The notes: generated by a model not told the origin, from the sequence alone. Shown: positions 1 to 64,000, counted from the stretch's first letter. The stretch is DNA of 64,000 bases from Anaerobaca lacustris (GCF_030012215.1 NZ_JASCXX010000023.1:1-64000), one strand, 5' to 3'. A program made the numbers and translations.

Positions 1-6
1 GGGAGA

Positions 7-1620
7 CTATCGGCCTCGCCATTCGCCGAGCATGCGTTTGAGGCGGTGCAGGATGCCGTCGCGCGCCAGTTCCGGCGGGACGACGGCCGAAGCCCGCAGC
101 TTCTCCAGCGACTCGGCGTTCTCGGCCGCGCGGGCGGCCGCCAGGTCGGAGAGCACGTGGGGGATTTCCTCGCGCAGCGACAGCAGATGGGCGAAAGCGC
201 GCCCGTCGAATTCGAGCAATTCGCAGTCCGTCGCAGCGGTCATGGTCGCGCTTCGCGGCAGGCCCGTCAGCAGGCTCATCTCGCCGAAGAGCGCGCCGGG
301 GTGCAGTTCGAACTCGATGGGCCGCGCCGTGTCGGTGTTCGCGATGCTGCCCTTGACGGTCCCCTGAACCAGGACGTAGAACGATTCGCCGTGCTCGTTC
401 TGGTGCATCAGGGTTTCGCCATGCGTGAAACGGGTGCGTTTGACGTCCCGCGCGACGCTTCTGAGTTCATCCCGGCTGAGCAGACAGACGCCCTCGGAAT
501 CGGCCATGAGTTTGCGCCCGAAGTCGCTGCGCGTCAGGTCGTCGACGATCCCTTCAAGCTCCGATTGCAGCGGCTTCTCGAACTGCTGGGCGTGGACCGC
601 CTCGAGGAAGTTGCCGAGCAGTCGGCCGCTCATCGGGAAGGGGATTTCGATCCCGCGCCGCTGGAACTTGTACCATATCATCCGCATCACATGGCCTTCG
701 ATCGCCGTACGCTGCTCGTACTGTTTCGACCAGAAACGCAGCACGTACTCGATGCAGAAGTCCTTGAAGCCGGTCACGTAGGCCTCGGGCGCCGGGTGTT
801 TCTCGACTCTCGGAATACTCTGGGCGGATTCGATCAGAGCGGCGATCACGTCACCCGGGACGTCACCGTAGCTGGCGGCGACGGGCACCTCGTGTCGGCG
901 CAGGGGCGTGGGCGCCGAGAAGTTGCGGATCGTCGCATCGGCGAGCTTGCCGTTCGGGATGACGACCATGTGGCCGCCGGTGGTGCGCAGGCGCGTCTCG
1001 CGCCAGTTGACCAGAACGACCTTCCCGATGGTCCCATCGACCTCGATCCAGTCGCCGACCGCCAACGAGCGGCTGGCGTGCAGCGACATGCCCGCCAGCA
1101 GGTTGCCCAGCACCCCCTGCATGGCGAAGCCGAGCACGCCGGTGACGATGGCGGTCGAGGTCAGCAACACGGTGATCCTGAGGTCCAACTGGTATCGGAT
1201 CAGAAGGAACGCCACCCCCAGCATCAGGGCCAGGCGGAGCAGGCCCCGCGTGAGGCGATTGAGAGGGCAGGCCCGGCCCATCTGCGCGAACAGCTCGACG
1301 AACAGGCCCTCGATGAGCCGGACCATCGCATGGATGGCCCAGAACGTCAGCCACGCCTGATGATACGGCGCCCAGAACGCCGTGTGATCGATCCAATGGA
1401 TCAATGGGAAGGAGAACGCCAGCACGCACACAGAGAATGCGACGTAGCCTGCAAGTGCGGCGACGAATTGCCGCCTTGAACGTTGGGGCAACTCGGTCCC
1501 TTCCGGGGGAAGGTAACGACGCCGCAATGGAAGCGTCAACAGATACGCGACGAAAAGCGCTGCCGTCGCCAAGGCGATGTTCTGAACGTACGGCAGTATC
1601 GGTTGAAGCCATGTCAACAT
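7..1620 (-). CDS. MscS-family channel with C-terminal cyclic nucleotide-binding domain (bCNG type)
   Basis: 537 residues. About five hydrophobic segments (roughly 15-35, 52-72, 85-110, 125-143, 150-180) lead into the MscS pore helix and beta domain (motifs SLAVGDWIEV at 185-194 and VVIPNG at 219-224). After the cytoplasmic cage there is a cyclic nucleotide-binding domain at about 378-495, with the phosphate-binding cassette GALFGEMSLLTGLPRSA. Gly446, Glu447 and Arg456 fit the family's cNMP contacts. The family is known as bCNG channels, which are thought to be gated by cyclic nucleotide more than by tension. It is the last gene of a five-gene minus-strand operon, 13 bp after the hydrolase gene. 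The same operon carries a class III cyclase, so cAMP made next door is the likely ligand (inference). The start is ATG with a GGAAG sequence 11 nt upstream. Confidence 0.9.
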   Translation of the reverse strand: MLTWLQPILPYVQNIALATAALFVAYLLTLPLRRRYLPPEGTELPQRSRRQFVAALAGYVAFSVCVLAFSFPLIHWIDHTAFWAPYHQAWLTFWAIHAMVRLIEGLFVELFAQMGRACPLNRLTRGLLRLALMLGVAFLLIRYQLDLRITVLLTSTAIVTGVLGFAMQGVLGNLLAGMSLHASRSLAVGDWIEVDGTIGKVVLVNWRETRLRTTGGHMVVIPNGKLADATIRNFSAPTPLRRHEVPVAASYGDVPGDVIAALIESAQSIPRVEKHPAPEAYVTGFKDFCIEYVLRFWSKQYEQRTAIEGHVMRMIWYKFQRRGIEIPFPMSGRLLGNFLEAVHAQQFEKPLQSELEGIVDDLTRSDFGRKLMADSEGVCLLSRDELRSVARDVKRTRFTHGETLMHQNEHGESFYVLVQGTVKGSIANTDTARPIEFELHPGALFGEMSLLTGLPRSATMTAATDCELLEFDGRAFAHLLSLREEIPHVLSDLAAARAAENAESLEKLRASAVVPPELARDGILHRLKRMLGEWRGR

Positions 1621-1633
1621 GGGGGCTGTCTTC

Positions 1634-2467
1634 CTATATCACAATCCATTGGCCGGCCCGCGCCAGCGCGGCGCCTGGCGATACGTCTTTCACTTGCTGC
1701 TCCAACGCGCGCAGCGTCGCGTCGTCGGCCCCCGGCGCGTGGTGTCCGAGAAGCACTCGCGGAATCCCTGTCGATGCGGCGATCTCGACGCCGTCCTCCC
1801 AAGAGGTATGTCCCCAGCCGGCAAATGCCTCTTGCTGCACCCGGCCGAAGTGCGCGTCGATGACAAGCATCTCCGCCGATCTCGGTTCACGACACAGGGT
1901 TTTGAACGCGGTCTCGAAGGCGTCCGTGCGATCCTGCCACTCGATATCGGTGGCAAACACCAGCGAGGCGCCGCCGGCGTCGTCCACCCGATAGGCAAGA
2001 GACCCGCCGGGATGGGGAACGGGACAACCCTGCACCCGCAAGCCGCCGACCTGGACTCCCTCAGCCGGGAATTCGGCGAACTCGACCTGTGCTCTCATCT
2101 GCTTCCAGGAGATCGGCCAGTACGGCTGGGCCAGCAGACCCGTCACGGCGCTGCGAACGCCGCCGTCGACAAATGTTGGACCGACGAATCGGAATGACCA
2201 CTCCGACCTGTAGAGCAGGGGGTTCATCGTTAGCCCGATCAAGTGATCGAGATGATAGTGTGAGAACAGCACGGTAATCCTGCCCGGCTCAGTCCGGCCC
2301 AATTGCCCCGCGACGGCTCGCATCCCGGTGCCCGCGTCGAGCACGAGTCGTTCGCCGTGCGAGCCGACCAGCAGCAGCGAGGTCGTGTCGCCGCCGAACT
2401 CGTCGAAACCGCTCCCGAGAGCCGGCTGGCTGCCACGCATTCCGCCAATGAAAAGCCGCATGCTCAT
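1634..2467 (-). CDS. Metallo-beta-lactamase-fold hydrolase
   Basis: 277 residues. The MBL-fold metal-binding motif HYHLDHL is present (HxHxDH), with a further conserved His-Pro (PVPHPGG), an Asp (FATDIEW) and a C-terminal His (LLGHHAPG). These are the usual di-metal ligands. The family includes phosphodiesterases, RNase Z-like enzymes and PQQ-type hydrolases; the sequence most resembles stand-alone MBL proteins found beside cyclase or signalling genes. The ATG at 2467 overlaps the TGA stop of the upstream cyclase (ATGA), so I chose it over in-frame starts further up. Because it lies between the cyclase and the cNMP-gated channel, it could hydrolyse a cyclic nucleotide, but nothing in the sequence fixes the substrate. 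Confidence 0.82.
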   Translation of the reverse strand: MSMRLFIGGMRGSQPALGSGFDEFGGDTTSLLLVGSHGERLVLDAGTGMRAVAGQLGRTEPGRITVLFSHYHLDHLIGLTMNPLLYRSEWSFRFVGPTFVDGGVRSAVTGLLAQPYWPISWKQMRAQVEFAEFPAEGVQVGGLRVQGCPVPHPGGSLAYRVDDAGGASLVFATDIEWQDRTDAFETAFKTLCREPRSAEMLVIDAHFGRVQQEAFAGWGHTSWEDGVEIAASTGIPRVLLGHHAPGADDATLRALEQQVKDVSPGAALARAGQWIVI

Positions 2468-4554
2468 TTCTCCGTCAGTCCCCAGACACCGTCCCATGAG
2501 GTCGGAGGATGGGCCGCCAGGTGCGCGCATCGTTGAGCGTAGCTCCTCGCAGCAGGGTCGTCGGGCAATCGCTCGAAGACGGCCTTGGCCCCTGCGAAGT
2601 CGCCCTTGCGAAAGAGCGCCAGCCCGGCGGCGAACGTCTCCCAACCGGCCGGCGCAGGATCGGCGGCAAAGCCGGTCAGTTCGTATACCTCCACTGCGGT
2701 CTTGCGGCCCACCACGCGGAGGTCCGCCAGCTTGCGGCCCCGGAATTCAGAGCCCGCCTGCCGCCACGTGCCGTCGGAGACCATGGTCTCTGTGCCAAAG
2801 GCCTTGTTGGCCCCCTCCAGGCGGGCGGCGAGGTTCGCAGCATCGCCGAGGATCGTGTAGTTGAACCGCTTACGGGAGCCCATGTTGCCGACGACGACGT
2901 CACCCGTGTTCAGGCCCACCCTCATCCGCAGCACGGCCCCCGTCCGCTGCTGGAAACCGTCCCGAAGTTCCGCCAGTCGGCGCTGGCAGCGCAGTGCCGC
3001 GCGGCAGGCGCGGACCGCGTGGTCCGACTGCGCCAGCGGCGCGTTCCAGAAGGCGATGATGGCGTCGCCCTCGTACTTATCGAGCGTACCCCCTTCTTCC
3101 ATGATGATGTCCGTCATCTCGCTGAGATAGTCGTTCAGCAGTGTCGTCAGCTCGACCGGCCCCAGCTTCTCGGAGAAGGTGGAGAAGCCGGCCAGGTCGG
3201 TGAACATGATCGTCATCTCGCGTTTTTCACCACCGAGTTGGAGATGTTTGGGGTCGCGGATGATCTTCTCGATTACCTCGCCGCTGAGATAATGCCTGAA
3301 GGCCTGCTTGATAAACGCCTTCTGGCGTCCCTCAGCCCAGTAGTTCATGGCCAGGGCACCGACGAGCGCCAGGCCCGCTGCTGTTTCATGCACGGCGACC
3401 GGCCACCACCATCCTCGGGCGTAGGCGGCGAAACCGATCAGCATCGGTATGCCAAGCCAGAAGACGGAAAGCGGGCCCGCCTGCCACCAGCGGCCGCCAT
3501 AGGTCAGCGACAGCGCGGCTCCGACGGCCGTCGCCAGCACGCCCAGCGCGACAGCGGGCCCACCTGCTTTGGCGATGAAAGACTTAGTGATGAGGTTATC
3601 GACGAAGGTGGCGTGCAATATGACCCCGGGACACTTGGGATTGACCGGGGTCGGTCGCAAATCGAGCAGCGCCGGCGCGCTGCACCCCACGAAGACATAG
3701 CAGTCTTTGAAGGTATCGGGCGACAGCACGGGGGGTTCTTCATCGCGCAGACGCAACTCCGATTGAATGACTGCCGCGGCAGAGACCGCTTCGGGCAAAC
3801 CATCGCGGCCTCGGAATCGCAGGATCGCATCGCCGCGTTCGTCGAGAGGAACGATGCTGTCGCCGATCTGGAGCCGTCGTACATCGGCTGTGACTTCGCT
3901 TGGCTCTGTGGCCAAATATGTTGCCAGCCCCAGCGCGGGGATCTCGATGCCATCGAAGCGACAGAACGGCGAGATCCGCCGGAACACGCCATCGGCGTCC
4001 GGCAGGCCCGCGACGTGTCCGAAGGCCATAGCGCCCGCCGCCACTTCCGGAACCGGAAACAGAAGATGATTGGGCTCGATCGCCGCCGCCACGGTCGTCG
4101 TACGATCCGGACGCGGCATGGATTCGGGCCATGTCTCCACGCTTCCGCCCGGCATCAGCGCCAGGACCGCCGGCGGACCGGACTTCAGGGCCTCGCCCAT
4201 CGCCTCGTCATCGGAGACGCCGTAGACCGACGGCTCAGTGAACAACAGATCCAAGGCCAGCGCCCGTGCTCCGCCGCGCTCACAGAACGCCGAGATCGCG
4301 CCGTACACCTCGCGCGGCCAGGGCCAGCCCCACCCATTCTCGCGCTGGGCCCAGTCGAGGCTGGTCTGGTCCAGCAGGATCAACTTGATCTCGGGCGAAA
4401 GGGTTTCTCGCGCCGAAAAGAAGCGGGCGCGCCACGCCCACGTCGGGGCTTCCCAGGATTCCAGGGCGCCGAGTTGCCACACGAGCAGCGCCGCTGCCGC
4501 AGTGGACAGGCCGATCAGCAGTGCACGCACACATTTGCCGCGAAGCTTGGGCAT
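2464..4554 (-). CDS. CHASE2-domain class III adenylate cyclase
   Basis: 696 residues. Layout: N-terminal membrane segment (about 8-28), extracytoplasmic CHASE2 sensor (about 35-330), three transmembrane helices (about 333-405), a class III cyclase domain (about 445-625) and a short TPR-like tail. Both metal-binding aspartates are visible (FTDLAG Asp453 and EGDAI Asp497). Lys493 (DKYEGD), Asn574 and Arg578 (GDAANLAAR) fit an ATP-using cyclase. The product is most likely cAMP. The start at 4554 is supported by GGAAGGA a few bases upstream; a second ATG lies at 4575. The 3' end overlaps the hydrolase gene by 4 bp. CHASE2 domains sense unknown extracellular or periplasmic signals. Confidence 0.92.
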   Translation of the reverse strand: MPKLRGKCVRALLIGLSTAAAALLVWQLGALESWEAPTWAWRARFFSARETLSPEIKLILLDQTSLDWAQRENGWGWPWPREVYGAISAFCERGGARALALDLLFTEPSVYGVSDDEAMGEALKSGPPAVLALMPGGSVETWPESMPRPDRTTTVAAAIEPNHLLFPVPEVAAGAMAFGHVAGLPDADGVFRRISPFCRFDGIEIPALGLATYLATEPSEVTADVRRLQIGDSIVPLDERGDAILRFRGRDGLPEAVSAAAVIQSELRLRDEEPPVLSPDTFKDCYVFVGCSAPALLDLRPTPVNPKCPGVILHATFVDNLITKSFIAKAGGPAVALGVLATAVGAALSLTYGGRWWQAGPLSVFWLGIPMLIGFAAYARGWWWPVAVHETAAGLALVGALAMNYWAEGRQKAFIKQAFRHYLSGEVIEKIIRDPKHLQLGGEKREMTIMFTDLAGFSTFSEKLGPVELTTLLNDYLSEMTDIIMEEGGTLDKYEGDAIIAFWNAPLAQSDHAVRACRAALRCQRRLAELRDGFQQRTGAVLRMRVGLNTGDVVVGNMGSRKRFNYTILGDAANLAARLEGANKAFGTETMVSDGTWRQAGSEFRGRKLADLRVVGRKTAVEVYELTGFAADPAPAGWETFAAGLALFRKGDFAGAKAVFERLPDDPAARSYAQRCAHLAAHPPTSWDGVWGLTEK

Positions 4555-4600
4555 GCGGTCCTTCCCATCACGCATTATCGTCGTTTGCCGTGTGCCCCTG

Positions 4601-4624
4601 AGGGCGAATGATGATTCGCCCCTA
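4601..4624. repeat. Palindromic repeat, GGCGAAT/ATTCGCC type
   Basis: A short palindrome, GGGCGAAT-GATG-ATTCGCCC with a flanking CTAC, lies between the M48 gene and the cyclase gene. Read on the minus strand it begins GTAGGGGCGAAT, and the TAG of that start is the stop codon of the M48 gene. The same type recurs at 47101-47126. Confidence 0.75.
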
Positions 4625-5548
4625 CCTGCCGCCCAGCACCGGCTGCATCGCGGTGGCGAAACGCTGTTGCCGGACGGCATCAGGGGCGGCCTGCGCGGTT
4701 GGGATTGCGGGCTTCAACGCGTCAGCCCGGCTCGAAGCCGAGGGGTGCGTTTTGGCGAAGCCCAGACCGCGCGCCGTGGCAAGTCGCTCGTCCATGCGTT
4801 TGAGCATCGTAAGGATGGCCGCTTCGGGGTAGCCGGCGCGTTTGAGCAGGCGCACCGCCGCGGCGTCCGCATCGCGCTCCTGCGTTCGCGAGTAGCCGCT
4901 CGTCGTCAGCGTCATCACCACGTCGCCCACCGATGACTCGAACTCGCGCGTCAGCGAGGCCAGCTCTTCGCTGCCCAACTGCTTGGCCGATTCGGCCGCA
5001 ACGATCGTGAACGCTTCGGTCAGGCGGCTCTGCTTGATCGCGCGGAGCCCGTGTTTTGCCTGGACGTGACAAATCTCATGGGCCAGCACGGCCGCCAACT
5101 CGTCCTCATTCTCGCAGCAACGCAGCATACCGCGCGTCACGAGGATCAATCCACCCGGCGCGGCAAATGCGTTGACTTCGTCGGAATCAAGCAGAAGGAA
5201 GCGGTAGCCGCCAAACGTTTCGGGCCGCTCGGAGAAGACGGCCAGCGACTGGCCGAGCAGGTTCAGATAGGCGTTCGCCTCCGGCCGATCCAGTGGCTGA
5301 TACGTCTCGAACACGCGCGCCGCCACGGCGCGGCCGATGTAATACTCCTGTTCGGGGGTCAGATCCTGCCAGCTCTTCTCGACGGCCGTCGCGCCGCGTT
5401 TGACCGATTCGGCCTGGTCCTCGGTCAGCACGCCCGTGGCCCGTCCCAGTTCGGCGCCCACCTCGCCCACGCCCTCGCAGCCGCAGAACCACAATGCGGT
5501 CAACAGGCCCATCCCGATGCTCAATGCCAGCCAGTGCCTTGCGTTCAT
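4622..5548 (-). CDS. M48-family zinc metalloprotease, lipoprotein
   Basis: 308 residues. The zinc-binding motif HEICH (in VLAHEICHVQAKHG) and a downstream ERDAD motif (RTQERDADAAAVRLL), which gives the third ligand, define an M48/LoiP/BepA-type peptidase. The N-terminus has a hydrophobic stretch ending in FCGC, consistent with a lipoprotein anchored at a periplasmic membrane face. These enzymes degrade or refold damaged envelope proteins. The ATG at 5548 overlaps the stop codon of the SH3 gene and has a strong GGGAGGTG ribosome site. The stop codon comes from the edge of a palindromic repeat. Confidence 0.9.
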   Translation of the reverse strand: MNARHWLALSIGMGLLTALWFCGCEGVGEVGAELGRATGVLTEDQAESVKRGATAVEKSWQDLTPEQEYYIGRAVAARVFETYQPLDRPEANAYLNLLGQSLAVFSERPETFGGYRFLLLDSDEVNAFAAPGGLILVTRGMLRCCENEDELAAVLAHEICHVQAKHGLRAIKQSRLTEAFTIVAAESAKQLGSEELASLTREFESSVGDVVMTLTTSGYSRTQERDADAAAVRLLKRAGYPEAAILTMLKRMDERLATARGLGFAKTHPSASSRADALKPAIPTAQAAPDAVRQQRFATAMQPVLGGR

Positions 5549-6021
5549 AGGGCACCTCCCGGCAGATTGCCCTGCCTGCGGAATTCCACGATCTGCTCGG
5601 CACCGACCTCGAGCGCCGCCATGCGATCCACCCACGTGTAGTCCAGTGTCCCTTCGGCTCGGAGCTTGGCCTCGACCTGCTCGTTGAATCCCTTGCCGGC
5701 CAGGGCGACCTCGTCGGACGAGACGCCGGTGTCCACGTCGGATGTCCCGGCCCGCATGGCAACCGGCTTCTTCGAGAGGGCCGACTCGTGCAGCCAGCCT
5801 TTCGCGCCGTCGGGCATGGTGACAGGATACCAGCCGTTTTGCACCGCCCCGGTTTCGACGACCTCGCCGTAATCCACTGCGGCCACGGTCTTGCCCAGTT
5901 GCGAGGGTGTGGCACGCACCCGGGCGTTACGCACCTGGACACTCATCGGCGCGGCGAATGCGATCCCGACGCATATCGGGACGGTAATCGCGACCAGCAC
6001 CGCAAGAATCTTCGTCTTCAT
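5545..6021 (-). CDS. Secreted SH3-domain protein
   Basis: 158 residues. A clear signal peptide (MKTKILAVLVAITVPICVG, cleavage near AFA-AP) is followed by a bacterial SH3 domain (VRNARVRATPSQLGKTVAAVDYGEVVETG...GWYPVTMPDGAKGWLHESAL, about residues 25-90). The C-terminal half is unrecognised and contains an EVALAGKGFNEQVE stretch seen in similar secreted proteins. It is the first gene of the operon with the M48 protease, whose start codon overlaps its stop (ATGA). An envelope role together with the protease is likely. The start at 6021 begins the signal peptide and has AGGAG upstream. Confidence 0.78.
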   Translation of the reverse strand: MKTKILAVLVAITVPICVGIAFAAPMSVQVRNARVRATPSQLGKTVAAVDYGEVVETGAVQNGWYPVTMPDGAKGWLHESALSKKPVAMRAGTSDVDTGVSSDEVALAGKGFNEQVEAKLRAEGTLDYTWVDRMAALEVGAEQIVEFRRQGNLPGGAL

Positions 6022-6280
6022 GACTTCTTGTCTCCTGCGAAAGCGCACTCCATTTTCGCCGTCTCGGATCACGATATGCATCGGACAGCACCGCGTACAA
6101 TGATACCGAGCCGCATGCCAAAAGCAAGCCACCACGATCTTCATGGATCGAGCAGACCTTCAGACCTTGCTCTTGGCCGTGCCGAGAGAGTACACTGCCG
6201 GCTACGGACCGATGCCGCAGGCGTCTCTTCCTGCTGCCGGGTTCTGAGGAAAAGCAGATGGCCTGCTATTGAGGGCGTAT

Positions 6281-6733
6281 ATGAAGAAGTCGAATCGTAC
6301 TCGGCTGGTTCTTGTGGGCGTGGGAATCCTGTTGCTCCTTCTCGGACTTCGTGGCGTAGCCTTGGGGGTGATCGGCGAAACGACCCAGGCGGCCGTCACC
6401 GAGGTCCAGCAGACGGTCAGCCAGCAGGATGATCCCATGGACCACAACTATCAGATCTCTTATCGGTTCCGCGTCGACGGCAAGGACTACACCGGCAGCT
6501 TCACCCGCAAGAAAGTCTATAACACGGGGACCCTGCCTTCGGTAGGGTCCCCGGTTTCCATTCGTTATCTTGCCGCTGCCCCCGCCGTCAATGGAGGCCC
6601 GGACGCAGGGCCGGTCGGCGGTCTGGTCCTTGGGGCGCTGGGGCTGTTCCTGCTGTTTCTCGGTGTCAAGCCGGCCAAGGCCGCCCCGGCGCCCGTACCG
6701 GAGGAGAGTCCCTCCACGGACTCTCCAGAATGA
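6281..6733 (+). CDS. DUF3592-like two-TM membrane protein
   Basis: 150 residues. One transmembrane helix at about 9-30 and a second at about 112-133 flank an extracytoplasmic beta-rich domain (YQISYRFRVDGKDYTG...VYNTGTLPSVGSPVSIRY). That arrangement is typical of the DUF3592 family. Its function is unknown. The ATG at 6281 has GAGGG five bases upstream. It is 30 bp upstream of the fucosidase fusion gene and is probably co-transcribed with it. Confidence 0.72.
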   Translation: MKKSNRTRLVLVGVGILLLLLGLRGVALGVIGETTQAAVTEVQQTVSQQDDPMDHNYQISYRFRVDGKDYTGSFTRKKVYNTGTLPSVGSPVSIRYLAAAPAVNGGPDAGPVGGLVLGALGLFLLFLGVKPAKAAPAPVPEESPSTDSPE

Positions 6734-6763
6734 CAGTCATCATTCCAGTTGAGGAGACCTGCG

Positions 6764-9700
6764 ATGAAGAAGACCATACTGCTTGCCTGGGGCATCTGTC
6801 TGTTCGGTTCCGTTGTGTTCGGACGGGACTACTACGTAGCGACCAACGGCAACGACACCAACCCCGGAACGATCGACAAACCCTTCGCCACGCTGGAGAA
6901 GGCCCGTGATGCCGTCCGACAGGACACATCCGACGGCGTCACCGTCGTGATTCGAGGCGGCGACTACTTCCGCGCGGAGTCGTTCGCGCTGACGGAGAAG
7001 GACTCGGGTCGGCTCGGAAAGCCTGTCGTCTACCGCGCCTATCCGGGCGAGACCGTTCGTTTGATCGGCGGCCGCCGGCTTGCGGCCGGGGACTTCTCAA
7101 AGGTCTCATCGGCAGATGCCGTCTGGGACCGGCTCGATCCGAGCGCCCGGGGCCGGTGCGTTCGAATCTCCGGGTTGAAGGCCACCCCGCAGATGCCGCT
7201 GCAGATGGAGCTGAGCTTCGGCGGCAAGCTGATGCAACTGGCCCGCTGGCCCAACGAAGGGTTCGTTCGCACGACGTCGGCCGCCGACGACATCACGTTC
7301 GGCTACGACGACCCGCGTCCCAAACGCTGGCTCGCTGCGTCCGACGCGCACGCCGTCGGCTACTGGCGTCACGGGTGGTCCAACCAGATCGTGAAGATTG
7401 CGAAGATCGACACGACGGCCAAGACGATCACCGCCGAGAAGGTCCCGCCGTATGGGATGCAGGCGAAGAAGCCGTACTACGTCGTCAACCTCATTGAGGA
7501 GATCGACCAGCCGGGCGAGTGGTATTTCGACCGGGCCGCCGGAAGTCTCTATTTGTGGCCGCCGGAGGATCTCGACAAGGGCGATGTTCTGATCTCCACG
7601 CTGGAGGCGCCGATCATCGCGATGAAGAACGCCTCACACGTTCGGATCGAAGGGCTGACGATCGAGATGGGCGTCCGGAATGGCATCGAGGTCTCCGGCG
7701 GCAGTGACGTTCGGATCGAGCGTTGCACCGTCCGCAACATGCGGGGCAACGGCATCGAGATCTCCGGTACGAACCACGGCGTAGTGCATTGTACGATCCA
7801 CGGCATCGGGCAGACGGGGGTCGCCGTATCCGGCGGGGATCGTGCGAAGCTCACGCCGGGCAACAACTTCGTGCGCCACTGTACGATTCATGATTTCGGC
7901 CGGTGGCAGCGGACCTATGCCCCCGCGATTCGTCTCAACGGTGTGGGCAATGTCGCGGCCAACAACAAGCTCTACGACGCTCCGCACTCGGCGATTCTCT
8001 TCGGCGGCAACGAGCATCGAATGGAGCGCAACGAGATCTACGGCGTCTGCTACGAGGTGGACGACGCCGGCTCGATCTACGCCGGACGCGACTGGGGCCT
8101 GCAAGGCAATGTGATCGAGAACAACTTCTTCCACCACATCGAAAGCCACCTGACCGGCAGCAACGGCGTTCACGCGGTCTATCTCGACGACTGCGCCAGC
8201 GGCGTCACCGTCGTCGGCAACGTCTTCTACAAGATCAGCGGACGGGCCATCATGTGCGGCGGCGGACGCGACAACACCATCGACAACAACGTTATCGCCA
8301 GGTGCGGCTCGGCCCACTTCACCGACCGGCGCGGCAAGGTCTGGATCGACAAGGACAATAGTTGGAAGCTGCTCGACAAGATCAAGCGGGTCAACTACAC
8401 GCAGCCGCCGTGGAGCGAGCGCTATCCGCGACTGGCCCGCATCCTCGACAACGGATATGAGCAGGCCAAGGAGCCCGAAGGCTGCATCATCGCTCGCAAC
8501 ATCGGCTGGCAGAACACGCGCTGGCTGGAGAAGAACTGCCTCGGGGCCTGCGGCGGGTTCGATTTCTACAGCTTCCAGGACAACATCGAGGACCAGGACC
8601 CGAGATTCGTCGACGAGGCAAACCTGAATCTCGCGCTGCGCGACGATTCACCGGCGTACTCGATTCCGGGCTTCAAGCGGATTCCGTTCGAGAAGATCGG
8701 CCCACAGCAGAGCGACAACAAGCTGGGCGGCTATGCCATCAACCCGGTGTGGATGGCTGAGGCGATGAACGTCTTCAATGCGCCCAAGCCAAAGCTCGAA
8801 TTGCCCACGAAGCATCCCGACGCCCAGTGGTTTCCCGAGGCGAGCTTCGGCTTGTTCCTGCACTGGGGCATCCATAGCGTCGACGGAATTGACCCCTCAT
8901 GGTCGATGATGAAAGGCTGTCCCTGGCATGGCAGTTCCGATCCCTACAAGAAGTACAACCAGGACCAGACGCAATATTATGGCCTGGCGGAGAAATTCAA
9001 CCCGACCCAGTACGATCCCGACAAGTGGATGGCGGCGGCGAGGAAAGCGGGCTTCACCTACGCCGTGCTGACGACGAAACACCACGACGGCTACGCGCTG
9101 TGGCCGACCGACTTCGGCGACTTCAGCACGAAGCAGTACATGGGAGGTCGCGATCTGCTCAAGCCCTATGTCGACGCCTGTCGCAAGCACGGCCTGAAGG
9201 TCGGTTTCTACTTCTCGCCTCGCGACTGGCATTATCCCGGCTATCCGCAGGCGATGGAGTACCGGGCGAAGTTTCCGCTGCCGCCGGCTGACGAGAACTT
9301 CGAGAATTTCAAGGCGTTCTACGCCTACACGCTCGGCCAGATTCACGAGCTGCTGACCCGCTACGGCAGGATCGACGTGCTCTGGTTCGACGGGATGGGC
9401 TGGAGCGGCGTTTCCGACATGCGCGCCGAGCAGACGCTGGCCTGGGTCCGGTCGATCCAGCCGGGCATCGCGATCAATCCGCGATGGAGCGGCTTCGGCG
9501 ACTTCGCCACTACCGAGTGCACGCCTGGCAAGCCTGAGAACTGGAAACCCGGCCACTGGTGGGAGGCCTGCGACATCTGGCCCAGCGGCCACTGGGGCTA
9601 CGTCCCAAGCGAGCGGTTCAAACCGCTCTCGTGGGTCTTCACGCGCCTCGCCAATTGCCGCGCGTGGGGCGGCAACTTCCTCTGCAACGTCGGGCCGCGC

Positions 9701-10042
9701 CCCGATGGGACGATGCCCGATGTGTTCTACGATTACTGCGACGATCTGTCGCAGTGGATGGCCCACAGCCGCGATTCGGTCATCGGCGCCGGGCCCGCCC
9801 CCGGCGAAGACCGCGGCAACGTCCCGATCACCACACGCGGCGATACCTGGTATCTGCACGTGCTGCCGGCTCACCAGGGCCCCGTTGTGCTTTCGAAGGT
9901 TTCCGAGCCAAAGGCGGTCGTGTTGATGCGCACCGGCCGGACGCTCCCATACGAGCGCCGGGGCGACGGCCTGACCATCGCCATCCCAGCCGATCTGCGC
10001 ACCGACCTCGACGACGTCGTCGCCGTCCGCTGGTTTGACTGA
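6764..10042 (+). CDS. Secreted GH141-like beta-helix fused to GH29 alpha-L-fucosidase
   Basis: 1092 residues with a signal peptide (cleavage near VVFG-RDY). The N-terminal part (about 20-640) opens with DYYVATNGNDTNPGT and continues FATLEKARDAVR, then RAYPGETVRLIGGR, with parallel beta-helix rungs at about 285-500. This resembles GH141, a right-handed beta-helix family that contains an alpha-L-fucosidase and a xylanase. The C-terminal part (about 680-1000) is a GH29 alpha-L-fucosidase: FGLFLHWGIHS, TTKHHDGYALWPTDFGDFS and the nucleophile Asp876 in LWFDGMGW. The two halves are joined in one uninterrupted frame. Substrates are probably fucose-containing polysaccharides outside the cell or in the periplasm. 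GAGGAG lies 7 nt before the ATG. The GH29 call is firm; the GH141 call is by overall resemblance. Confidence 0.88.
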   Translation: MKKTILLAWGICLFGSVVFGRDYYVATNGNDTNPGTIDKPFATLEKARDAVRQDTSDGVTVVIRGGDYFRAESFALTEKDSGRLGKPVVYRAYPGETVRLIGGRRLAAGDFSKVSSADAVWDRLDPSARGRCVRISGLKATPQMPLQMELSFGGKLMQLARWPNEGFVRTTSAADDITFGYDDPRPKRWLAASDAHAVGYWRHGWSNQIVKIAKIDTTAKTITAEKVPPYGMQAKKPYYVVNLIEEIDQPGEWYFDRAAGSLYLWPPEDLDKGDVLISTLEAPIIAMKNASHVRIEGLTIEMGVRNGIEVSGGSDVRIERCTVRNMRGNGIEISGTNHGVVHCTIHGIGQTGVAVSGGDRAKLTPGNNFVRHCTIHDFGRWQRTYAPAIRLNGVGNVAANNKLYDAPHSAILFGGNEHRMERNEIYGVCYEVDDAGSIYAGRDWGLQGNVIENNFFHHIESHLTGSNGVHAVYLDDCASGVTVVGNVFYKISGRAIMCGGGRDNTIDNNVIARCGSAHFTDRRGKVWIDKDNSWKLLDKIKRVNYTQPPWSERYPRLARILDNGYEQAKEPEGCIIARNIGWQNTRWLEKNCLGACGGFDFYSFQDNIEDQDPRFVDEANLNLALRDDSPAYSIPGFKRIPFEKIGPQQSDNKLGGYAINPVWMAEAMNVFNAPKPKLELPTKHPDAQWFPEASFGLFLHWGIHSVDGIDPSWSMMKGCPWHGSSDPYKKYNQDQTQYYGLAEKFNPTQYDPDKWMAAARKAGFTYAVLTTKHHDGYALWPTDFGDFSTKQYMGGRDLLKPYVDACRKHGLKVGFYFSPRDWHYPGYPQAMEYRAKFPLPPADENFENFKAFYAYTLGQIHELLTRYGRIDVLWFDGMGWSGVSDMRAEQTLAWVRSIQPGIAINPRWSGFGDFATTECTPGKPENWKPGHWWEACDIWPSGHWGYVPSERFKPLSWVFTRLANCRAWGGNFLCNVGPRPDGTMPDVFYDYCDDLSQWMAHSRDSVIGAGPAPGEDRGNVPITTRGDTWYLHVLPAHQGPVVLSKVSEPKAVVLMRTGRTLPYERRGDGLTIAIPADLRTDLDDVVAVRWFD

Positions 10043-10112
10043 TTAGGCCGTCCACAATCCGAGTGGTTGTCTGTATCGTGCTGTCGGTAGGTCAGTGGCG
10101 GCTGTGTCACTC

Positions 10113-10940
10113 TCAGGGAGACGCCACCTGAGTGTTTCGGTAGTAGCGGCGGGCCGTGTGGCGGCGGTTGAAGGTTGCCTCAACCCGCTCGATATAGCGG
10201 AGAAGGCCCTGACGCCGGGCACCGCCGTGGTTGATAAAATAGCTGTCCAGGAGCAGTTGCCTGTGGTCTTCGTCGAAGTACTCCGGCAGCATGCTCCAGA
10301 GGAGTCGGGCGAGGTTCTTGGCCTTCCTCTTGTCGCTGCGAACCCCCTGTGCCATGCGGTGCAAATCGATGACGCTAAGGCGGTCTTCGCCGGAGGGGCC
10401 GTCGGCGCCGAGGTAGAGATGCCAGATCTGGAGGTCCGGCAGCGAGATGTCGAGCCCGTGCAGGGTCCTGGCCAGATTCGCGACGGCGACGATGATCTTC
10501 TCCTGGCGGCCGCGGTCGAGGCCCTGCCAGCTCTCCTCCACGAGATCGAGCAGGCAAACCCCGTCGAGCTGCCGGGTAACGAAGAAAGAGGCCTTCTCCA
10601 AGCCCCAGCGGGTCCGCTCACCCATGCAGACGGGCTCGTAGGTTCCGATGCCGTTCTTCAGCAGGTGCCGGGCGTTTCGCCACTCGACGCCCGCCTGTGA
10701 GGTCAGCCCGCCGAGGCCGCTCCGGGTGGCCAGGATATCCTTGAGATGAGGGTCGTGAAACCGCTTCATGAAGAAGATCTTCCGGTCGGCCCCTTCGCCG
10801 AGGGCCAGCTTCAGGACGTCTCGTTTGCGGTTTCTGTTGACGGTGAGCGTCTCCGGGTAGTCGTAGAAATCGTCGAACGTCCTCAGCCCCAGGGCGGCGA
10901 AGTACGGTTCCCATGACTCTGCAAAGACGACCTTGTCCAT
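10113..10940 (-). CDS. Lipopolysaccharide kinase-like protein (Kdo/WaaP/InaA family)
   Basis: 275 residues. The pattern fits the small LPS-core kinases of the protein-kinase fold: a Lys in KIFFMKRFHDP, an EW motif in the N-lobe (GVEWRNARHLLKNGI) and a late Asp (LSVIDLHRM) in the position of the metal-binding Asp of the kinase. The usual HxDxxxxN catalytic loop is changed (LQIWHLYLGADG), so activity is uncertain. No LPS or heptose genes are adjacent. The start at 10940 is the best-placed ATG before conserved sequence; a GGAG lies 12 nt upstream, which is a weak spacing. Confidence 0.7.
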   Translation of the reverse strand: MDKVVFAESWEPYFAALGLRTFDDFYDYPETLTVNRNRKRDVLKLALGEGADRKIFFMKRFHDPHLKDILATRSGLGGLTSQAGVEWRNARHLLKNGIGTYEPVCMGERTRWGLEKASFFVTRQLDGVCLLDLVEESWQGLDRGRQEKIIVAVANLARTLHGLDISLPDLQIWHLYLGADGPSGEDRLSVIDLHRMAQGVRSDKRKAKNLARLLWSMLPEYFDEDHRQLLLDSYFINHGGARRQGLLRYIERVEATFNRRHTARRYYRNTQVASP

Positions 10941-11122
10941 GACCCGAACGATCTCCAAATGGCGTCTCTCCCAAACGGGTATGTTGGTACCACGTTCGCC
11001 AGCGGCTGTAAACACCTTTCCATTCGGGGGGCGGCAGGGCGCGCGATTCGGCTGCCAGGCTGGCAGGGCGAACGAGCCGGACTGCAATTATGCCAGAGGA
11101 GGCAGGCGGAACCGGCTGGTTA

Positions 11123-11149
11123 GTAAGTCGCTCTTTTATAGATACTTAC
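11123..11149. promoter_or_regulatory. AT-rich inverted repeat upstream of receiver-domain gene
   Basis: GTAAGT (11123-11128) and ACTTAC (11144-11149) form an inverted repeat around the locally AT-rich sequence CTCTTTTATAGAT. The TATAGAT could serve as a -10 element for the gene at 11217. No good -35 is visible, so this is only a candidate operator or promoter. Confidence 0.3.
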
Positions 11150-11216
11150 GCCTATGCCAGTCGGCCGGATCGCTTGTGGCACGGCATTTGCATTCGATGA
11201 CGACGGTAGGATGACT

Positions 11217-11630
11217 ATGATGGCAGAACGATCTCAACTCGGTGATGTCAATGTCCTGGCCAGTGCGGCGAACTGGGCGTGGCCGGAGGCCGTGCGCAGC
11301 TTGTTCAGGCCAAGAGGCATCAACCTCATGGTCGCCGAGGACACCAGCGACTTCGTTCACATCCTCGGCCGAACCCGCGTCCACACGACGATCGTCGATA
11401 TGGACTCGGAGCGGGCCAACGCCCTGGCCACCATCAAGATCATCCGGATGGACCATCCGCTGCTGCCGTGCATTCTGCTGACCAGCCGGGTCGATCAGGA
11501 TGTGCTCGGCAAGGCGCTCCAGCTCGACGTCTTCGGCGTGATCGGCAAACCGGTGAATATGGAGGTGCTCCACCAACTCCTCAACCGGCTCTTCCTGAAG
11601 AAATACAACAGCGACATCTTCTCACAGTGA
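11217..11630 (+). CDS. Stand-alone receiver-domain (CheY-like) protein
   Basis: 137 residues that make up one receiver-like domain without an output domain. Recognisable positions are the phospho-acceptor region ([11 protein letters not shown]), the Thr/Ser switch (CILLTSRVD) and the conserved Lys-Pro ([11 protein letters not shown]). The acidic pocket at the start of the domain is poorly conserved, so phosphorylation is uncertain. No histidine kinase is nearby. The start is uncertain among ATGs at 11211, 11217 and 11220; AGGA lies best for 11217. It lies just upstream of groES but is probably a separate transcript. Confidence 0.72.
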
Positions 11631-11734
11631 CCAGGGTAAGTGTCTTGTGAACAAAGAGTTCTGCTTTGAGTGCGGATAGTGGATACGACGGTACGGTCAA
11701 CCCCATACAACCAAGTGGAAAGGAGTAAGCACAA

Positions 11735-12025
11735 ATGAACATTCGACCATTGGCGGATAAGGTCCTGGTGGAGCGCGTCGAGGCGGAATCGAAGACGGCC
11801 GGCGGGATCGTTCTGCCGGATACGGCCAAGGAGAAGCCCCAAAGAGGCAGAGTGGTCAACGTCGGCGAGGGCAAGCTGCTCGAAGACGGCACCCGCAGAG
11901 AGGTCCAGCTCAAGAAGGGCGACCTGGTGTTGTTCACCAGCTACGCCGGCACCGAGGTCAAGGTCGACGGCAAGGAATACCTGATCATGGACGAGTCGGA
12001 CATCATGGCCGTGATTGAGAAGTAG
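11735..12025 (+). CDS. groES: Co-chaperonin GroES
   Basis: 96 residues, full length for the family. The N-terminus ([34 protein letters not shown] split around the mobile loop), the [24 protein letters not shown] segment and the C-terminus are typical. GroES caps the GroEL ring during ATP-driven protein folding in the cytoplasm. A strong GGAG lies before the ATG. groEL follows 67 bp downstream. I found no CIRCE operator upstream, so HrcA control is not indicated. Confidence 0.98.
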
Positions 12026-12071
12026 CCCGCCGAAGGCCGCGAAACAGACTTTCACGCATTCGGATCGATAG

Positions 12072-13715
<1,644 letters not shown>

Positions 13716-13730
13716 TGAGATGAACGCCGA

Positions 13731-13764
13731 GCGGGTCCCGAATGAACGGGACCCGCTTTTTTTT
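13731..13764 (+). terminator. Rho-independent terminator of groESL
   Basis: A perfect 10-bp stem GCGGGTCCCG / CGGGACCCGC with a 6-nt loop is followed by eight T residues, 16 bp after the groEL stop. Confidence 0.95.
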
Positions 13765-13793
13765 CGTACGCTTCGCAGGAAGGAGTGCCGAAA

Positions 13794-14087
13794 ATGGTCT
13801 TTCGCTACTACTCGAATGCGTTGTCTCAGGCCTCACGCAGCGTCGCCAGCGCGATCATGATCGTCGGCCTGCTGCTGATCGGGTTCGGCGTCCTGATTGC
13901 CGCGCTGCCCCAGTTCTTCGCCTACCTTGCGGCCGGGGTGTTCTTCGTCGCGGGCCTCGGCTGTGGCATCACCGCCATCAAAATCTTCTGGGCCCAGAGC
14001 CGGATCGACCGCGCCGCTGCCCAGGACGAACCCCCCGTCTGCCGAGAAAACGTCCGCATCCACACGTACCATTCCGACGAACTGTAA
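13794..14087 (+). CDS. Small two-TM membrane protein
   Basis: 97 residues. Two adjacent hydrophobic helices (about 17-40 and 43-63) are followed by a polar tail containing CRENVRIHTYHSDEL. I do not recognise the family. The ATG at 13794 has AGGAAGGAG about 8 nt upstream; a GTG at 13785 is possible but lies too close to that site. It follows the groESL terminator, so it needs its own promoter or read-through. Confidence 0.65.
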   Translation: MVFRYYSNALSQASRSVASAIMIVGLLLIGFGVLIAALPQFFAYLAAGVFFVAGLGCGITAIKIFWAQSRIDRAAAQDEPPVCRENVRIHTYHSDEL

Positions 14088-14110
14088 GAGCTTGCCGCGC
14101 GCCGTTATGG

Positions 14111-14500
14111 CTATGGGCGCAATTCAGACGCCAGCATCATCATCAGGAGGGCCAACAGGGTCCCTGCAAGGCCCGCAAGGCGGTACTCGCTGTTTGAGCG
14201 CGACTGCCACCAGTGTCTCAGGAATGCGAATCGCTCCGTCGCCGCCACGACGAAGAGCAGGCCGACCACGGTCGAGACAAGCCCCGTAGTGGCCGACAGC
14301 GCCGCCGTCGCGGCGAAAAACGACCGGATCAGCCAGGCCAGCCCCGGCGCCAGGAAGACAAACCCGTCGGCGACCAACCATGCCGGGCCGATCTCCTTGT
14401 CCACGAAGGCCATACCCCGTCGATACAACCCAGGATCCAGCAACAGCACCAGCGCGTCCAGGAGCACCACGCACGCCAGAAGGAACACGATCACAGACAT
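14111..14500 (-). CDS. Small integral membrane protein, unknown
   Basis: 129 residues that are almost wholly hydrophobic, with about four transmembrane helices (2-22, 40-60, 64-86, 107-124) separated by short charged loops (DPGLYRRGMAFVDKEIG and RHWWQSRSNSEYR). No family is recognised. It converges with the small membrane protein gene at 13794-14087, 23 bp away. Confidence 0.65.
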   Translation of the reverse strand: MSVIVFLLACVVLLDALVLLLDPGLYRRGMAFVDKEIGPAWLVADGFVFLAPGLAWLIRSFFAATAALSATTGLVSTVVGLLFVVAATERFAFLRHWWQSRSNSEYRLAGLAGTLLALLMMMLASELRP

Positions 14501-14963
14501 TCGCTATCCCAATCCCCAACACTGGCTTTCCGACGGCCATGCAGCGAACCGGTCTGCACGGCCCACCCTGCCGATCCTGCTATGGTAGCGGCATCGGCCG
14601 GAATCGCAAACATGGCCGACGCTTTACGAGCACACTGCGAACGATGCTTGGCGGCATTTGGAATCTGTAAGGTGGTTGTGGTCAAGTGCTTACGCGATGT
14701 CGCGGCCACTGTTTGTTTGGTCCCGCGAATAATCGGGCCAGCGAGGCCATTGGGCGCCGAGGATGGAAAACGGCATCCGGCGGAGCGGGTTTGCAGGAAA
14801 ATTCGCGCGATCCTGTAACGGGCCCTCGGAACGCCCGTCCATACCTGCGGGGATCGCGGCCGGCCCGGGTGCGTCGCGCGGCGCAGGGCCCCAACGCGAT
14901 CCCCCCACGGGTGACTATGTGAGACGGCGCGATGCCGAGATCGTCCGGCTCAGAAACGACCGA
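14501..14963. other. Divergent intergenic region, no gene seen
   Basis: The region lies between the starts of the minus-strand membrane protein and the plus-strand sigma factor. Short frames here have no recognisable content or ribosome sites. It should contain promoters for both neighbours, but I see no confident -35/-10 pair. Confidence 0.4.
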
Positions 14964-16316
14964 ATGAAACCGAACGGAACACAACTCGATTTGAACCTGA
15001 TTCGCCGGGCCCAGAACGGCTGCCGGGACAGCGTCTCCCGTCTGTGCAGGGTCTCCGAGAGGCGGCTGCATGCCTATATCTACCGCATGACGCTCGATTT
15101 TCATCTGACACAGGATCTCTGCCAGGAGACCCTTCTGGAGATGGTCGAGCATCTGAGCGAGTTGCGGATTCCCCACGCGCCGGCCTTCTGGGCCTGGCTC
15201 TACAAGATCGCTCTGAACAAGATCCGGCAACATATCCGCCAGACGCGCCATACACTGGTGCGTCAATCGATCGACTCGCTCGACGATGCCGCATTGGCCG
15301 AGCGGCTTTCCGAGGCCGGAGTCTCTGCCTGCGACAGGCTGATTCAGCAGGAGGTCGTGCAGGCGGTGGTCCGGTCCATGGCGGTGTTGAAGCTGAACTA
15401 CCGCAGCGTCCTGCTCCTGCGATGTTTTCACGACCTTTCCTATGGTCAGATCGCTGAGGTGATGGGGGGGACTCAGCTCCGGGCCCGCCTGCTGTTCCTT
15501 CGCGCCAAGAAGTCGCTTCGTCAGCAGCTCGGCCGCAATGGATTGGGCCACATGCACCTCGTATCGGGCCTGACGGTATTTGGGACCGTGACCGCGGGAA
15601 TGAGCCGATCGGCGTCGGCGGGGGTGCTGATCGGTCAGAATGCGATGAGGATCGGCCTCGGCGCGACCATTTTGGGCACGGTCGCGTCGAAGGCCGGTCT
15701 GATCGCGGCCGCAGCCGTTCTCGCCGTCCCGGTGTCGATCGCTATGGAAGGCTGGGCAGCGCCCCTGGGTCGGACGGCGCCCGCGCGGCAGACGGTCGGA
15801 GCGATGCTCGGGGCCCTGGATGGGTTTGCCGACCCGTCGAGGGTCAGCGACAGCAGCGATCCTGATGGCTGGATGGGCATCGATCTGAAGAACCCGGGTC
15901 CCCCGCTTCGGATCGATCCGCCGAGCGTTCTGGTGGGTGAACCGCACGACGAAGGGGTGGCCGTGCTCCTGCCGGAGGACCGCTGGGTCCAGCTCCAGTT
16001 TCCGGATGTGCTCCACGATGCGCCCGGCGTCGATCTGCTCGTGGCCGGAGCGGAGGTCAGAAGCCTGCCGGAGGTGGCGGCCGTCAGTGATACGAACGAC
16101 CTGTTCATCCTCGTGCCTGGGCCCACCGCGCCCCGGTCGTCCGGGGTGACCGTTGTCCCCTACGACCTGGCCCAGGTACCGCCCGGCGTCAAGCTCGCCG
16201 CGGTCCGCATCCGGGGGCTCGCCGACGACAACGCTCAGGGCGGGTTCCAGCTCGTCCGGGTCCAGGCCCGCACCGCCCCCGGCCCGTCGGCGCAGACAGC
16301 GCACCTGCTGCCCTGA
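14964..16316 (+). CDS. ECF sigma factor with membrane anchor and extracytoplasmic C-terminal domain
   Basis: 450 residues. Residues about 10-190 hold sigma region 2 (AYIYRMTLDFHLTQDLCQETLLEMVEHL...FWAWLYKIALNKIRQH) and sigma region 4 (LKLNYRSVLLLRCFHDLSYGQIAEVMGG...RARLLFLRAKKSLRQQL). There is no stop after region 4: the frame continues through two hydrophobic segments (about 205-225 and 245-275) into a roughly 170-residue polar domain (DGWMGIDLKN...FQLVRVQARTAPG). Planctomycete ECF factors with C-terminal extensions are known. The arrangement suggests a sigma factor tethered to the membrane. The gene at 62787 has the same layout. The start is uncertain: the ATG at 14964 has only a weak ribosome site. 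Confidence 0.85.
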   Translation: MKPNGTQLDLNLIRRAQNGCRDSVSRLCRVSERRLHAYIYRMTLDFHLTQDLCQETLLEMVEHLSELRIPHAPAFWAWLYKIALNKIRQHIRQTRHTLVRQSIDSLDDAALAERLSEAGVSACDRLIQQEVVQAVVRSMAVLKLNYRSVLLLRCFHDLSYGQIAEVMGGTQLRARLLFLRAKKSLRQQLGRNGLGHMHLVSGLTVFGTVTAGMSRSASAGVLIGQNAMRIGLGATILGTVASKAGLIAAAAVLAVPVSIAMEGWAAPLGRTAPARQTVGAMLGALDGFADPSRVSDSSDPDGWMGIDLKNPGPPLRIDPPSVLVGEPHDEGVAVLLPEDRWVQLQFPDVLHDAPGVDLLVAGAEVRSLPEVAAVSDTNDLFILVPGPTAPRSSGVTVVPYDLAQVPPGVKLAAVRIRGLADDNAQGGFQLVRVQARTAPGPSAQTAHLLP

Positions 16317-16346
16317 AGAGCCTGCGATTCGCACATTCCTCCTTCG

Positions 16347-16374
16347 GACTCCCGAACCACATCGGGGGTCTTTT
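16347..16374 (+). terminator. Rho-independent terminator after sigma factor gene
   Basis: A 9-bp stem GACTCCCGA / TCGGGGGTC (one G-T wobble) with a 6-nt loop is followed by TTTT, 30 bp after the stop codon at 16316. Confidence 0.8.
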
Positions 16375-16584
16375 CTCACGTCCGCGTAGGGGAGAGGCCA
16401 TTGTGGGCAGGGCAATCGCATGAGAACCATGCCGCGTTCGGCCAGTTGAAAGTCACTGCACTGGACGTACGAAATCGACCTGACGGACTTCATGCGATTG
16501 TCCTGGGTACAGCCTCTGGAGTCTTTGTCAGATCAACTGTTGGCGGTTATAATCCCGGTACCGATGTTGTGTGGAGTTGTGCGA

Positions 16585-17316
16585 ATGGCAGGACGTTTGA
16601 CCGACAGAATAGCGATTGTGACCGGGGCCAGTCGGGGGATTGGGCGGGCGGTTGGTGTGGCGCTGGGTAGCGAAGGGGCGACGGTGGTGTTGTCGGGGCG
16701 GGTAGAGGCGGAGCTGGTGCAGACGGCCTCGCTCGTTCGCGAGGCGGGAGGCAGGGCGGAGGTCATCCCCGCGGAACTGGCCGACGAGCGGGCGATCAAG
16801 GACCTGGTTGCGAAGACTTCCGAGCGGTTCGGGCGGCTCGATATCCTCGTTAACAATGCTGGTATCACGCATTCGGCGCCGCTGGAGCAGACGCGGACGG
16901 AGGACCTGGACCGCTGCTGGGCGGTCAACGCGCGAGCGCCGTTTCTGCTGTGTCGCGAGGCCCTGCCGTTGCTGCGGCAGGCCGAGCGGGCGACGATCGT
17001 CAATATCTCCTCGGTCGTCGGGGTCAAGGGCTATCCGCTCCAGAGCGCGTATACCGCCTCGAAGCACGCGCTTCGGGGGATGAGCATCGCGCTGGCAGAG
17101 GAGCTTCGCGGCTCGAACGTCCGGGTCCATGTGCTCTGCCCCGGCGGTGTGGACACGGAGATGGTCAGTCGCGTGCGCCCCGACATTGACAAGGGCGATC
17201 TTATCGGCCCCGGCGAGATTGCCGAGCTGGTGCTCTATCTTGTCACGCACCGGGGCAATGCGGTCGTGGACGAACTGCACATTCGGCGGGCAACGGCCTC
17301 GCCTTGGTTTGGCTGA
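16585..17316 (+). CDS. SDR-family oxidoreductase
   Basis: 243 residues, typical for classical short-chain dehydrogenases. The cofactor motif TGASRGIG, the NNAG motif (ILVNNAG), the catalytic Ser (NISSVVG) and YxxxK (SAYTASKHA) are all present. It resembles FabG-like NAD(P)H-dependent oxidoreductases, but the substrate cannot be read from the sequence. GGAG lies 9 nt before the ATG at 16585. The next gene begins 4 bp after its stop, so the two are co-transcribed. Confidence 0.92.
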   Translation: MAGRLTDRIAIVTGASRGIGRAVGVALGSEGATVVLSGRVEAELVQTASLVREAGGRAEVIPAELADERAIKDLVAKTSERFGRLDILVNNAGITHSAPLEQTRTEDLDRCWAVNARAPFLLCREALPLLRQAERATIVNISSVVGVKGYPLQSAYTASKHALRGMSIALAEELRGSNVRVHVLCPGGVDTEMVSRVRPDIDKGDLIGPGEIAELVLYLVTHRGNAVVDELHIRRATASPWFG

Positions 17317-17320
17317 GAGG

Positions 17321-18616
17321 ATGAATCCCGTGATAGATCGAGTCATATGGACGTGGATCCTGCTGGGCGTCTGGGCGGCCGGGGGGATTCCGGCGGCACC
17401 GGCGGACAAAAGCGTCGCGCCACGCATCCAGATCGCGCTGGAGAAGGTGCGGGCCGATTTCGACGGGCGACTGGAAGTGCGAAACGGCTACGATTCCACG
17501 AACCTCGCCGCATGCCGGTTCGAGGTGCAGCTCGTCGAGTTTCCGGGACCCGATGACCCGGAGGGACGCCGCAAGGCGTTTTTCCGACGGGCCGTCGGCG
17601 GTCCGGACGTCCCGGCGCAGGACAAGGGATGGCTCGACCTCGAACTGCCCGGCAACTGGAAAGACGCCGACGCGTTGGTTCTGGTCGCCTTCGATCCGCA
17701 AGGAGAGGAGCTTTGGACGTGGTCCTGGTTCGTGCACGACAAAGATCATTATGCCGAAAAGTACGTGACGACAGAGGCCGAGGAGGCCCCAGGGGTCGAA
17801 GTTGTCGGCGCTCCGAACGAGATCCACCTGCGGGCGGGTCCTTTGGTGCTGCGGTTTGTCGGAAACAGCGGCGAGCTGGTCGGCGTCACCCTGGACGAAA
17901 GGCCCATTGCGTTCGCTGCCGGACCGAAATTGATCGGCGGCGCAACGGCGCCGTCGAAGGTGTCGTTCTCGCAGACGGGCGAGGCGGTTTCGTTGAACGT
18001 GACGTATACCGGCGAGATGGACTATGTTCGGTGGCAGCTCTGCCCGACCGGCTGGGTCCGCCTGGAGTGCCAGTACGAGCTGGAGGGCGCGCTCCAGGTC
18101 TTTGGGATCGGCTTCGAGTACCCGCAAGACCGGGTTCGGGGCGTCCGCTGGCTTGGCCGCGGTCCCGATCGCGTGTGGAAGGATCGCATGAAAGGTGAGG
18201 TGCTGGACATCCATAGCAATACGAGCGAGGACCGCACACCGGGCCTGAAACGGGGCGTCCCGGAGTTCAAAGGATACTATCGCGACTGGAACTGGGCGAT
18301 CCTCGAAACCGACCAGGGTGCCATCACGATCGTCAATGCGACCGAAGACCTGTTCCTGGCGCTGTACCGTCCTGAGGACAGCCCCGATCCGAGGAATATG
18401 AAGCCGAATGCGCCGGACACCGGCATTGCTTTTCTGCACGGCATTCCGGCGATCGGAAGCAGGTTCCTCAATCCCGAGGCACCGGGTCCGGAACGCGAGA
18501 AGAACGTCGCGGCGGGCAGGTACCGGACCACCGTGTGGTTCCATTTCGGTGGTGTCGAAGGGCCGTCGAGGCCGGCGAACGTCCGGCAGCGCACGGCACG
18601 AAACGGACAGATGTAA
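17321..18616 (+). CDS. Secreted orphan GH2 beta-galactosidase C-terminal domains
   Basis: 431 residues with a signal peptide (IWTWILLGVWAAGGIPAAPA). The sequence matches the last two domains of GH2 beta-galactosidases. A beta-sandwich lies at about 35-140 (LEVRNGYDSTNLAACRFE...PGNWKDADALVLVAFD), and a small-chain-like beta-supersandwich at about 155-420, with the WLGRGPDRVWKDR motif standing where GH2 enzymes have YGRGPxExYxDR. The catalytic TIM barrel and both active-site glutamates are absent, and the upstream gene is an SDR, so this is not a simple frameshift. It may be a carbohydrate-binding or mutarotase-like protein (inference). A GTG at 17330 is an alternative start with better ribosome-site spacing. 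Confidence 0.72.
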   Translation: MNPVIDRVIWTWILLGVWAAGGIPAAPADKSVAPRIQIALEKVRADFDGRLEVRNGYDSTNLAACRFEVQLVEFPGPDDPEGRRKAFFRRAVGGPDVPAQDKGWLDLELPGNWKDADALVLVAFDPQGEELWTWSWFVHDKDHYAEKYVTTEAEEAPGVEVVGAPNEIHLRAGPLVLRFVGNSGELVGVTLDERPIAFAAGPKLIGGATAPSKVSFSQTGEAVSLNVTYTGEMDYVRWQLCPTGWVRLECQYELEGALQVFGIGFEYPQDRVRGVRWLGRGPDRVWKDRMKGEVLDIHSNTSEDRTPGLKRGVPEFKGYYRDWNWAILETDQGAITIVNATEDLFLALYRPEDSPDPRNMKPNAPDTGIAFLHGIPAIGSRFLNPEAPGPEREKNVAAGRYRTTVWFHFGGVEGPSRPANVRQRTARNGQM

Positions 18617-18635
18617 GAGTGCAAAGTGAGGCGCG

Positions 18636-19085
18636 ATGCGAGCGGTCATCCAACGAGTGGTCGAGGCGAAGGTGGAGGTTCAGCAGAGTGGGGTCGGACG
18701 GATCGGACACGGGCTGCTGGTCTATCTCGGCGTGGGGAAGGACGATTCCGACAGGGACGCCGAGTTCATGGCCGAAAAGCTCGTGAATCTGAGGATCTTC
18801 GCCGACGAGGCGGGCAAGATGAATCGCAGCGTGATCGACGTGGGCGGTCAGATCCTGCTGATCAGCAACTTCACGTTGCAGGGCGATTGCCGCAAAGGTC
18901 GCCGGCCCGGTTTCGATGCCGCGGGCCCGCCTGAGGTGGCCGAGCCGCTCTATGAGAAGGTCGCCGCCCTGATCGCCCGGCAGGGCGTGGGCGTGGAGAC
19001 CGGCTCGTTCGGGGCCTACATGCACGTCAGCAGCATCAACGACGGCCCTGTCACCTTCCTGCTCGACAGCACTCGGCTGTTCTGA
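18636..19085 (+). CDS. dtd: D-aminoacyl-tRNA deacylase
   Basis: 149 residues, full length. The DTD signatures are clear: LISNFTLQGDCRKGRRPGF (usual SQFTL...KGRRPSF) and the cross-subunit motif near NDGPVTFLLDS. The enzyme removes D-amino acids (and glycine from tRNA-Ala) mis-attached to tRNAs in the cytoplasm. It lies 19 bp after the GH2-domain gene, probably in the same transcript as the SDR gene. The segment GSFGAYMHVSS carries Tyr where many family members have Asp or Glu. Confidence 0.95.
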   Translation: MRAVIQRVVEAKVEVQQSGVGRIGHGLLVYLGVGKDDSDRDAEFMAEKLVNLRIFADEAGKMNRSVIDVGGQILLISNFTLQGDCRKGRRPGFDAAGPPEVAEPLYEKVAALIARQGVGVETGSFGAYMHVSSINDGPVTFLLDSTRLF

Positions 19086-19093
19086 CGACCGGA

Positions 19094-19243
19094 TCAATGG
19101 CCGGTCGATTGCACGGCCGGCGGGGGCGGCGCAGGACGGGAATGACGCTCCCACCGCCGCAGGAGGAGCGCGGCCGTGACGAAAATGGTGGTTGCCAGGA
19201 TCACGACAAGTCCCAGTCGCCAATCGAAGTGTCGTCTCGCCAT
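19094..19243 (-). CDS. Small single-TM membrane protein
   Basis: 49 residues beginning MARRHFDWRLGLVV, with one hydrophobic helix (about 10-29) followed by RRWERHSRPAPPPP. GGAAAGGAAA lies upstream of the ATG at 19243. The frame lies between the convergent dtd gene and the acyltransferase gene. The charge pattern (basic N-terminus, one helix, Arg/Pro-rich tail) looks like a genuine small membrane protein, but length alone cannot prove it. Confidence 0.45.
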   Translation of the reverse strand: MARRHFDWRLGLVVILATTIFVTAALLLRRWERHSRPAPPPPAVQSTGH

Positions 19244-19338
19244 TGACATTTCCTTTCCCTGCCCCTCGCTCACACGGCCGATTCCGGCGGCGCGGGGAAC
19301 TCATTGGATGAGGGTGGATTGTCCACCTGCATGTGGTC

Positions 19339-20331
19339 CTATACGAATCTCCTGACAGGGGTCCTCATCAGCGCCAGGGTGACCAGGCCGGAAAGGCACA
19401 CCGTCAGCCCAATGAACGCCGCACAATGTTGTTCCGAGGTGATGAGCTGCCGCAACCCATAATCGATCAAGGGATGAATCAGATAGACACCGAACGTCAG
19501 CGGCGCCAACAGGGCGACGATGACGCTGTTGTTGGTGCGACGACCGTATGCCAGACACACGAGCATGACGGCAAGCATATACGGAATCGCCGATGAGGAG
19601 CGACAGATCGCGCTCAACGTCGCCGTTGTGGCCAATGTCGTCAGCGATATCGTGGACAAGAGGAACTGCTGTGTGCGTCGCGCCGGGACCATCAGACAGC
19701 GTCCGATGGCGAAACCCAGGGGTACGGCGGCCAGACCGAACTCCCATTGGGGTAGTGGTCGCACCCACCGCCCGGTCGACAAGCCGAGCGCATGAACGAT
19801 CAACAGGAGCAGTCCGATCCCCGTGGCCGCAAACGCTGCGATCGTGTGGTCGATCTGCGCGGTTCGACGGTTGACCCAGTACACGAGAAATCCCGAGCCG
19901 AAGGCGTACGGCAGATACCACAAGTGCACGTGCGTGCCCATGAGGATTGTCTCGAATGACAGCATCTCCTGGAAGGAGCCGGCGTCTCGCAGACACACGG
20001 CTTTGGCCAGTCGGAGCGCGCCATACAGAACCGACCAGAACAGCCACGGTTTCAGAAGGCGATCCCAGCGCCGCCGAAGAAAGCCGAGGGCAGGGTCTGC
20101 AGTGCTTCGGATCGTAATCAGCGAGAAGAAGATCAGCAGAAAGACGGGCAAACCTGCGTAGCCGATCTGACGGTACGGCGCTCCCTCGGTGTGGAACCAG
20201 ACGATTCCAACGGCCGCCAACACCCGCAACCAGTCGATGCTGCCGACCCGCTCCATCGGCAGCGACACAGAAAGTGGGCGCGCGTCATCGGCAACCTGGT
20301 CTCGTAGAAGTTGCGACGCCTCCAGTCCCAT
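19339..20331 (-). CDS. Acyltransferase-3 family membrane protein
   Basis: 330 residues and about nine to ten transmembrane helices. The N-terminal motif IDWLRVLAAVGIVWFHTEG contains the Arg and His conserved in acyltransferase-3 (PF01757) enzymes, which transfer acyl groups to sugars or lipids at the membrane. The C-terminal helices (TFGVYLIHPLIDYGLRQL) match the family's YLxHP signature. Two starts are possible: 20331, or 20256 immediately before the conserved region. Neither has a strong ribosome site. No glycan operon surrounds it. Confidence 0.85.
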   Translation of the reverse strand: MGLEASQLLRDQVADDARPLSVSLPMERVGSIDWLRVLAAVGIVWFHTEGAPYRQIGYAGLPVFLLIFFSLITIRSTADPALGFLRRRWDRLLKPWLFWSVLYGALRLAKAVCLRDAGSFQEMLSFETILMGTHVHLWYLPYAFGSGFLVYWVNRRTAQIDHTIAAFAATGIGLLLLIVHALGLSTGRWVRPLPQWEFGLAAVPLGFAIGRCLMVPARRTQQFLLSTISLTTLATTATLSAICRSSSAIPYMLAVMLVCLAYGRRTNNSVIVALLAPLTFGVYLIHPLIDYGLRQLITSEQHCAAFIGLTVCLSGLVTLALMRTPVRRFV

Positions 20332-20798
20332 TTGCTCGTACAGCTCGCTACTGGGCGGCCGTCGTCGTCGGGGCGCGATGTCACCTGTGCCGGAGCGACG
20401 GACGACGAGCGCACGGACTCACCATTCCTCCATCCATCCTTCCCGGTGCGGCTTGTCGGCGTACACCCAGCGCGTACCCAGTTGCCCCGATGCATGTCGG
20501 GATGCAGGGCAGTTACCCGCGTGAGGCAGCCTGCGAGAAACAGACGAGTCCACCTCGCATTCGCAGCCGCATGATCCTCCATGTCTCAAGCCTACAGTAT
20601 ACCGATGGATGGCCTGTCGGTCAACCGAAAAACCCGCAAGTTTCAATGTGATTTGCCTCCGGCCGAGCGGGAGCCAGAAGGGGGAGCATCTCCCTCGCGC
20701 ACTGGCCACAGATGTCCCTTCGCGAAGGGGCCGACCGGCAAAGCGTGCGTGGCACAGAGTGTGGAAATTCGCTGATGCCTCATCCGCTGCCGCAATGA
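20332..20798. other. Intergenic region, no gene seen
   Basis: No frame here has a credible start, composition or family match. The region lies upstream of the minus-strand acyltransferase and downstream of the LamG gene's terminator. Confidence 0.4.
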
Positions 20799-20831
20799 AA
20801 ACGGGCCGTGGGGGTGCCCCACGGCCCGTTT
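20799..20831. terminator. Long hairpin terminator below LamG gene
   Basis: A perfect 15-bp stem (AAACGGGCCGTGGGG / CCCCACGGCCCGTTT) with a 3-nt loop. On the minus strand it is followed by TTTTC, 32 bp beyond the stop of the gene ending at 20864. Confidence 0.85.
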
Positions 20832-20863
20832 GAGTGGTTCAGGTTGTCGGATCGCGAAGTCGC

Positions 20864-23230
20864 CTATTGCGTCACGGGCCGGCCGACGAGGATGTCGTCG
20901 ATGTAAAGAAGGCCGCTGCCGCCGGCGCTCGGATTGGCTCGATCGCCGACGCCGATGTACATCGTGCTGATCCGCGCGAGGTTCACGCCGGCCGAGCTGA
21001 AGGCATCGAGCGGGATCTGCCAGGACTGCCATTCAACCGACAGGGCCGCATCCGCGTTGGAATGCGAAGCGGACGCAACACGTCCGTTGCTGTCCTCCAG
21101 GGCCACATAGAGCGTCGCAGGCGCGTTGTCCGACGTGCCGCGGAAGTGCAGGGTCAGCGTGTTGGCCGCCCCGATGGTCCAGTCCTGTGCCGTGGCCCAT
21201 GTCCTGTACGCTTCGGAGTAGAACGGCGAGACCGTATTGTCATACTCCAGGGGCATCGACTGCTTGCCGCCGTGGACGATCCTTCGCTCTGCAAACGGGG
21301 CGTGCAAATAGCCGACGGTGGAGCCGGTCTCGTTGGTCCATCCGTCGATCCAGGTCTGATAGATGGTCTCGCCCGCGTCGACGTCATTGGTGTAGCTCTC
21401 GAAGTCCTCGACAACGGTGTACTCCTGCGTGACGAAGCTCCAGAGAGCGCCCTGCCACAGAGACGGGCTCATGTCCTCATTGATTTCGCTGACGGCCCAA
21501 TAGTAAGTCGTCCCGAAATCGAGCGGCGCGATCGCATAGTGGTTCTGTTCCGTCGAGCCGAGCATCGCCGTTCCGTCGGCGACGGCTGAGGCGTCCGTGC
21601 CGAAGCAGATCTCGTGCGCCGCGGCCTCTCGTCCGGCGCGCCAGCCCAGAACCGTCTCGACGCTCACGTCGGTCGCGCCGTCGGCGGGCTCAGGGTTCCG
21701 CGCGTGTGTGGGGATGTAGAGGAACCGCACTTCGCTCAGGCCGAGTTGCGGCATCCCGCCCCACGTGCTCTCGGCGGTCAGACGGACGTAGCGGGCCGTG
21801 ATGCCCGCCAGATCGACGGCCGTATTGGCGCCGTATCCGGCCCTGGCGGTCGCCCGATTGAATTGCACGCTGTCGAGGACCGCCCAGCTCTCGCCGTCGG
21901 CGGAATACTCGACTGTGACGTCCTTGAAGCCGAACCCGAGGACCAGCTCGAATTCGACGTTGTAGTTCCAGACGAGCATTTCGTGGAGCTTGAGCGTGCG
22001 CCCCAAATCGTATTGAATCCACACGGGCTCGTCGCCTACGGTGGCCTGCCACATGTCCGTGCTCTTGGTCGAGTGCCCATCGTTCTCATCGAGCCCGGAC
22101 CCGTCGATCGTCTTCTCGGGCCCGCTGCCCTCGGCGGAGATCACATTGGTGGTCGCGACGATGTCCTCGACCGGATAGGCGAATGGCTCGGTGACGAAGC
22201 TCCAGACGAAGCCCTTGAAGATGGTCGAATCGGGCGCCGCGTTGACCTCATCGATTCGCCAATAGTACCTCGTCCCATACTCCAACGGGGCGTCGGGCAC
22301 GTAGGCCGCTTCGCTCTGGCCCTGACTGACCAGGACACCCAGAGGCGCCGCTCTGCCGGCGTCGTTGACGTCATCGAAGACCGTCCCCAGATACACGTCG
22401 TGTGCGGCGGCGTAGATGCCCGGCGTCCAACTCAAGGTGGTGTCGCGGGCCACGTCGTTGGCGTCGTCGGCCGGGTTGGGTTCGCTGGCCAGTTCGGCCG
22501 GCGTCAGGCGGATGCCCTCCATGAGCACCTGAATTTCCTGCTCGCTCAGTGCCCGCTTGAACAGGCAGAATTCGTCCATCAATCCTGTAAAAGGTCGCGC
22601 GTTGTCGATGTTGCGCCCGACCCGCGCTCCCTGGTTCCAGTCGCCGGCGATCTCGGCGCCGGCGCTGACGTTGGCGCTCTGGACGGCCATGCCGTTGATG
22701 TGCAGCGTCCCCCTGGCGGTCGCCTTGTCGTAGGTGCCTGCGTAGTGGAGCCATTCATCCCAGGTGACCACGCCGCCGCTGATGTCGAACATCGTGGTCC
22801 CGCCGGCCGACCGCAGCAGCCAGCGGAAGTTGCCCCCACTGCGCAGCTCGGGGTGGACCAGCCAGGTCGAGTCGCCGGCGCGGGCGTTGAAGATCGCGTG
22901 ATGGTCGCCGGTATTCTCACACTTGGCCCATGCCGCCAGCGTGATCGCCGAGGTGGGAATGTTCTCGGGCGCGATGCTCGGCCCGTCCAGGTCAAGGTAC
23001 CCGCCGCCGGCAAACCTGGCGGCGCCGCCGTACAGGCCGTCCGGGTCGGGCGTGACGTCGCCTGTGACGGCGCCGTTGTGGCCGTTGCCGGACAGGTCCA
23101 TGACCACGTCCGTGAATTCATCGAAGGAGTAGTAGATGATCAGAGCCGGGTCTGTGCCCAGACTGGCGGCATGAGCGGCCGAGACCGCCGCCAGGACCAG
23201 AAAAGCGAGAAGCATCGGTTTCTTCGACAT
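20864..23230 (-). CDS. Large secreted LamG / F5-8 type C (discoidin) protein
   Basis: 788 residues with a signal peptide (cleavage near AHA-ASL). Order of parts: a LamG/concanavalin-like domain at about 25-215 (IIYYSFDEFTDVVMDLSGNGHNG...DEFCLFKRALSEQEI); an Ig/Fn3-like module (NPADDANDVARDTTLSWTPG...TRYYWRIDEVN) at about 225-325; an F5/8 type C domain at about 330-480 (WIQYDLGRTLKLHEMLVWNYN...LGLSEVRFLYIP); a second Fn3-like module (PEPADGATDVS...TTYYWAVSEIN); and a C-terminal jelly-roll-like domain (VEDFESYTNDVDAGETIYQ...LYIDDILVGRP). It is probably a carbohydrate-binding extracellular protein. No catalytic domain is visible. This layout is common in Sedimentisphaerales-like genomes. Confidence 0.85.
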   Translation of the reverse strand: MSKKPMLLAFLVLAAVSAAHAASLGTDPALIIYYSFDEFTDVVMDLSGNGHNGAVTGDVTPDPDGLYGGAARFAGGGYLDLDGPSIAPENIPTSAITLAAWAKCENTGDHHAIFNARAGDSTWLVHPELRSGGNFRWLLRSAGGTTMFDISGGVVTWDEWLHYAGTYDKATARGTLHINGMAVQSANVSAGAEIAGDWNQGARVGRNIDNARPFTGLMDEFCLFKRALSEQEIQVLMEGIRLTPAELASEPNPADDANDVARDTTLSWTPGIYAAAHDVYLGTVFDDVNDAGRAAPLGVLVSQGQSEAAYVPDAPLEYGTRYYWRIDEVNAAPDSTIFKGFVWSFVTEPFAYPVEDIVATTNVISAEGSGPEKTIDGSGLDENDGHSTKSTDMWQATVGDEPVWIQYDLGRTLKLHEMLVWNYNVEFELVLGFGFKDVTVEYSADGESWAVLDSVQFNRATARAGYGANTAVDLAGITARYVRLTAESTWGGMPQLGLSEVRFLYIPTHARNPEPADGATDVSVETVLGWRAGREAAAHEICFGTDASAVADGTAMLGSTEQNHYAIAPLDFGTTYYWAVSEINEDMSPSLWQGALWSFVTQEYTVVEDFESYTNDVDAGETIYQTWIDGWTNETGSTVGYLHAPFAERRIVHGGKQSMPLEYDNTVSPFYSEAYRTWATAQDWTIGAANTLTLHFRGTSDNAPATLYVALEDSNGRVASASHSNADAALSVEWQSWQIPLDAFSSAGVNLARISTMYIGVGDRANPSAGGSGLLYIDDILVGRPVTQ

Positions 23231-23562
23231 GATAGTCCTCCTTCAGAAAATACCTGTGACCGGATACTGGCTATGCAAGCCAACGTTGATGGCATTTTTG
23301 AAACGGTCCCGCAGCGGACAGGAGTCATGGCATCGGGAATGGATAGACGGGGACTCTCATGCCCCCCCGCACAGTGCCTCGTGCCTCCTCGGTCTGTCAT
23401 GCCCTGGACCGGCACGCCTTGCATCGAGACCTCCGACCCGAACGCAAACCCGGACCCACCTTCGCACCTTGCGGCAGCCGCGCCGCCAGGACGCAAACGG
23501 GCCCCGAAAACATACGCTCCCAGACTACTCAAGTCATATCACATCGGCCGGCGGCAGACAAG
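23231..23562. other. Intergenic region upstream of LamG gene
   Basis: No gene is seen. It should hold the minus-strand promoter of the LamG gene, whose ribosome site (GGAGG) lies just above 23230. It ends at the terminator of the duplicated thrC tail. Confidence 0.4.
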
Positions 23563-23585
23563 AAAAAAACCGCCCCTCCGGGGCG
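23563..23585 (-). terminator. Terminator behind the duplicated thrC 3' end
   Basis: On the minus strand CGCCCC-GGA-GGGGCG forms a 6-bp stem followed by seven T residues. It lies 10 bp beyond the duplicated thrC tail, while the intact thrC gene at 25260 has no such hairpin directly after it. This suggests it is the original thrC terminator. Confidence 0.8.
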
Positions 23586-23594
23586 CCGGCGCGA

Positions 23595-23740
23595 GGATCA
23601 GCGGATCAGCTTGATGATTTCGGCCAGGTCGTTGGGGACCTCGACGGGGGCGTTGCTGAATTCGCCCAGCCTGTCCTTGTGGTAGTTGACGGTGACGTTC
23701 GGGTCCTTCAGCGCGTGGCCGGTCAGGACGCAGGCGACGC
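23595..23740 (-). pseudogene. Duplicated 3' end of threonine synthase gene
   Basis: 146 bp match the 3' end of thrC (25257-25402) with only two differences, both C/T. It encodes the last 47 residues ([20 protein letters not shown]...[12 protein letters not shown], one Ile-to-Val change) with the stop in place. Similarity ends abruptly at 23740. There is no start codon or ribosome site, so it is a gene fragment. Confidence 0.95.
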
Positions 23741-23858
23741 CGACCTCGGGCCTGGTCGAGCAACGACGCCTGTTCGCGAGGCTCCGCCCATGATATCGTG
23801 CGAGATAGCGGTTCTGCCGTCGTGAATGAGATTCGTGAGGAATCGCCTCGCTGGGCGA

Positions 23859-23887
23859 TTGATTCTCATCGCAATGTGGACTATAAT
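23859..23887 (+). promoter_or_regulatory. Sigma-70-type promoter of the toxin-antitoxin operon
   Basis: TTGATT, a 17-bp spacer and a perfect TATAAT stand 33 bp before the antitoxin start. This is the clearest -35/-10 pair in the window. Confidence 0.8.
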
Positions 23888-23920
23888 AGCTACCCAAACC
23901 AACATATATGGGAGTCTACC

Positions 23921-24151
23921 ATGCGAACCGTACAGATGACACTCGACGAAGACCTGTTGGCTTCGGTCGACAAGGCGGCGAAGAAACTCAAGACCACGCG
24001 ATCGGGCTTCACTCGCATAGCGCTGCGCGACGCGCTGAATCGCCTCAGCACCAGTCGCCTTGAGCAGAAGCACAGGCGGGGATATGAGCGGCGACCGGTA
24101 CAGAAGGGCGAATTCGACGTTTGGGAGAAGGAACAAGCATGGGGCGATTGA
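23921..24151 (+). CDS. Ribbon-helix-helix antitoxin (CopG/MazE-like)
   Basis: 76 residues. The N-terminal MRTVQMTLDEDLLASVDKAAKKL...TTRSGFTRIALRDAL is a ribbon-helix-helix DNA-binding fold. The charged C-terminal tail (EQKHRRGYERRPVQKGEFDVWEKEQAW) is the expected toxin-neutralising part. It overlaps the MazF-type toxin gene and has GGGAG before the ATG. As in other such modules it probably represses its own promoter at 23859-23887. Confidence 0.88.
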   Translation: MRTVQMTLDEDLLASVDKAAKKLKTTRSGFTRIALRDALNRLSTSRLEQKHRRGYERRPVQKGEFDVWEKEQAWGD

Positions 24152-24462
24152 TGAGACGAGGAGAGGTCCGCTGGTACAAATTCCACCCGCCGGATAAGCG
24201 ACGGCCCGTGGTCATCCTGACCCGGAATTCCATCATCGAATACCTCGGTGAGCTTACAGTAGCCCCGGTCACGACCACGATTCGCGATATTCCAACCCAG
24301 GTCGTGCTATCGGAACACGATGGAATGGCGAGACAGTGCGCGATTGACTGCGATCACATCCAGACGGTCGCCAAGGGCAAGATCGGCCCGACGATCACAA
24401 CGCTCCACGCCGACAGGATGGAAGAGGTCGGACAGGCCGTCGCCTTTGCGCTGGAACTGTAG
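24139..24462 (+). CDS. MazF/PemK-family endoribonuclease toxin
   Basis: 107 residues. The opening MRRGEVRWYKFHPPDKRRPVVILTRN is split here around its conserved parts, RGEVRWY and RRPVVILTRN. With the VAPVTTTIRDIPTQV and AIDCDHIQTVAKGKIG stretches, it is the MazF/PemK fold. Such toxins cut mRNA and are blocked by the partner antitoxin. The gene overlaps the antitoxin's 3' end; an ATG at 24151 overlapping the stop codon is an alternative start. Confidence 0.9.
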   Translation: MGRLMRRGEVRWYKFHPPDKRRPVVILTRNSIIEYLGELTVAPVTTTIRDIPTQVVLSEHDGMARQCAIDCDHIQTVAKGKIGPTITTLHADRMEEVGQAVAFALEL

Positions 24463-24491
24463 GCATGAACGGCCATCAGAAGATAGGGTTG

Positions 24492-25202
24492 TCATGCTCC
24501 CTGATCATGCAGATAATTGAGGAAGACCTGTGCTCTCTCGCTCGACTCAATTCTCCTGATCGACGACCTGTTCATGGACTTGCGGTATCCGAGTATGTCA
24601 GCCACTTCGTCTGAAGGATAGTAGTTGCTGCCTCGCCTATTTTCTGGCCCACTCAGTTGAACAGGCGTATTGAAGACCCTGCTATGTTCCGGATCGCCTA
24701 CAACTATGACCTGATCCATACAGTGATGTACAAAATGGGCGTTGCCAGCAACCATCGCCTGCGTCTCCGCAGAAAGTTCGGTAGGATCGGCATACGTAAT
24801 GGATTGCCGTACCACGATGTAAGCAAAGAAGTACAGACCTGCCACATCACGCTCATTCACGAAAGCGGCGTAGAAAACGATAATATCGCCAGCCACCATG
24901 CTGGACAGTGTGTTGTAGTTCTTCTCTGTTGTGCCATTACTGTTTTGTCGGGGCGAACCATAGGACGGTGTGCAGAATTCCGGATCAGCGTGGACAATCC
25001 TCTTCCGTAGCCTTGCGGGAACGTATTGCCACACGGGTCGGCCCATCCAGGTGAAGGCACCATATGTGATGGCCATATCGTCAACTACCTGGTCGCATTC
25101 CGGGATTGGAATGAACAGGTAGCGATCCTGGAATATCGGGCTGCGAAAACCACCGCCAGCACGTGTAGTGTCTGCCCCAACTCTGAGCAGGTACATCGTC
25201 AT
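24492..25202 (-). CDS. Nmad3-like protein (nucleotide modification-associated domain)
   Basis: 236 residues covering one domain. The opening YLLRVGADTTRAGGGFRSPI, then DRYLFIPIPE and YGAFTWMG, resembles the Nmad3 family (pattern G-D--x-GG--SPI---R---IPIPE). Iyer and colleagues linked that family to modified-nucleotide systems in phages and bacteria. The call is by motif resemblance only. A very strong ribosome site (GGAGGTGTACT-ATG) precedes it. It faces the toxin gene, 29 bp away, inside the segment bracketed by the thrC duplication. Its base composition is visibly less GC-rich than that of thrC. Confidence 0.55.
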   Translation of the reverse strand: MTMYLLRVGADTTRAGGGFRSPIFQDRYLFIPIPECDQVVDDMAITYGAFTWMGRPVWQYVPARLRKRIVHADPEFCTPSYGSPRQNSNGTTEKNYNTLSSMVAGDIIVFYAAFVNERDVAGLYFFAYIVVRQSITYADPTELSAETQAMVAGNAHFVHHCMDQVIVVGDPEHSRVFNTPVQLSGPENRRGSNYYPSDEVADILGYRKSMNRSSIRRIESSERAQVFLNYLHDQGA

Positions 25203-25256
25203 AGTACACCTCCGATTCCGTAGAATCGGGTCGCAGCCACATCGAATTTCGGAGAC

Positions 25257-25402
25257 GGATCAGCGGATCAGTTTGATGATTTCGGCCAGGTCGTTGGGGA
25301 CCTCGATGGGGGCGTTGCTGAATTCGCCCAGCCTGTCCTTGTGGTAGTTGACGGTGACGTTCGGGTCCTTCAGCGCGTGGCCGGTCAGGACGCAGGCGAC
25401 GC
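25257..25402. repeat. Second copy of the 146-bp direct repeat (inside thrC)
   Basis: The 3' end of the intact thrC gene. It matches 23595-23740 at 144 of 146 positions in the same orientation, 1662 bp apart. Confidence 0.97.
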
Positions 25403-26600
25403 GGTCGTCTTTGGCGACCGTCCCGCGAGCCAGCAGGTGCTTGAGCCCGGCGATGGTCGCGGCCGAGGCCGGTTCGCAGCCCAGGCCGTACTTGCCGATC
25501 AGTGCCTTGGCGTCGCAGATCTCCTCATCCGTCACCGCCAGGACGACGCCGTCGCAGACGTCGATCGCGCGGAGACACTTCTTGAGGTTCACCGGCCGGG
25601 AGATCTCGATGGCGGACGCGCACGTGTGCGGCGAGAAGTGCCGCGCCGTCAGGTCGGCGTAGTAGTCGTCGATGATCCTCTGGTCCACGTTTCCGCCGTT
25701 CCAGACGAGTTTCTTGTTGTTGACCAGGTCGGTCAGCGTGTCGGCGCCGGTGGCGTTGACGATCGCCAGGCGCGGGACGCGGTCGATCAGGCCGAGCTGC
25801 TTGAGTTCCAGAAACGCCTTGCCGAACGCGCTGGAGTTGCCGAGGTTGCCGCCGGGCACGACGATCCAGTCGGGCGCCTCCCAGCCGAGGGCCTCGATGA
25901 TGCGGTACATGATCGTCTTCTGGCCCTCCAGCCGGAACGGGTTCAGCGAGTTGAGCAGATACAGCCCCAGCTCGGTGCAGACGGCCTGCACCTGCCTCAT
26001 ACAGTCGTCGAAGTCGCCGGCGATCTGGATCGTCTGCGCCCCGTAGTCCATCGCCTGGCTGAGCTTGCCGAACGCGATCCGCCCGCTGCCGATGAACACC
26101 GTGCACTTCAGTCCGCAACTGTGGGCGTACAGCGCCACCGACGCCGATGTATTGCCCGTCGAGGCGCAGGCACACGAGGTCGCCCCAACCATCATCGCGT
26201 GGCTGAACGCGGCCGTCATGCCGTTGTCCTTGAACGAGCCCGATGGGTTCAGGCCTTCGTACTGGAGGTGCAGCGCATCGGGCTTCATGCCCAGGTGCTC
26301 GGCGATGGCGCAATTCTGCTGGAGGATCGTCTGGCCCTCGCCGATGGTGACCTTGTGTTCGTCGGGGCAGAAGTCCAGCAGCTCGCGGAACCGCCACACG
26401 CCGGACAAGTCCAGCCGCCGGTCGCGCGTGGCCCACCGCTTGCCGAACTCGCTCAGCTTGTCCGGCACGGCTACCCGGTCCCAGTCATACTGCGCGTCGA
26501 GCAGATCCCCGCACTGGGGGCACTTGAAAATCGCCTGCCCGCAGTCGAACTCGGCCCCACACGCCGGATTGATACACCTCTGAAACGCCGCATCAGCCAT
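25260..26600 (-). CDS. thrC: Threonine synthase
   Basis: 446 residues. A zinc-ribbon-like N-terminus ([14 protein letters not shown]...FKCPQCGD) precedes the PLP-fold type II domain with the Schiff-base lysine motif [14 protein letters not shown] and the phosphate-binding loop [12 protein letters not shown]. It converts O-phosphohomoserine to threonine in the cytoplasm. The ATG at 26600 has GGAG upstream; a TTG two codons earlier is less likely. No hom or thrB gene is adjacent. Its 3' end is duplicated at 23595-23740. Confidence 0.95.
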
Positions 26601-27039
26601 GTCCAATTCTCCAATCCAAAAATAGCCCCGGCATTATAGCCCCCCCGCCCCGCGCCCGCCAGCCGCAAAAACCCCTTGACACCGACGCGATTCGGCCGTA
26701 GACTCGACCCAGACGTGCGAAGGGACGCCATATGCCTGGAGAGGCCCCCACAACCCGGCAAATCTCCCCAACGCCGCACCACGCGGCGCCCGACGCGTCT
26801 CCGCCTCGCACGCCCCGCCAGTGGACCTGCCGGGCAAACGCCCCCGTCCTCGCCGCCGACCAAAGAGGAAACCCGAACACGGGGTGCGTTCCCAGTATCA
26901 TCGGATCGGCAACTGCCCAAACGCCTCGACGACATTGTCGCAGCACTGGCCGAGGAGCAAGCAGGATATCCGTAACTTGTATCTTAGGGGTTGCCCCCCC
27001 AGACTAACTTGGTGTCCGGATTTCATAGGGAGGCATGTG
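26601..27039. other. Intergenic region with a plus-strand promoter
   Basis: No gene is supported. It contains the promoter at 26676-26704 and a long C-rich leader that may be transcribed ahead of the lipoprotein gene. I could not match the leader to a known RNA family. Confidence 0.4.
26676..26704 (+). promoter_or_regulatory. Candidate sigma-70 promoter
   Basis: A perfect TTGACA, a 17-bp spacer and TAGACT (4 of 6 matches to TATAAT). It points towards the lipoprotein gene at 27040, which would give a leader of about 330 nt. Confidence 0.55.
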
Positions 27040-28086
27040 ATGCGGAGTTTGATGGTTGTCAATCTCATCTTGTGGCTCGCATTGGCGGGTTCCGGATGCG
27101 AAAAGAAGACGGAAGTCCAGAAGAGCGAGGCGCCCAAAGGTGTGGTACAGGTGGTAGGCCCTCTCAAGGTCAATGATCGAGGTACGCTGCTGCTATGTGG
27201 GACACAGGAGGGATCCACCGTTCGGTACTACAACGTCCGGCTGGACGCCGCGGACGGCGAGGCGAAGGTGTTGGCGATCCCCGGCGTCAGCAGGTGCCTG
27301 GGGGCCGGGTGGAGGCACAATGCAGGATCGGATGAACTTCTGTGGATCACGGGCGGCGAGCATAACGAACTCATCAAGTTCGACATAAAGGCGAATGGGA
27401 TTTCTCGGATAAGCTCGATTCCGATCGATCCGAACTACATCGTCACCACGTCTTCTTACGCTTGGGGACGTAGCGGAAACGTCATCCCGTTGCGCGCAGC
27501 GCGCTGCGACGGCTCTGGTATTCACCTGGGGTTCCTCAGGATCGACAACGGTGTTCTGCACGAATCGAGCATGTCGCCTGCAGGCGAGATGCTGTGGACG
27601 GATGAATCCACTTTCTACATGGTTACTGGCTATCGCACGATGGTCCTGTCGAAGGCCATATTCAATTCCCAAACGATGGCCGTTGAGACCAGCGAGGTTC
27701 TCAGAGCGGAAGAGATCCGTCTGGCGACCCAGGGCCTGGATGGAGCGGTGGTCTATCTGGTTGGAACCGAATTGTTCGCGGGTGATCGGCGGCTGTGTGT
27801 CCTGCCTGAGAAAGTGAGGCCAGGTGGGCGACTGCACGTGGATGGGGGATATCTTGCATATATTTCCAGCAGCGGGATGGTCTACGTGCTCGATCGTACG
27901 GGCGACATCATTCGATCCAGGCAGATTGATGAGGCCTCCTCGCTCTTTGGCTTGTCGGCACTGATGCGGTCTGTTTATGGTGTGACAGAGGGTCTCAGGG
28001 GTGAACACTCTTATGATTGTGTATACTCCTATGATTTTGAGGAGGACACTATGAAGGAACTGTTCTCAGTCGAAAGTCAATACTGA
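27040..28086 (+). CDS. Putative lipoprotein of unknown function, possible beta-propeller
   Basis: 348 residues. A lipoprotein signal is clear (MRSLMVVNLILWLALAGSGC; lipobox ending in Cys20). The rest is rich in short beta-strand-like stretches with recurring G-x-Y/L patterns (LLLCGTQEGSTVRYYNVRLD, DELLWITGGEHNELIKFDIK, LAYISSSGMVYVLDRTGDI), suggesting a beta-propeller. No family or catalytic residues are recognised. GGGAGG lies 6 nt upstream of the ATG. Confidence 0.7.
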   Translation: MRSLMVVNLILWLALAGSGCEKKTEVQKSEAPKGVVQVVGPLKVNDRGTLLLCGTQEGSTVRYYNVRLDAADGEAKVLAIPGVSRCLGAGWRHNAGSDELLWITGGEHNELIKFDIKANGISRISSIPIDPNYIVTTSSYAWGRSGNVIPLRAARCDGSGIHLGFLRIDNGVLHESSMSPAGEMLWTDESTFYMVTGYRTMVLSKAIFNSQTMAVETSEVLRAEEIRLATQGLDGAVVYLVGTELFAGDRRLCVLPEKVRPGGRLHVDGGYLAYISSSGMVYVLDRTGDIIRSRQIDEASSLFGLSALMRSVYGVTEGLRGEHSYDCVYSYDFEEDTMKELFSVESQY

Positions 28087-28233
28087 GATGAATAAGGGGG
28101 GACGGATCATAGGGCATAATAGGGGGCGCATTAACATGCGAAGTGCAACACAGTAGGTTTGCGGCATTGGCCGAGGAAATGGGAAGTCCGCGCCTCAGAC
28201 GGGGCGACGCACGTATCGTGGAGGTCTGTTGCG

Positions 28234-28713
28234 ATGAAGATGAAGAAGTGTGCAGTAGTTGGCTTGGCTCTGGCGAGCATTATCGGAGCCTTCCTATGGC
28301 AGTTCTTCAAAGAGGATCACGGAGTAGGTGTCGATTCTGTCTCGTGGCTACCGCGCGAAGCGAGAAACATAACCTACATAAGGAACGACGCGATTAAGGT
28401 CGCTGAATTCGATGTGGAGCGGGAGGCATTCAGGAGATGGTGTGCGAGACAAGAGATGCCTCTTCGTGAATTGCGTGACGGGGAAGAGCATACAATTCTG
28501 CGATGCCGTTTGATCTTAGAGGAGAGAGGGGTCCTACTCTCTGCCCGTGACCCGAACAAAGGAGAGAACGATCTCCATAGCATGCAGCAAGGCAGTAAGA
28601 AGCTCGGCGTAGGTGATCTGTTCTACGAAGAGCGATGGAGTAATGGTGGCGGGTATAGTATTGGATATGACGTCAGAAGTGGACGAGGCTACTACTACCA
28701 CAGCCGTCATTAG
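28234..28713 (+). CDS. Membrane-anchored protein, unknown
   Basis: 159 residues. A single N-terminal helix (KKCAVVGLALASIIGAFLWQFF) is followed by a polar domain of about 130 residues with two cysteines and a Tyr/Gly-rich tail (GYSIGYDVRSGRGYYYHSRH). GGAGG lies 9 nt upstream of the ATG. Base composition is less GC-rich than the surrounding genes, which hints at acquired DNA. No family is recognised. Confidence 0.6.
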   Translation: MKMKKCAVVGLALASIIGAFLWQFFKEDHGVGVDSVSWLPREARNITYIRNDAIKVAEFDVEREAFRRWCARQEMPLRELRDGEEHTILRCRLILEERGVLLSARDPNKGENDLHSMQQGSKKLGVGDLFYEERWSNGGGYSIGYDVRSGRGYYYHSRH

Positions 28714-29081
28714 GTCGGTAGGCGGAGGGACGGAGGCTGGGGTCAGCCCTTAAAATAGGATTCCGCTTATGAGTCTAATAGGGACAGCCAGTGCGCCACG
28801 AAGGTGTAGAGGACCAGCGGATGAGAGATCCGTCCGGGGGATTTTCGGTTCACCCTGGTAGCCACCCAAGCGGTGCGGCGGGGCAACCGGCCGTGCCGAA
28901 GCCTTGGGGTCAAGATACTGGCTGATGGGGATGTACCTTTATTGTACGCTTGCAGCAGTTCGTGACGCGGCGGGTTGGGTGCGGGGGAACGAAGGGTTCA
29001 CAAGCCCGCCCCGGCAGGTTCCGTGGAGGGAGCGCCTCCCGAGCGGAACGGGGCGGGTTCTTCATTGTGCGGGCGTGGGGA
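28714..29081. other. Intergenic region, no gene seen
   Basis: No credible reading frame. It contains the string GGGGTCAGCCCTTAAAATAG, which looks like the edge of a degraded mobile element, but no terminal repeats or transposase remain. Confidence 0.35.
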
Positions 29082-29522
29082 TCAGAGGGTGACGACCACG
29101 CGTCCCTGTCGGCGGATGGCGATGTACCGGCGCAGGGGCTGTTTGGCGGGGCCCGTCAGATTGCTGCCGTCCAGGGCATACTGCGATTTGTGGCAGGGGC
29201 AGACGATCATCGCAGCGTCCCTGTCGTACAGAACGTCGCAGCCCAGGTGGGTGCAGCGGGAACTGACGGCATGCAGGACGCCGCGTGTGTGAATCACCAG
29301 GATCTTCTCACGTTCGCCTTCGACGCTGACCAGGAGGCTGCTGTCCGGTTCGGTCAGTCCGGCCGACTCCGCTTCGCTGAGCAGGAGCGTGCCTGCCTGG
29401 GGCTCGGCGACGACATCGGCCTTTCTGGAGCCGCCCGGGATACAGCCGGCACAGGCGGTCGCCGCGCCGATGGCGGCGCCATAGCGAAGCACATCCCGGC
29501 GTGAGATATCCTTATGATCCAT
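29082..29522 (-). CDS. Tat-exported Rieske [2Fe-2S] protein
   Basis: 146 residues. A twin-arginine signal (SRRDVLRYGAAIGAATACAG) is followed by a Rieske domain with both cluster motifs, CTHLGC (Cys90, His92, Cys95) and CPCH (Cys108, Cys110, His111). Cys90, His92, Cys108 and His111 would bind the cluster and Cys95-Cys110 form the stabilising disulfide. The fold resembles cytochrome bc-type Rieske subunits, but no cytochrome b gene is adjacent. Cys24 and Cys27 near the signal's end could alternatively support lipid attachment. GGGGAAAGGA precedes the ATG. Confidence 0.88.
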   Translation of the reverse strand: MDHKDISRRDVLRYGAAIGAATACAGCIPGGSRKADVVAEPQAGTLLLSEAESAGLTEPDSSLLVSVEGEREKILVIHTRGVLHAVSSRCTHLGCDVLYDRDAAMIVCPCHKSQYALDGSNLTGPAKQPLRRYIAIRRQGRVVVTL

Positions 29523-29764
29523 CGTCTGGTCCTTTCCCCTGCAATTGCTTCTGTGCCAACCCGTGTTTGAGTCAATCGACAAGATGATACACCAGTTGTG
29601 GTCCACAGGTTCATCCAAAGGTTGGTTTTTTCCCTTGCCGGTGGGGGGGCTTCTGGTTTGGGGGTTGGCCGGGTGAGCCGGAACGGGTAGGATACGTGCT
29701 GGTGGTGAGTGACGAGGCCTCCGGCCGGCAGTCAGGTGCATGGAGATGACGGGAGGACATAGCG

Positions 29765-30106
29765 ATGGCGAAAGAGACGAATTCCGAGAAGGGTGTCGGG
29801 GCCGAACAGAGCGCCGAGGTGCCGGTGTGCATCGGGTGTTTCCGGCCGGTGGACCCGCTGGCGCATTACTGTCCGAATTGCGGTGCGGCGACGGGGCAAC
29901 TGACGCACTATCTGCCGTTTGTGAACATCCGCTGGCAGGCGAGCGTCTGGGGCCAGGCCTGGCGTCAGATCGGGTACCGGGACGTTTCGATCCGCGGCCG
30001 GCTTTTCCGACTGCTCATGATCGTCTGGAACGCCCCGATCATGCTGGTCGGTCTGCTGTTCCGCGCCGGTCGCCCAACGAATGAGAACGGCGACGATTCG
30101 GCCTAA
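29765..30106 (+). CDS. Zinc-ribbon protein with C-terminal membrane helix
   Basis: 113 residues. Two CxxC pairs (VCIGCFRPVDP and YCPNCGAA) form a zinc ribbon at about 22-42, and a hydrophobic helix lies near the C-terminus (RLLMIVWNAPIMLVGLLF). It is probably a small membrane-attached zinc-binding protein of unknown function. It is divergent from the Rieske gene, 242 bp away. Confidence 0.65.
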   Translation: MAKETNSEKGVGAEQSAEVPVCIGCFRPVDPLAHYCPNCGAATGQLTHYLPFVNIRWQASVWGQAWRQIGYRDVSIRGRLFRLLMIVWNAPIMLVGLLFRAGRPTNENGDDSA

Positions 30107-30207
30107 GGCCCCCCATGCGGGACGGTCGATGAACAGATTGCCGTGAACGAATGCGAACGAGCGCCGTAGACGGATTGGATAGGGCGGACTTTTTTAGGGG
30201 ACCGACG

Positions 30208-30876
30208 ATGAAGAAGACCATTCTACTACCGTGTGCATGCCTGGTCTTGTGCTGGACGGTGACCGATGCATGCGCCCAAGCCGGACGGGGCGGGGCACAG
30301 CGTCCCGAGCGGCCGGCCAGAACCCAGGAGGCCCCGCAGAGCGAAGAGGCCCGGGCGGCCGCACAGCAGCAGGCCGCTGAAGCCAGGAAGACGGCGGCTT
30401 CGGAGGCAGCCGAGGCCAAGGAACAGGCGGCCGAGAAGATTGCTGGGGCCAAACAGCAGGCCGAGCAGAGACGCACCGGCCAGCAGGCCGAGGCGGCGAA
30501 GGCCAAGGCAGCCAAAGAGGCCGCCGCCGGCCGGGAAAAGGCGGCACAGGCAAGGGGCCACCATCAGCAGCAGTTGCGTGCCCTGGAGACCCAGCAGCAG
30601 CGGCATCAGGCCAAGCACATGGAACGCCAAGCCCGCCTGGCCCGGATTCGCGAGCTGGCCGAGAAGAAAGGCGACCCCGAGATGATCGCCCGCGTCGAGA
30701 AGCTGATGGAGACGCAGCAGCAGGTCCACCAGCGCCAGCAGGCCCGGATTCAGCAGCAGCGACGGGCGATGATGGACGGCGAATCGGCCCCCGCGCCCGC
30801 TCCGCAAGGAGATCGGCGGGCGGATGAAGCCCCGCCTGCGGAAGGCGCTGCCCAGCAGAGGCCGCCTCAGGACTGA
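30208..30876 (+). CDS. Secreted Ala/Gln/Glu-rich coiled-coil protein
   Basis: 222 residues with a signal peptide (MKKTILLPCACLVLCWTVTDACAQ). Most of the rest is low-complexity helix of Ala, Gln, Glu, Lys and Arg (AAQQQAAEARKTAASEAAEA...EKAAQARGHHQQQLRALETQ), predicted as a coiled coil, with a proline-rich tail. It resembles the 59121-59735 protein in style, not in detail. The function is unknown. AGGGG lies upstream of the ATG. Confidence 0.7.
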   Translation: MKKTILLPCACLVLCWTVTDACAQAGRGGAQRPERPARTQEAPQSEEARAAAQQQAAEARKTAASEAAEAKEQAAEKIAGAKQQAEQRRTGQQAEAAKAKAAKEAAAGREKAAQARGHHQQQLRALETQQQRHQAKHMERQARLARIRELAEKKGDPEMIARVEKLMETQQQVHQRQQARIQQQRRAMMDGESAPAPAPQGDRRADEAPPAEGAAQQRPPQD

Positions 30877-30931
30877 GTGGAGTCATCGAACGCGCGGATT
30901 CAGAATCGGATGATCTGGTTGGGAGACTACG

Positions 30932-31150
30932 ATGATGTTGCGAAAGCTCGTTGCCATTTGGATCGTTGTCGCATTGGTTTCACTTGGCGTGGTCGGCTGC
31001 TCGGACGATAGCCAGGACGCCCCGCCGCCCGAGCAGCTCAAGACCGCTGAAGAATACCAGGCCGAGGCTCAAGAGCAGATCACCGAAGAGAACGTCGCCG
31101 ACGAGCTCGACAAGCTCGAACAGGAGATCAGCCTCGAAGCCGATCAGTAG
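30932..31150 (+). CDS. Small lipoprotein
   Basis: 72 residues. A lipobox (VVGC, Cys23) follows a hydrophobic signal (KLVAIWIVVALVSLGVVG), and the mature part is acidic and helical (QLKTAEEYQAEAQEQITEEN). It follows the coiled-coil protein gene by 55 bp. No family is recognised. Confidence 0.7.
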   Translation: MMLRKLVAIWIVVALVSLGVVGCSDDSQDAPPPEQLKTAEEYQAEAQEQITEENVADELDKLEQEISLEADQ

Positions 31151-31302
31151 CCGGACCCGCCATCCGCCCCTTCGGTGGGGGGCTCTGGCTTCGTTGTTCG
31201 AGATTTCCGGGATTCGGGTGTGATTTGGGGCAGCGGGAGTCTTGTCTGGGCCGGCCGGCGGCGGTACAATGCCCATTTCCATTCCCCTAAGGAAAAACGT
31301 TT

Positions 31303-31809
31303 ATGGGCGATAAGTTTGTCAGGGCGATCTTCCCCGGTTCGTTCGATCCAATCACCAACGGGCATATGGACGTGGTCCGTCGCGGCATGAAGCTGTTCGA
31401 CGAGCTGATCATTGCGGTCGGCCGTAGTCCGATCAAGAACCAGCTTTTCACCCCCGCCGAGCGGGTCGAGATGATCGCTGAGCTGATCGAGGGCCTGCCG
31501 GGCGTTTCGGTCGAGAGTTTCGAGGGCCTGACGGTGGAATACGCCGCACGACGGCAGGCGTCCGTCATTCTCCGTGGCCTGCGCAGCCTCACCGACGTGC
31601 AGTACGAGTTCCAGTTGGCGATGACCAACCGGGCCGTGGCGGGCATCGAGACGGTCTTCATCATGACCAGCGAACAGTATGGGTTCACCAGCTCGACGCT
31701 GATCCGCGAAATCGCCTCGCTGGGCGGCGACCTGGCGAACCTCATCCCGGCCGGCGTCCACAGACGCCTGGAGGGCCGGTTCAGCAAGCTGCGGGATCAT
31801 CACAGGTAG
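31303..31809 (+). CDS. coaD: Phosphopantetheine adenylyltransferase
   Basis: 168 residues, full length. The nucleotidyltransferase signature FPGSFDPITNGHMDVVRRG (with TxGH), the VGRSPIKN loop, ILRGLRSLTDVQYE and YGFTSSTLIRE are all characteristic. It adenylates 4'-phosphopantetheine in coenzyme A synthesis. The stop codon TAG lies at the start of GTAGGGCGAACG, a diverged relative of the palindromic repeats. Confidence 0.97.
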   Translation: MGDKFVRAIFPGSFDPITNGHMDVVRRGMKLFDELIIAVGRSPIKNQLFTPAERVEMIAELIEGLPGVSVESFEGLTVEYAARRQASVILRGLRSLTDVQYEFQLAMTNRAVAGIETVFIMTSEQYGFTSSTLIREIASLGGDLANLIPAGVHRRLEGRFSKLRDHHR

Positions 31810-31966
31810 GGCGAACGTCCTCGCTCGCGATCGGACGGGTGTGTGAAACCCCTTGGTCTTGCGGGTCGTGCACGGAGCGGAAAATTGGCGATACACTTGA
31901 AGGCGGCTTTCGTATATCATAGAGGCCGAAGTTCACGTACGACGGCAAATGGATTTGTGATGACTT

Positions 31967-32461
31967 ATGCAGTGCCAGATTTGTAACAAGCGAACGGCGA
32001 CCATCCACCTGACCGAGATCAGCGAAGGCGTGCGCAACGAGATGCACATCTGCGAGCAGTGCGCCGCCGAGCAGGGGATTGCGGCCCAAAGCCAGATGTC
32101 GATCAACGAGTTGCTCAGCAACCTGCTCGCCTCGCAGCCTTCGGACGAGGAGTTGCTGGGCGGGGCCGACGAGGTCTCGGCCTGTCCCAACTGCGGCTTC
32201 ACGCTGGATCGCCTTCGCAAGGATGGAACGCTCGGCTGTCCGCACGACTACGAGGTCTTCCAGCATTCGCTGCTGCCGCTGATCCAGCACGCGCACAACG
32301 GCCGTTCGACCCACTGCGGCAAGGTGCCGTCGAAGGTGCCGTGTGAGACGAAGAAGCTGGTGGAGCTTTCGAGCCTTCGGCAGGAACTGGAGCAGGCGGT
32401 TCGCGATGAGGACTACGAGCGTGCCGCCGAGTTGCGCGATCGGATGAAGCAGCAGGAATAG
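31967..32461 (+). CDS. mcsA: McsA, activator of protein-arginine kinase
   Basis: 164 residues. The N-terminal zinc-binding motif (MQCQICNKRTATIHL...ICEQCAAEQG), a second cysteine set (ACPNCGFTLDRLRKDGTLGCPHDY) and a C-terminal UvrB/UvrC motif (LRQELEQAVRDEDYERAAELRDRM) match McsA. In Bacillus it activates McsB and binds ClpC. mcsB follows 44 bp downstream. No ctsR or clpC gene is in the window. Confidence 0.92.
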   Translation: MQCQICNKRTATIHLTEISEGVRNEMHICEQCAAEQGIAAQSQMSINELLSNLLASQPSDEELLGGADEVSACPNCGFTLDRLRKDGTLGCPHDYEVFQHSLLPLIQHAHNGRSTHCGKVPSKVPCETKKLVELSSLRQELEQAVRDEDYERAAELRDRMKQQE

Positions 32462-32505
32462 CATGAGACTCGACCCTGGCGGTGCGAGGTCCACGGGTGA
32501 TACTG

Positions 32506-33645
32506 ATGAAACTCAGCGATATCAGCAACGACATCAACGACTGGTTCAGCGGGTCCGGGCCGTTGGCGGACATCGTCGTCTCGTCACGCATCCGCCTGGC
32601 GCGGAACCTGGCGGGGCACCGGTTCCTGCATAGCTGCCCGGCCGAGGAGAAGTCCGAGATTCTCGAACGGCTCAAGGCCGTGGTCGTTTCGTTGGATCTC
32701 GGCGATGAAGCCTTCTATTTCAGCGTCGATCAGGCGCCGGTTCTGAGCCGGAATTTCCTGGTCGAGCGTCATCTGATCAGCCGGCACCACGCGATGGCGA
32801 AGGGGCCGCGAGGGGTGGTTATCGCTCGCCGGGAGTTCTTTACGGCGATGATCAACGAAGAAGACCACCTCCGGCTCCAGGTGCTCAAGCCTGGGTGCCA
32901 GCTTTCGGCGTGCCTCGACCAAATCGACCGCATCGACGATGAGATCGAGAAACAAGTGGACTACGCGTTCAATCCGCGTTTCGGCTATCTGACCGCCTGC
33001 CCGACGAACCTGGGCACAGGGATTCGCGTCTCCGTGATGCTGCACATGCCCGCGCTGAAGATGACCGGGCAGATCGAGAAGTTCCTTGCGGCGGCCAAAG
33101 ACATGAACCTGGCGGTGCGCGGCCTCTTCGGCGAGGGCAGCGAGGCGACGAGCGACCTGTACCAGATCTCGAACCAGGTGACGCTCGGCGTCAGCGAGCG
33201 GTCGATCGTGTCCGACTTCGAGGGCGCGATCATCCCGGAGATGGTCGAATACGAGAAGATCGCCCGCCGGCAACTGCTGGCCAAGCAGGTGGACATCCTC
33301 GACGACAAGATCTCACGGGCGACGGCGCTGCTCCAGAACGCCCATCTGATCAGCTCGCAGGAGGCGTTGTCTCTGTTGAGCCACCTGCGGCTTGGATTGA
33401 ACATGCGCGAGCACATGCAGGCCTCGACGCCCGCGATCGATCGGCTCTGCGCTCTGAAGGGCCGGACTGAGGCGGCCGACCCCGACGGCGGCCTGTCCAT
33501 CCGAACGATCAACCGCCTGTTCATGTTGACCCTGCCGGCGCATCTGCAACTGAACTATGGCAAATCGCTCGATGCCGTGCACCGCGACGCCCTGCGGGCC
33601 AAGATCATCCGCCAGGCCCTGCACCAGCCTACGCAGGGGTCGTAG
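32506..33645 (+). CDS. mcsB: Protein-arginine kinase McsB
   Basis: 379 residues, similar to the family. Phosphagen-kinase-fold motifs are present (VVSSRIRLARNLAGHRF, CPTNLGTGIRVSVMLHMP with the catalytic Cys, and GEGSEATSDLYQISNQVTLGVSE). McsB phosphorylates arginines to mark proteins for ClpCP. The ATG at 32506 has GGGTGA six bases upstream; a GTG at 32482 is also in frame but adds residues not typical of the family. Co-transcribed with mcsA. Confidence 0.93.
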   Translation: MKLSDISNDINDWFSGSGPLADIVVSSRIRLARNLAGHRFLHSCPAEEKSEILERLKAVVVSLDLGDEAFYFSVDQAPVLSRNFLVERHLISRHHAMAKGPRGVVIARREFFTAMINEEDHLRLQVLKPGCQLSACLDQIDRIDDEIEKQVDYAFNPRFGYLTACPTNLGTGIRVSVMLHMPALKMTGQIEKFLAAAKDMNLAVRGLFGEGSEATSDLYQISNQVTLGVSERSIVSDFEGAIIPEMVEYEKIARRQLLAKQVDILDDKISRATALLQNAHLISSQEALSLLSHLRLGLNMREHMQASTPAIDRLCALKGRTEAADPDGGLSIRTINRLFMLTLPAHLQLNYGKSLDAVHRDALRAKIIRQALHQPTQGS

Positions 33646-33687
33646 CCCGGGCGAAGGCGTGCCGGGCCGACCATTACCGGGTCCACG

Positions 33688-34434
33688 TCAGTATTCGTTG
33701 TTGAGGAACTTGATCAGTTCGTCGGGGACGTAATCGCTGGCGAAGACGAGGATGTCGTTGACCTGCGCCTTGGTCAGGTCTTCGGCGAGCTGCTGGTTGT
33801 TGATATCGACGTTGACGATGATCCCGAATTTCATGTCTTCGGCAGGGACGACCTCGTTGCGCCGGACCGATCGCTGGAGGTACGTCGGGCGAATGTCGAT
33901 GTTGACGTTCTTGCCCTCGCTGGGGGCCTCCATGAAGATGCGAAGGTTGGCGGCCTTCTGCCGCCAGAGGTCGTGCTTGAGGCTGCTGGCGACCACGTCG
34001 AGCGAGGGGACGTAGCCCGTATCGAAGACGAACTCGTGGACCACCCCCACGCGTGGGACGGTGCGCTCGCCGAAGCGTGTCCGCAGCTCGTCGAAGGCCT
34101 TGCGGAAAATCTTGTCCCTGTCGGGAATGCTCAGCTCGTGCGGCCGGTCGATGAACAGCCGCTCGGGCAGCGTGAAGACCGGCCCGCGAGGGGTCAACAC
34201 GAACGTGGGCAGCTCGACCCGCTTGGTGTTGGGCAGGATGAACGTGCGCTGGACCCGCAGCTCGCGCGGACCGGAGAGCAGCGTCTCGAAGACGTCGGGA
34301 AACTGCTCGACCAGCCAGTTGCCGTAGTCCTGCAGCTTGGTGCGATCCTGCTCGGGCGAGATGGCCGGGCGGATGTCCACGCCGTACTTGACGATGTGCT
34401 GCGAAACGTTTTCCAACGAAAACTGATAGTTCAT
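33688..34434 (-). CDS. Conserved hypothetical protein
   Basis: 248 residues, soluble, with no signal or transmembrane segment. It opens MNYQFSLENVSQHIVKYGVD and has phrases such as NVNIDIRPTYLQRSVRR and VNVDINNQQLAEDLTKAQVNDILVFASDY. I do not recognise the family. GAGGGG lies just upstream of the ATG. Regular codon use and a clean frame indicate a real gene. It converges with mcsB. Confidence 0.65.
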   Translation of the reverse strand: MNYQFSLENVSQHIVKYGVDIRPAISPEQDRTKLQDYGNWLVEQFPDVFETLLSGPRELRVQRTFILPNTKRVELPTFVLTPRGPVFTLPERLFIDRPHELSIPDRDKIFRKAFDELRTRFGERTVPRVGVVHEFVFDTGYVPSLDVVASSLKHDLWRQKAANLRIFMEAPSEGKNVNIDIRPTYLQRSVRRNEVVPAEDMKFGIIVNVDINNQQLAEDLTKAQVNDILVFASDYVPDELIKFLNNEY

Positions 34435-34616
34435 TGTCCCCTCTACGCCAAAACCATGTCTGCCAAAGTGTACTACCTGAGCCGCCCGGCGTCAAAGAAA
34501 AGCGGGCTCGCCGCTCCGACATTCGGGCCTTGTCCCCCGGGCCCGGAAGGCGTACAATGGCTCCCGTTGCATGTGGGGGACGAGGACGGAGTATTAGGAC
34601 CCTTGGTATCTGCGTC

Positions 34617-35867
34617 ATGATCAATATCAGCAAGCTCTATTGCGGTCAGATCACGCCGGGAGACTGGCTCCGCTATGGCAAGAAGGGTTCGGGTGAACGG
34701 CAGGGCGAGGCGGTCCCGGCCAAGGCCTCGCAACGCCGTCCGATTGTCGTCTGGAATATCACCCGGATGTGCAACCTCCAGTGCGTCCATTGCTACAATG
34801 ACAGCGGACCGGACAAGGATTGCGATGAACTGTCCACCGGCCAGGCCAAGGCGGTCATCGACGATCTGGCCGAATTCGGAGTGCCGTCAGTCCTTTTTTC
34901 CGGCGGCGAACCCCTGATGCGGAACGATTTGTTCGAGCTGATCGAGCACACTGTCGGTCGGGGGCTGCGAGCGGTCATCTCGACGAACGGCACACTGATT
35001 TCGTCCGATGTGGCGCGGAACATCCAGCGGCTGGGTGTTTCGTATGTCGGGATCAGTCTCGATGGCATCGGGCCGGTCAACGACCGGTTCCGGGGCGTCA
35101 TCGGGGCGTTCGACCGCGCCGTCAAGGGCATTCGGCATTGCATGGAGGCCGGCGTGCGTGTCGGGTTGCGTCTGACGCTGACCCGCAGAAACGTGCAAGA
35201 CCTGGAAGGGCTGTTCGATTTCTTCGAGGCCGAGGGCATCGAACGCGTGTGCTTCTACCATCTGGTGCCCAGCGGTCGCGGCGCCGCGATGATTGGAGAC
35301 GACTTGTCGCATGCCGAATGTCGCGAAGCGATCGATCGCATTCTTGCCAAGGCCCGTTCCTTCAAGCAGGCCGGGCGCAAGACGGACATTCTGACGGTGG
35401 ACAACCATGTCGATGGCGTCTATCTCTACCGGAAGCTGCTGGCCGAAGGCGATGGCCGGGCCGAGGAGGTCTGGAAGCTGCTCACCTGGAATGGCGGCGG
35501 CCTCTACAGCAGCGGGGTCGGTATCGGATGCATCGACTACGAAGGCCGCGTCCACCCGGACCAGTTCTGGTGGCGATACGACCTGGGCAGCGTTCGCGAA
35601 CGGCCGTTCAGCGAGATCTGGATGGACCCGGACGAGTCACTGCTGAAGGGACTGCGGGACCGCCGGTCATATATCAAAGGTCGATGCCGACTGTGCAAGT
35701 TCTTCGACGCCTGCGGCGGAAGCCTTCGCGTGCGGGCCGACGCCCATTTCGGCGATCCGTGGGCGCCCGATCCGGCTTGTTATCTCAGCGACGACGAAAT
35801 CGGCCTCGGCCGGGCGGGTCGGCAGGAATTGATCGACACCGGCGAAGTGTTCAAGATGCCTTCGTAG
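34617..35867 (+). CDS. AhbC/NirJ-like radical SAM protein
   Basis: 416 residues. The N-terminus MINISKLYCGQ and the spacing to the radical SAM cluster CNLQCVHCYND (Cys52, Cys56, Cys59) match 12,18-didecarboxysiroheme deacetylase (AhbC) and heme d1 protein NirJ. The C-terminal SPASM-like cysteines (CRLCKFFDACGGSLRVRADAH...PACYL) are present. AhbC acts in the siroheme-dependent route to heme. No ahbA, B or D gene is in the window, so the pathway assignment is inference. The start lacks a strong ribosome site. It is followed by the zincin-like gene. Confidence 0.75.
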   Translation: MINISKLYCGQITPGDWLRYGKKGSGERQGEAVPAKASQRRPIVVWNITRMCNLQCVHCYNDSGPDKDCDELSTGQAKAVIDDLAEFGVPSVLFSGGEPLMRNDLFELIEHTVGRGLRAVISTNGTLISSDVARNIQRLGVSYVGISLDGIGPVNDRFRGVIGAFDRAVKGIRHCMEAGVRVGLRLTLTRRNVQDLEGLFDFFEAEGIERVCFYHLVPSGRGAAMIGDDLSHAECREAIDRILAKARSFKQAGRKTDILTVDNHVDGVYLYRKLLAEGDGRAEEVWKLLTWNGGGLYSSGVGIGCIDYEGRVHPDQFWWRYDLGSVRERPFSEIWMDPDESLLKGLRDRRSYIKGRCRLCKFFDACGGSLRVRADAHFGDPWAPDPACYLSDDEIGLGRAGRQELIDTGEVFKMPS

Positions 35868-35910
35868 ACACGGTATGACGACGACAATCGTTCACAGAAA
35901 GGGGCCAGGC

Positions 35911-37581
35911 GTGCGATTGACAACGCGAGTTCGTAGTGGCGTCGTAAGACGCTACCTTCCGTTCCTTGCAGTGGCCCTGGCGACGTATGCCCTTGCGGGC
36001 ACACTACAAACGGTTCCGTTTGCGGGAGCCTGCGCGTACGGCAAGGCGAGCGGGGATGCTCGCCCTGCGGTCACGGCGCCGCCGGAGTCGTTCTTTGAGA
36101 TGATCGCCGCCGGTCGGCCCGGCCGCCGCAGAGGCGATCCCGTGGACATGGCCATCTATCGCGAGTTCCACAAAAAACACATCGATGTTCAGGGCATGCC
36201 CGTATTGGCCTCGGCGGAGGTAGCGGACGAGGCGTTGCGGCGGACCTATGAGATCGTCACGCACATGCTCGCCGGCCGGCCCGATATCCTTGCGGACATG
36301 GTCGAACGGGGCATGTATCTGATTATCATCGGCAAGGACCAGGTCTATACGGACATGCCGGAGAACCGTAACGCGCCCAACCCGGACTACCTGAACGAAC
36401 GGGTGCGAGGCACCGGCGGCCACCCCACCAGCTTCGGAGAGGAGAACCTGCTGAGCCTGCCTATCGACCGGTACGACGATGAGAGCATCGCGGTCCACGA
36501 GTTCTGTCATACCATCGACAGTGCGCTGCGCCGCGTCGAACCCGAGTGGAACGACCGCCGGATGGCCGCCTATCGCAACGCGGTGGAGAAGGGGCTGTAC
36601 AAAGACACCTATACCATCAGCAACCCCGCCGAGTACTGGTGCGAGATCGCCCAGGCCTATTTCGACTGCAATCGTGTCAACAACTGGAACCACGGCCCCA
36701 TCGGCAAGCGCGAGCAGCTCAAGATCTATGACCCCGAAGGCTACGAGCTGGTCCGCAGCACGTTCAATCTGAGCCCCGAGCAGGACTGGCGGTACAGTTG
36801 GCTGCAACCGCTGCCCAACGTGATCGCGCCGCCGGTCAGGTTCCATATCGATCCGTACTACACGAAATTTACCTGGGCCCGCGAGTTCACCGTGCTCGGA
36901 CGGCGGGCGAGCGACGAGGCTCTGCTCAAGGCCAACGACACGATCCGCAAGATGTTCGCCTACCGTCACGACATCCTCAAGGCGCTGATCGCCGAAGACC
37001 TGAGACTCGTCGTCCTCGGTCCGGGTGAGAGCCTGGCCGACCTGCCTGAGTATCCGGAAATGGCCGAGAGAGGCGTAGACCATACGGGACGCTATCTGGA
37101 ATACACGCCCGGCTTGAACGTGCTGGCTGTCGATCAGGCCAACGTGCTAAGTGACCTCGCCCGCGATCCCTATGCGACGGAGTGTCAGGTGATCCGCGTT
37201 TTTGCCAAGGCGCTCTATCATGTCACCGCCACGCGCCCGGTGGACCCCAATTGGGAGAATCGGAGGCGGGATGTGCAGCAGTACGAATTGCGGGTGCAGC
37301 GGATGGATGTCCGGTTCGACGAGCGGCTCAAAGCCCTCTACGACGACGCCATGAGCCGGGGCTTGTGGAAGGGCACCGTCGCCGTCCACAACCGCGCCGA
37401 GTACTGGACCGAGGGCGTGCTGGCCTATTTTGACGCAGTGGGGCAGGGCGTCTGTCCGAACGATGCCGCCGCCCCGATCGCGACGCGCGAGGCCCTGAAG
37501 GCCTACGATCCGGGCCTGTTCGAGCTCGTCGAAACGACGATGGCCTATAAGGGCAAGGTCGATTGGCGCTATCGCCTGTGA
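35911..37581 (+). CDS. Secreted duplicated zincin-like protein, second copy degenerate
   Basis: 556 residues with a signal-like N-terminus. Two homologous halves are visible. The first (about 95-310) carries a zinc-protease motif HEFCH (His196, Glu197, His200) and the phrase NPAEYWCEIAQAYFDCN. The second (about 320-556) has the same layout (DEALLKANDTIRKMF matches DEALRRTYEIVTHML, and NRAEYWTEGVLAYFDAV matches the Trp-rich phrase) but has AKALYH in place of the zinc motif. It is thus one active-looking and one degenerate metallopeptidase repeat. The family is unnamed to me. Start: the GTG at 35911 has AAAGGGG upstream; an ATG at 35875 lacks one. A repeat-derived octapeptide KASGDARP lies near the N-terminus. 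Confidence 0.7.
   Translation: MRLTTRVRSGVVRRYLPFLAVALATYALAGTLQTVPFAGACAYGKASGDARPAVTAPPESFFEMIAAGRPGRRRGDPVDMAIYREFHKKHIDVQGMPVLASAEVADEALRRTYEIVTHMLAGRPDILADMVERGMYLIIIGKDQVYTDMPENRNAPNPDYLNERVRGTGGHPTSFGEENLLSLPIDRYDDESIAVHEFCHTIDSALRRVEPEWNDRRMAAYRNAVEKGLYKDTYTISNPAEYWCEIAQAYFDCNRVNNWNHGPIGKREQLKIYDPEGYELVRSTFNLSPEQDWRYSWLQPLPNVIAPPVRFHIDPYYTKFTWAREFTVLGRRASDEALLKANDTIRKMFAYRHDILKALIAEDLRLVVLGPGESLADLPEYPEMAERGVDHTGRYLEYTPGLNVLAVDQANVLSDLARDPYATECQVIRVFAKALYHVTATRPVDPNWENRRRDVQQYELRVQRMDVRFDERLKALYDDAMSRGLWKGTVAVHNRAEYWTEGVLAYFDAVGQGVCPNDAAAPIATREALKAYDPGLFELVETTMAYKGKVDWRYRL
36043..36066. repeat. Half copy of the 48-bp palindromic repeat, inside a gene
   Basis: AAGGCGAGCGGGGATGCTCG followed by CCCT matches the second half of the repeat at 40885-40932 (GGCGAGCG...CGCTCGCC). 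It encodes KASGDARP in the zincin-like gene without breaking the frame. Confidence 0.75.
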
Positions 37582-37744
37582 AGTCCCTCACTGGAACCGC
37601 AGATTCGTGCGGCCTGCTCAGAGCTTCGGGGAAAGGCATTGCAGTAGCTTCTCGCCGGCTGTACCATAATCATCCATCGGCTGGCTTGTGCGACCCAGTT
37701 CCGTGTACGGGTTGGGTTTTCGTACGCAAAGGAGGTTGATCCCG

Positions 37745-39166
37745 ATGCGGTCACGAAGGACATTCCTGAAAGATGTGGGGCTGGCCGTAGTTGCGGCCGG
37801 TGCCCTGTCACGGAACGGTCGTTCCGCCGAGACGCCGCTGCGACCCAATATCATCTACATTCTGGCCGACGACCTGGGTTACGGCGACCTGGGCTGCTAT
37901 GGACAACGGAAGATCCAGACGCCTTGCCTTGATCGAATGGCGCGCGAGGGAATGCGCTTCACGCAACACTACGCCGGCAGCACCGTTTGCGCCCCATCGC
38001 GATGCGCCTTGATGACGGGCCGGCACACGGGACATTGCACTGTACGGGGCAACGTCGACGTCCTCATCGGGCCTGACGAGCCGACGGTCGGTAAGGCCCT
38101 CCGGCAGGCAGGCTATGCGACGGGATGCATCGGCAAGTGGGGCATCGGACATCCGCCCCCGCCGGACGACCCGGCCAGGAACGGCTTTGACCACTTCTTC
38201 GGCTACCTCAGCATGTGGCACGCCCACAATTTCTATCCGGAGTTCCTCTGGCGAAACGCCGAGAAGGTCCCACTGCGAAACGTCGTCCAGCGCCCGGCGC
38301 GATTCTACAAGGCCGGTCAGGAGACCTTGGTCGGCCTGGCCCGTGAGAAGGTCGAGTACTCCCATGATTTGTTCGCGACGGAGGCCCTCAGGTTCATCGC
38401 CGAACGGCCCAGTCCCTTCTTCCTGTTCTTGTCCTACACCATTCCCCACGCCAACAACGAGGCGAGGTTGTTCGGCTCGCACGGCATGGAGGTCCCTGAC
38501 TATGGTCCGTATGAGAACGAAGACTGGCCCGATCCGGAAAAGGGCAAGGCGGCCATGATCACCCGGCTCGACGGCGATGTCGGTCGGCTTCTCGATGAAC
38601 TCAAGAGAAGGGGCCTCGATCACAATACCCTCGTGATCTTCACCAGCGACAACGGTCCGCACAAGGAAGGCGGTATTGACCCGGCGTTCTTCAACAGCAG
38701 CGGTCCGCTCAGGGGCATCAAGCGGGATCTGTACGAAGGCGGGATCCGGGTGCCGATGATCGCGCGCTGGCCAGGTCGCATCGAGGCCGGCACCGTCTGC
38801 GACCATCTCTCGGCGTTCTGGGATATGTTTCCCACGTTTGCCGAATTGGCCGGTGTCGACGTTCCCGGCACATGCGACGGCATTTCTCTGGTCCCGGCCC
38901 TCCTGGGCAAAGAACAACCCCGGCACCGCCATCTCTATTGGGAATTCCATGAGGGACGCTCCAAGCAGGCGGTTCGCATGGGCAAGTGGAAGGCGGTCCG
39001 TTTGGGCCCATCGCGTCCGATTGAGCTGTATGACATGGAAACGGACATAGGCGAGCGGCACAACGTCGCCGATGGGCACCCGGCGGTGGTGGCCCGGGCG
39101 AAGTCGATCCTGGCTCAGGTACGGACCGATGAGCGCCGCTGGCCGCTGAACGACGGGAACGTGTGA
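37745..39166 (+). CDS. Tat-exported sulfatase
   Basis: 473 residues. A Tat signal (RRTFLKDVGLAVVAAGA) precedes a type I sulfatase with the formylglycine motif CAPSR (Cys82), the metal Asp pair (ILADDLGYGD) and the C-terminal VIFTSDNGP-type motif. It hydrolyses sulfate esters, probably on sulfated polysaccharides. AGGAGG lies 8 nt before the ATG. A formylglycine-generating enzyme is not in the window. Two Gfo/Idh/MocA genes follow in the same direction. Confidence 0.95.
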   Translation: MRSRRTFLKDVGLAVVAAGALSRNGRSAETPLRPNIIYILADDLGYGDLGCYGQRKIQTPCLDRMAREGMRFTQHYAGSTVCAPSRCALMTGRHTGHCTVRGNVDVLIGPDEPTVGKALRQAGYATGCIGKWGIGHPPPPDDPARNGFDHFFGYLSMWHAHNFYPEFLWRNAEKVPLRNVVQRPARFYKAGQETLVGLAREKVEYSHDLFATEALRFIAERPSPFFLFLSYTIPHANNEARLFGSHGMEVPDYGPYENEDWPDPEKGKAAMITRLDGDVGRLLDELKRRGLDHNTLVIFTSDNGPHKEGGIDPAFFNSSGPLRGIKRDLYEGGIRVPMIARWPGRIEAGTVCDHLSAFWDMFPTFAELAGVDVPGTCDGISLVPALLGKEQPRHRHLYWEFHEGRSKQAVRMGKWKAVRLGPSRPIELYDMETDIGERHNVADGHPAVVARAKSILAQVRTDERRWPLNDGNV

Positions 39167-39263
39167 CCCGGCGTTCGTTGAAACGTCGGTGATCTGAGAT
39201 ACACGACAGGCCAAGAAGAATGGCAACGTTGGCAGAGCGATTCGATTGAGGAGCACGACTATC

Positions 39264-40784
39264 ATGAAAGAGCGAACGCGACGACAGTTTTTGCGGGAAT
39301 CGATGTTCAGCACAGCAGCCGTGATGGCCGCACCGATGATCGGCGCCGCCCGGGCGCAGAACACCGGGGCCAACGACAAGCTCCTGTGCGCCGTGGTCGG
39401 CTGCAAGGGTCGCGGCGGCAGCCATATCAGCGCCTTCTCGGACCGCAAGGACTGCGAGATCGCTTACATCGTCGATATTGATGAGAAGGTCGCCCAGAAC
39501 TGCTGCAATGCCCTGGAGAAGAAGACGGGCAAGCGGCCCAAGTGGGTCAAGGACATGCGTGAGGCCTTCGACGACAAGTCGCTCGACATCGTCTCGACGG
39601 CGACGCCGAACCACTGGCACGCGCTGTGCGGCGTCTGGGCGATGCAGGCGGGCAAGGACGTCTACATCGAAAAACCCATCAGCTACGACGTTGCGGAGGG
39701 AGCGGCGCTGGTGGCCGCGGCGAAGAAGTACAAACGCATGTGCCAGGTGGGCACGCAGTGCCGCTCGAATCCGGCGATCCAGAATGCGATGAAGTTTCTC
39801 GCCGATGGCGGCATCGGCGAGGTCAGCTTCGCCCGGGGGCTGTGCTACAAACGACGCGGCTCGATCGGCGCGCTCGGCGACTACGAGATCCCCGGCGAGG
39901 TGGACTTCAATCTCTGGAGCGGGCCGGCCCCCTACACCTCGCCCAAACTGACCCGTCCGCGCTTCCATTATGACTGGCACTGGCAGCGGCTCTATGGCAA
40001 CGGCGACTCGGGCAACCAGGGCCCGCACCAGACCGACATTGCCCGCTGGGGGCTCGGCATCAATCGGCATCCAAATAGTGTGATCGCTTACGGCGGCCGC
40101 CTCGGCTACCAGGCCGAGCGCAACGATCCCGCCTATGTCGATGCGGGCGACACGGCCAACACCGAGATCGCCATCTATGATTATGGTGACAAGTGCATGG
40201 TCTTCGAGACGCGAGGCCTGTCCGTGGACAACGCGGCCGACATGGAAATCAACACCATGTTCGATAGCGTCAAGGGCAACAAAATCGGCGTGATCTTCTA
40301 CGGGACCGACGGCTATCTCCTCCAGCGGACCTATTCGCACTGCGTTGTCTTCGACCTCAAGGGCGAAGTCATCAAAGAGTTCAAAGGCGGCGGCGACCAC
40401 TACGATAACTTCGTCCGGGCCGTCCGCAGCCGGCGTGCGCAGGACCTCAACTCCGATGCCTTCCAGGGTCATCTTTCGGCGGCGCTGGCGCATCTGGCCA
40501 ACATCAGCTATTACCTGGGCGAAGAGAACCGGGTGTCGATCGGTGAGGCGAAGGCCGTGCTCGAGAAGATCAAGAGCCGCGACAACAACATCCTGACGCT
40601 CAACCGGACGCTCCGCCATCTGACCGACAACGGCGTCGATCTCGACAAGTATCCGATCTCGATGGGGCCGATGCTCCAGTTCGATCCGAAGAAGGAGGTC
40701 TTCACGAACAACGCCGCAGCCAACGCGATGCTGCGCCGTGAATACCGCTCCCCCTTCGTGTGCCCGACCCCCGACAACGTGTAA
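39264..40784 (+). CDS. Tat-exported Gfo/Idh/MocA-family oxidoreductase
   Basis: 506 residues. A Tat signal (RRQFLRESMFSTAAVMAAP) leads into a Rossmann NAD(P)-binding fold (LLCAVVGCKGRGGSHISAF) and the family's EKP motif (DVYIEKPISYDVAEG), where Lys is catalytic. A HxxD-type segment (GNQGPHQTDIARWGLG) follows. These exported enzymes oxidise or rearrange sugars. GAGGAG precedes the ATG. Likely co-transcribed with the sulfatase gene 97 bp upstream. Confidence 0.92.
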   Translation: MKERTRRQFLRESMFSTAAVMAAPMIGAARAQNTGANDKLLCAVVGCKGRGGSHISAFSDRKDCEIAYIVDIDEKVAQNCCNALEKKTGKRPKWVKDMREAFDDKSLDIVSTATPNHWHALCGVWAMQAGKDVYIEKPISYDVAEGAALVAAAKKYKRMCQVGTQCRSNPAIQNAMKFLADGGIGEVSFARGLCYKRRGSIGALGDYEIPGEVDFNLWSGPAPYTSPKLTRPRFHYDWHWQRLYGNGDSGNQGPHQTDIARWGLGINRHPNSVIAYGGRLGYQAERNDPAYVDAGDTANTEIAIYDYGDKCMVFETRGLSVDNAADMEINTMFDSVKGNKIGVIFYGTDGYLLQRTYSHCVVFDLKGEVIKEFKGGGDHYDNFVRAVRSRRAQDLNSDAFQGHLSAALAHLANISYYLGEENRVSIGEAKAVLEKIKSRDNNILTLNRTLRHLTDNGVDLDKYPISMGPMLQFDPKKEVFTNNAAANAMLRREYRSPFVCPTPDNV

Positions 40785-40821
40785 CCCGCTCATAGGCAAA
40801 GATGGAACTGGAGGCTCGATA

Positions 40822-41841
40822 ATGGCTCGTACGACGATCGTGGTTCTGATGTTGCTGGTTTGTTTCGCTCTGCCCGCTCTTGCTGTAGGTCGTACGTCCT
40901 CGCACGACGAGGCGAGCGGGGACGCTCGCCCCACGTTTCGCCTTGGGTTGATTGGGCTCGACACATCGCATGTCACCGCCTTCACGAAGATCCTGAACGA
41001 TCCGGCCAACGACTGGAGTTGCCGGGTCGTCGCCGGGTATCCAGGCGGATCGCCGGACATCCCGTCGTCGGCGAACCGGGTCGAGGGCTACACGCAACAG
41101 CTCCGGGAAGAATTCGGCGTGGAGATCGTCGAGAGCATCGAGGAGCTATGCCGCAAGGTGGATGGCGTGCTGCTGGAGAGCGTGGACGGCCGGCCGCACC
41201 TGGCACAGGCCAGGCCGGTGATCGCTGCGAAGAAGCCCCTCTTCATCGACAAGCCCATGGCCGGCAGTCTGGCCGACGTGATCGAGATCTTCCGGCTGGC
41301 CAAAGAGAACAATGTCCCCTGCTGGTCCAGTTCGTCGCTGCGGTTCGGGCCCGGCGTGCTCGGCATGCGGAACAACGACCAGATCGGCGAGGTTCGCGGC
41401 TGCGACGCGTTCAGTCCATGCAGCCTCGAAGAGCATCACCCCGACCTCTACTGGTACGGCGTTCACGGCGTCGAGATTCTGTTCACGATCATGGGGCCCG
41501 GCTGCGAGTCCGTCCAGCGCCTCCAGACCGACGGCTATGAATTCGTCGTCGGCAAGTGGAAGGACGGGCGGATCGGCACCTATCGCGGGCTCAAGAGCCC
41601 CAAGCAGGACTACGGTGCGATGGTTTTCGGGAGCAAGGGCATCGCCCGCAGCGGCGGATACGAAGGCTACGGGCACCTGGTCAAGGAGATCGTGAGGTTC
41701 TTCGAGACGGGCCACATCCCCGTGTCCGCCGAGGAGACCATCGAAATCTTCGCCTTCATGACCGCCGCCGACGAATCCAACGCTCAGGGCGGCTGCCCCG
41801 TCACCCTCGCCTCCGTCCTCGAAAAAGCCAGGAAGAGGTAG
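40822..41841 (+). CDS. Secreted Gfo/Idh/MocA-like protein
   Basis: 339 residues with a signal peptide. After it come a Rossmann-like opening (LGLIGLDTSHVTAFTKIL) and the DKP motif (PLFIDKPMAGSLADV), placing it in the Gfo/Idh/MocA superfamily. The nucleotide-binding Gly-rich loop is poor, so cofactor use is uncertain. A 16-residue insert (VGRTSSHDEASGDARP) encoded by a palindromic repeat begins at residue 22, right at the signal-peptide boundary. The TAG stop is the start of another palindrome. GGAGG lies 8 nt before the ATG. Confidence 0.82.
   Translation: MARTTIVVLMLLVCFALPALAVGRTSSHDEASGDARPTFRLGLIGLDTSHVTAFTKILNDPANDWSCRVVAGYPGGSPDIPSSANRVEGYTQQLREEFGVEIVESIEELCRKVDGVLLESVDGRPHLAQARPVIAAKKPLFIDKPMAGSLADVIEIFRLAKENNVPCWSSSSLRFGPGVLGMRNNDQIGEVRGCDAFSPCSLEEHHPDLYWYGVHGVEILFTIMGPGCESVQRLQTDGYEFVVGKWKDGRIGTYRGLKSPKQDYGAMVFGSKGIARSGGYEGYGHLVKEIVRFFETGHIPVSAEETIEIFAFMTAADESNAQGGCPVTLASVLEKARKR
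40885..40932. repeat. 48-bp two-part palindromic repeat inside a gene
   Basis: A first half GTCGTACGTCCTCGCACGAC is followed by GGCGAGCG-GGGA-CGCTCGCC. It is the reverse complement of 46824-46870 with two or three differences. It is in frame within the Gfo/Idh-like gene. Confidence 0.9.
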
Positions 41842-41858
41842 GGTGGGCTGTGCCCACC
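41838..41858. repeat. Palindromic repeat GGTGGGC/GCCCACC
   Basis: GTAG followed by GGTGGGC-TGT-GCCCACC. The TAG is the stop codon of the Gfo/Idh-like gene. A second copy of the type is at 47171-47191. Confidence 0.7.
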
Positions 41859-41889
41859 ACGCAGTTGCCGTGAGTATGCGGAGCGTATC

Positions 41890-43269
41890 CTATGGGATGG
41901 GCATAGTCTCCATCGGTCTTGAGGTCCTGCGCGTGAGTAGTTCAACGACGTCCGTGTGGCGGCGACCCGTGGCAAGGCTCAAGGGGGTCTGGCCGGAGGC
42001 TGCCTCGGCTTGGCTATCTGCGCCGTTGTCCAGTAGCGTTGCGACGGTTTCGGCAGAACCCTCTCGCGCCGCGTAGTGCAACGGAGTCCAGCCCAACGGG
42101 GTCTGGGCGTTGACATCGGCGCCCTTGCCGACGAGCAAGCAGACCAGAGCATTCCGCGCAGGTGACTCCGGAATCAAGACGGCGTAATGCAGAGCCGCCT
42201 TGCCCGTCGCGTCCGTCGCGTCAAGATCGGCGCCGCTATCGACGAGTCGAGTGGCCACCGGTGTATCACCAATCGTCGCTGCAATGTGTAGCGGGGTCTT
42301 GCCTTGATCATCCTTGGCATTGACATCGGCGCCGTGGTCGATCAGGAGCTGCGCCTGATGGACCACGCCCCAGCCTGCGGTTTCGTGTAGTGGCGTCCGA
42401 CCCAGCGCGTCCTTCGCGTTGGGGTCGGCACCCTTGGCCAGAAGCAACTCAACCACTGCGTCGCCATCCGGTCGGACCGCGTTATGGAGCGGTGTGACGT
42501 CACGCCATCCTCTGGCATTGATGTCGGCACCGTGGGCTACGAGAATCCGAGCCACTTCTCCATGACCTTCGAGTGCCGCCCAGTGGAGAGGCGTCCAATC
42601 GCTGTCAGGCTCTGCATTGACATCGGCGCCATTCGCAATCAGCAGCTCAACGATGTCCGGCTCACCAGCCTTGACAGCGCTGGTTAAGGGGGTGTTCCCA
42701 GAGTTGGCCCCAGCATTGCAGTCGGCGCCCTTGGCGATCAGGAGTTCGACAATCACTTTGTCGTGGCAGAAAGGTGCGCGGCACAGCGGTGTCGCACCAA
42801 TACTGTCCTTTGCGTTGACGTCGCAGCCGTGAGCTACAAGCACCCTTGCCACATCGACGTGGTCGTAGTTAAGGGCATAGTGCAAAGGCATCCAGCCAAG
42901 ACCCGACATGGCATCGAGTTCTGCGCCCGCTGCAATCAATCGCTCGGCCAAGCGGAGAAGGCCCTTCTCGGCTGCCATGTGCAATGCCCCTATGCCGTTT
43001 TGAGTAGATGCGTTGACGTCTGCCCCCTCGGTAATGAGAAGCTCCGCCACGTCCGCCTGTCCTTCGACTATGGCCAACATCAGGGGAGTGTACGGCCCCT
43101 TGACCGCTGCGTTGATATCGGTGCCCTTAGCAAGCAGCACGCTCACTCGATCGAGATCGCCTGCCTCAATGGCTTCCCGAAGTGTCATTTCGCTCTGACC
43201 CGCGTCCCGCCTGCATCCGTCGACGAAGACCGGGGCCATGCAGATCAGCAAACCCGCCGCGTATCGCAT
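41890..43269 (-). CDS. Ankyrin-repeat lipoprotein
   Basis: 459 residues. A lipobox (VFVDGC) ends a hydrophobic signal. From about residue 30 to the end there are about twelve to thirteen ankyrin repeats of 33-34 residues (typical repeat: GNTPLTSAVKAGEPDIVELL followed by IANGADVNAE). The protein would lie in the periplasm or at the outer face of the membrane as a binding scaffold; the partner is unknown. GAGAG lies 4 nt before the ATG at 43269. Close repeats could allow recombination within the gene. Confidence 0.92.
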   Translation of the reverse strand: MRYAAGLLICMAPVFVDGCRRDAGQSEMTLREAIEAGDLDRVSVLLAKGTDINAAVKGPYTPLMLAIVEGQADVAELLITEGADVNASTQNGIGALHMAAEKGLLRLAERLIAAGAELDAMSGLGWMPLHYALNYDHVDVARVLVAHGCDVNAKDSIGATPLCRAPFCHDKVIVELLIAKGADCNAGANSGNTPLTSAVKAGEPDIVELLIANGADVNAEPDSDWTPLHWAALEGHGEVARILVAHGADINARGWRDVTPLHNAVRPDGDAVVELLLAKGADPNAKDALGRTPLHETAGWGVVHQAQLLIDHGADVNAKDDQGKTPLHIAATIGDTPVATRLVDSGADLDATDATGKAALHYAVLIPESPARNALVCLLVGKGADVNAQTPLGWTPLHYAAREGSAETVATLLDNGADSQAEAASGQTPLSLATGRRHTDVVELLTRRTSRPMETMPIP

Positions 43270-43428
43270 GATCTCTCGATTCCTCCCGCTGCGCGCCAGG
43301 CTCGGGAGAGACCGAATCCAGTCCCTGCCCCGCGCTGGTGTGCCTGCTCGCCAAGTTGCCGAAGGCTCTCCAACCATAGCTCCCTTTCGCATGTTACGCC
43401 CGGAGTGTACCACAGGGCCAGGGCGTCG

Positions 43429-44199
43429 TCAATCCGGTACGAGCGGACCGCACGCCGGGCAGTGGGGGTTGCGGGGGACGGGGACTTTGCGGAAGTGCAT
43501 CGTCAGGGCGTCGTAGGTCAGCAGGCAATCGGTCAGCAGATCGCCGAGGCCGAGGAGGGTCTTGATGGCTTCGGTAGCCTGGAGCGTTCCAATGACGCCG
43601 GGAACGACGCCGAGGACACCCGCCCGGCTTGGCGAGGGCGACGCATGCGTTGCCCCTACGGAAGGTGGTCCGCCGAAGACGCAGCGACAGCAGGCGGTCT
43701 TGCCCGGCAGGACTGTCATCAGTTGCCCTTCGAATTCCAGGATGCCCGCGTGGCAGAAGGGCACCCGCCGGGCGCAACAGGCGTCGTTGATCAGGAATTT
43801 GGTCGCGGGATCGTCCACCGCGTCGATGGCGAAATCGTAACCCTCGATAATCTCGGCGAGGCTCTCGGCGGTCGCCCATCGGTCGTAGGTCCGCACGGTC
43901 ACGTCCGGATTGATCGCCGCAATCGCCTCGCGGGCCGAGACGACCTTTCTGGTGCCCACGTCGGCGGTGCCGTGAGCGATCTGCCTCTGGAGGTTGCTCA
44001 GATCCACCGCGTCGCCGTCGAGCAGGCCGATCGTTCCGACGCCGGCGGCCGCCAGGTACAGGGCCGCCGGCGAGCCAAGCCCGCCGACCCCGACGATCAG
44101 CACGCGGCAAGCGAGCAATTTCTCTTGGCCGGCCCGCCCGATCGGCTCGAGCCGGATGTTGCGAGCGTAGCGTTCGAGTTGCGATTCGGTCAGTGACAC
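43429..44199 (-). CDS. thiF: ThiF/MoeB/HesA-family adenylyltransferase
   Basis: 256 residues. The nucleotide loop GVGGLGSPAALYLAAAG, the metal/ATP region (LLDGDAVDLSNLQRQ) and two Cys pairs for zinc (CRC and CPAC) are family features. In the thi operon it should adenylate the ThiS C-terminus for sulfur transfer. A palindrome-encoded insert (about residues 180-189, VGATHASPSP) lies just after the first Cys pair, where the active-site loop varies. It follows thiH by 56 bp. Confidence 0.88.
   Translation of the reverse strand: MSLTESQLERYARNIRLEPIGRAGQEKLLACRVLIVGVGGLGSPAALYLAAAGVGTIGLLDGDAVDLSNLQRQIAHGTADVGTRKVVSAREAIAAINPDVTVRTYDRWATAESLAEIIEGYDFAIDAVDDPATKFLINDACCARRVPFCHAGILEFEGQLMTVLPGKTACCRCVFGGPPSVGATHASPSPSRAGVLGVVPGVIGTLQATEAIKTLLGLGDLLTDCLLTYDALTMHFRKVPVPRNPHCPACGPLVPD
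43634..43661. repeat. Palindromic repeat inside thiF, diverged
   Basis: GGGCGACGCATGCGTTGCCC with CTAC beyond, a variant of the GGCGAGGCATGCCTCGCC type. It is in frame in thiF. Confidence 0.85.
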
Positions 44200-44210
44200 A
44201 GCAATCCCCC

Positions 44211-44238
44211 GTGAGGGCGAGGCATGCCTCGCCCCTAC
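44211..44238. repeat. Palindromic repeat GGCGAGGC/GCCTCGCC between thiH and thiF
   Basis: GGGCGAGGCATGCCTCGCCC with CTAC beyond. It lies in the 56-bp gap between the two genes. Confidence 0.9.
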
Positions 44239-44255
44239 AGCCTCCAGCCTGCAGC

Positions 44256-45425
44256 CTACGGCCTATTCGTATCGAGAAAGGCGCGGTCCCAGTCCTTCCA
44301 GACGGGTTCGAGTCCATGCCGGGCGAGCATGTCGGCGACCTCGCGCGGGCTGCGGCGGTCGCTGACCTCGAACTGGCCCTCGCCGCGATCGGCTTGCGAA
44401 TAGCCTCCGGGATTGGTCCGGCTGCCGGCGCTGATCCGCGTCGGGCCCAGCGCGACCACGTGATCGCGGAACGGCGCCGCTTCGCGCGTCGAGAGAACCA
44501 GCCCTGCATCGGCAAAGCACAGCCGAAGCGCCAGCATCATCTGGACGAGGTTCCGATCCGTCAGCAAATGCGGGAACTCGTCGCGCGGCACGCCGCAGGC
44601 CGGCCGCAGCCGGGGAAACGAAAACGACACGTGCGAGCGCCAGTACCGCCGGATCAGATACGATGCGTGCTCGCCCAGCGCCAGCGTCTCGATCCGCCAG
44701 TCGGCCAGTCCCAGCAGCACGCCGAGCCCGATCTCGCGCATGCCCGCCTGCGCCATGTCGTCGGGCCCTCGCAGCCGGAGATCGTAGTCCGCCTTCGGGC
44801 CGCCCGGATGCTGGCGAGCGTACTCCTGGCGGTCGTAGGTCTCCTGATACAGCGTCACGCCTTCGATGCCCGCCTCGAAGAGCCGACGGTACTCGCCGGC
44901 CGACATCTGATAGATCTCGATTCCGATGAAGCTGAACCGCTCGCGCAACCGCGCCGCCAACTCGGCGAGGTAATCGCTTGTGATGAACGTCCGGTCCTCG
45001 CTGCTGACCAGCAGAATGTCACGGAACCCTTCGCGGGCGATCCGCTCGGCATCGGCCAGCGCCTCGTCGATGGTCAGGCGGGTGCGTTCGAAGCGGTTCT
45101 CGACGTTGAAGCCGCAGTAGCGGCAGCGGTTCACACAGAAGCTCGACAGATAGAGCGGCGCGTAGAGCTTGATCGTCCGCCCGAAGCGCTGCCGCGTCAG
45201 CGTCTGGGACTGCCGTGCCATTTCTTCGAGGCAGGCCTCGGCCGCGGGCGAGACCAGTGCGAGCAGTTTGTCGAGCCGATAGGAGCCGGGCCGGGTCGCC
45301 AGGACCGCCTCCACATCGCGCGTGGTGACGTCGCGCAGGCGCTGCCGCCAGCGATCGCGGTCCGCATCGAGATGCCGCTTGGCGAGTATGTCGCCGATCG
45401 AATTGTCGGTGTGCGTCTGGACCAT
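44256..45425 (-). CDS. thiH: 2-iminoacetate synthase ThiH (radical SAM)
   Basis: 389 residues. The radical SAM motif CVNRCRYCGF (Cys97, Cys101, Cys104) and the overall length and sequence (YRRLFEAGIEGVTLYQETYD, RLRPACGV) match ThiH. It cleaves tyrosine to make dehydroglycine for the thiazole ring under anaerobic conditions. This fits an anaerobe and replaces ThiO. The ATG at 45425 gives the normal N-terminus; an ATG at 45458 lies inside a palindromic repeat and would add 11 unusual residues. Confidence 0.93.
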   Translation of the reverse strand: MVQTHTDNSIGDILAKRHLDADRDRWRQRLRDVTTRDVEAVLATRPGSYRLDKLLALVSPAAEACLEEMARQSQTLTRQRFGRTIKLYAPLYLSSFCVNRCRYCGFNVENRFERTRLTIDEALADAERIAREGFRDILLVSSEDRTFITSDYLAELAARLRERFSFIGIEIYQMSAGEYRRLFEAGIEGVTLYQETYDRQEYARQHPGGPKADYDLRLRGPDDMAQAGMREIGLGVLLGLADWRIETLALGEHASYLIRRYWRSHVSFSFPRLRPACGVPRDEFPHLLTDRNLVQMMLALRLCFADAGLVLSTREAAPFRDHVVALGPTRISAGSRTNPGGYSQADRGEGQFEVSDRRSPREVADMLARHGLEPVWKDWDRAFLDTNRP

Positions 45426-45444
45426 TGATCTAACCGCATGGGCC

Positions 45445-45471
45445 GTAGGGCGAGGCATGCCTCGCCCCTAC
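45445..45471. repeat. Palindromic repeat GGCGAGGC/GCCTCGCC between thiG and thiH
   Basis: GGGCGAGGCATGCCTCGCCC flanked by GTA and CTAC. It fills much of the 56-bp gap and contains a possible but unlikely ATG for thiH. Confidence 0.9.
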
Positions 45472-45481
45472 GAATCGCAAG

Positions 45482-46297
45482 CTAATCGCGCAGGAATCCG
45501 GTCAGGGGGCTCGATGCCTGGGCGAGCCGGACGGCGGTGCGCGGTCCGGCGAGGTAGGCCGTGCGTCCGGCCTCGACCGCCAGCTTGAACGCCGTCGCCA
45601 TCGCGAGCGGGTCCTCGGCAGTGGCGATAGCGGTGTTGACCAGGACCGCATCGGCGCCCATCTCCATCGCCTCGGCGGCGTGCGAAGGCAGCCCCAGTCC
45701 GGCGTCCACCACCACCGGCACGTTGCTCTGCTCGATGATGATCTCCAGCGCCGCCCGCGTCTGAATGCCCTGGTTCGATCCGATCGGGCTGCCCAGCGGC
45801 ATGACCGTCGCTGTGCCGCAGTCCTCCAGTCGTTTGGCGAGGACGGGGTCGGCGTTGATATACGGAAGCACCACGAAACCCTCGGCCACCAGCGTCTCGG
45901 CGGCCTTGAGCGTCTCGATGGGGTCGGGCAGCAGATAGTACGGATCGGGCGTCACTTCCAGCTTGACCCACTCGATGCCCGTGGCCGCCCGCGCCAGGCG
46001 CGCCAGGCGGACCGCCTCGTCGCCCGTGCGGGCCCCCGACGTATTGGGCAGAAGCTGATACCGATCGCGGTCGATCGCGGCCAGCGTATCGTCATTCGGA
46101 TTGTCGATGTCCACCCGCCGCAACGCCACCGTCACGATCTCGGCGCCCGAGGCGGCCAGCGCCCGCGCCATCACCTGCGGCGAGGCGAATTTGCCCGTCC
46201 CGACCAGCAGACGCGAAGCGAACGACCGCCCGCCAATCCGTAGGGGCGAGGCATGCCTCGCCCCTACATGCGTCGCCTGTTTCCCGTCCGAGGCCAT
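45482..46297 (-). CDS. thiG: Thiazole synthase ThiG
   Basis: 271 residues. The N-terminal RLLVGTGKF, the Schiff-base lysine region ([11 protein letters not shown]), LPYINADPV and [12 protein letters not shown] are ThiG signatures. It joins dehydroglycine, DXP and ThiS sulfur into the thiazole phosphate. The start overlaps the thiS stop (TGATG). Residues 11-20 ([10 protein letters not shown]) come from a palindromic repeat that has extended the N-terminus compared with the family. Confidence 0.95.
46240..46267. repeat. Palindromic repeat GGCGAGGC/GCCTCGCC inside thiG
   Basis: A perfect 28-bp palindrome, GTAGGGGCGAGGCA and its complement. It is in frame in thiG. Confidence 0.95.
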
Positions 46298-46509
46298 CAG
46301 CCGCCTCCCATGAATTTGATCAGCTCGATGCTCTGTCCATCCCGCAGTTCCGTCGTGCCGAACCGCTCGGGCCCGACGATCGCGCCGTCCACCTCGGCCA
46401 CGACCGTGGCGGGCGCCACGCCCAGCACGTCAAGCAGCTTGGCCAGCGTCCCGGGCATGGCCTCGGCCGCGAACGGCCGGCGGACCCCGTTGACTGTCAG
46501 TGATTTCAT
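46297..46509 (-). CDS. thiS: Sulfur-carrier protein ThiS
   Basis: 70 residues with the ubiquitin-like fold ([13 protein letters not shown]...[15 protein letters not shown]...[13 protein letters not shown]) and the required C-terminal Gly-Gly. ThiS carries the sulfur as a thiocarboxylate to ThiG. It is the first gene of the operon under the TPP riboswitch. AAGG lies five bases before the ATG at 46509. Confidence 0.95.
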
Positions 46510-46525
46510 CGGCCTTACGTCCCAA

Positions 46526-46555
46526 CAAAAAAAGCACCCCACGAGAGGGGTGCTT
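46526..46555 (-). terminator. Riboswitch-controlled terminator before thiS
   Basis: A 9-bp stem AAGCACCCC / GGGGTGCTT with a 6-nt loop, followed by seven T residues on the minus strand, 16 bp upstream of the thiS start. It is the expression platform of the TPP riboswitch. Confidence 0.93.
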
Positions 46556-46561
46556 GGGCAC

Positions 46562-46678
46562 GGCAACAAGCCTCCCTTCGCAGGTGTTACCCTGATCAGG
46601 TTCCAAGGGTCATCGCCGCGAAGCGATTTCTCAGCCTGCCCATCCCGACGTTCATCGGGATGCATCGGCTCCCCTGAC
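46562..46678 (-). ncRNA. TPP riboswitch (THI element)
   Basis: On the minus strand the conserved elements appear in order: GTCAGGGGAGCC, then GGCTGAGA, then GACCCTTGGAACCTGATC, then GTAACACCTGCGAAGGGA. These are the P1/P2, pyrimidine-sensing and pyrophosphate-sensing parts of the THI box. With TPP bound the terminator at 46526-46555 should form and stop transcription of thiSGHF. Confidence 0.97.
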
Positions 46679-46715
46679 TTTGTTCGAAAACGATGGTATG
46701 GTACCATGGCTCGCC

Positions 46716-47117
46716 ATGAAAGACAAGCGATTCGTCATCCAAGAACACCAGACGCCCGAAGGCGTGCACTGGGACCTCATGCTGGAGCAGGACGATGTCC
46801 TGATAACGTTCCGCCTGCCCGCAGGGCGAGCGTCCCCGCTCGCCTTGTCGTGCGAGGACGCACGACCTACCCGCGCTGAGAAGATCTTCGACCACCCGCT
46901 GCGATTCCTCTGGTACGAAGGTCCCGTGCAGAACGGGACGGGCCGGGTCCGCATCGTCGACCGGGGCGCCTGGCGGCTGGACGACCGCCGGGACGAGTGC
47001 CTGACCTTCCACCTGCACGGCCAGGTCCTCCACGGCGCCTTTGCCCTGGTCCGAACCGGCCCGGGCGAATGGCGCTTCGAGTGCTGCGGCCGCAATGGCC
47101 GTAGGGGCGAATCATGA
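46716..47117 (+). CDS. LigD 3'-phosphoesterase-domain protein
   Basis: 133 residues. RFVIQEHQTPEGVHWDLMLE matches the start of the LigD phosphoesterase domain (VxEHxAxxxHYDLRLE), including the catalytic His and Asp. RIVDRGAW and LHGAFALVRTG match the rest. In LigD this domain trims 3' ends in break repair; here it stands alone and no Ku or ligase gene is nearby. A palindromic repeat inserts residues 36-52 (AGRASPLALSCEDARPT) and another forms the last codons and stop. No good ribosome site precedes the ATG. Confidence 0.72.
   Translation: MKDKRFVIQEHQTPEGVHWDLMLEQDDVLITFRLPAGRASPLALSCEDARPTRAEKIFDHPLRFLWYEGPVQNGTGRVRIVDRGAWRLDDRRDECLTFHLHGQVLHGAFALVRTGPGEWRFECCGRNGRRGES
46824..46870. repeat. 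48-bp two-part palindromic repeat inside LigD-like gene
   Basis: The inverse of 40885-40932 with two or three base differences, and in frame in a different gene. Confidence 0.9.
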
Positions 47118-47126
47118 TTCGCCCCC
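47101..47126. repeat. Palindromic repeat GGCGAAT/ATTCGCC
   Basis: GGGGCGAATCATGATTCGCC plus CCC. It supplies the last codons and the TGA stop of the LigD-like gene. Confidence 0.9.
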
Positions 47127-47170
47127 AGCAGCGGTAGGGGGTGCCCCGCACACCGATCCAAAGGGCAAAT

Positions 47171-47191
47171 GGTGGGCATGGCCCACCCTAC
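47171..47191. repeat. Palindromic repeat GGTGGGC/GCCCACC at the gspD end
   Basis: GGTGGGC-ATG-GCCCACC with CTAC beyond. Read on the minus strand it begins GTAG, whose TAG is the gspD stop codon. Confidence 0.85.
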
Positions 47192-49932
47192 GGCTCGTTT
47201 CGCCTGGCAGGGTCTTCTTCCATGGCCTCGATGTGTTCGCGGAACAGGTCGGCCGATCTGCGGTCGCTCTGGAAATTCGTGCGGGCCCGCACGGCATCGG
47301 AGATCGGCGACAACGCCAGGGCGTCCGGCGCGACGTGCGGGGTCAGGAAGATCAGCAGCTCGGTCTTGGCCTTGGTCTTCTCGGTCCGCTTGAACAGGTG
47401 TCCGGCGATCGGGATGTCGCCCAGCAGCGGGACCTTCTTGATCGTGTCACGGATCTCGTCCTGGATGAGCCCGCCGATGACGATGGTCTGGCCGTCGCGC
47501 ACGGCGACCTTGGTCTCGCTCGACCGCGTCGCGAAGACCGGGAGATTCAGCTTTTCGGAGATCTGGATCGTCTCACCCGTGGTGGACGAAATCTCCGGAC
47601 GCACCGTCATGTTGACGAGCCCTTCGGGGTTGATCGAGGGCGTCACCACCAGGATGATGCCGATGTCCCGGTACTCGGTGGTCGTCTGCGTTCCCACGTT
47701 GCTGGTGGTCTCGCCCGTGGCGAACGGGACCTGGGAGCCGACCGTGATCGTGGCGGCCTGGTTGTTGCTGGTCAGGATGTACGGTCGCGACAGGATGTTC
47801 AGCTTGCCGGCCTCCTGCAGGGCATGGAGCGTGATGTCCAGATCGCCGGTGATGCTGTTGACGAACAAGCCCTGACTGGGCTCGCCGAAGAGCGTGCTGG
47901 TCCGGGTGCTGTCCCCGTTGCTGCGCAGGTTCAGCATGGAGAACTCCGTACCGATGTCCAGCTTGTCGCTGTAGGTGATCTCGGCGAACAGGACCTTGAT
48001 CAGCACCTGTCCGACGGGCTTGTCGAGTTCCTCGATGATCGGGCGGACTCTCTCGTAGTTCTTCGTCGAGGTCAGAATGAGCAGCGAATTGGTCTCCGTC
48101 TCGGCCTCGAAGTAGGTCTCTTCGGACAGATCGTTGGTGCTACTGCTGTTGGTGCTCGTTGTTGTGCCGGTGGCCTGGGGCGCCGCCTGCTGCCGCCCGG
48201 CACCCTGGAACTGCTGACCGGTCCCTGTGGTGGCCTGGTTCAAGGCCTGGATCTCGGCGAAGAGGCTGTTCAGAACGTCTTTCAGGTTCGTGGCGTTGGC
48301 GTTCTTGAGCGCGTAGACGAAGATCCGTCGTTCCTGCTTGGGGTCCTGGTCCAACTCTTTGATGATCTGGCTGACGATCTCCAGTGTCGTCGGCGGCCCG
48401 CTGACGACTACGGCGTTGGTGCGCGAGTCGGCGGCCGCGACCACGGATACATCGGAAGGGCTGCCGCCTTGGGTGGTCTGCTGCTGGGCGCCGGGGAATC
48501 CGCCCCTCTGGAACTGGACCTGCTGGGCCTGTTGGGTGCGGGTTGTCGTCCTTCGTGCCGCCGTGCCGGTGTCGCCGAACACGTCGTTGATCAGGTCGGC
48601 CGTATCGCGCGCGTCGGCATATTCCAGGTGGAACACCTTCACATCCGCGACGTTGGGCACCTGGGCGTCGAGACTCTTGACCACCTCGGCCACCACTTCA
48701 AGGATGGCGTCCGGACCGGTCACCACGACGGTGTTGGTCTGGCTGTCGGCGGCGGCGACGACCTGCGAGGTGCCGCTTCCGCTGTCCTGCTGCGTCTCCG
48801 GCATGCCGCCGCGACCCCCCGGGCCCCGGAACATCATGGGGCCACCTTGTCCGGTCTGCGTCGTACTCTGACCGTCTCCGAACAGTTTGTTGATGACGTC
48901 GGCGGTGTTCATGGCATCGGCGTAGCGAAGCTGAAAGACCTTGATGCCGGCGACCTTGGCCGTCCGATCGTCCAGGGCCGCGATCATGCCGCTGACGATC
49001 TCCAGGGCGTCGGCGGGCCCGCGCACCACTACGGCGTTGGTCCGATCGTCGGCGGCGGCGACGACCTGCACGTTCACCGTCGCGCCGGCGGTCTGTCCGT
49101 CGCCGTCCCGCTCTCCCCCTCGTCCGCCGAACCCGCCTCGACCGCCCGGACCGCCTCGCATCTGCATCATCATCTCGATGGGGTTGCGGGCGCCCGTCCG
49201 GGTGCCGGTGGTGGCGTTCTGCTGCTGAAAGATCGTGTTGATCAGGGTCGCCGTGCTGGTCGCATCGGCATTGACCAGACGGAAGACCCGGATCTCCGCG
49301 ACGTTCGACATGTGGGTGTCCAGCGCCTGGATGATCTCCATCAGACGTCGGATGTTGGCGGCGGTGTCGGTGATGATCAGCGCGTTGCCGTCCTCGTTGG
49401 CCTCAATGCTGGCGTAGGCAGGGACGAGGACCGAGAGGTTTTGTCTCAGCGCCGCCGCGGTGACGTGACTGACGGGCACAACGTACGTGATGATGTCGTC
49501 GCTGGGTACCACAGCCTTCGGGTCGCGTCCGGTCCGCACCGGAATGGTCTCCTGCTTGGCATTGGCGAGCGTGACCACCTTGAGGGTCCTGCCGACCAGC
49601 ACCGTGGTCAGACCTCGCTCTTTCAGGATCGAGTTGATCAAGGACACGGCGTGGTCCAGCGAGATCGGCTGGCGGCTGATCACCGTCATGCGACCGTCGG
49701 AAATCGGTGCATCCGAAATCACCGTCAGCCCGGCCTTCTCCGACAGGTATTCCAGGACGGCCTGGAGAGGCGTGTCCTGGAAGTTGAGCTTGAGCTTCAC
49801 GTCGCCGTTGCCTTCGACGACTTCGACCGGTTCGGTCGCACCGGATGCCGGCTGCGCCCCACTATGACTGGGAGTCAAAAGGACAGCGCCGGCCAGCATC
49901 GCGCCAACGAGAATTGTCTTTAGAATCTGCAT
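47188..49932 (-). CDS. gspD: Type II secretion secretin GspD with five N1-type modules
   Basis: 914 residues with a signal peptide. After an N0 domain (about 45-115) there are five N1-type repeats, each opening with a similar phrase (YVVPVSHVTAAALRQNL, VFRLVNADATSTATLIN, VFQLRYADAMNTADVIN, VFHLEYADARDTADLIN, VYALKNANATNLKDVLN). The usual GspD has three. The middle repeats carry Gly/Gln-rich inserts. The C-terminal secretin core (VLIKVLFAEITYSDKLD...RSSETKVAVRDGQTIVIGGL) forms the outer-membrane pore. It is the last gene of the T2SS operon. GGAG lies 9 nt before the ATG. The stop comes from a palindromic repeat. Confidence 0.95.
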   Translation of the reverse strand: MQILKTILVGAMLAGAVLLTPSHSGAQPASGATEPVEVVEGNGDVKLKLNFQDTPLQAVLEYLSEKAGLTVISDAPISDGRMTVISRQPISLDHAVSLINSILKERGLTTVLVGRTLKVVTLANAKQETIPVRTGRDPKAVVPSDDIITYVVPVSHVTAAALRQNLSVLVPAYASIEANEDGNALIITDTAANIRRLMEIIQALDTHMSNVAEIRVFRLVNADATSTATLINTIFQQQNATTGTRTGARNPIEMMMQMRGGPGGRGGFGGRGGERDGDGQTAGATVNVQVVAAADDRTNAVVVRGPADALEIVSGMIAALDDRTAKVAGIKVFQLRYADAMNTADVINKLFGDGQSTTQTGQGGPMMFRGPGGRGGMPETQQDSGSGTSQVVAAADSQTNTVVVTGPDAILEVVAEVVKSLDAQVPNVADVKVFHLEYADARDTADLINDVFGDTGTAARRTTTRTQQAQQVQFQRGGFPGAQQQTTQGGSPSDVSVVAAADSRTNAVVVSGPPTTLEIVSQIIKELDQDPKQERRIFVYALKNANATNLKDVLNSLFAEIQALNQATTGTGQQFQGAGRQQAAPQATGTTTSTNSSSTNDLSEETYFEAETETNSLLILTSTKNYERVRPIIEELDKPVGQVLIKVLFAEITYSDKLDIGTEFSMLNLRSNGDSTRTSTLFGEPSQGLFVNSITGDLDITLHALQEAGKLNILSRPYILTSNNQAATITVGSQVPFATGETTSNVGTQTTTEYRDIGIILVVTPSINPEGLVNMTVRPEISSTTGETIQISEKLNLPVFATRSSETKVAVRDGQTIVIGGLIQDEIRDTIKKVPLLGDIPIAGHLFKRTEKTKAKTELLIFLTPHVAPDALALSPISDAVRARTNFQSDRRSADLFREHIEAMEEDPARRNEP

Positions 49933-49986
49933 TGCTATGGTCTCCTTCGAGTTCGGATGCGTTCCGACACGTCGTTCATCGGCGTC

Positions 49987-50571
49987 TTATCGGCCAAGTT
50001 CCTGCTTTCGTCGCTCCAGAAGCTGCCGGAGGATGTCCGCTTCATTCCCGGTCGGCGGCGCCGGCACGGTCTGCGGGGCGGACGTCGATGTGGGGGTCCA
50101 CTCCAGCAGTTCCGTCATCGTCACGGCGCCGCGGCCGCCCAGGAGGTCCTGCCCGATGACCACGGAGATCGTGCGGTCTTCAAGTCGATACACGATGGAA
50201 TCGAGGTCGAGCGATTCGATCGACCCCCGTGCGACGGCGTCGCCCTGACGCAGTTTGAGTGTTTCACCACTTCGCGTGTCTTCCACGAACGCAACAAACG
50301 TGCCGTTTTCCTGGGCGATCCCTCGGAGCCGGTGATAGGATTCGGGGTCAGGGATCGTGACGACGCGTTCTTCTGTCCTGCGCTGCCGGCGCTCGGCGGC
50401 GCCGCGCTGCCGAGAGAACATGTTGCGATCGACGATGACCTTGTATGCGGACCACACGTCGGGTTTCTGCTCCGATTCGGCGGCGCGCCCCACGGCAGGC
50501 CACAGGACGGCGAGCCAGAGGGCACCAATCGCCACGGCACAAGCGATGAGTCTGTTAGATGTCGTATCCAT
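49987..50571 (-). CDS. GspC-like T2SS inner-membrane protein
   Basis: 194 residues. An N-terminal membrane helix (about 8-28) is followed by a periplasmic segment (VIVDRNMFSRQRG, YHRLRGIAQENGTFVAFVEDTRSGETLKL) resembling the homology region of GspC, and a Gln/Arg-rich tail. The PDZ domain of proteobacterial GspC is missing. Position between the gspM-like gene and gspD supports the call. The start overlaps the upstream gene by 17 bp. Confidence 0.65.
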   Translation of the reverse strand: MDTTSNRLIACAVAIGALWLAVLWPAVGRAAESEQKPDVWSAYKVIVDRNMFSRQRGAAERRQRRTEERVVTIPDPESYHRLRGIAQENGTFVAFVEDTRSGETLKLRQGDAVARGSIESLDLDSIVYRLEDRTISVVIGQDLLGGRGAVTMTELLEWTPTSTSAPQTVPAPPTGNEADILRQLLERRKQELGR

Positions 50572-51130
50572 AATCGACCTCCGGTTGCTTCGCGTCGGAC
50601 GATCTTTCCGGCGTACCCAGATAGAGCGCCGACAGATGAAGCTGCAATGACATGGTGCCTTCGGATTCACTGCCCGAGCCCAGTTGAATGTCCCTGACCT
50701 TGACGGGCAGGGCGGCGGTCTCGATCTGCCAGAGGAACCGCGAGACCGATTCGAGCGTTCCCTTCCCGGCCACGGTGAAGATCATCTCCTGCAATCCCTT
50801 GTCGCTGGCGATGCGATCCGGCTTGATCGAGCTGAGCGCCAGACCGGCGTTGCCCGACCATTCCCGAAGGGCGGTGAGCACCTTGCTCTCGGCCTCCGCA
50901 TCGCTTCGCAGACCGTCGGAGACCAGGGCTCTCCATTTCCGCTGCATCGCGCCGTGGTTGGCCAGCAGGAACTGCGCCTCTTCGAGCTCGTCCTGGAGCT
51001 GCTGACGTTGTGTTTCCATCTCATCAAGCCTGGCCAGCACCGGATCGACGACGAACTCGCTGATGATCAGAAGTCCGACGCAGACCAGTGTGACGGCGAA
51101 GATGATCCGCTCTCGTTTCGAAAGAACCAT
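50555..51130 (-). CDS. GspM/PilO-like protein
   Basis: 191 residues. One N-terminal helix (RIIFAVTLVCVGLLIISEFVV), then a coiled coil (DEMETQRQQLQDELEEAQFL), then a ferredoxin-like domain (GTLESVSRFLWQIETAALPVKVRDIQL) form the GspM/PilO plan. It is expected to brace the inner-membrane platform with GspL. It starts 1 bp after the preceding pilM-like gene. Confidence 0.78.
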   Translation of the reverse strand: MVLSKRERIIFAVTLVCVGLLIISEFVVDPVLARLDEMETQRQQLQDELEEAQFLLANHGAMQRKWRALVSDGLRSDAEAESKVLTALREWSGNAGLALSSIKPDRIASDKGLQEMIFTVAGKGTLESVSRFLWQIETAALPVKVRDIQLGSGSESEGTMSLQLHLSALYLGTPERSSDAKQPEVDYGYDI

Positions 51131-51131
51131 A

Positions 51132-52556
51132 TTATTTCACGCCTTGGAATTTGAACGTTACGGCAAATGTTTTTTCCTGGGCGCTTCCTCCGGCGTCCCG
51201 CAAGTACATCATCATCACATCGGAGAACGCCGCGTTGCCCTTGATATTGTTAAGCACCTCGTAAAAGCTCTGCTCGTCCACGGCCCGGCCGACCAGTGAG
51301 CCTTCAGCCGTCTCGCTCAGGGCCAGGCTCGTGGCCCAGACGCGAGGGGATTCGGGAAATGCCAGCGTCAATTGAAGCAGGCATTCGAGGAATCGCGGGT
51401 CCCGGCTGGTCCAACTGCCTGCATAGGTGAGGCGGTCTCTCACGTCCCGCGCGACCGCGACGTCGTCGGCGATCAGCTCCAACTGTTCGTTGTACGAGGC
51501 GATGTCCGCCCGCTTGCTCTGCCACTCGGCAATGACGGCGCCGACCGCTCCGAGAAGGATGACGCCGGCGATGATTCCCCAGGTGACCACGCGTTTTCGC
51601 GGCGACGTCTTCTTGCGCCCGATGCGCGGGTTGAGGAAGTCGACGGCCGGTTTTTCGGTCGCGGTGGCCGCCATCGCGACGGCGGCCGCGGCGATGGCCG
51701 CCGAAGATTCGTCTCGTTCGGTCGAAAGCAGTCCGGCCGCGACCAGAGTCGCGTTGCCGTCCGTGACCGTCACCCGAGGACCAAGCTGTGTGCGGAGATG
51801 GTCGATGACCCCGTCGGACAGATGGGAATCGTCGTATACGGTCACTTCGTACGGTGCGGCCTGATCCTGTGGCGCTGAGATCATCATCAGTTGCTGAATC
51901 GCCGACGTCAGCCGTTTGGCCTGGTCACTCGGTTCGCCGTTCGTCGCCGGCATCGCCACGTGCTTGATCGACCTCGGAGCGCCGTCCACCTGGCTCCAGA
52001 ACTCGCAGTAGGTCGGGCGGGTGTAGACTCCGTACCGTTGTTCCATCGCATCGGACGACGCAACGCTTCCGAAGGCCAGCGCCGAGACCGTGACGGACTG
52101 CACGTGCAGGCCGGCCGATGCGGCCAGATCCTTGATCTGATCGACCATCTGGCGTCGAGCGGCCAGCAGCATGACCTTGCTGCTCTGGGATGTGCTCGTG
52201 CGACCGCAGTAATCGAAGATCAATTCGCCGGCGTTGAGCGAGAACGTCCGCTCGGCCTCGATCCCCAGCAGACCGGCCATGGCGTCGGCGCCGGCCGGCG
52301 GCGCCGTGATCTCTTTGGCCACCACCCACTTCGTCGGGATTCCGACGGCGGCGTTCTTCAGCGAGAAGTGGTTCGCCCGGAGGAACTGCCGGAGCGTCTG
52401 TCCCAGCGCCTTGCCGTTGTGGGCGCCGAGCTTTTCCTCGAAGACGCACTGGCCGACGCGCCGCACTTCCGGACGTCCTGAGCGAACACCGATTTCGGCT
52501 ACGCCGACCCCGAACTCGTCGACGGCAAGTCCCAGTATGGTCCGAGTTCCTAACAT
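51132..52556 (-). CDS. PilM/GspL-like protein with PilN-like C-terminus
   Basis: 474 residues. The first about 290 are an actin-like fold (ILGLAVDEFGVGVAEI, then KNAAVGIPTKWVVAKEI) as in PilM or the cytoplasmic part of GspL. A membrane helix at about 325-345 (VVTWGIIAGVILLGAVGAVI) is followed by a PilN/GspL-like periplasmic part. This gives one protein doing the work of PilM plus PilN, the usual GspL arrangement. It would link GspE to the platform. Confidence 0.8.
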   Translation of the reverse strand: MLGTRTILGLAVDEFGVGVAEIGVRSGRPEVRRVGQCVFEEKLGAHNGKALGQTLRQFLRANHFSLKNAAVGIPTKWVVAKEITAPPAGADAMAGLLGIEAERTFSLNAGELIFDYCGRTSTSQSSKVMLLAARRQMVDQIKDLAASAGLHVQSVTVSALAFGSVASSDAMEQRYGVYTRPTYCEFWSQVDGAPRSIKHVAMPATNGEPSDQAKRLTSAIQQLMMISAPQDQAAPYEVTVYDDSHLSDGVIDHLRTQLGPRVTVTDGNATLVAAGLLSTERDESSAAIAAAAVAMAATATEKPAVDFLNPRIGRKKTSPRKRVVTWGIIAGVILLGAVGAVIAEWQSKRADIASYNEQLELIADDVAVARDVRDRLTYAGSWTSRDPRFLECLLQLTLAFPESPRVWATSLALSETAEGSLVGRAVDEQSFYEVLNNIKGNAAFSDVMMMYLRDAGGSAQEKTFAVTFKFQGVK

Positions 52557-52569
52557 GATCCTCGTCCAA

Positions 52570-53874
52570 TCATCTCATACCAACCCTAGCTTCAGTGATG
52601 GGGCGGCCCTTCCGCAGGGTCGCCACGATATCTTCTTCCAGGGGCCAGCCGAACCGGGTCAGTGACTTCCAGTACACGACCGCCGGCTGCCCTGCCTGTG
52701 TGTCGAAAACCGCTTTGTAGCGTTTGTACGCGCGTCCGTTGCCCGACAGACAAATGATGTCGGCCGAGTATTGGGACGAGCGGACCGTGATGTGCGGGCC
52801 GATGGCCGTGGCCTTCTCGCGGTCGAGGACCTTCGCCACCCAAGCCACGGAGTCGAGACTGTTGTTCGATTGCCGATACGACACCAACGCCTCGACGTCC
52901 GCTTCCTCCAGCTCCGGCAGGCACAGCAGGACCTCCTTCGGGGCTGTATTGACGTTGACCAGCCCGGGCAGCGTTTCATCGTCGCTGACGGTCAGTTGGT
53001 CCGCGATCTGCTCGAACTCCTCGATCGTCAGGCGCGCCCCGAAGTAGAAGTCCATCACGCTGGCGTACGACGGACTGATAGGGATGTTGTTCAGGATCTC
53101 GAACACCCGCTCCTCTTTGGCCACTTCCTGCAACGCGCTCTGCAGCGTCGCACGAGCGTTGGCGTCGCTCAGGTTGATGCGTTCATTGCCCTCGCTGTCG
53201 GTGTTGGCTTCGACGCTATAGACGGTGATGTAATCGTAGAAGCCTCCTGTAAGCCGTCCATCGCGATTGGTGTCTTCTCCGTAGAGCAGCTCTTCCGAGG
53301 CCCCTTTGACCAGGAGGATCTCGTCGACGGTCTCGAAGGGCGCATTCTTGCAGTTGTACGGTTCCGGCAGCAGGAGATAGTACTCGTCTTCGGCCCCGCC
53401 GGTCGTCACGTCGCCGTCCTCGTCGCGCCAGTCGATGACCGAGGCGGCCAGTTCCGACGACATGCCCGGCAGCTTCAACAGCATCTCCAGCGAGGCGGAG
53501 TTGAGGTTGATCTTGCCGGCCTCATCGGTCAGACCGAACTCGAACTCCTGATTGCTCTTCAGAGTGGGGCGCAACACCCAGAAGTACCCTTGCCCGACTT
53601 GCAGCGCCTCCCACGGCGCGTTCTCGTTCAGGGCATCGGAATCCGTCGCGTTGGCGACGAGCTGCGCGATGATGTACTGACAGGCCCCGGACGCGATCCA
53701 CTCCGCTTCGAGCGAGGCCACCTGATTTGCCGAGACGATGGCCGCCACCCGCATCGACCGGGCGAAGACCAGCGCCAGTCCGGCCAGGACCAGGACCACC
53801 CAGATCGTCACGATCAGGATCGTCCCATCGGCTCGGTGAGAACCAACGAATTGTCTGTGCATCGTCGTTCTCAT
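52570..53874 (-). CDS. gspK: T2SS minor pseudopilin GspK
   Basis: 434 residues. The N-terminus has a pseudopilin-like helix (ADGTILIVTIWVVLVLAGLALVFA), and the body contains two helix-hairpin-helix-like SAM regions (INLNSASLEMLLKLPGMSSEL and VNVNTAPKEVLLCLPELEEAD) typical of GspK. It caps the pseudopilus tip. The ATG overlaps the gspJ stop (ATGA). It is longer than most GspK proteins by about 100 residues. Confidence 0.9.
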   Translation of the reverse strand: MRTTMHRQFVGSHRADGTILIVTIWVVLVLAGLALVFARSMRVAAIVSANQVASLEAEWIASGACQYIIAQLVANATDSDALNENAPWEALQVGQGYFWVLRPTLKSNQEFEFGLTDEAGKINLNSASLEMLLKLPGMSSELAASVIDWRDEDGDVTTGGAEDEYYLLLPEPYNCKNAPFETVDEILLVKGASEELLYGEDTNRDGRLTGGFYDYITVYSVEANTDSEGNERINLSDANARATLQSALQEVAKEERVFEILNNIPISPSYASVMDFYFGARLTIEEFEQIADQLTVSDDETLPGLVNVNTAPKEVLLCLPELEEADVEALVSYRQSNNSLDSVAWVAKVLDREKATAIGPHITVRSSQYSADIICLSGNGRAYKRYKAVFDTQAGQPAVVYWKSLTRFGWPLEEDIVATLRKGRPITEARVGMR

Positions 53875-54635
53875 CGTCCTGTCTGGCCTCCGGGCTGCGT
53901 GGTCATTCCTCCGGTGGCGCCCGTGGCGGACGCGGCGGTCGATTCGGTCGCCTCTTCGGCCGGCTGGGCCGACAGCCCACAGGGCACCGCAAAACTCTGA
54001 ACGAGCCGGCGCTTTTCCATGCTGCCGTTCGAGATGCGAATGTTGTTGGCGAGCTCGATGTCGATCTCCACGGCCTTGGGAAGGCTGTTCGCGTCGGCCG
54101 TCGAATCCCACTCATCCAGCCAGCGGTCACCGTCGAAATACCGAAGATTCAGCGACATCACGTTGCGACAGAGGACCTGCTCGTCGGGATCGACGGATCG
54201 GGGCGACAGCAGGTTCGTGGTCACTCTGCGAACCAGACGATAGCCAACGGGGTTGCGGCTTCTGTCGTCGTCCTCCAGGGCCAGCACGACCTTGCCGATG
54301 CCGCCCGTCGGCCGGCCCGTGCTTCCATAGACCTGGGTGGTGTGGAACTCGATGGTGTCCGCCGCAGCGCCCTTGCTGCTGCGGGAGTTGCTGCCGACAA
54401 ACGGACCGGCCAGCACCCCCGTCGGAGGGAGAACGCCGTAGATGTCCTGCTTGAGCAGCTCGATGGCGTTGAGCGCCTGACTGGTGGGCTCGATGGCCGC
54501 CAGGGCGCTTTGTCGCGATTTGAAGCCGGTGTAAAGGGCCGTATAGAGGCAGGACGCCGTGACCACCATCAGCGTCATGGCGACGAGCAGTTCGAGAAGC
54601 GTGAAACCCCTGATGTCTGTCTGGCCGCGAGTCAT
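53871..54635 (-). CDS. gspJ: T2SS minor pseudopilin GspJ
   Basis: 254 residues. A prepilin leader and helix (RGFTLLELLVAMTLMVVTAS) begin the protein; the C-terminal region is Gly/Ala/Thr-rich (ESTAASATGATGGMTTQPGG). The phrase LVRRVTTNLLSPRSVDPDEQ fits GspJ-like minor pseudopilins. Order in the operon (H, I, J, K) supports the call over a general pilin. Confidence 0.88.
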   Translation of the reverse strand: MTRGQTDIRGFTLLELLVAMTLMVVTASCLYTALYTGFKSRQSALAAIEPTSQALNAIELLKQDIYGVLPPTGVLAGPFVGSNSRSSKGAAADTIEFHTTQVYGSTGRPTGGIGKVVLALEDDDRSRNPVGYRLVRRVTTNLLSPRSVDPDEQVLCRNVMSLNLRYFDGDRWLDEWDSTADANSLPKAVEIDIELANNIRISNGSMEKRRLVQSFAVPCGLSAQPAEEATESTAASATGATGGMTTQPGGQTGR

Positions 54636-54636
54636 C

Positions 54637-55041
54637 TCATTTTGCCTCCGGATAGACCAGGGTGCTCAGTGTGAGTTGGCGCTGCCGGCCCTGAGACGTC
54701 CAGAACACCTGCACGTCGAGTTGACGAACCGTCGATTCGGTCCAGCTCGACACCTCGGCGCTCCATTCATAGCCCGGCCAGTCCGCGCCAAAGTCGCCGG
54801 CCTTGCCGCCCGTCGCCCAGTCCTTCGATGCGACCAGCTCGGCCAGCTTGGTGCTCGCCAGCGAGACCGCCTCGATCTCTCGGCGCGATTGCCCTGCCAG
54901 CCGCGTGCAGAGCGCAATGGTCCGCATGGCCACGGGCATGATGGTGCCGATCAGCACCACCGTCGCCAACAGCTCGACGAAGGTGAAGCCCCCCGAGCGG
55001 GCGCTCCTTCTGACCAGATTATCTCGACGCTTGTTTCGCAT
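54637..55041 (-). CDS. gspI: T2SS minor pseudopilin GspI
   Basis: 134 residues. The prepilin cleavage site and helix (GGFTFVELLATVVLIGTIMP) are clear, and the short body (LASTKLAELVASKDWATGGK) fits GspI. It overlaps the end of gspH by 23 bp. The ATG at 55041 lies inside the gspH coding end. Confidence 0.85.
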   Translation of the reverse strand: MRNKRRDNLVRRSARSGGFTFVELLATVVLIGTIMPVAMRTIALCTRLAGQSRREIEAVSLASTKLAELVASKDWATGGKAGDFGADWPGYEWSAEVSSWTESTVRQLDVQVFWTSQGRQRQLTLSTLVYPEAK

Positions 55042-55543
55042 ACGTTCGTTCGCTCTCAACGATGGAGAACGACTCCGTGACCGTTGGGCACGTCACCTCC
55101 AGGCCGCGTCCCCCGCGATCGATCAGTCGGATCGTGGCGGCGGTGACAGTGCCCTGAGGCGTGAACTCGATAAACGGCTTTCCATCCTCCTTGTCTGCGT
55201 CCTCCAACTCCATGATCATGTCCCTGGGGAGCGTAAAAACCTGCCCGAACTCTGTTTCGAGCTCTTTGAACAGACCGGACTTCCAGGCGGTCAGCCAGTA
55301 GACGCGGTCCTTCGTGTCGAAATTGAGCCGATAGATCACCCCTTCGCTGATCGCCTGGGAGCGGGCGAACTGGGTCAGGGCGAGGATCTGCGCCGCGGCG
55401 TCCTGCGACTGACGCGAGCCGAAGAAACCACGCAGCGACGGGGCCGCCATCGCCAGGACGGTCGAGAGGATGAGCATCACCAGGATCAGCTCCAGGAGGG
55501 TGAAGCCCGCACCTCTGTCGTATTGTTTTGTGCCCGCGCTCAT
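55019..55543 (-). CDS. gspH: T2SS minor pseudopilin GspH
   Basis: 174 residues. Prepilin leader (GAGFTLLELILVMLILSTVL) followed by QSQDAAAQILALTQFARSQA, the usual early helix of GspH/FimT. The rest is beta-rich (YRLNFDTKDRVYWLTAWKSG). Confidence 0.88.
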   Translation of the reverse strand: MSAGTKQYDRGAGFTLLELILVMLILSTVLAMAAPSLRGFFGSRQSQDAAAQILALTQFARSQAISEGVIYRLNFDTKDRVYWLTAWKSGLFKELETEFGQVFTLPRDMIMELEDADKEDGKPFIEFTPQGTVTAATIRLIDRGGRGLEVTCPTVTESFSIVESERTYAKQASR

Positions 55544-55612
55544 GGTATATCCACGTTCGCCGCCTCGCGCGCCACCGGGGTCGTGTGCTGATCCGGCGGT
55601 GCATCCAATCGG

Positions 55613-56086
55613 CTACCGTCTGTCCTTCGACCAGTTCGTGATGTCGTCGTCGCCGCCCATCTTGCCGTCCGGGCCGAAGGAATACAGATCGTAACCCTCC
55701 TGATTGTAGGTGCCCGGATAGCGGTACTGATAGTCGTTGCCCCACGGGTCCTTGGGGACGTCCCGCCGCAGATAGGGCTGGGTCCAGCCGTCGGAATCCG
55801 TGGTCGGCTTTTTCGTCAGGGCCAGGAGACCTTCGCTGGTCGTCGGATAGCGACCGAGATCGATCTCAAAGGCGTCCAGAGCCACCTCGATCTGGGCGAT
55901 CTGCGTTCCGGCAGCCGTGATCTTGGCCTCTCTCGAACGGCCGGTCAGCTTGGGCAGTACGATTGCCGACAGGGTCGCCAGAATGACCAGCACCAGCATC
56001 AGCTCGATCAGGGTGAAACCGCGAGGGCCCATAGTCCGTTGCCGACGAGAGGCGCATTCGTTCGTGTTGTAAGGTTGTGATTTCAT
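55613..56086 (-). CDS. gspG: T2SS major pseudopilin GspG
   Basis: 157 residues. The prepilin site GFTLIELMLVLVILATLSAI and the conserved GspG body (RYPTTSEGLLALTKKP, YLRRDVPKDPWGNDYQYRYP, FGPDGKMGGDDDITNW) are complete, including the C-terminal calcium-binding loop. It forms the main pseudopilus subunit. The leader is long; an ATG at 56032 gives a shorter one. Confidence 0.96.
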   Translation of the reverse strand: MKSQPYNTNECASRRQRTMGPRGFTLIELMLVLVILATLSAIVLPKLTGRSREAKITAAGTQIAQIEVALDAFEIDLGRYPTTSEGLLALTKKPTTDSDGWTQPYLRRDVPKDPWGNDYQYRYPGTYNQEGYDLYSFGPDGKMGGDDDITNWSKDRR

Positions 56087-56156
56087 GTCCGTTCCCAGCT
56101 CAACAGGTTGCCACTTCGGTTGTATGTCACTCGGATGACGTCCAACGCATCCGTTC

Positions 56157-57368
56157 TCAGCGAATCAACTCCTGGAGATTGAAGATCGGCAGGAGCATTC
56201 CAATCACCACCGTCCCGACCAGGACCGCCATGAGGAACAACAGTGCCGGCTCGATCAGGGTCACCATCATCTTCAGGTAACGGTCCAATTCCGCCTCGTA
56301 GGCGCCGGCCAGGCGGACCAGTTCCTGATCGAGTCGCCCGCTCTCTTCGGCGACGGAGACCATTTCGATGACCGCCGGCGGAAACAGCACCCGGCACCCT
56401 TCCAGGCTGCGGGCCAGCGGGTGGCCTTTCTGGACGTTCTCGATCGCATTGCTGACCGTATCGGCCAGCACCTGATTGCCGATGGCTTCCTTGGCCACGC
56501 GCAACGAGGCGATCAGGGGCACGCCGGCTCCGACGAGCGTCCCGAGCATCCGGCAGAACCGCACCAGCGCGAACCGCGCCACTCCCGTGCCGAACAGAGG
56601 AACTCGGAGCAGCAGCCCCTCCATCGTGCGCCGCCCCTCCTCTTTCGTCACCATGCGCTGTACGCCGAAGACGATCAGGACGATGCCGATGACCAGGATG
56701 AACCAGTACTTCACGAGAACGTCGCTGGCAGTGACAATGTATCGCGTCAGCGTCGGCAGCGAACCGCCGAACTCCTCGAACATCTGCGAAAAACGCGGAA
56801 TGAAGAACGTCAGCAGGAAGACCATGATCCCGGCCGAGAGCACGGCCAGAATGATCGGATAGACCAATGCGCCTTTGACGCGACCCTTGAGTTCCGCCTC
56901 GCGGGCTCGGAATGTGGCGATCTGATCGAGCACGATATCGAGGAACCCGCCCGTTTCGCCGGCCCGCACCATCGCCACGTAGATCGGCGAGAACGCGGCT
57001 GGATGCAGGCTCAGCGCGTCGGCCAGAGCCATGCCCCCGGCGACCTGATCGTGCACCGTCGCCCAGAGCTTTTTGGACGCCGTTCGCGAGGCTTCGCGGC
57101 TGAGGATTCCCAGGGCGCGGCTCATGGGCACGCCGGCGGCCAGGAGATTGCCCAGTTGACGGGTGAAGGCGTCGATCTCACGCTTGGAGACCCCGCCGAT
57201 CCCTGCGAACACCCCTCCCGGCCGGGCCTCTTCGGCTTTCTCCACCGAGACCGGACAAAGCTGACGACCGTAGATCATGTCGATGGCGGCGGCCCGGTCG
57301 GCCGCAACGAGCTTGTCGACCGTTTCCCGGCCGGCGGAGTCTATCGCTTTGTATGTGAATGTTGCCAT
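56157..57368 (-). CDS. gspF: T2SS inner-membrane platform protein GspF
   Basis: 403 residues, full length. Two GspF domains are visible (FTRQLGNLLAAGVPMSRALG...SPIYVAMVRAGETGGFLDIV and RFCRMLGTLVGAGVPLIASL...VIEMVSVAEESGRLDQEL), with three transmembrane helices. It is the core of the secretion platform. Nine base pairs separate it from gspE. Confidence 0.96.
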   Translation of the reverse strand: MATFTYKAIDSAGRETVDKLVAADRAAAIDMIYGRQLCPVSVEKAEEARPGGVFAGIGGVSKREIDAFTRQLGNLLAAGVPMSRALGILSREASRTASKKLWATVHDQVAGGMALADALSLHPAAFSPIYVAMVRAGETGGFLDIVLDQIATFRAREAELKGRVKGALVYPIILAVLSAGIMVFLLTFFIPRFSQMFEEFGGSLPTLTRYIVTASDVLVKYWFILVIGIVLIVFGVQRMVTKEEGRRTMEGLLLRVPLFGTGVARFALVRFCRMLGTLVGAGVPLIASLRVAKEAIGNQVLADTVSNAIENVQKGHPLARSLEGCRVLFPPAVIEMVSVAEESGRLDQELVRLAGAYEAELDRYLKMMVTLIEPALLFLMAVLVGTVVIGMLLPIFNLQELIR

Positions 57369-57377
57369 CGTTCGCTC

Positions 57378-59102
57378 TTACCGTTCTTGCGATGCGTCCG
57401 CCACGTCCATCGGCTCGAACATATCGTCCTTGGTGACTCTCAGGATTTCCTCTACCGTGGTCTTGCCCGCGTGTAGATGGCGGAAGCCGTCGTCGCGCAG
57501 GCTGGTCATTCCCTGTTTGGCCGAGGCCGTGCGAAGATCGCGAGGCGACGCGTTGTCGAGGATCAGAGACCGAACCTCATCGGTGACCACCATCATCTCG
57601 AAGATGCCCATTCGGCCGCGATACCCTGTGCCTTGGCAATTCCGACAGCCGCGGCCCCGGTAGAGGACGGCGGGCAGCCTGTCGCCGAACCTTCGGCGAA
57701 GCGGCGCCATCTCGTGGTCCGGCAGCTTCTCTTTGCACTCAGGGCAGATCACACGTACCAGGCGCTGGGCGACCACCGCCTCCAGCGACGAGGCCACGAG
57801 GTAGGGTTCGATCCCCATATCCACCAGACGCGTCAGCGCCGTCGGGGCATCGTTGGTGTGCAGCGTCGAGAACACCAGGTGGCCGGTCAGCGACGCCTGG
57901 ATGGCGATCTCGGCCGTCTCGACGTCTCGGATTTCGCCGACGAGCACCACGTCGGGGTCGTGTCGCAGGATCGAACGCAGACCGCTGGCAAACGTCAGTC
58001 CGGCCTTTCGCGAGACCTGGATCTGATTGATGCCGTGAAGCTGGTATTCGATCGGGTCCTCGATCGTGATGATCTTGCGCTGAATGTCGTTGATTTGCGA
58101 GAGCCCGGCATAGAGTGTGGTCGTCTTGCCGCTGCCGGTCGGTCCGGTCACGAGGATAATGCCATGCGGCCGTTCCAGGATCATCTTCGTGACCCTCAGG
58201 TCGCGATCGGACATGCCGAGCTTGTTGAGTCCGAGCAGCACGCTGGATCGGTCGAGCAGACGGAGCACCACCGCTTCTCCATACAGCATCGGGATCACCG
58301 AGACGCGCACGTCGATCTCATGGTCGGCGATGCGAATCTTGATGCGCCCGTCCTGGGGGACCCGCTTCTCCGCAATGTCGAGTTTGCTGAGAATCTTCAG
58401 ACGCGAAACGATAGCCGCCTGGAATTGCTTGACCTCCGGCGCCACGGACGCTTCCTGAAGCACGCCGTCGATGCGGTACCGCACACGCAGCGTCTCCTCA
58501 AACGGCTCGATGTGCACGTCGGTGGCCCGCATCTCAATGGCTTCGGTGAGGATTTGGTTGACGAAACGGATGATCGAGGCGCCCTCGGCGGCGTCGGTCA
58601 GGTCCATGTCGTCGTCTGAATCGGTGTCGATCACCTGCAGACCGTTGCCGCCGGCCTCTGAGAGCATCGACTGGACGGTGTCAGCCCCGACCCCGAGGTG
58701 CAGCTTGATGCATCGGTCGATCTCCGCCAGCGGCGCCAGCGCGACCTGGAAGTCCTGCCCGGTGGCCAGACGCAACTCATCGATTGCCGAGGTGTCGAAC
58801 GGATTGTTCGTGACTACGAGCACCCGGCCGTCGCCGTCCTCGACGGGCATCACGTGTTTGTCCAGGAGGACCCGCGCGGGAAACTGCGAGAGGAACTCCT
58901 TGGAGAAGGTGTACTTATCCATCTCCACGTACGGGCAGTCGAACTGACGACTCCAGAAGCGAAGCAGCGGCTCTTCGGCCAATCCACAAGCCGCGAAGGC
59001 CCGGGTGGGCGGCTCGCCGGCAGCGAGCAACCCGTGAATTCCCCGGGCCGCGGATTCGTCGATCAGCCCCTGTTCAACCATCTTGTCCACAAGTGCGTTC
59101 AT
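57378..59102 (-). CDS. gspE: T2SS ATPase GspE
   Basis: 574 residues. N-terminal GspE domain; Walker A GPTGSGKTTTLYAGL; Asp box (ITIEDPIEYQL); Walker B (LRHDPDVVLVGEIRD); and a four-cysteine zinc motif (CPEC...CRNC). It powers pseudopilus assembly in the cytoplasm. The ATG at 59102 is preferred over one four codons earlier. Confidence 0.96.
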   Translation of the reverse strand: MNALVDKMVEQGLIDESAARGIHGLLAAGEPPTRAFAACGLAEEPLLRFWSRQFDCPYVEMDKYTFSKEFLSQFPARVLLDKHVMPVEDGDGRVLVVTNNPFDTSAIDELRLATGQDFQVALAPLAEIDRCIKLHLGVGADTVQSMLSEAGGNGLQVIDTDSDDDMDLTDAAEGASIIRFVNQILTEAIEMRATDVHIEPFEETLRVRYRIDGVLQEASVAPEVKQFQAAIVSRLKILSKLDIAEKRVPQDGRIKIRIADHEIDVRVSVIPMLYGEAVVLRLLDRSSVLLGLNKLGMSDRDLRVTKMILERPHGIILVTGPTGSGKTTTLYAGLSQINDIQRKIITIEDPIEYQLHGINQIQVSRKAGLTFASGLRSILRHDPDVVLVGEIRDVETAEIAIQASLTGHLVFSTLHTNDAPTALTRLVDMGIEPYLVASSLEAVVAQRLVRVICPECKEKLPDHEMAPLRRRFGDRLPAVLYRGRGCRNCQGTGYRGRMGIFEMMVVTDEVRSLILDNASPRDLRTASAKQGMTSLRDDGFRHLHAGKTTVEEILRVTKDDMFEPMDVADASQER

Positions 59103-59120
59103 GGGGCCTACCATTCCATC

Positions 59121-59735
59121 TTACTTCAACAAGCCCATCAACACGAGTTGGGCTTCCTGTCGCAGCGTCAGGACCTGTTTGAGTTCCTGCTGGGCCGTTG
59201 CCAGTTCCTGTGTTGCCTTCTCTCGAGCCGTACGTAGCGTGGTGAGCTTGGTCCTGATCTCGTCCGGCGTGGCGGCGGTGTTCTCCAGTGTGGTCTGGAG
59301 CGCCTCGCTGGCCGTATCCACGGCTGTCGGTTCGCCCTGAGCGAAAGGACCGCGAGCGCCACGTCCGCCCGGACCAGCCTGATCGCCCTCCGGCCCGCCG
59401 CGACGCCCGGCGCCCGGCGCCATCATGCCCATGCGCATCCCGCCCGCGCCGGCACCGGTCTGACGGCTCAGGTTCATCACCTTCGTCAATCGCGGACCGA
59501 TGACCGTCCACTCCTCAGCGGTTGCGCCCAGTTGCTCTTGCATTCGCTGCTGCATCATCTGCTGCATGCGCTGGGGGTCGAAGTCGCCCCGCATGGGCCG
59601 CTCGCCGCCCGGACCCTGGCCCTGGCCCTGGGGTCGCTCCCGTTGCTGTCCCCGCTGTTGCGCGACGGCCAGACCTGCCACAACCAGGGCGATGAGACAG
59701 GCAACAGTTCCGATGCTAATCGCTTTTCTTACCAT
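59121..59735 (-). CDS. Secreted Gly/Gln/Met-rich coiled-coil protein
   Basis: 204 residues with a signal peptide (MVRKAISIGTVACLIALVVA, cleavage near AVA-QQ). A Gln/Arg/Gly-rich start, a Met/Gln-rich stretch (QRMQQMMQQRMQEQL) and a long C-terminal helix (IRTKLTTLRTAREKATQELATA...) are visible. A MetGlyMet-type middle (GGMRMGMMAPGAG) could bind metal, but this is guesswork. It is the first gene before gspE, 18 bp apart. AAAGGAG lies 7 nt upstream of the ATG. Confidence 0.72.
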   Translation of the reverse strand: MVRKAISIGTVACLIALVVAGLAVAQQRGQQRERPQGQGQGPGGERPMRGDFDPQRMQQMMQQRMQEQLGATAEEWTVIGPRLTKVMNLSRQTGAGAGGMRMGMMAPGAGRRGGPEGDQAGPGGRGARGPFAQGEPTAVDTASEALQTTLENTAATPDEIRTKLTTLRTAREKATQELATAQQELKQVLTLRQEAQLVLMGLLK

Positions 59736-60226
59736 GTTCGTGCTCCTTTCAATGGGTCTGTTTCGCCTCAATTCCTGAGACACCTTGGCGAGCTCGACTC
59801 AAGCTCGTCTGCCACCCTCTTTGCCAACACATGAGGTAAGTGGCAGGCGGACAGCCCCGGTTACACGGAATCGACATTTTCCAAAGGCTTGGCGCCGGTG
59901 TCCCAACTCCTGCGCAACAGAAGACGCGGGCTGGCGGATGGATATTCCACGTTTTCGGGCGATCCGACTTGCCCTTTGACGCGGGTGCCCACCACGGGAG
60001 GATCGGTTTGTCCCCGCTTGCCCGATGCCCTGTGCCTCTGGCCCATCTCCGCGGCCATCCCTGTCCGCATGATCGGCTTGCCAGCGTACCGTGGCTTGGG
60101 CGATCGTGCAAAGGTTATCCTCGGCTTGCCGCGATTCGAGCGGCCTTCGCGAACCTGCCGGTGGCGATCTTTGACGGTGTGAGGGTTTCTTGGGCTTGTG
60201 GCGCGCGGCAACGTGCGCGCCAGGAC
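59736..60226. other. Intergenic region, possible basic ORF on the minus strand
   Basis: No supported gene. A 116-codon minus-strand frame (59861-60211) is very Arg/Lys/Pro-rich and lacks a clear ribosome site. It could be a degraded gene or chance. The T2SS operon promoter should lie just above 59736. Confidence 0.35.
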
Positions 60227-62452
60227 TTAGCAGGGGGCGTCGGGAGACTCCGGATCGGGGTCTATGTCGCCGCATCCGAGAGCGACCATGACGGGGCGGT
60301 GTTTCGGCTCAGTGGAAGGGCTCGCCGTCGCATCGGTCTGCAGCTCGGTGCAGGACCGATCCGGCCGTGGGCCGCGAGGCCATCGCAGCAGGTCCTCCAA
60401 AACGAGTTCTGGCAGAGACTTACCGCATTGCTGGGCGATGTTCTCAAACCAGGTTACCGCCGCTGCGACCACGTCGGGGTCCAGTTCATATCCCGCGGAA
60501 TCCGTCAGGATTCCCAGGGCCTCAGCGACCGACCGCGCCGCGTGGTAGGCCCGCGTGGCGGTCAGGGCGTCGAACATGTCCGCTGTGCCGATGATGCGGG
60601 CGCCCAGCGGGATAGCCGTCTTGGCCAGACCGTCTGGATAGCCCTGACCGTTCCACTTCTCATGGTGATGGCGGACGATCATGACCTCCCGCTCCAGGAA
60701 GCTCATCTTCTCCAGAATCCGGACGGCGATCATCGGATGCTGCTCGACCATCGCCCGTTCGTGGGGCGTCAGCTCGTCAGGCTTGCAGAGAATGGCGTCG
60801 GGGATTCCGATCTTGCCGATATCGTGAATCATCGCCGCCCGACGGATCAGGTCCACGTGTTTCGGGCCGAGATCCATCGTCTGGGCGATGCCCACCGAAT
60901 AGTGCATGACATTCTCCGTGTGCGTCTTGGCGTAGGCGTCTTTGGCCTCGAGGGCCTGGACCAGGCCCCAGATGCTCTCCATGAACATCTTTTCGGCCTT
61001 CTCCGAGAGGCCGGCCACTCGGCGTTGAAGGGTCTTGATCCGGTCGATCTCGATGTCGTTGGCGTTGAGGAGCTGGGCCATGGTCGCGTCCCAGATCCGC
61101 ACGCAGTTTCGGCCGCCGTTCTTGGCGTCGTAAAGCGCCAGGTCCGCCCGCCGCATCACGTCGCGAGGATCGTTGTGCTCCAGATCGCACTCGGCCACGC
61201 CGCAACTGATGGATACGGAGGTGTCCTGAGGCAGACGAATCGTCTGGGCCTTGGCCCGAACTCGCTCCAACAGGACCTTGGCGTCCGTGGCCTTCGTCTC
61301 CGGCATGAGGATGACGAACTCATCCCCGCCATAGCGGGCCAGTACGTCCGGGACGCGCTTCTCGGCCTTCATGCAGGCCGCCAGCCGGCGGATTGCCTCG
61401 TCGCCCGTGGCGTGGCCCAGGACGTCGTTGATCATCTTGAAATGGTCGAAATCGATGATGGCCACCGAAAACGGACGCTTGTACCGCTCGGCGCGGGCGC
61501 ATTCGGCCTGGAGTTTGTCTTCCAGCAGCTTGCGAGACCCCACGCCCGTCAGCGCATCGGTCAGCGAGCTGAGCCGGGCCTGCTGATACCGCGTGGCGTT
61601 GGTCAGATGGGCCGTCAGGATCTCCCGGGTGAGCTTGGCCTTGTAGCTGATGAGCTCGCGATCCGATGCGACGGCCGGGTCCAGGTCACACATGCAAAGG
61701 TAGCCGGACAAGCGTTTTTCCTTGCCGATTCCGGCCTCCCTGAGCCCGACCACCTCCAGAGGAATGACCACCCGAGGGGGCTTGCCTCCACAGCTCTCAC
61801 ACTCCGGGGAGATCTCGTCGGTGCAATACCCGTCCTCCGTGGACTGTTGTGCGATTGCCTCGGCCTCATCCATGTGCCCCCCGAGGCAGGGGCAGCGGTT
61901 GGAACTGAGCAACTCGGGGGCCCCGTCCTGGCGGCCGTCGCGATACAGACAGAGGATGCAATTGCCGGCGCCGAACAGCTTGGGGACCTCGGCTGCGGCG
62001 ATTTCCACGGCTTCGTTGAGGTCGATGCTCTTGAGGCAGTTCGACAGCATGGCCACTTCCTCGGCCGCCGCGCGATCCTCGATGAGCTGCTGGCCCATGA
62101 TGTCCCTGGCCGAAAGGATGCCCGTAACGACACCGTTTTCGATGAGTGGGAGGTGCCGGATGCGATGGGCGGCCATGATCTTGCGGACCTGGCTGGCGGG
62201 GGTGCCCGGGGCGCAAGAGATGATCTGGTCGGTCATGATCCGATCGACGCGGGCCGAATTGCGGTCTTCGGAGGCGTCGGCGATGAAGTGGGCGATATCC
62301 CGCTCGGTCACAAGGCCGATATACTTGCCGTTCTCGTCATTGACGATCAGGCAGCCGACGTTGTGGGTGAGCATCTTGGCAGCAGCCTGCTTGATACTGT
62401 CATTGCGGCCGATGGTGACTATCCCGGCCGGACAATCGCCAGATTCGAGCAT
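60227..62452 (-). CDS. CBS-GGDEF-HD-GYP signalling protein with cysteine-rich sensor
   Basis: 741 residues. A CBS pair (about 5-125), a GAF-like domain with ten cysteines (139, 165, 168, 187, 189, 210, 218, 221, 253, 255), a GGDEF domain with an intact GGDEF at 375-379 and an inhibitory RxxD site (Arg366, Asp369), and an HD-GYP domain with HDIGKIGIPD (about 543-552) and HHEKWNGQGYP (596-606). It may both make and break c-di-GMP in response to adenine nucleotides (CBS) and redox or metal. AGGA lies upstream of the ATG at 62452. It is divergent from the sigma factor gene. Confidence 0.92.
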   Translation of the reverse strand: MLESGDCPAGIVTIGRNDSIKQAAAKMLTHNVGCLIVNDENGKYIGLVTERDIAHFIADASEDRNSARVDRIMTDQIISCAPGTPASQVRKIMAAHRIRHLPLIENGVVTGILSARDIMGQQLIEDRAAAEEVAMLSNCLKSIDLNEAVEIAAAEVPKLFGAGNCILCLYRDGRQDGAPELLSSNRCPCLGGHMDEAEAIAQQSTEDGYCTDEISPECESCGGKPPRVVIPLEVVGLREAGIGKEKRLSGYLCMCDLDPAVASDRELISYKAKLTREILTAHLTNATRYQQARLSSLTDALTGVGSRKLLEDKLQAECARAERYKRPFSVAIIDFDHFKMINDVLGHATGDEAIRRLAACMKAEKRVPDVLARYGGDEFVILMPETKATDAKVLLERVRAKAQTIRLPQDTSVSISCGVAECDLEHNDPRDVMRRADLALYDAKNGGRNCVRIWDATMAQLLNANDIEIDRIKTLQRRVAGLSEKAEKMFMESIWGLVQALEAKDAYAKTHTENVMHYSVGIAQTMDLGPKHVDLIRRAAMIHDIGKIGIPDAILCKPDELTPHERAMVEQHPMIAVRILEKMSFLEREVMIVRHHHEKWNGQGYPDGLAKTAIPLGARIIGTADMFDALTATRAYHAARSVAEALGILTDSAGYELDPDVVAAAVTWFENIAQQCGKSLPELVLEDLLRWPRGPRPDRSCTELQTDATASPSTEPKHRPVMVALGCGDIDPDPESPDAPC

Positions 62453-62786
62453 TTCAGGTCCTTCGCAAGGTCGATCCGTGTTCACATCCTGTTCGGCGCT
62501 CCTGTCCCCCTTCAGGACAGGTGTATCGGCCCGACGGCAGGGGCACTTTAGCCTGCAAATCGCCTCCCCGGCATTGTATCGGCCAGTCGCGACAACAGGA
62601 GGGCTGAACGGCGAACGGCGTGGACGATCCGGCGGGAGCCGACGGAAGGCCAAATCCCCAGTTGGATGGGGTGATCCTGCCGCTGCACCCGGAAAAGCGG
62701 CCCGGAAAGAAAAAAAACGTTACGCGACTCTGCTATAATGGCACTTGATACTGGAAAACGAATTGGACAGGGTTGGGTACCCCCGA
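62453..62786. other. Divergent intergenic region
   Basis: It separates the c-di-GMP gene and the sigma factor gene. No gene is seen. It contains an A-run near 62709 and likely promoters for both, but no clear -35/-10. Confidence 0.4.
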
Positions 62787-64000
62787 ATGGAGATGCAGGC
62801 GAATTACATCGAGTTGGTCGAGAAGGCCCGCCGAGGCGACAGACAGAGCCTCAATCAACTGGCGGCCGTGGCCAGGGAACGCCTGCGCGTGTATGTCTAC
62901 CGCTTGACCCTGAAAGAGGATCTGACGCAAGAAATTGTTCAGGAGAGCTTGTTAGAAATGTGCAGAGTACTGGGCAAACTCAAGCAGACCGATCGCTTCT
63001 GGTCCTGGCTGTACGGCATCGCCACCAACAAGCTGCACCGCCACCATCGAACGGAGAGGGCGCTGAAGAAGGCTGCGGCCTCGGAGGAACGGCGTCGTGG
63101 ACCTCTGCGGGAGCGTCAGGGGGGGCTGGAGAACCTGGTCAGCCAGGAGCTCAAACAGATCGTATCGAAGGCCATGCAGAAGCTGCGGACCCGCCACAAG
63201 GCCGTGCTGGTGATGCGGTGTTACGATGGTATGTCCTATGCGGAAATTGCCGATTCGATGGGTTGTAGCGAATTCAGCACTCGGATGCTCTTCGTGCGAG
63301 CCAAGAAGTCGCTGCAAAAGGAGCTTTCCCGCAACGGGTTCGGCAAGGGGTCCCTGCTGGCGGCCCTGGTCGTTTTTGGCAAGATGACGGCTCCCAGCGA
63401 GGCGGCCGCGGCTCAGTTGACGATCCCCGTCGCCGCCACTCAGGTCGGCGTTCTGGCCGGTCTGGCCGGGATGGCGACGACCAAAACCGCCATCGTCACC
63501 GCGGCGGCCGTCGGCGCGGTGGCCATCGGGACCGCAACCACGACTTCGTATTTGGGCCAGGACGCGCGTGTGGATAATCCGCCTGTGGTCGCCACCGTGG
63601 GGGGCCATGTCGCCACGCCCCTGGGCGCCCCAAGCGCCGCCCACGAGAAATTCTGGTACTTTTTCCCCGAGGGCCCCGATGGGCCGGTAATGCTTCGAGC
63701 CGAACTGCGGGGTGCGGCCGGGACGGCGTCTCAACAGCAGCGTCTCCAGGACGATCGGGCCAACTACTGCTATCAGGATGATTCGGTCAGCATCAACAAC
63801 CACCGCATGTGGTTGAGCGACCTGAGCGTGATGAGACTACCGACGGACAGCCGTGCGATGACGAGCTTCCTGTCGCGGTTCGACGGCAAGTTGAATGACG
63901 TCCAGCCGGTCTCGGGTCGAGGCCGAGGACTGCTCGTGATCGTCGAGCGGCAGGAGCAGGACGGACAGGTCCGCGCCACTCGCCCGCTGACGGTGCGCCA
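62787..64000 (+). CDS. ECF sigma factor with membrane anchor and extracytoplasmic domain (partial)
   Basis: 404 codons in the window, with no stop before the edge. Residues about 15-190 carry sigma region 2 (VYVYRLTLKEDLTQEIVQES...FWSWLYGIATNKLHRHH) and region 4 (LRTRHKAVLVMRCYDGMSYA...EIADSMGCSEFSTRMLFVRA). The frame continues past region 4 through hydrophobic segments (LLAALVVFGKMTA, IVTAAAVGAVAIGTATTT) into a polar domain (FFPEGPDGPVMLRAELRG). It has the same plan as the gene at 14964. The ribosome site is weak. The ATG is at 62787; a second lies at 62793. Confidence 0.85.
   Translation, partial: MEMQANYIELVEKARRGDRQSLNQLAAVARERLRVYVYRLTLKEDLTQEIVQESLLEMCRVLGKLKQTDRFWSWLYGIATNKLHRHHRTERALKKAAASEERRRGPLRERQGGLENLVSQELKQIVSKAMQKLRTRHKAVLVMRCYDGMSYAEIADSMGCSEFSTRMLFVRAKKSLQKELSRNGFGKGSLLAALVVFGKMTAPSEAAAAQLTIPVAATQVGVLAGLAGMATTKTAIVTAAAVGAVAIGTATTTSYLGQDARVDNPPVVATVGGHVATPLGAPSAAHEKFWYFFPEGPDGPVMLRAELRGAAGTASQQQRLQDDRANYCYQDDSVSINNHRMWLSDLSVMRLPTDSRAMTSFLSRFDGKLNDVQPVSGRGRGLLVIVERQEQDGQVRATRPLTVR

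Follow-up and report, generated by a model that had tools for sequence, protein, structure and literature searches.

Organization of the operon

The window, by which we mean the whole 64,000-nt stretch of DNA analysed, opens contig 23, one of 117 in a genome assembly of 5.73 Mb. Five minus-strand genes occupy positions 7 to 6021 and encode an SH3 protein, an M48 protease, a CHASE2 cyclase, an MBL hydrolase and an MscS/cNMP channel. These genes and a promoter-like element are as follows:

6100–6127, minus strand: promoter-like TTGCTT-16-TATCAT upstream of the SH3 gene (-35 at 6127–6122, -10 at 6105–6100)
5545–6021, minus strand: SH3-domain protein, 158 aa, with an N-terminal signal-like helix and a predicted periplasmic location
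4622–5548, minus strand: M48 metalloprotease, 308 aa, predicted lipoprotein
2464–4554, minus strand: CHASE2-class III nucleotide cyclase, predicted adenylate cyclase, class IIIb-like (Lys/Thr pair)
1634–2467, minus strand: MBL-fold hydrolase, 277 aa, predicted atypical class-II cAMP phosphodiesterase
7–1620, minus strand: MscS-type channel, 537 aa, with a C-terminal cNMP-binding domain

The sequence-only reading had described five overlapping or nearly touching genes at this site, and our analyses bore this out. The SH3 and M48 genes overlap by ATGA, as do the cyclase and MBL genes, the MBL stop lies 13 bp from the channel start, and Pfam matches were obtained for the products. For the cyclase we favoured position 4554 as the start, in view of a better ribosome-binding site and a conserved Met there, over the alternative ATG at 4575. 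Since the channel ends at the contig edge, the region 3' of it is invisible here; comparison of flanks in relatives revealed no conserved sixth gene beyond the channel. Alignment of upstream regions showed the promoter-like hexamers, with their 16-base spacer, at positions shared with L012, L014, L015, L019 and L021, some letters varying, and they were unclear in L024, L026 and L027. A GGAG ribosome-binding site precedes the SH3 start in all nine aligned upstream regions. The host comes from a little-studied bacterial group, and the gene set resembles a complete reflex.

The SH3 protein and the M48 protease

The SH3 gene, scored on a longer open reading frame (5545–6144), matched SH3_3 (2e-7) and SH3_4 (3e-7), and its product has a hydrophobic segment at residues 5–23. 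Orthologues were found within the operon in both of the phyla considered below. The protease matched Peptidase_M48 (1.2e-31) and has five invariant residues (C24, H157, E158, H161 and E224), with HExxH and the third-ligand Glu intact; the motif is retained in 27 homologues. Cys24 follows a hydrophobic segment, an arrangement that is lipoprotein-like. The protein resembles LoiP and BepA in its M48 domain and its lipoprotein or periplasmic site, but falls below both NCBIfam cut-offs (62 versus 365 bits for LoiP and 90 versus 570 bits for BepA) and has no TPR repeats by Pfam scan.

The CHASE2 cyclase and the channel

The genome yielded no CHASE2 protein other than the cyclase, which matched CHASE2 (PF05226) at 5e-42 and Guanylate_cyc at 5e-20. 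Its helices lie at residues 15–33 and approximately 333–410, the second set separating the CHASE2 sensor from the catalytic domain. The catalytic motifs are FTD, LDKYEGD and YTxLGDxxNLAxRLE, and the D, D, K, T, N and R residues are retained in all 32 aligned cyclases, one of which has NTASRLE. The Lys/Thr pair that selects the substrate is likewise found in 32 of 32, as LDKY/F and YT(I/V/M/A), with the Thr position assigned from the alignment by eye. Based on these residues, the operon cyclase is a predicted adenylate cyclase that is class IIIb-like. In class IIIb adenylate cyclases the Thr is thought to be predictive of regulation or stimulation by bicarbonate (PMC3383692).

The channel has N-terminal membrane helices, an MscS beta domain and a C-terminal cNMP-binding domain (181–435), with matches to MS_channel_2nd (PF00924, 1e-17), MS_channel_3rd (PF21082, 4e-10) and cNMP_binding (PF00027, 5e-20), and to MscS in the PDB (E 7e-20). 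Its AlphaFold2 model (pLDDT 50) was too poor and was not used. The phosphate-binding cassette reads FGEM...PRSAT, its Arg is retained in all 21 aligned sequences, and the cNMP domain is kin to those of the solved PKA regulatory subunits, MlotiK1 (E ~2e-11) and SthK (E 3e-8). Judged by sequence, the channel has the features of a bCNG channel, namely the pore helix, the beta domain and the Gly-Glu and Arg of the cassette. The catalytic residues of the cyclase and those of the cassette, earlier read as intact from this one DNA, are thus also conserved across the aligned orthologues.

Conservation of the five-gene unit

The cyclase, MBL and channel genes occur together on one strand in all 16 Planctomycetota loci of the set L012–L027 (59–97% identity), and the SH3 and M48 genes also stand in front wherever the contig is long enough. 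All five genes were found in a remote Planctomycetota genome (G343, L036) at 41–53% identity. In a second phylum, that of a Kiritimatiellae genome, an orthologous cyclase was identified in 26 of 194 genomes, set apart by a gap in score (at least 732 bits versus at most 375). Eight of these 26 have all five genes, six have SH3, M48, cyclase and MBL without the channel, five have cyclase and MBL, two have SH3, M48 and cyclase, three have a lone cyclase, and two loci are truncated by contig ends. Of the second-phylum loci, 24 continue beyond the cyclase region, and in 19 of them the MBL gene adjoins the cyclase. Downstream of MBL, the channel-less loci contained only unrelated genes and no alternative cNMP effector. 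The order expected of relatives by the sequence-only reading therefore holds in every Planctomycetota locus with room for it and in 8 of 26 loci of the second phylum.

The genes flanking the operon are common to close relatives only, which indicates that the unit has been kept amid changing surroundings. Chance collinearity was ruled out, as the five-gene order occurs in two phyla with unshared flanks. Mirror-tree correlations of 0.91–0.97 fit co-inheritance, though common ancestry alone raises such values.

Single PF00211 and PF00027 proteins in Planctomycetota operon genomes

The count covered PF00211 and PF00027 proteins in the assemblies, and cyclases from another class, cNMP receptors with a different fold or genes in assembly gaps may exist besides. 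On this count, all 11 Planctomycetota operon genomes scanned (G000–G005, G012, G023, G029, G036 and G343, several of them incomplete) have exactly one PF00027 protein, the channel, and exactly one PF00211 protein, the cyclase. Among 27 operon-free genomes from the window's own family, a single one contains PF00027, and the two domains never occur together. We deemed the domain search sensitive because matches were obtained in 10 and 5 of 14 control genomes. Genomes of the second phylum contain one to seven further cNMP-binding proteins each, so exclusivity is a trait of the window's lineage. The channel is also absent from most second-phylum loci that keep the cyclase, and there it would be one of several possible receivers.

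Recurrence in remote lineages

A search of 294 Planctomycetota genomes with the channel alignment identified seven with a close channel, and in four of these (the window, G343, G113 and G132) it adjoins a CHASE2 cyclase. The channel loci of G113 and G132 show about 30% identity, and the order in G132 (L103) is channel, cyclase, SH3 and M48. In G508 (L087), the genes for an RCK-domain K+ channel, a Popeye-like protein carrying a cNMP-binding domain, a CHASE2 cyclase and a protein in which SH3 and M48 are fused follow one another, and a divergent PF12706 MBL gene adjoins them. Such a fusion speaks for joint action of SH3 and M48. The SH3-M48-cyclase set without MBL or channel was found in Planctomycetota (L090–L092), in a Holophagaceae genome of the Acidobacteriota (L099) and in the second phylum (L079, L081).

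Together, these data strongly support the earlier proposal, made from the window's sequence, that cAMP from the cyclase acts on the neighbouring channel: the two are the only PF00211 and PF00027 proteins found in the Planctomycetota operon genomes, and channel, cyclase, SH3 and M48 recur, reordered, in L103. In addition, the repeated pairing of CHASE2 cyclases of this type with unrelated channels argues for ion flux as their common output.

The MBL-fold hydrolase

The hydrolase, which occurs at 24 loci across the genome collection, matched Lactamase_B_2 (PF12706) at 8e-12, and its metal ligands are invariant (SHYHLDH, His152, Asp174 and His242). Rv1339, YhfI and C. glutamicum CpdA are atypical class-II phosphodiesterases that have PF12706 and the motif [T/S]HXHXDH (PMC9293780). 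The operon protein carries this signature, as SHYHLDH, and appears to share their fold; it differs in being only about 20% identical by structural alignment and in being coupled to one cyclase gene. Using an AlphaFold2 model (pLDDT 85), Foldseek gave YhfI (6kns, E 5e-15) as the best match, ahead of RNase Z, PhnP, yeast PDE1 and Apyc1. VIA-align placed RNase Z (25.8) and YhfI (25.3) level, and the two methods are unable to separate phosphodiesterase from RNase Z. The protein scored far below the cut-off of the NCBIfam cyclic-nucleotide phosphodiesterase model NF041851 (40.3 versus 400 bits), so we class it as working like these phosphodiesterases and not as a member of their family. The RNase Z models of NCBIfam matched it weakly, their cut-offs not being reached.

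These results leave some room for the protein being another hydrolase of RNase Z or PhnP type that acts on a different substrate, the signal being terminated otherwise. Structures of both families score near YhfI, and many MBL relatives in the wider phylum lie away from a cyclase; the best of them, G343 excepted, do not adjoin one, and therefore the MBL protein alone is no marker for the system. However, 51 of 61 relatives lack the protein (it is present in 10), and hence it is no housekeeping RNase Z. Translational coupling links its gene to that of the cyclase, which it usually adjoins in the second phylum, and both its signature and its top Foldseek match are those of the atypical class-II phosphodiesterases. 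Based on these observations we consider a different substrate rather unlikely, and the protein probably works like the atypical class-II cAMP phosphodiesterases. The earlier suggestion that the hydrolase could end the signal is supported by this motif and fold, and the assignment is putative.

A proposed cAMP circuit

The reading that we favour, with some reserve, is that the operon is a private envelope-sensing cAMP circuit with an ion channel as its receiver and with flux, rather than transcription, as its output. Both the SH3 protein, as a secreted product, and the M48 lipoprotein are predicted to lie outside the inner membrane, where they would set the activity of the CHASE2 domain, probably by reporting the state of the wall or of envelope proteins to it. 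Once triggered, the class IIIb-like domain would produce cAMP at the membrane's inner face. This cAMP may bind the C-terminal cassette of the channel and alter its opening, and the resulting flux of ions or solutes could relieve turgor or change the membrane potential. The MBL enzyme, produced in coupling with the cyclase, would then hydrolyse the cAMP and reset the circuit. The stimulus is the weakest step; in view of the M48 partner, we speculate that it is most likely envelope damage or a misfolded envelope protein.

Another interpretation is that the channel is primarily a tension-gated emergency valve, the threshold of which cAMP tunes, in an osmotic-stress operon in which the cyclase signals turgor or strain on the wall. 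In favour of this, conservation is high in the MscS pore helix and beta domain, and the bCNG channel Ss-bCNGa gates with mechanical tension, according to the titles cited in PMC4560390. We find this unlikely, as it explains the private cyclase-hydrolase pair no better than cAMP gating does and the M48 protease is no obvious osmosensor. It is also doubtful, and in our estimation somewhat more so, that the operon is an envelope quality-control unit whose cAMP acts mainly on unknown receptors, with the channel as an accessory. The loci that have SH3, M48 and cyclase without MBL or channel would suit such a unit, as would the other cNMP-binding proteins of the second phylum, but in the genome to which the window belongs the channel is the sole PF00027 protein found.

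A Pycsar-type anti-phage system, in which the messenger would be a cyclic pyrimidine and the channel a membrane-depolarising effector, is very improbable and was rejected. It would share with the operon a class III cyclase fold and a cNMP-binding effector. In PADLOC, the cyclase domain is hit by PycC models (best 3.6e-33) and the channel's cNMP-binding domain by PycTIR models, and the MBL protein shows a distant similarity in fold to Apyc1 structures. However, the PycC matches reflect the shared fold of a generic catalytic domain only, the cyclase retains the adenylate-type Lys/Thr pair and a large periplasmic CHASE2 sensor, the effector is an MscS-type channel with no TIR domain in the operon by Pfam or PADLOC (the PycTIR matches being confined to the cNMP-binding part), the MBL protein has no PADLOC match, the SH3 and M48 genes have no role in such a system, and the operon is conserved as a unit within clades rather than patchily exchanged.

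Returning to the private cAMP circuit, a broader version of it is possible, though we lean slightly against holding it in full. Here, cAMP would work without a transcription factor, one envelope-sensing cyclase, a dedicated phosphodiesterase and one channel forming a complete, fast circuit that is triggered through M48 and is akin in its logic to animal sensory transduction, and the sensor module would have recruited unrelated channels (MscS-type, or K+ with a Popeye-like protein) more than once.

Significance and comparison with known systems

Bacterial cAMP has been studied nearly entirely as the ligand of CRP-type transcription factors, and to our knowledge the physiological purpose of bacterial cyclic-nucleotide-gated channels is largely open. 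If the proposed circuit is correct, one operon supplies a cAMP source, its probable eraser and its receiver. The purpose of a bCNG channel would become directly testable through the operon, CHASE2 cyclases would gain the SH3 and M48 proteins as candidate envelope partners, and the genes would offer a minimal natural source-eraser-channel set that could be transferred to E. coli. The components are known, and the closed combination of source, eraser and receiver is undescribed in the literature that we found; full-text searches returned no description of the operon or circuit, which is weak evidence given their thin coverage of subscription journals.

The bCNG channels are a subfamily of MscS channels (Caldwell et al. 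2010 and Malcolm et al. 2012, as cited in PMC4560390). The operon channel is like them in that its MscS beta domain precedes a cNMP-binding domain at the C terminus. It differs in its operon neighbours, which encode a cyclase, envelope proteins and a probable phosphodiesterase, a context for which we found no comparable description among bCNG channels, and in being the sole PF00027 protein found in its genome. MlotiK1 and SthK, both bacterial cAMP-modulated K+ channels, have kindred cAMP-binding domains, but their K+-selective tetramer pores are unrelated to the MscS-type pore of the operon channel.

The closest parallel on the sensor side comes from S. meliloti, in which the CHASE2 cyclases CyaD1, CyaD2 and CyaK are activated via the outer-membrane protein NsrA and the cAMP is received by the transcription factor Clr (PMC13001267). 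The combination of a CHASE2 sensor with a class III cyclase is common to both systems. Activation by an envelope protein is known from S. meliloti, through NsrA, and by analogy we infer that SH3 and M48 may regulate the CHASE2 domain of the operon cyclase as NsrA does there. The two systems differ in the receiver, which is Clr in S. meliloti and apparently a channel here, and in the envelope partners, which in the operon are the SH3 and M48 proteins.

Genes flanking the operon

Two genes follow one another beside the operon in the window:

6269-6733, divergent small membrane protein with DUF3592, adjoining the operon
6749-10042, 1097-aa protein in which a right-handed beta-helix (GH141-like insertion match) is fused to an alpha-L-fucosidase domain

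For both genes, the place beside the operon was kept only in L012, one of the Planctomycetota loci that carry the operon. Relatives of the operon's MBL-fold hydrolase located apart from cyclases were common in Planctomycetota genomes and were sometimes found in adjacent pairs (e.g., G288:C287 and G174:C270).

CHASE2 cyclases with SH3 and M48 partners at other loci

At L094 (4220-7830), the CHASE2 cyclase was immediately preceded by a gene for a SpoIIE-type phosphatase and followed by SH3 and M48 genes. A Holophagaceae locus, L099 (6646-9250), had the order SH3-M48-CHASE2 cyclase, and its cyclase matches were split over two different frames, which suggests a frameshift or an assembly error. Genes for an MscS-cNMP channel, a CHASE2 cyclase, SH3 and M48 were identified together at L103 (G132, 225-5593), in an order unlike that of the window operon and at ~30% identity.

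The consecutive genes at L087 (G508, 6713-11889) encode an RCK-domain K+ channel, a Popeye-like cNMP-binding membrane protein, a CHASE2 cyclase and an SH3-M48 fusion; a divergent MBL gene accompanies this row, and CRP genes are close to it. At this locus the CHASE2 cyclase module is paired with a second channel type, a K+ channel.
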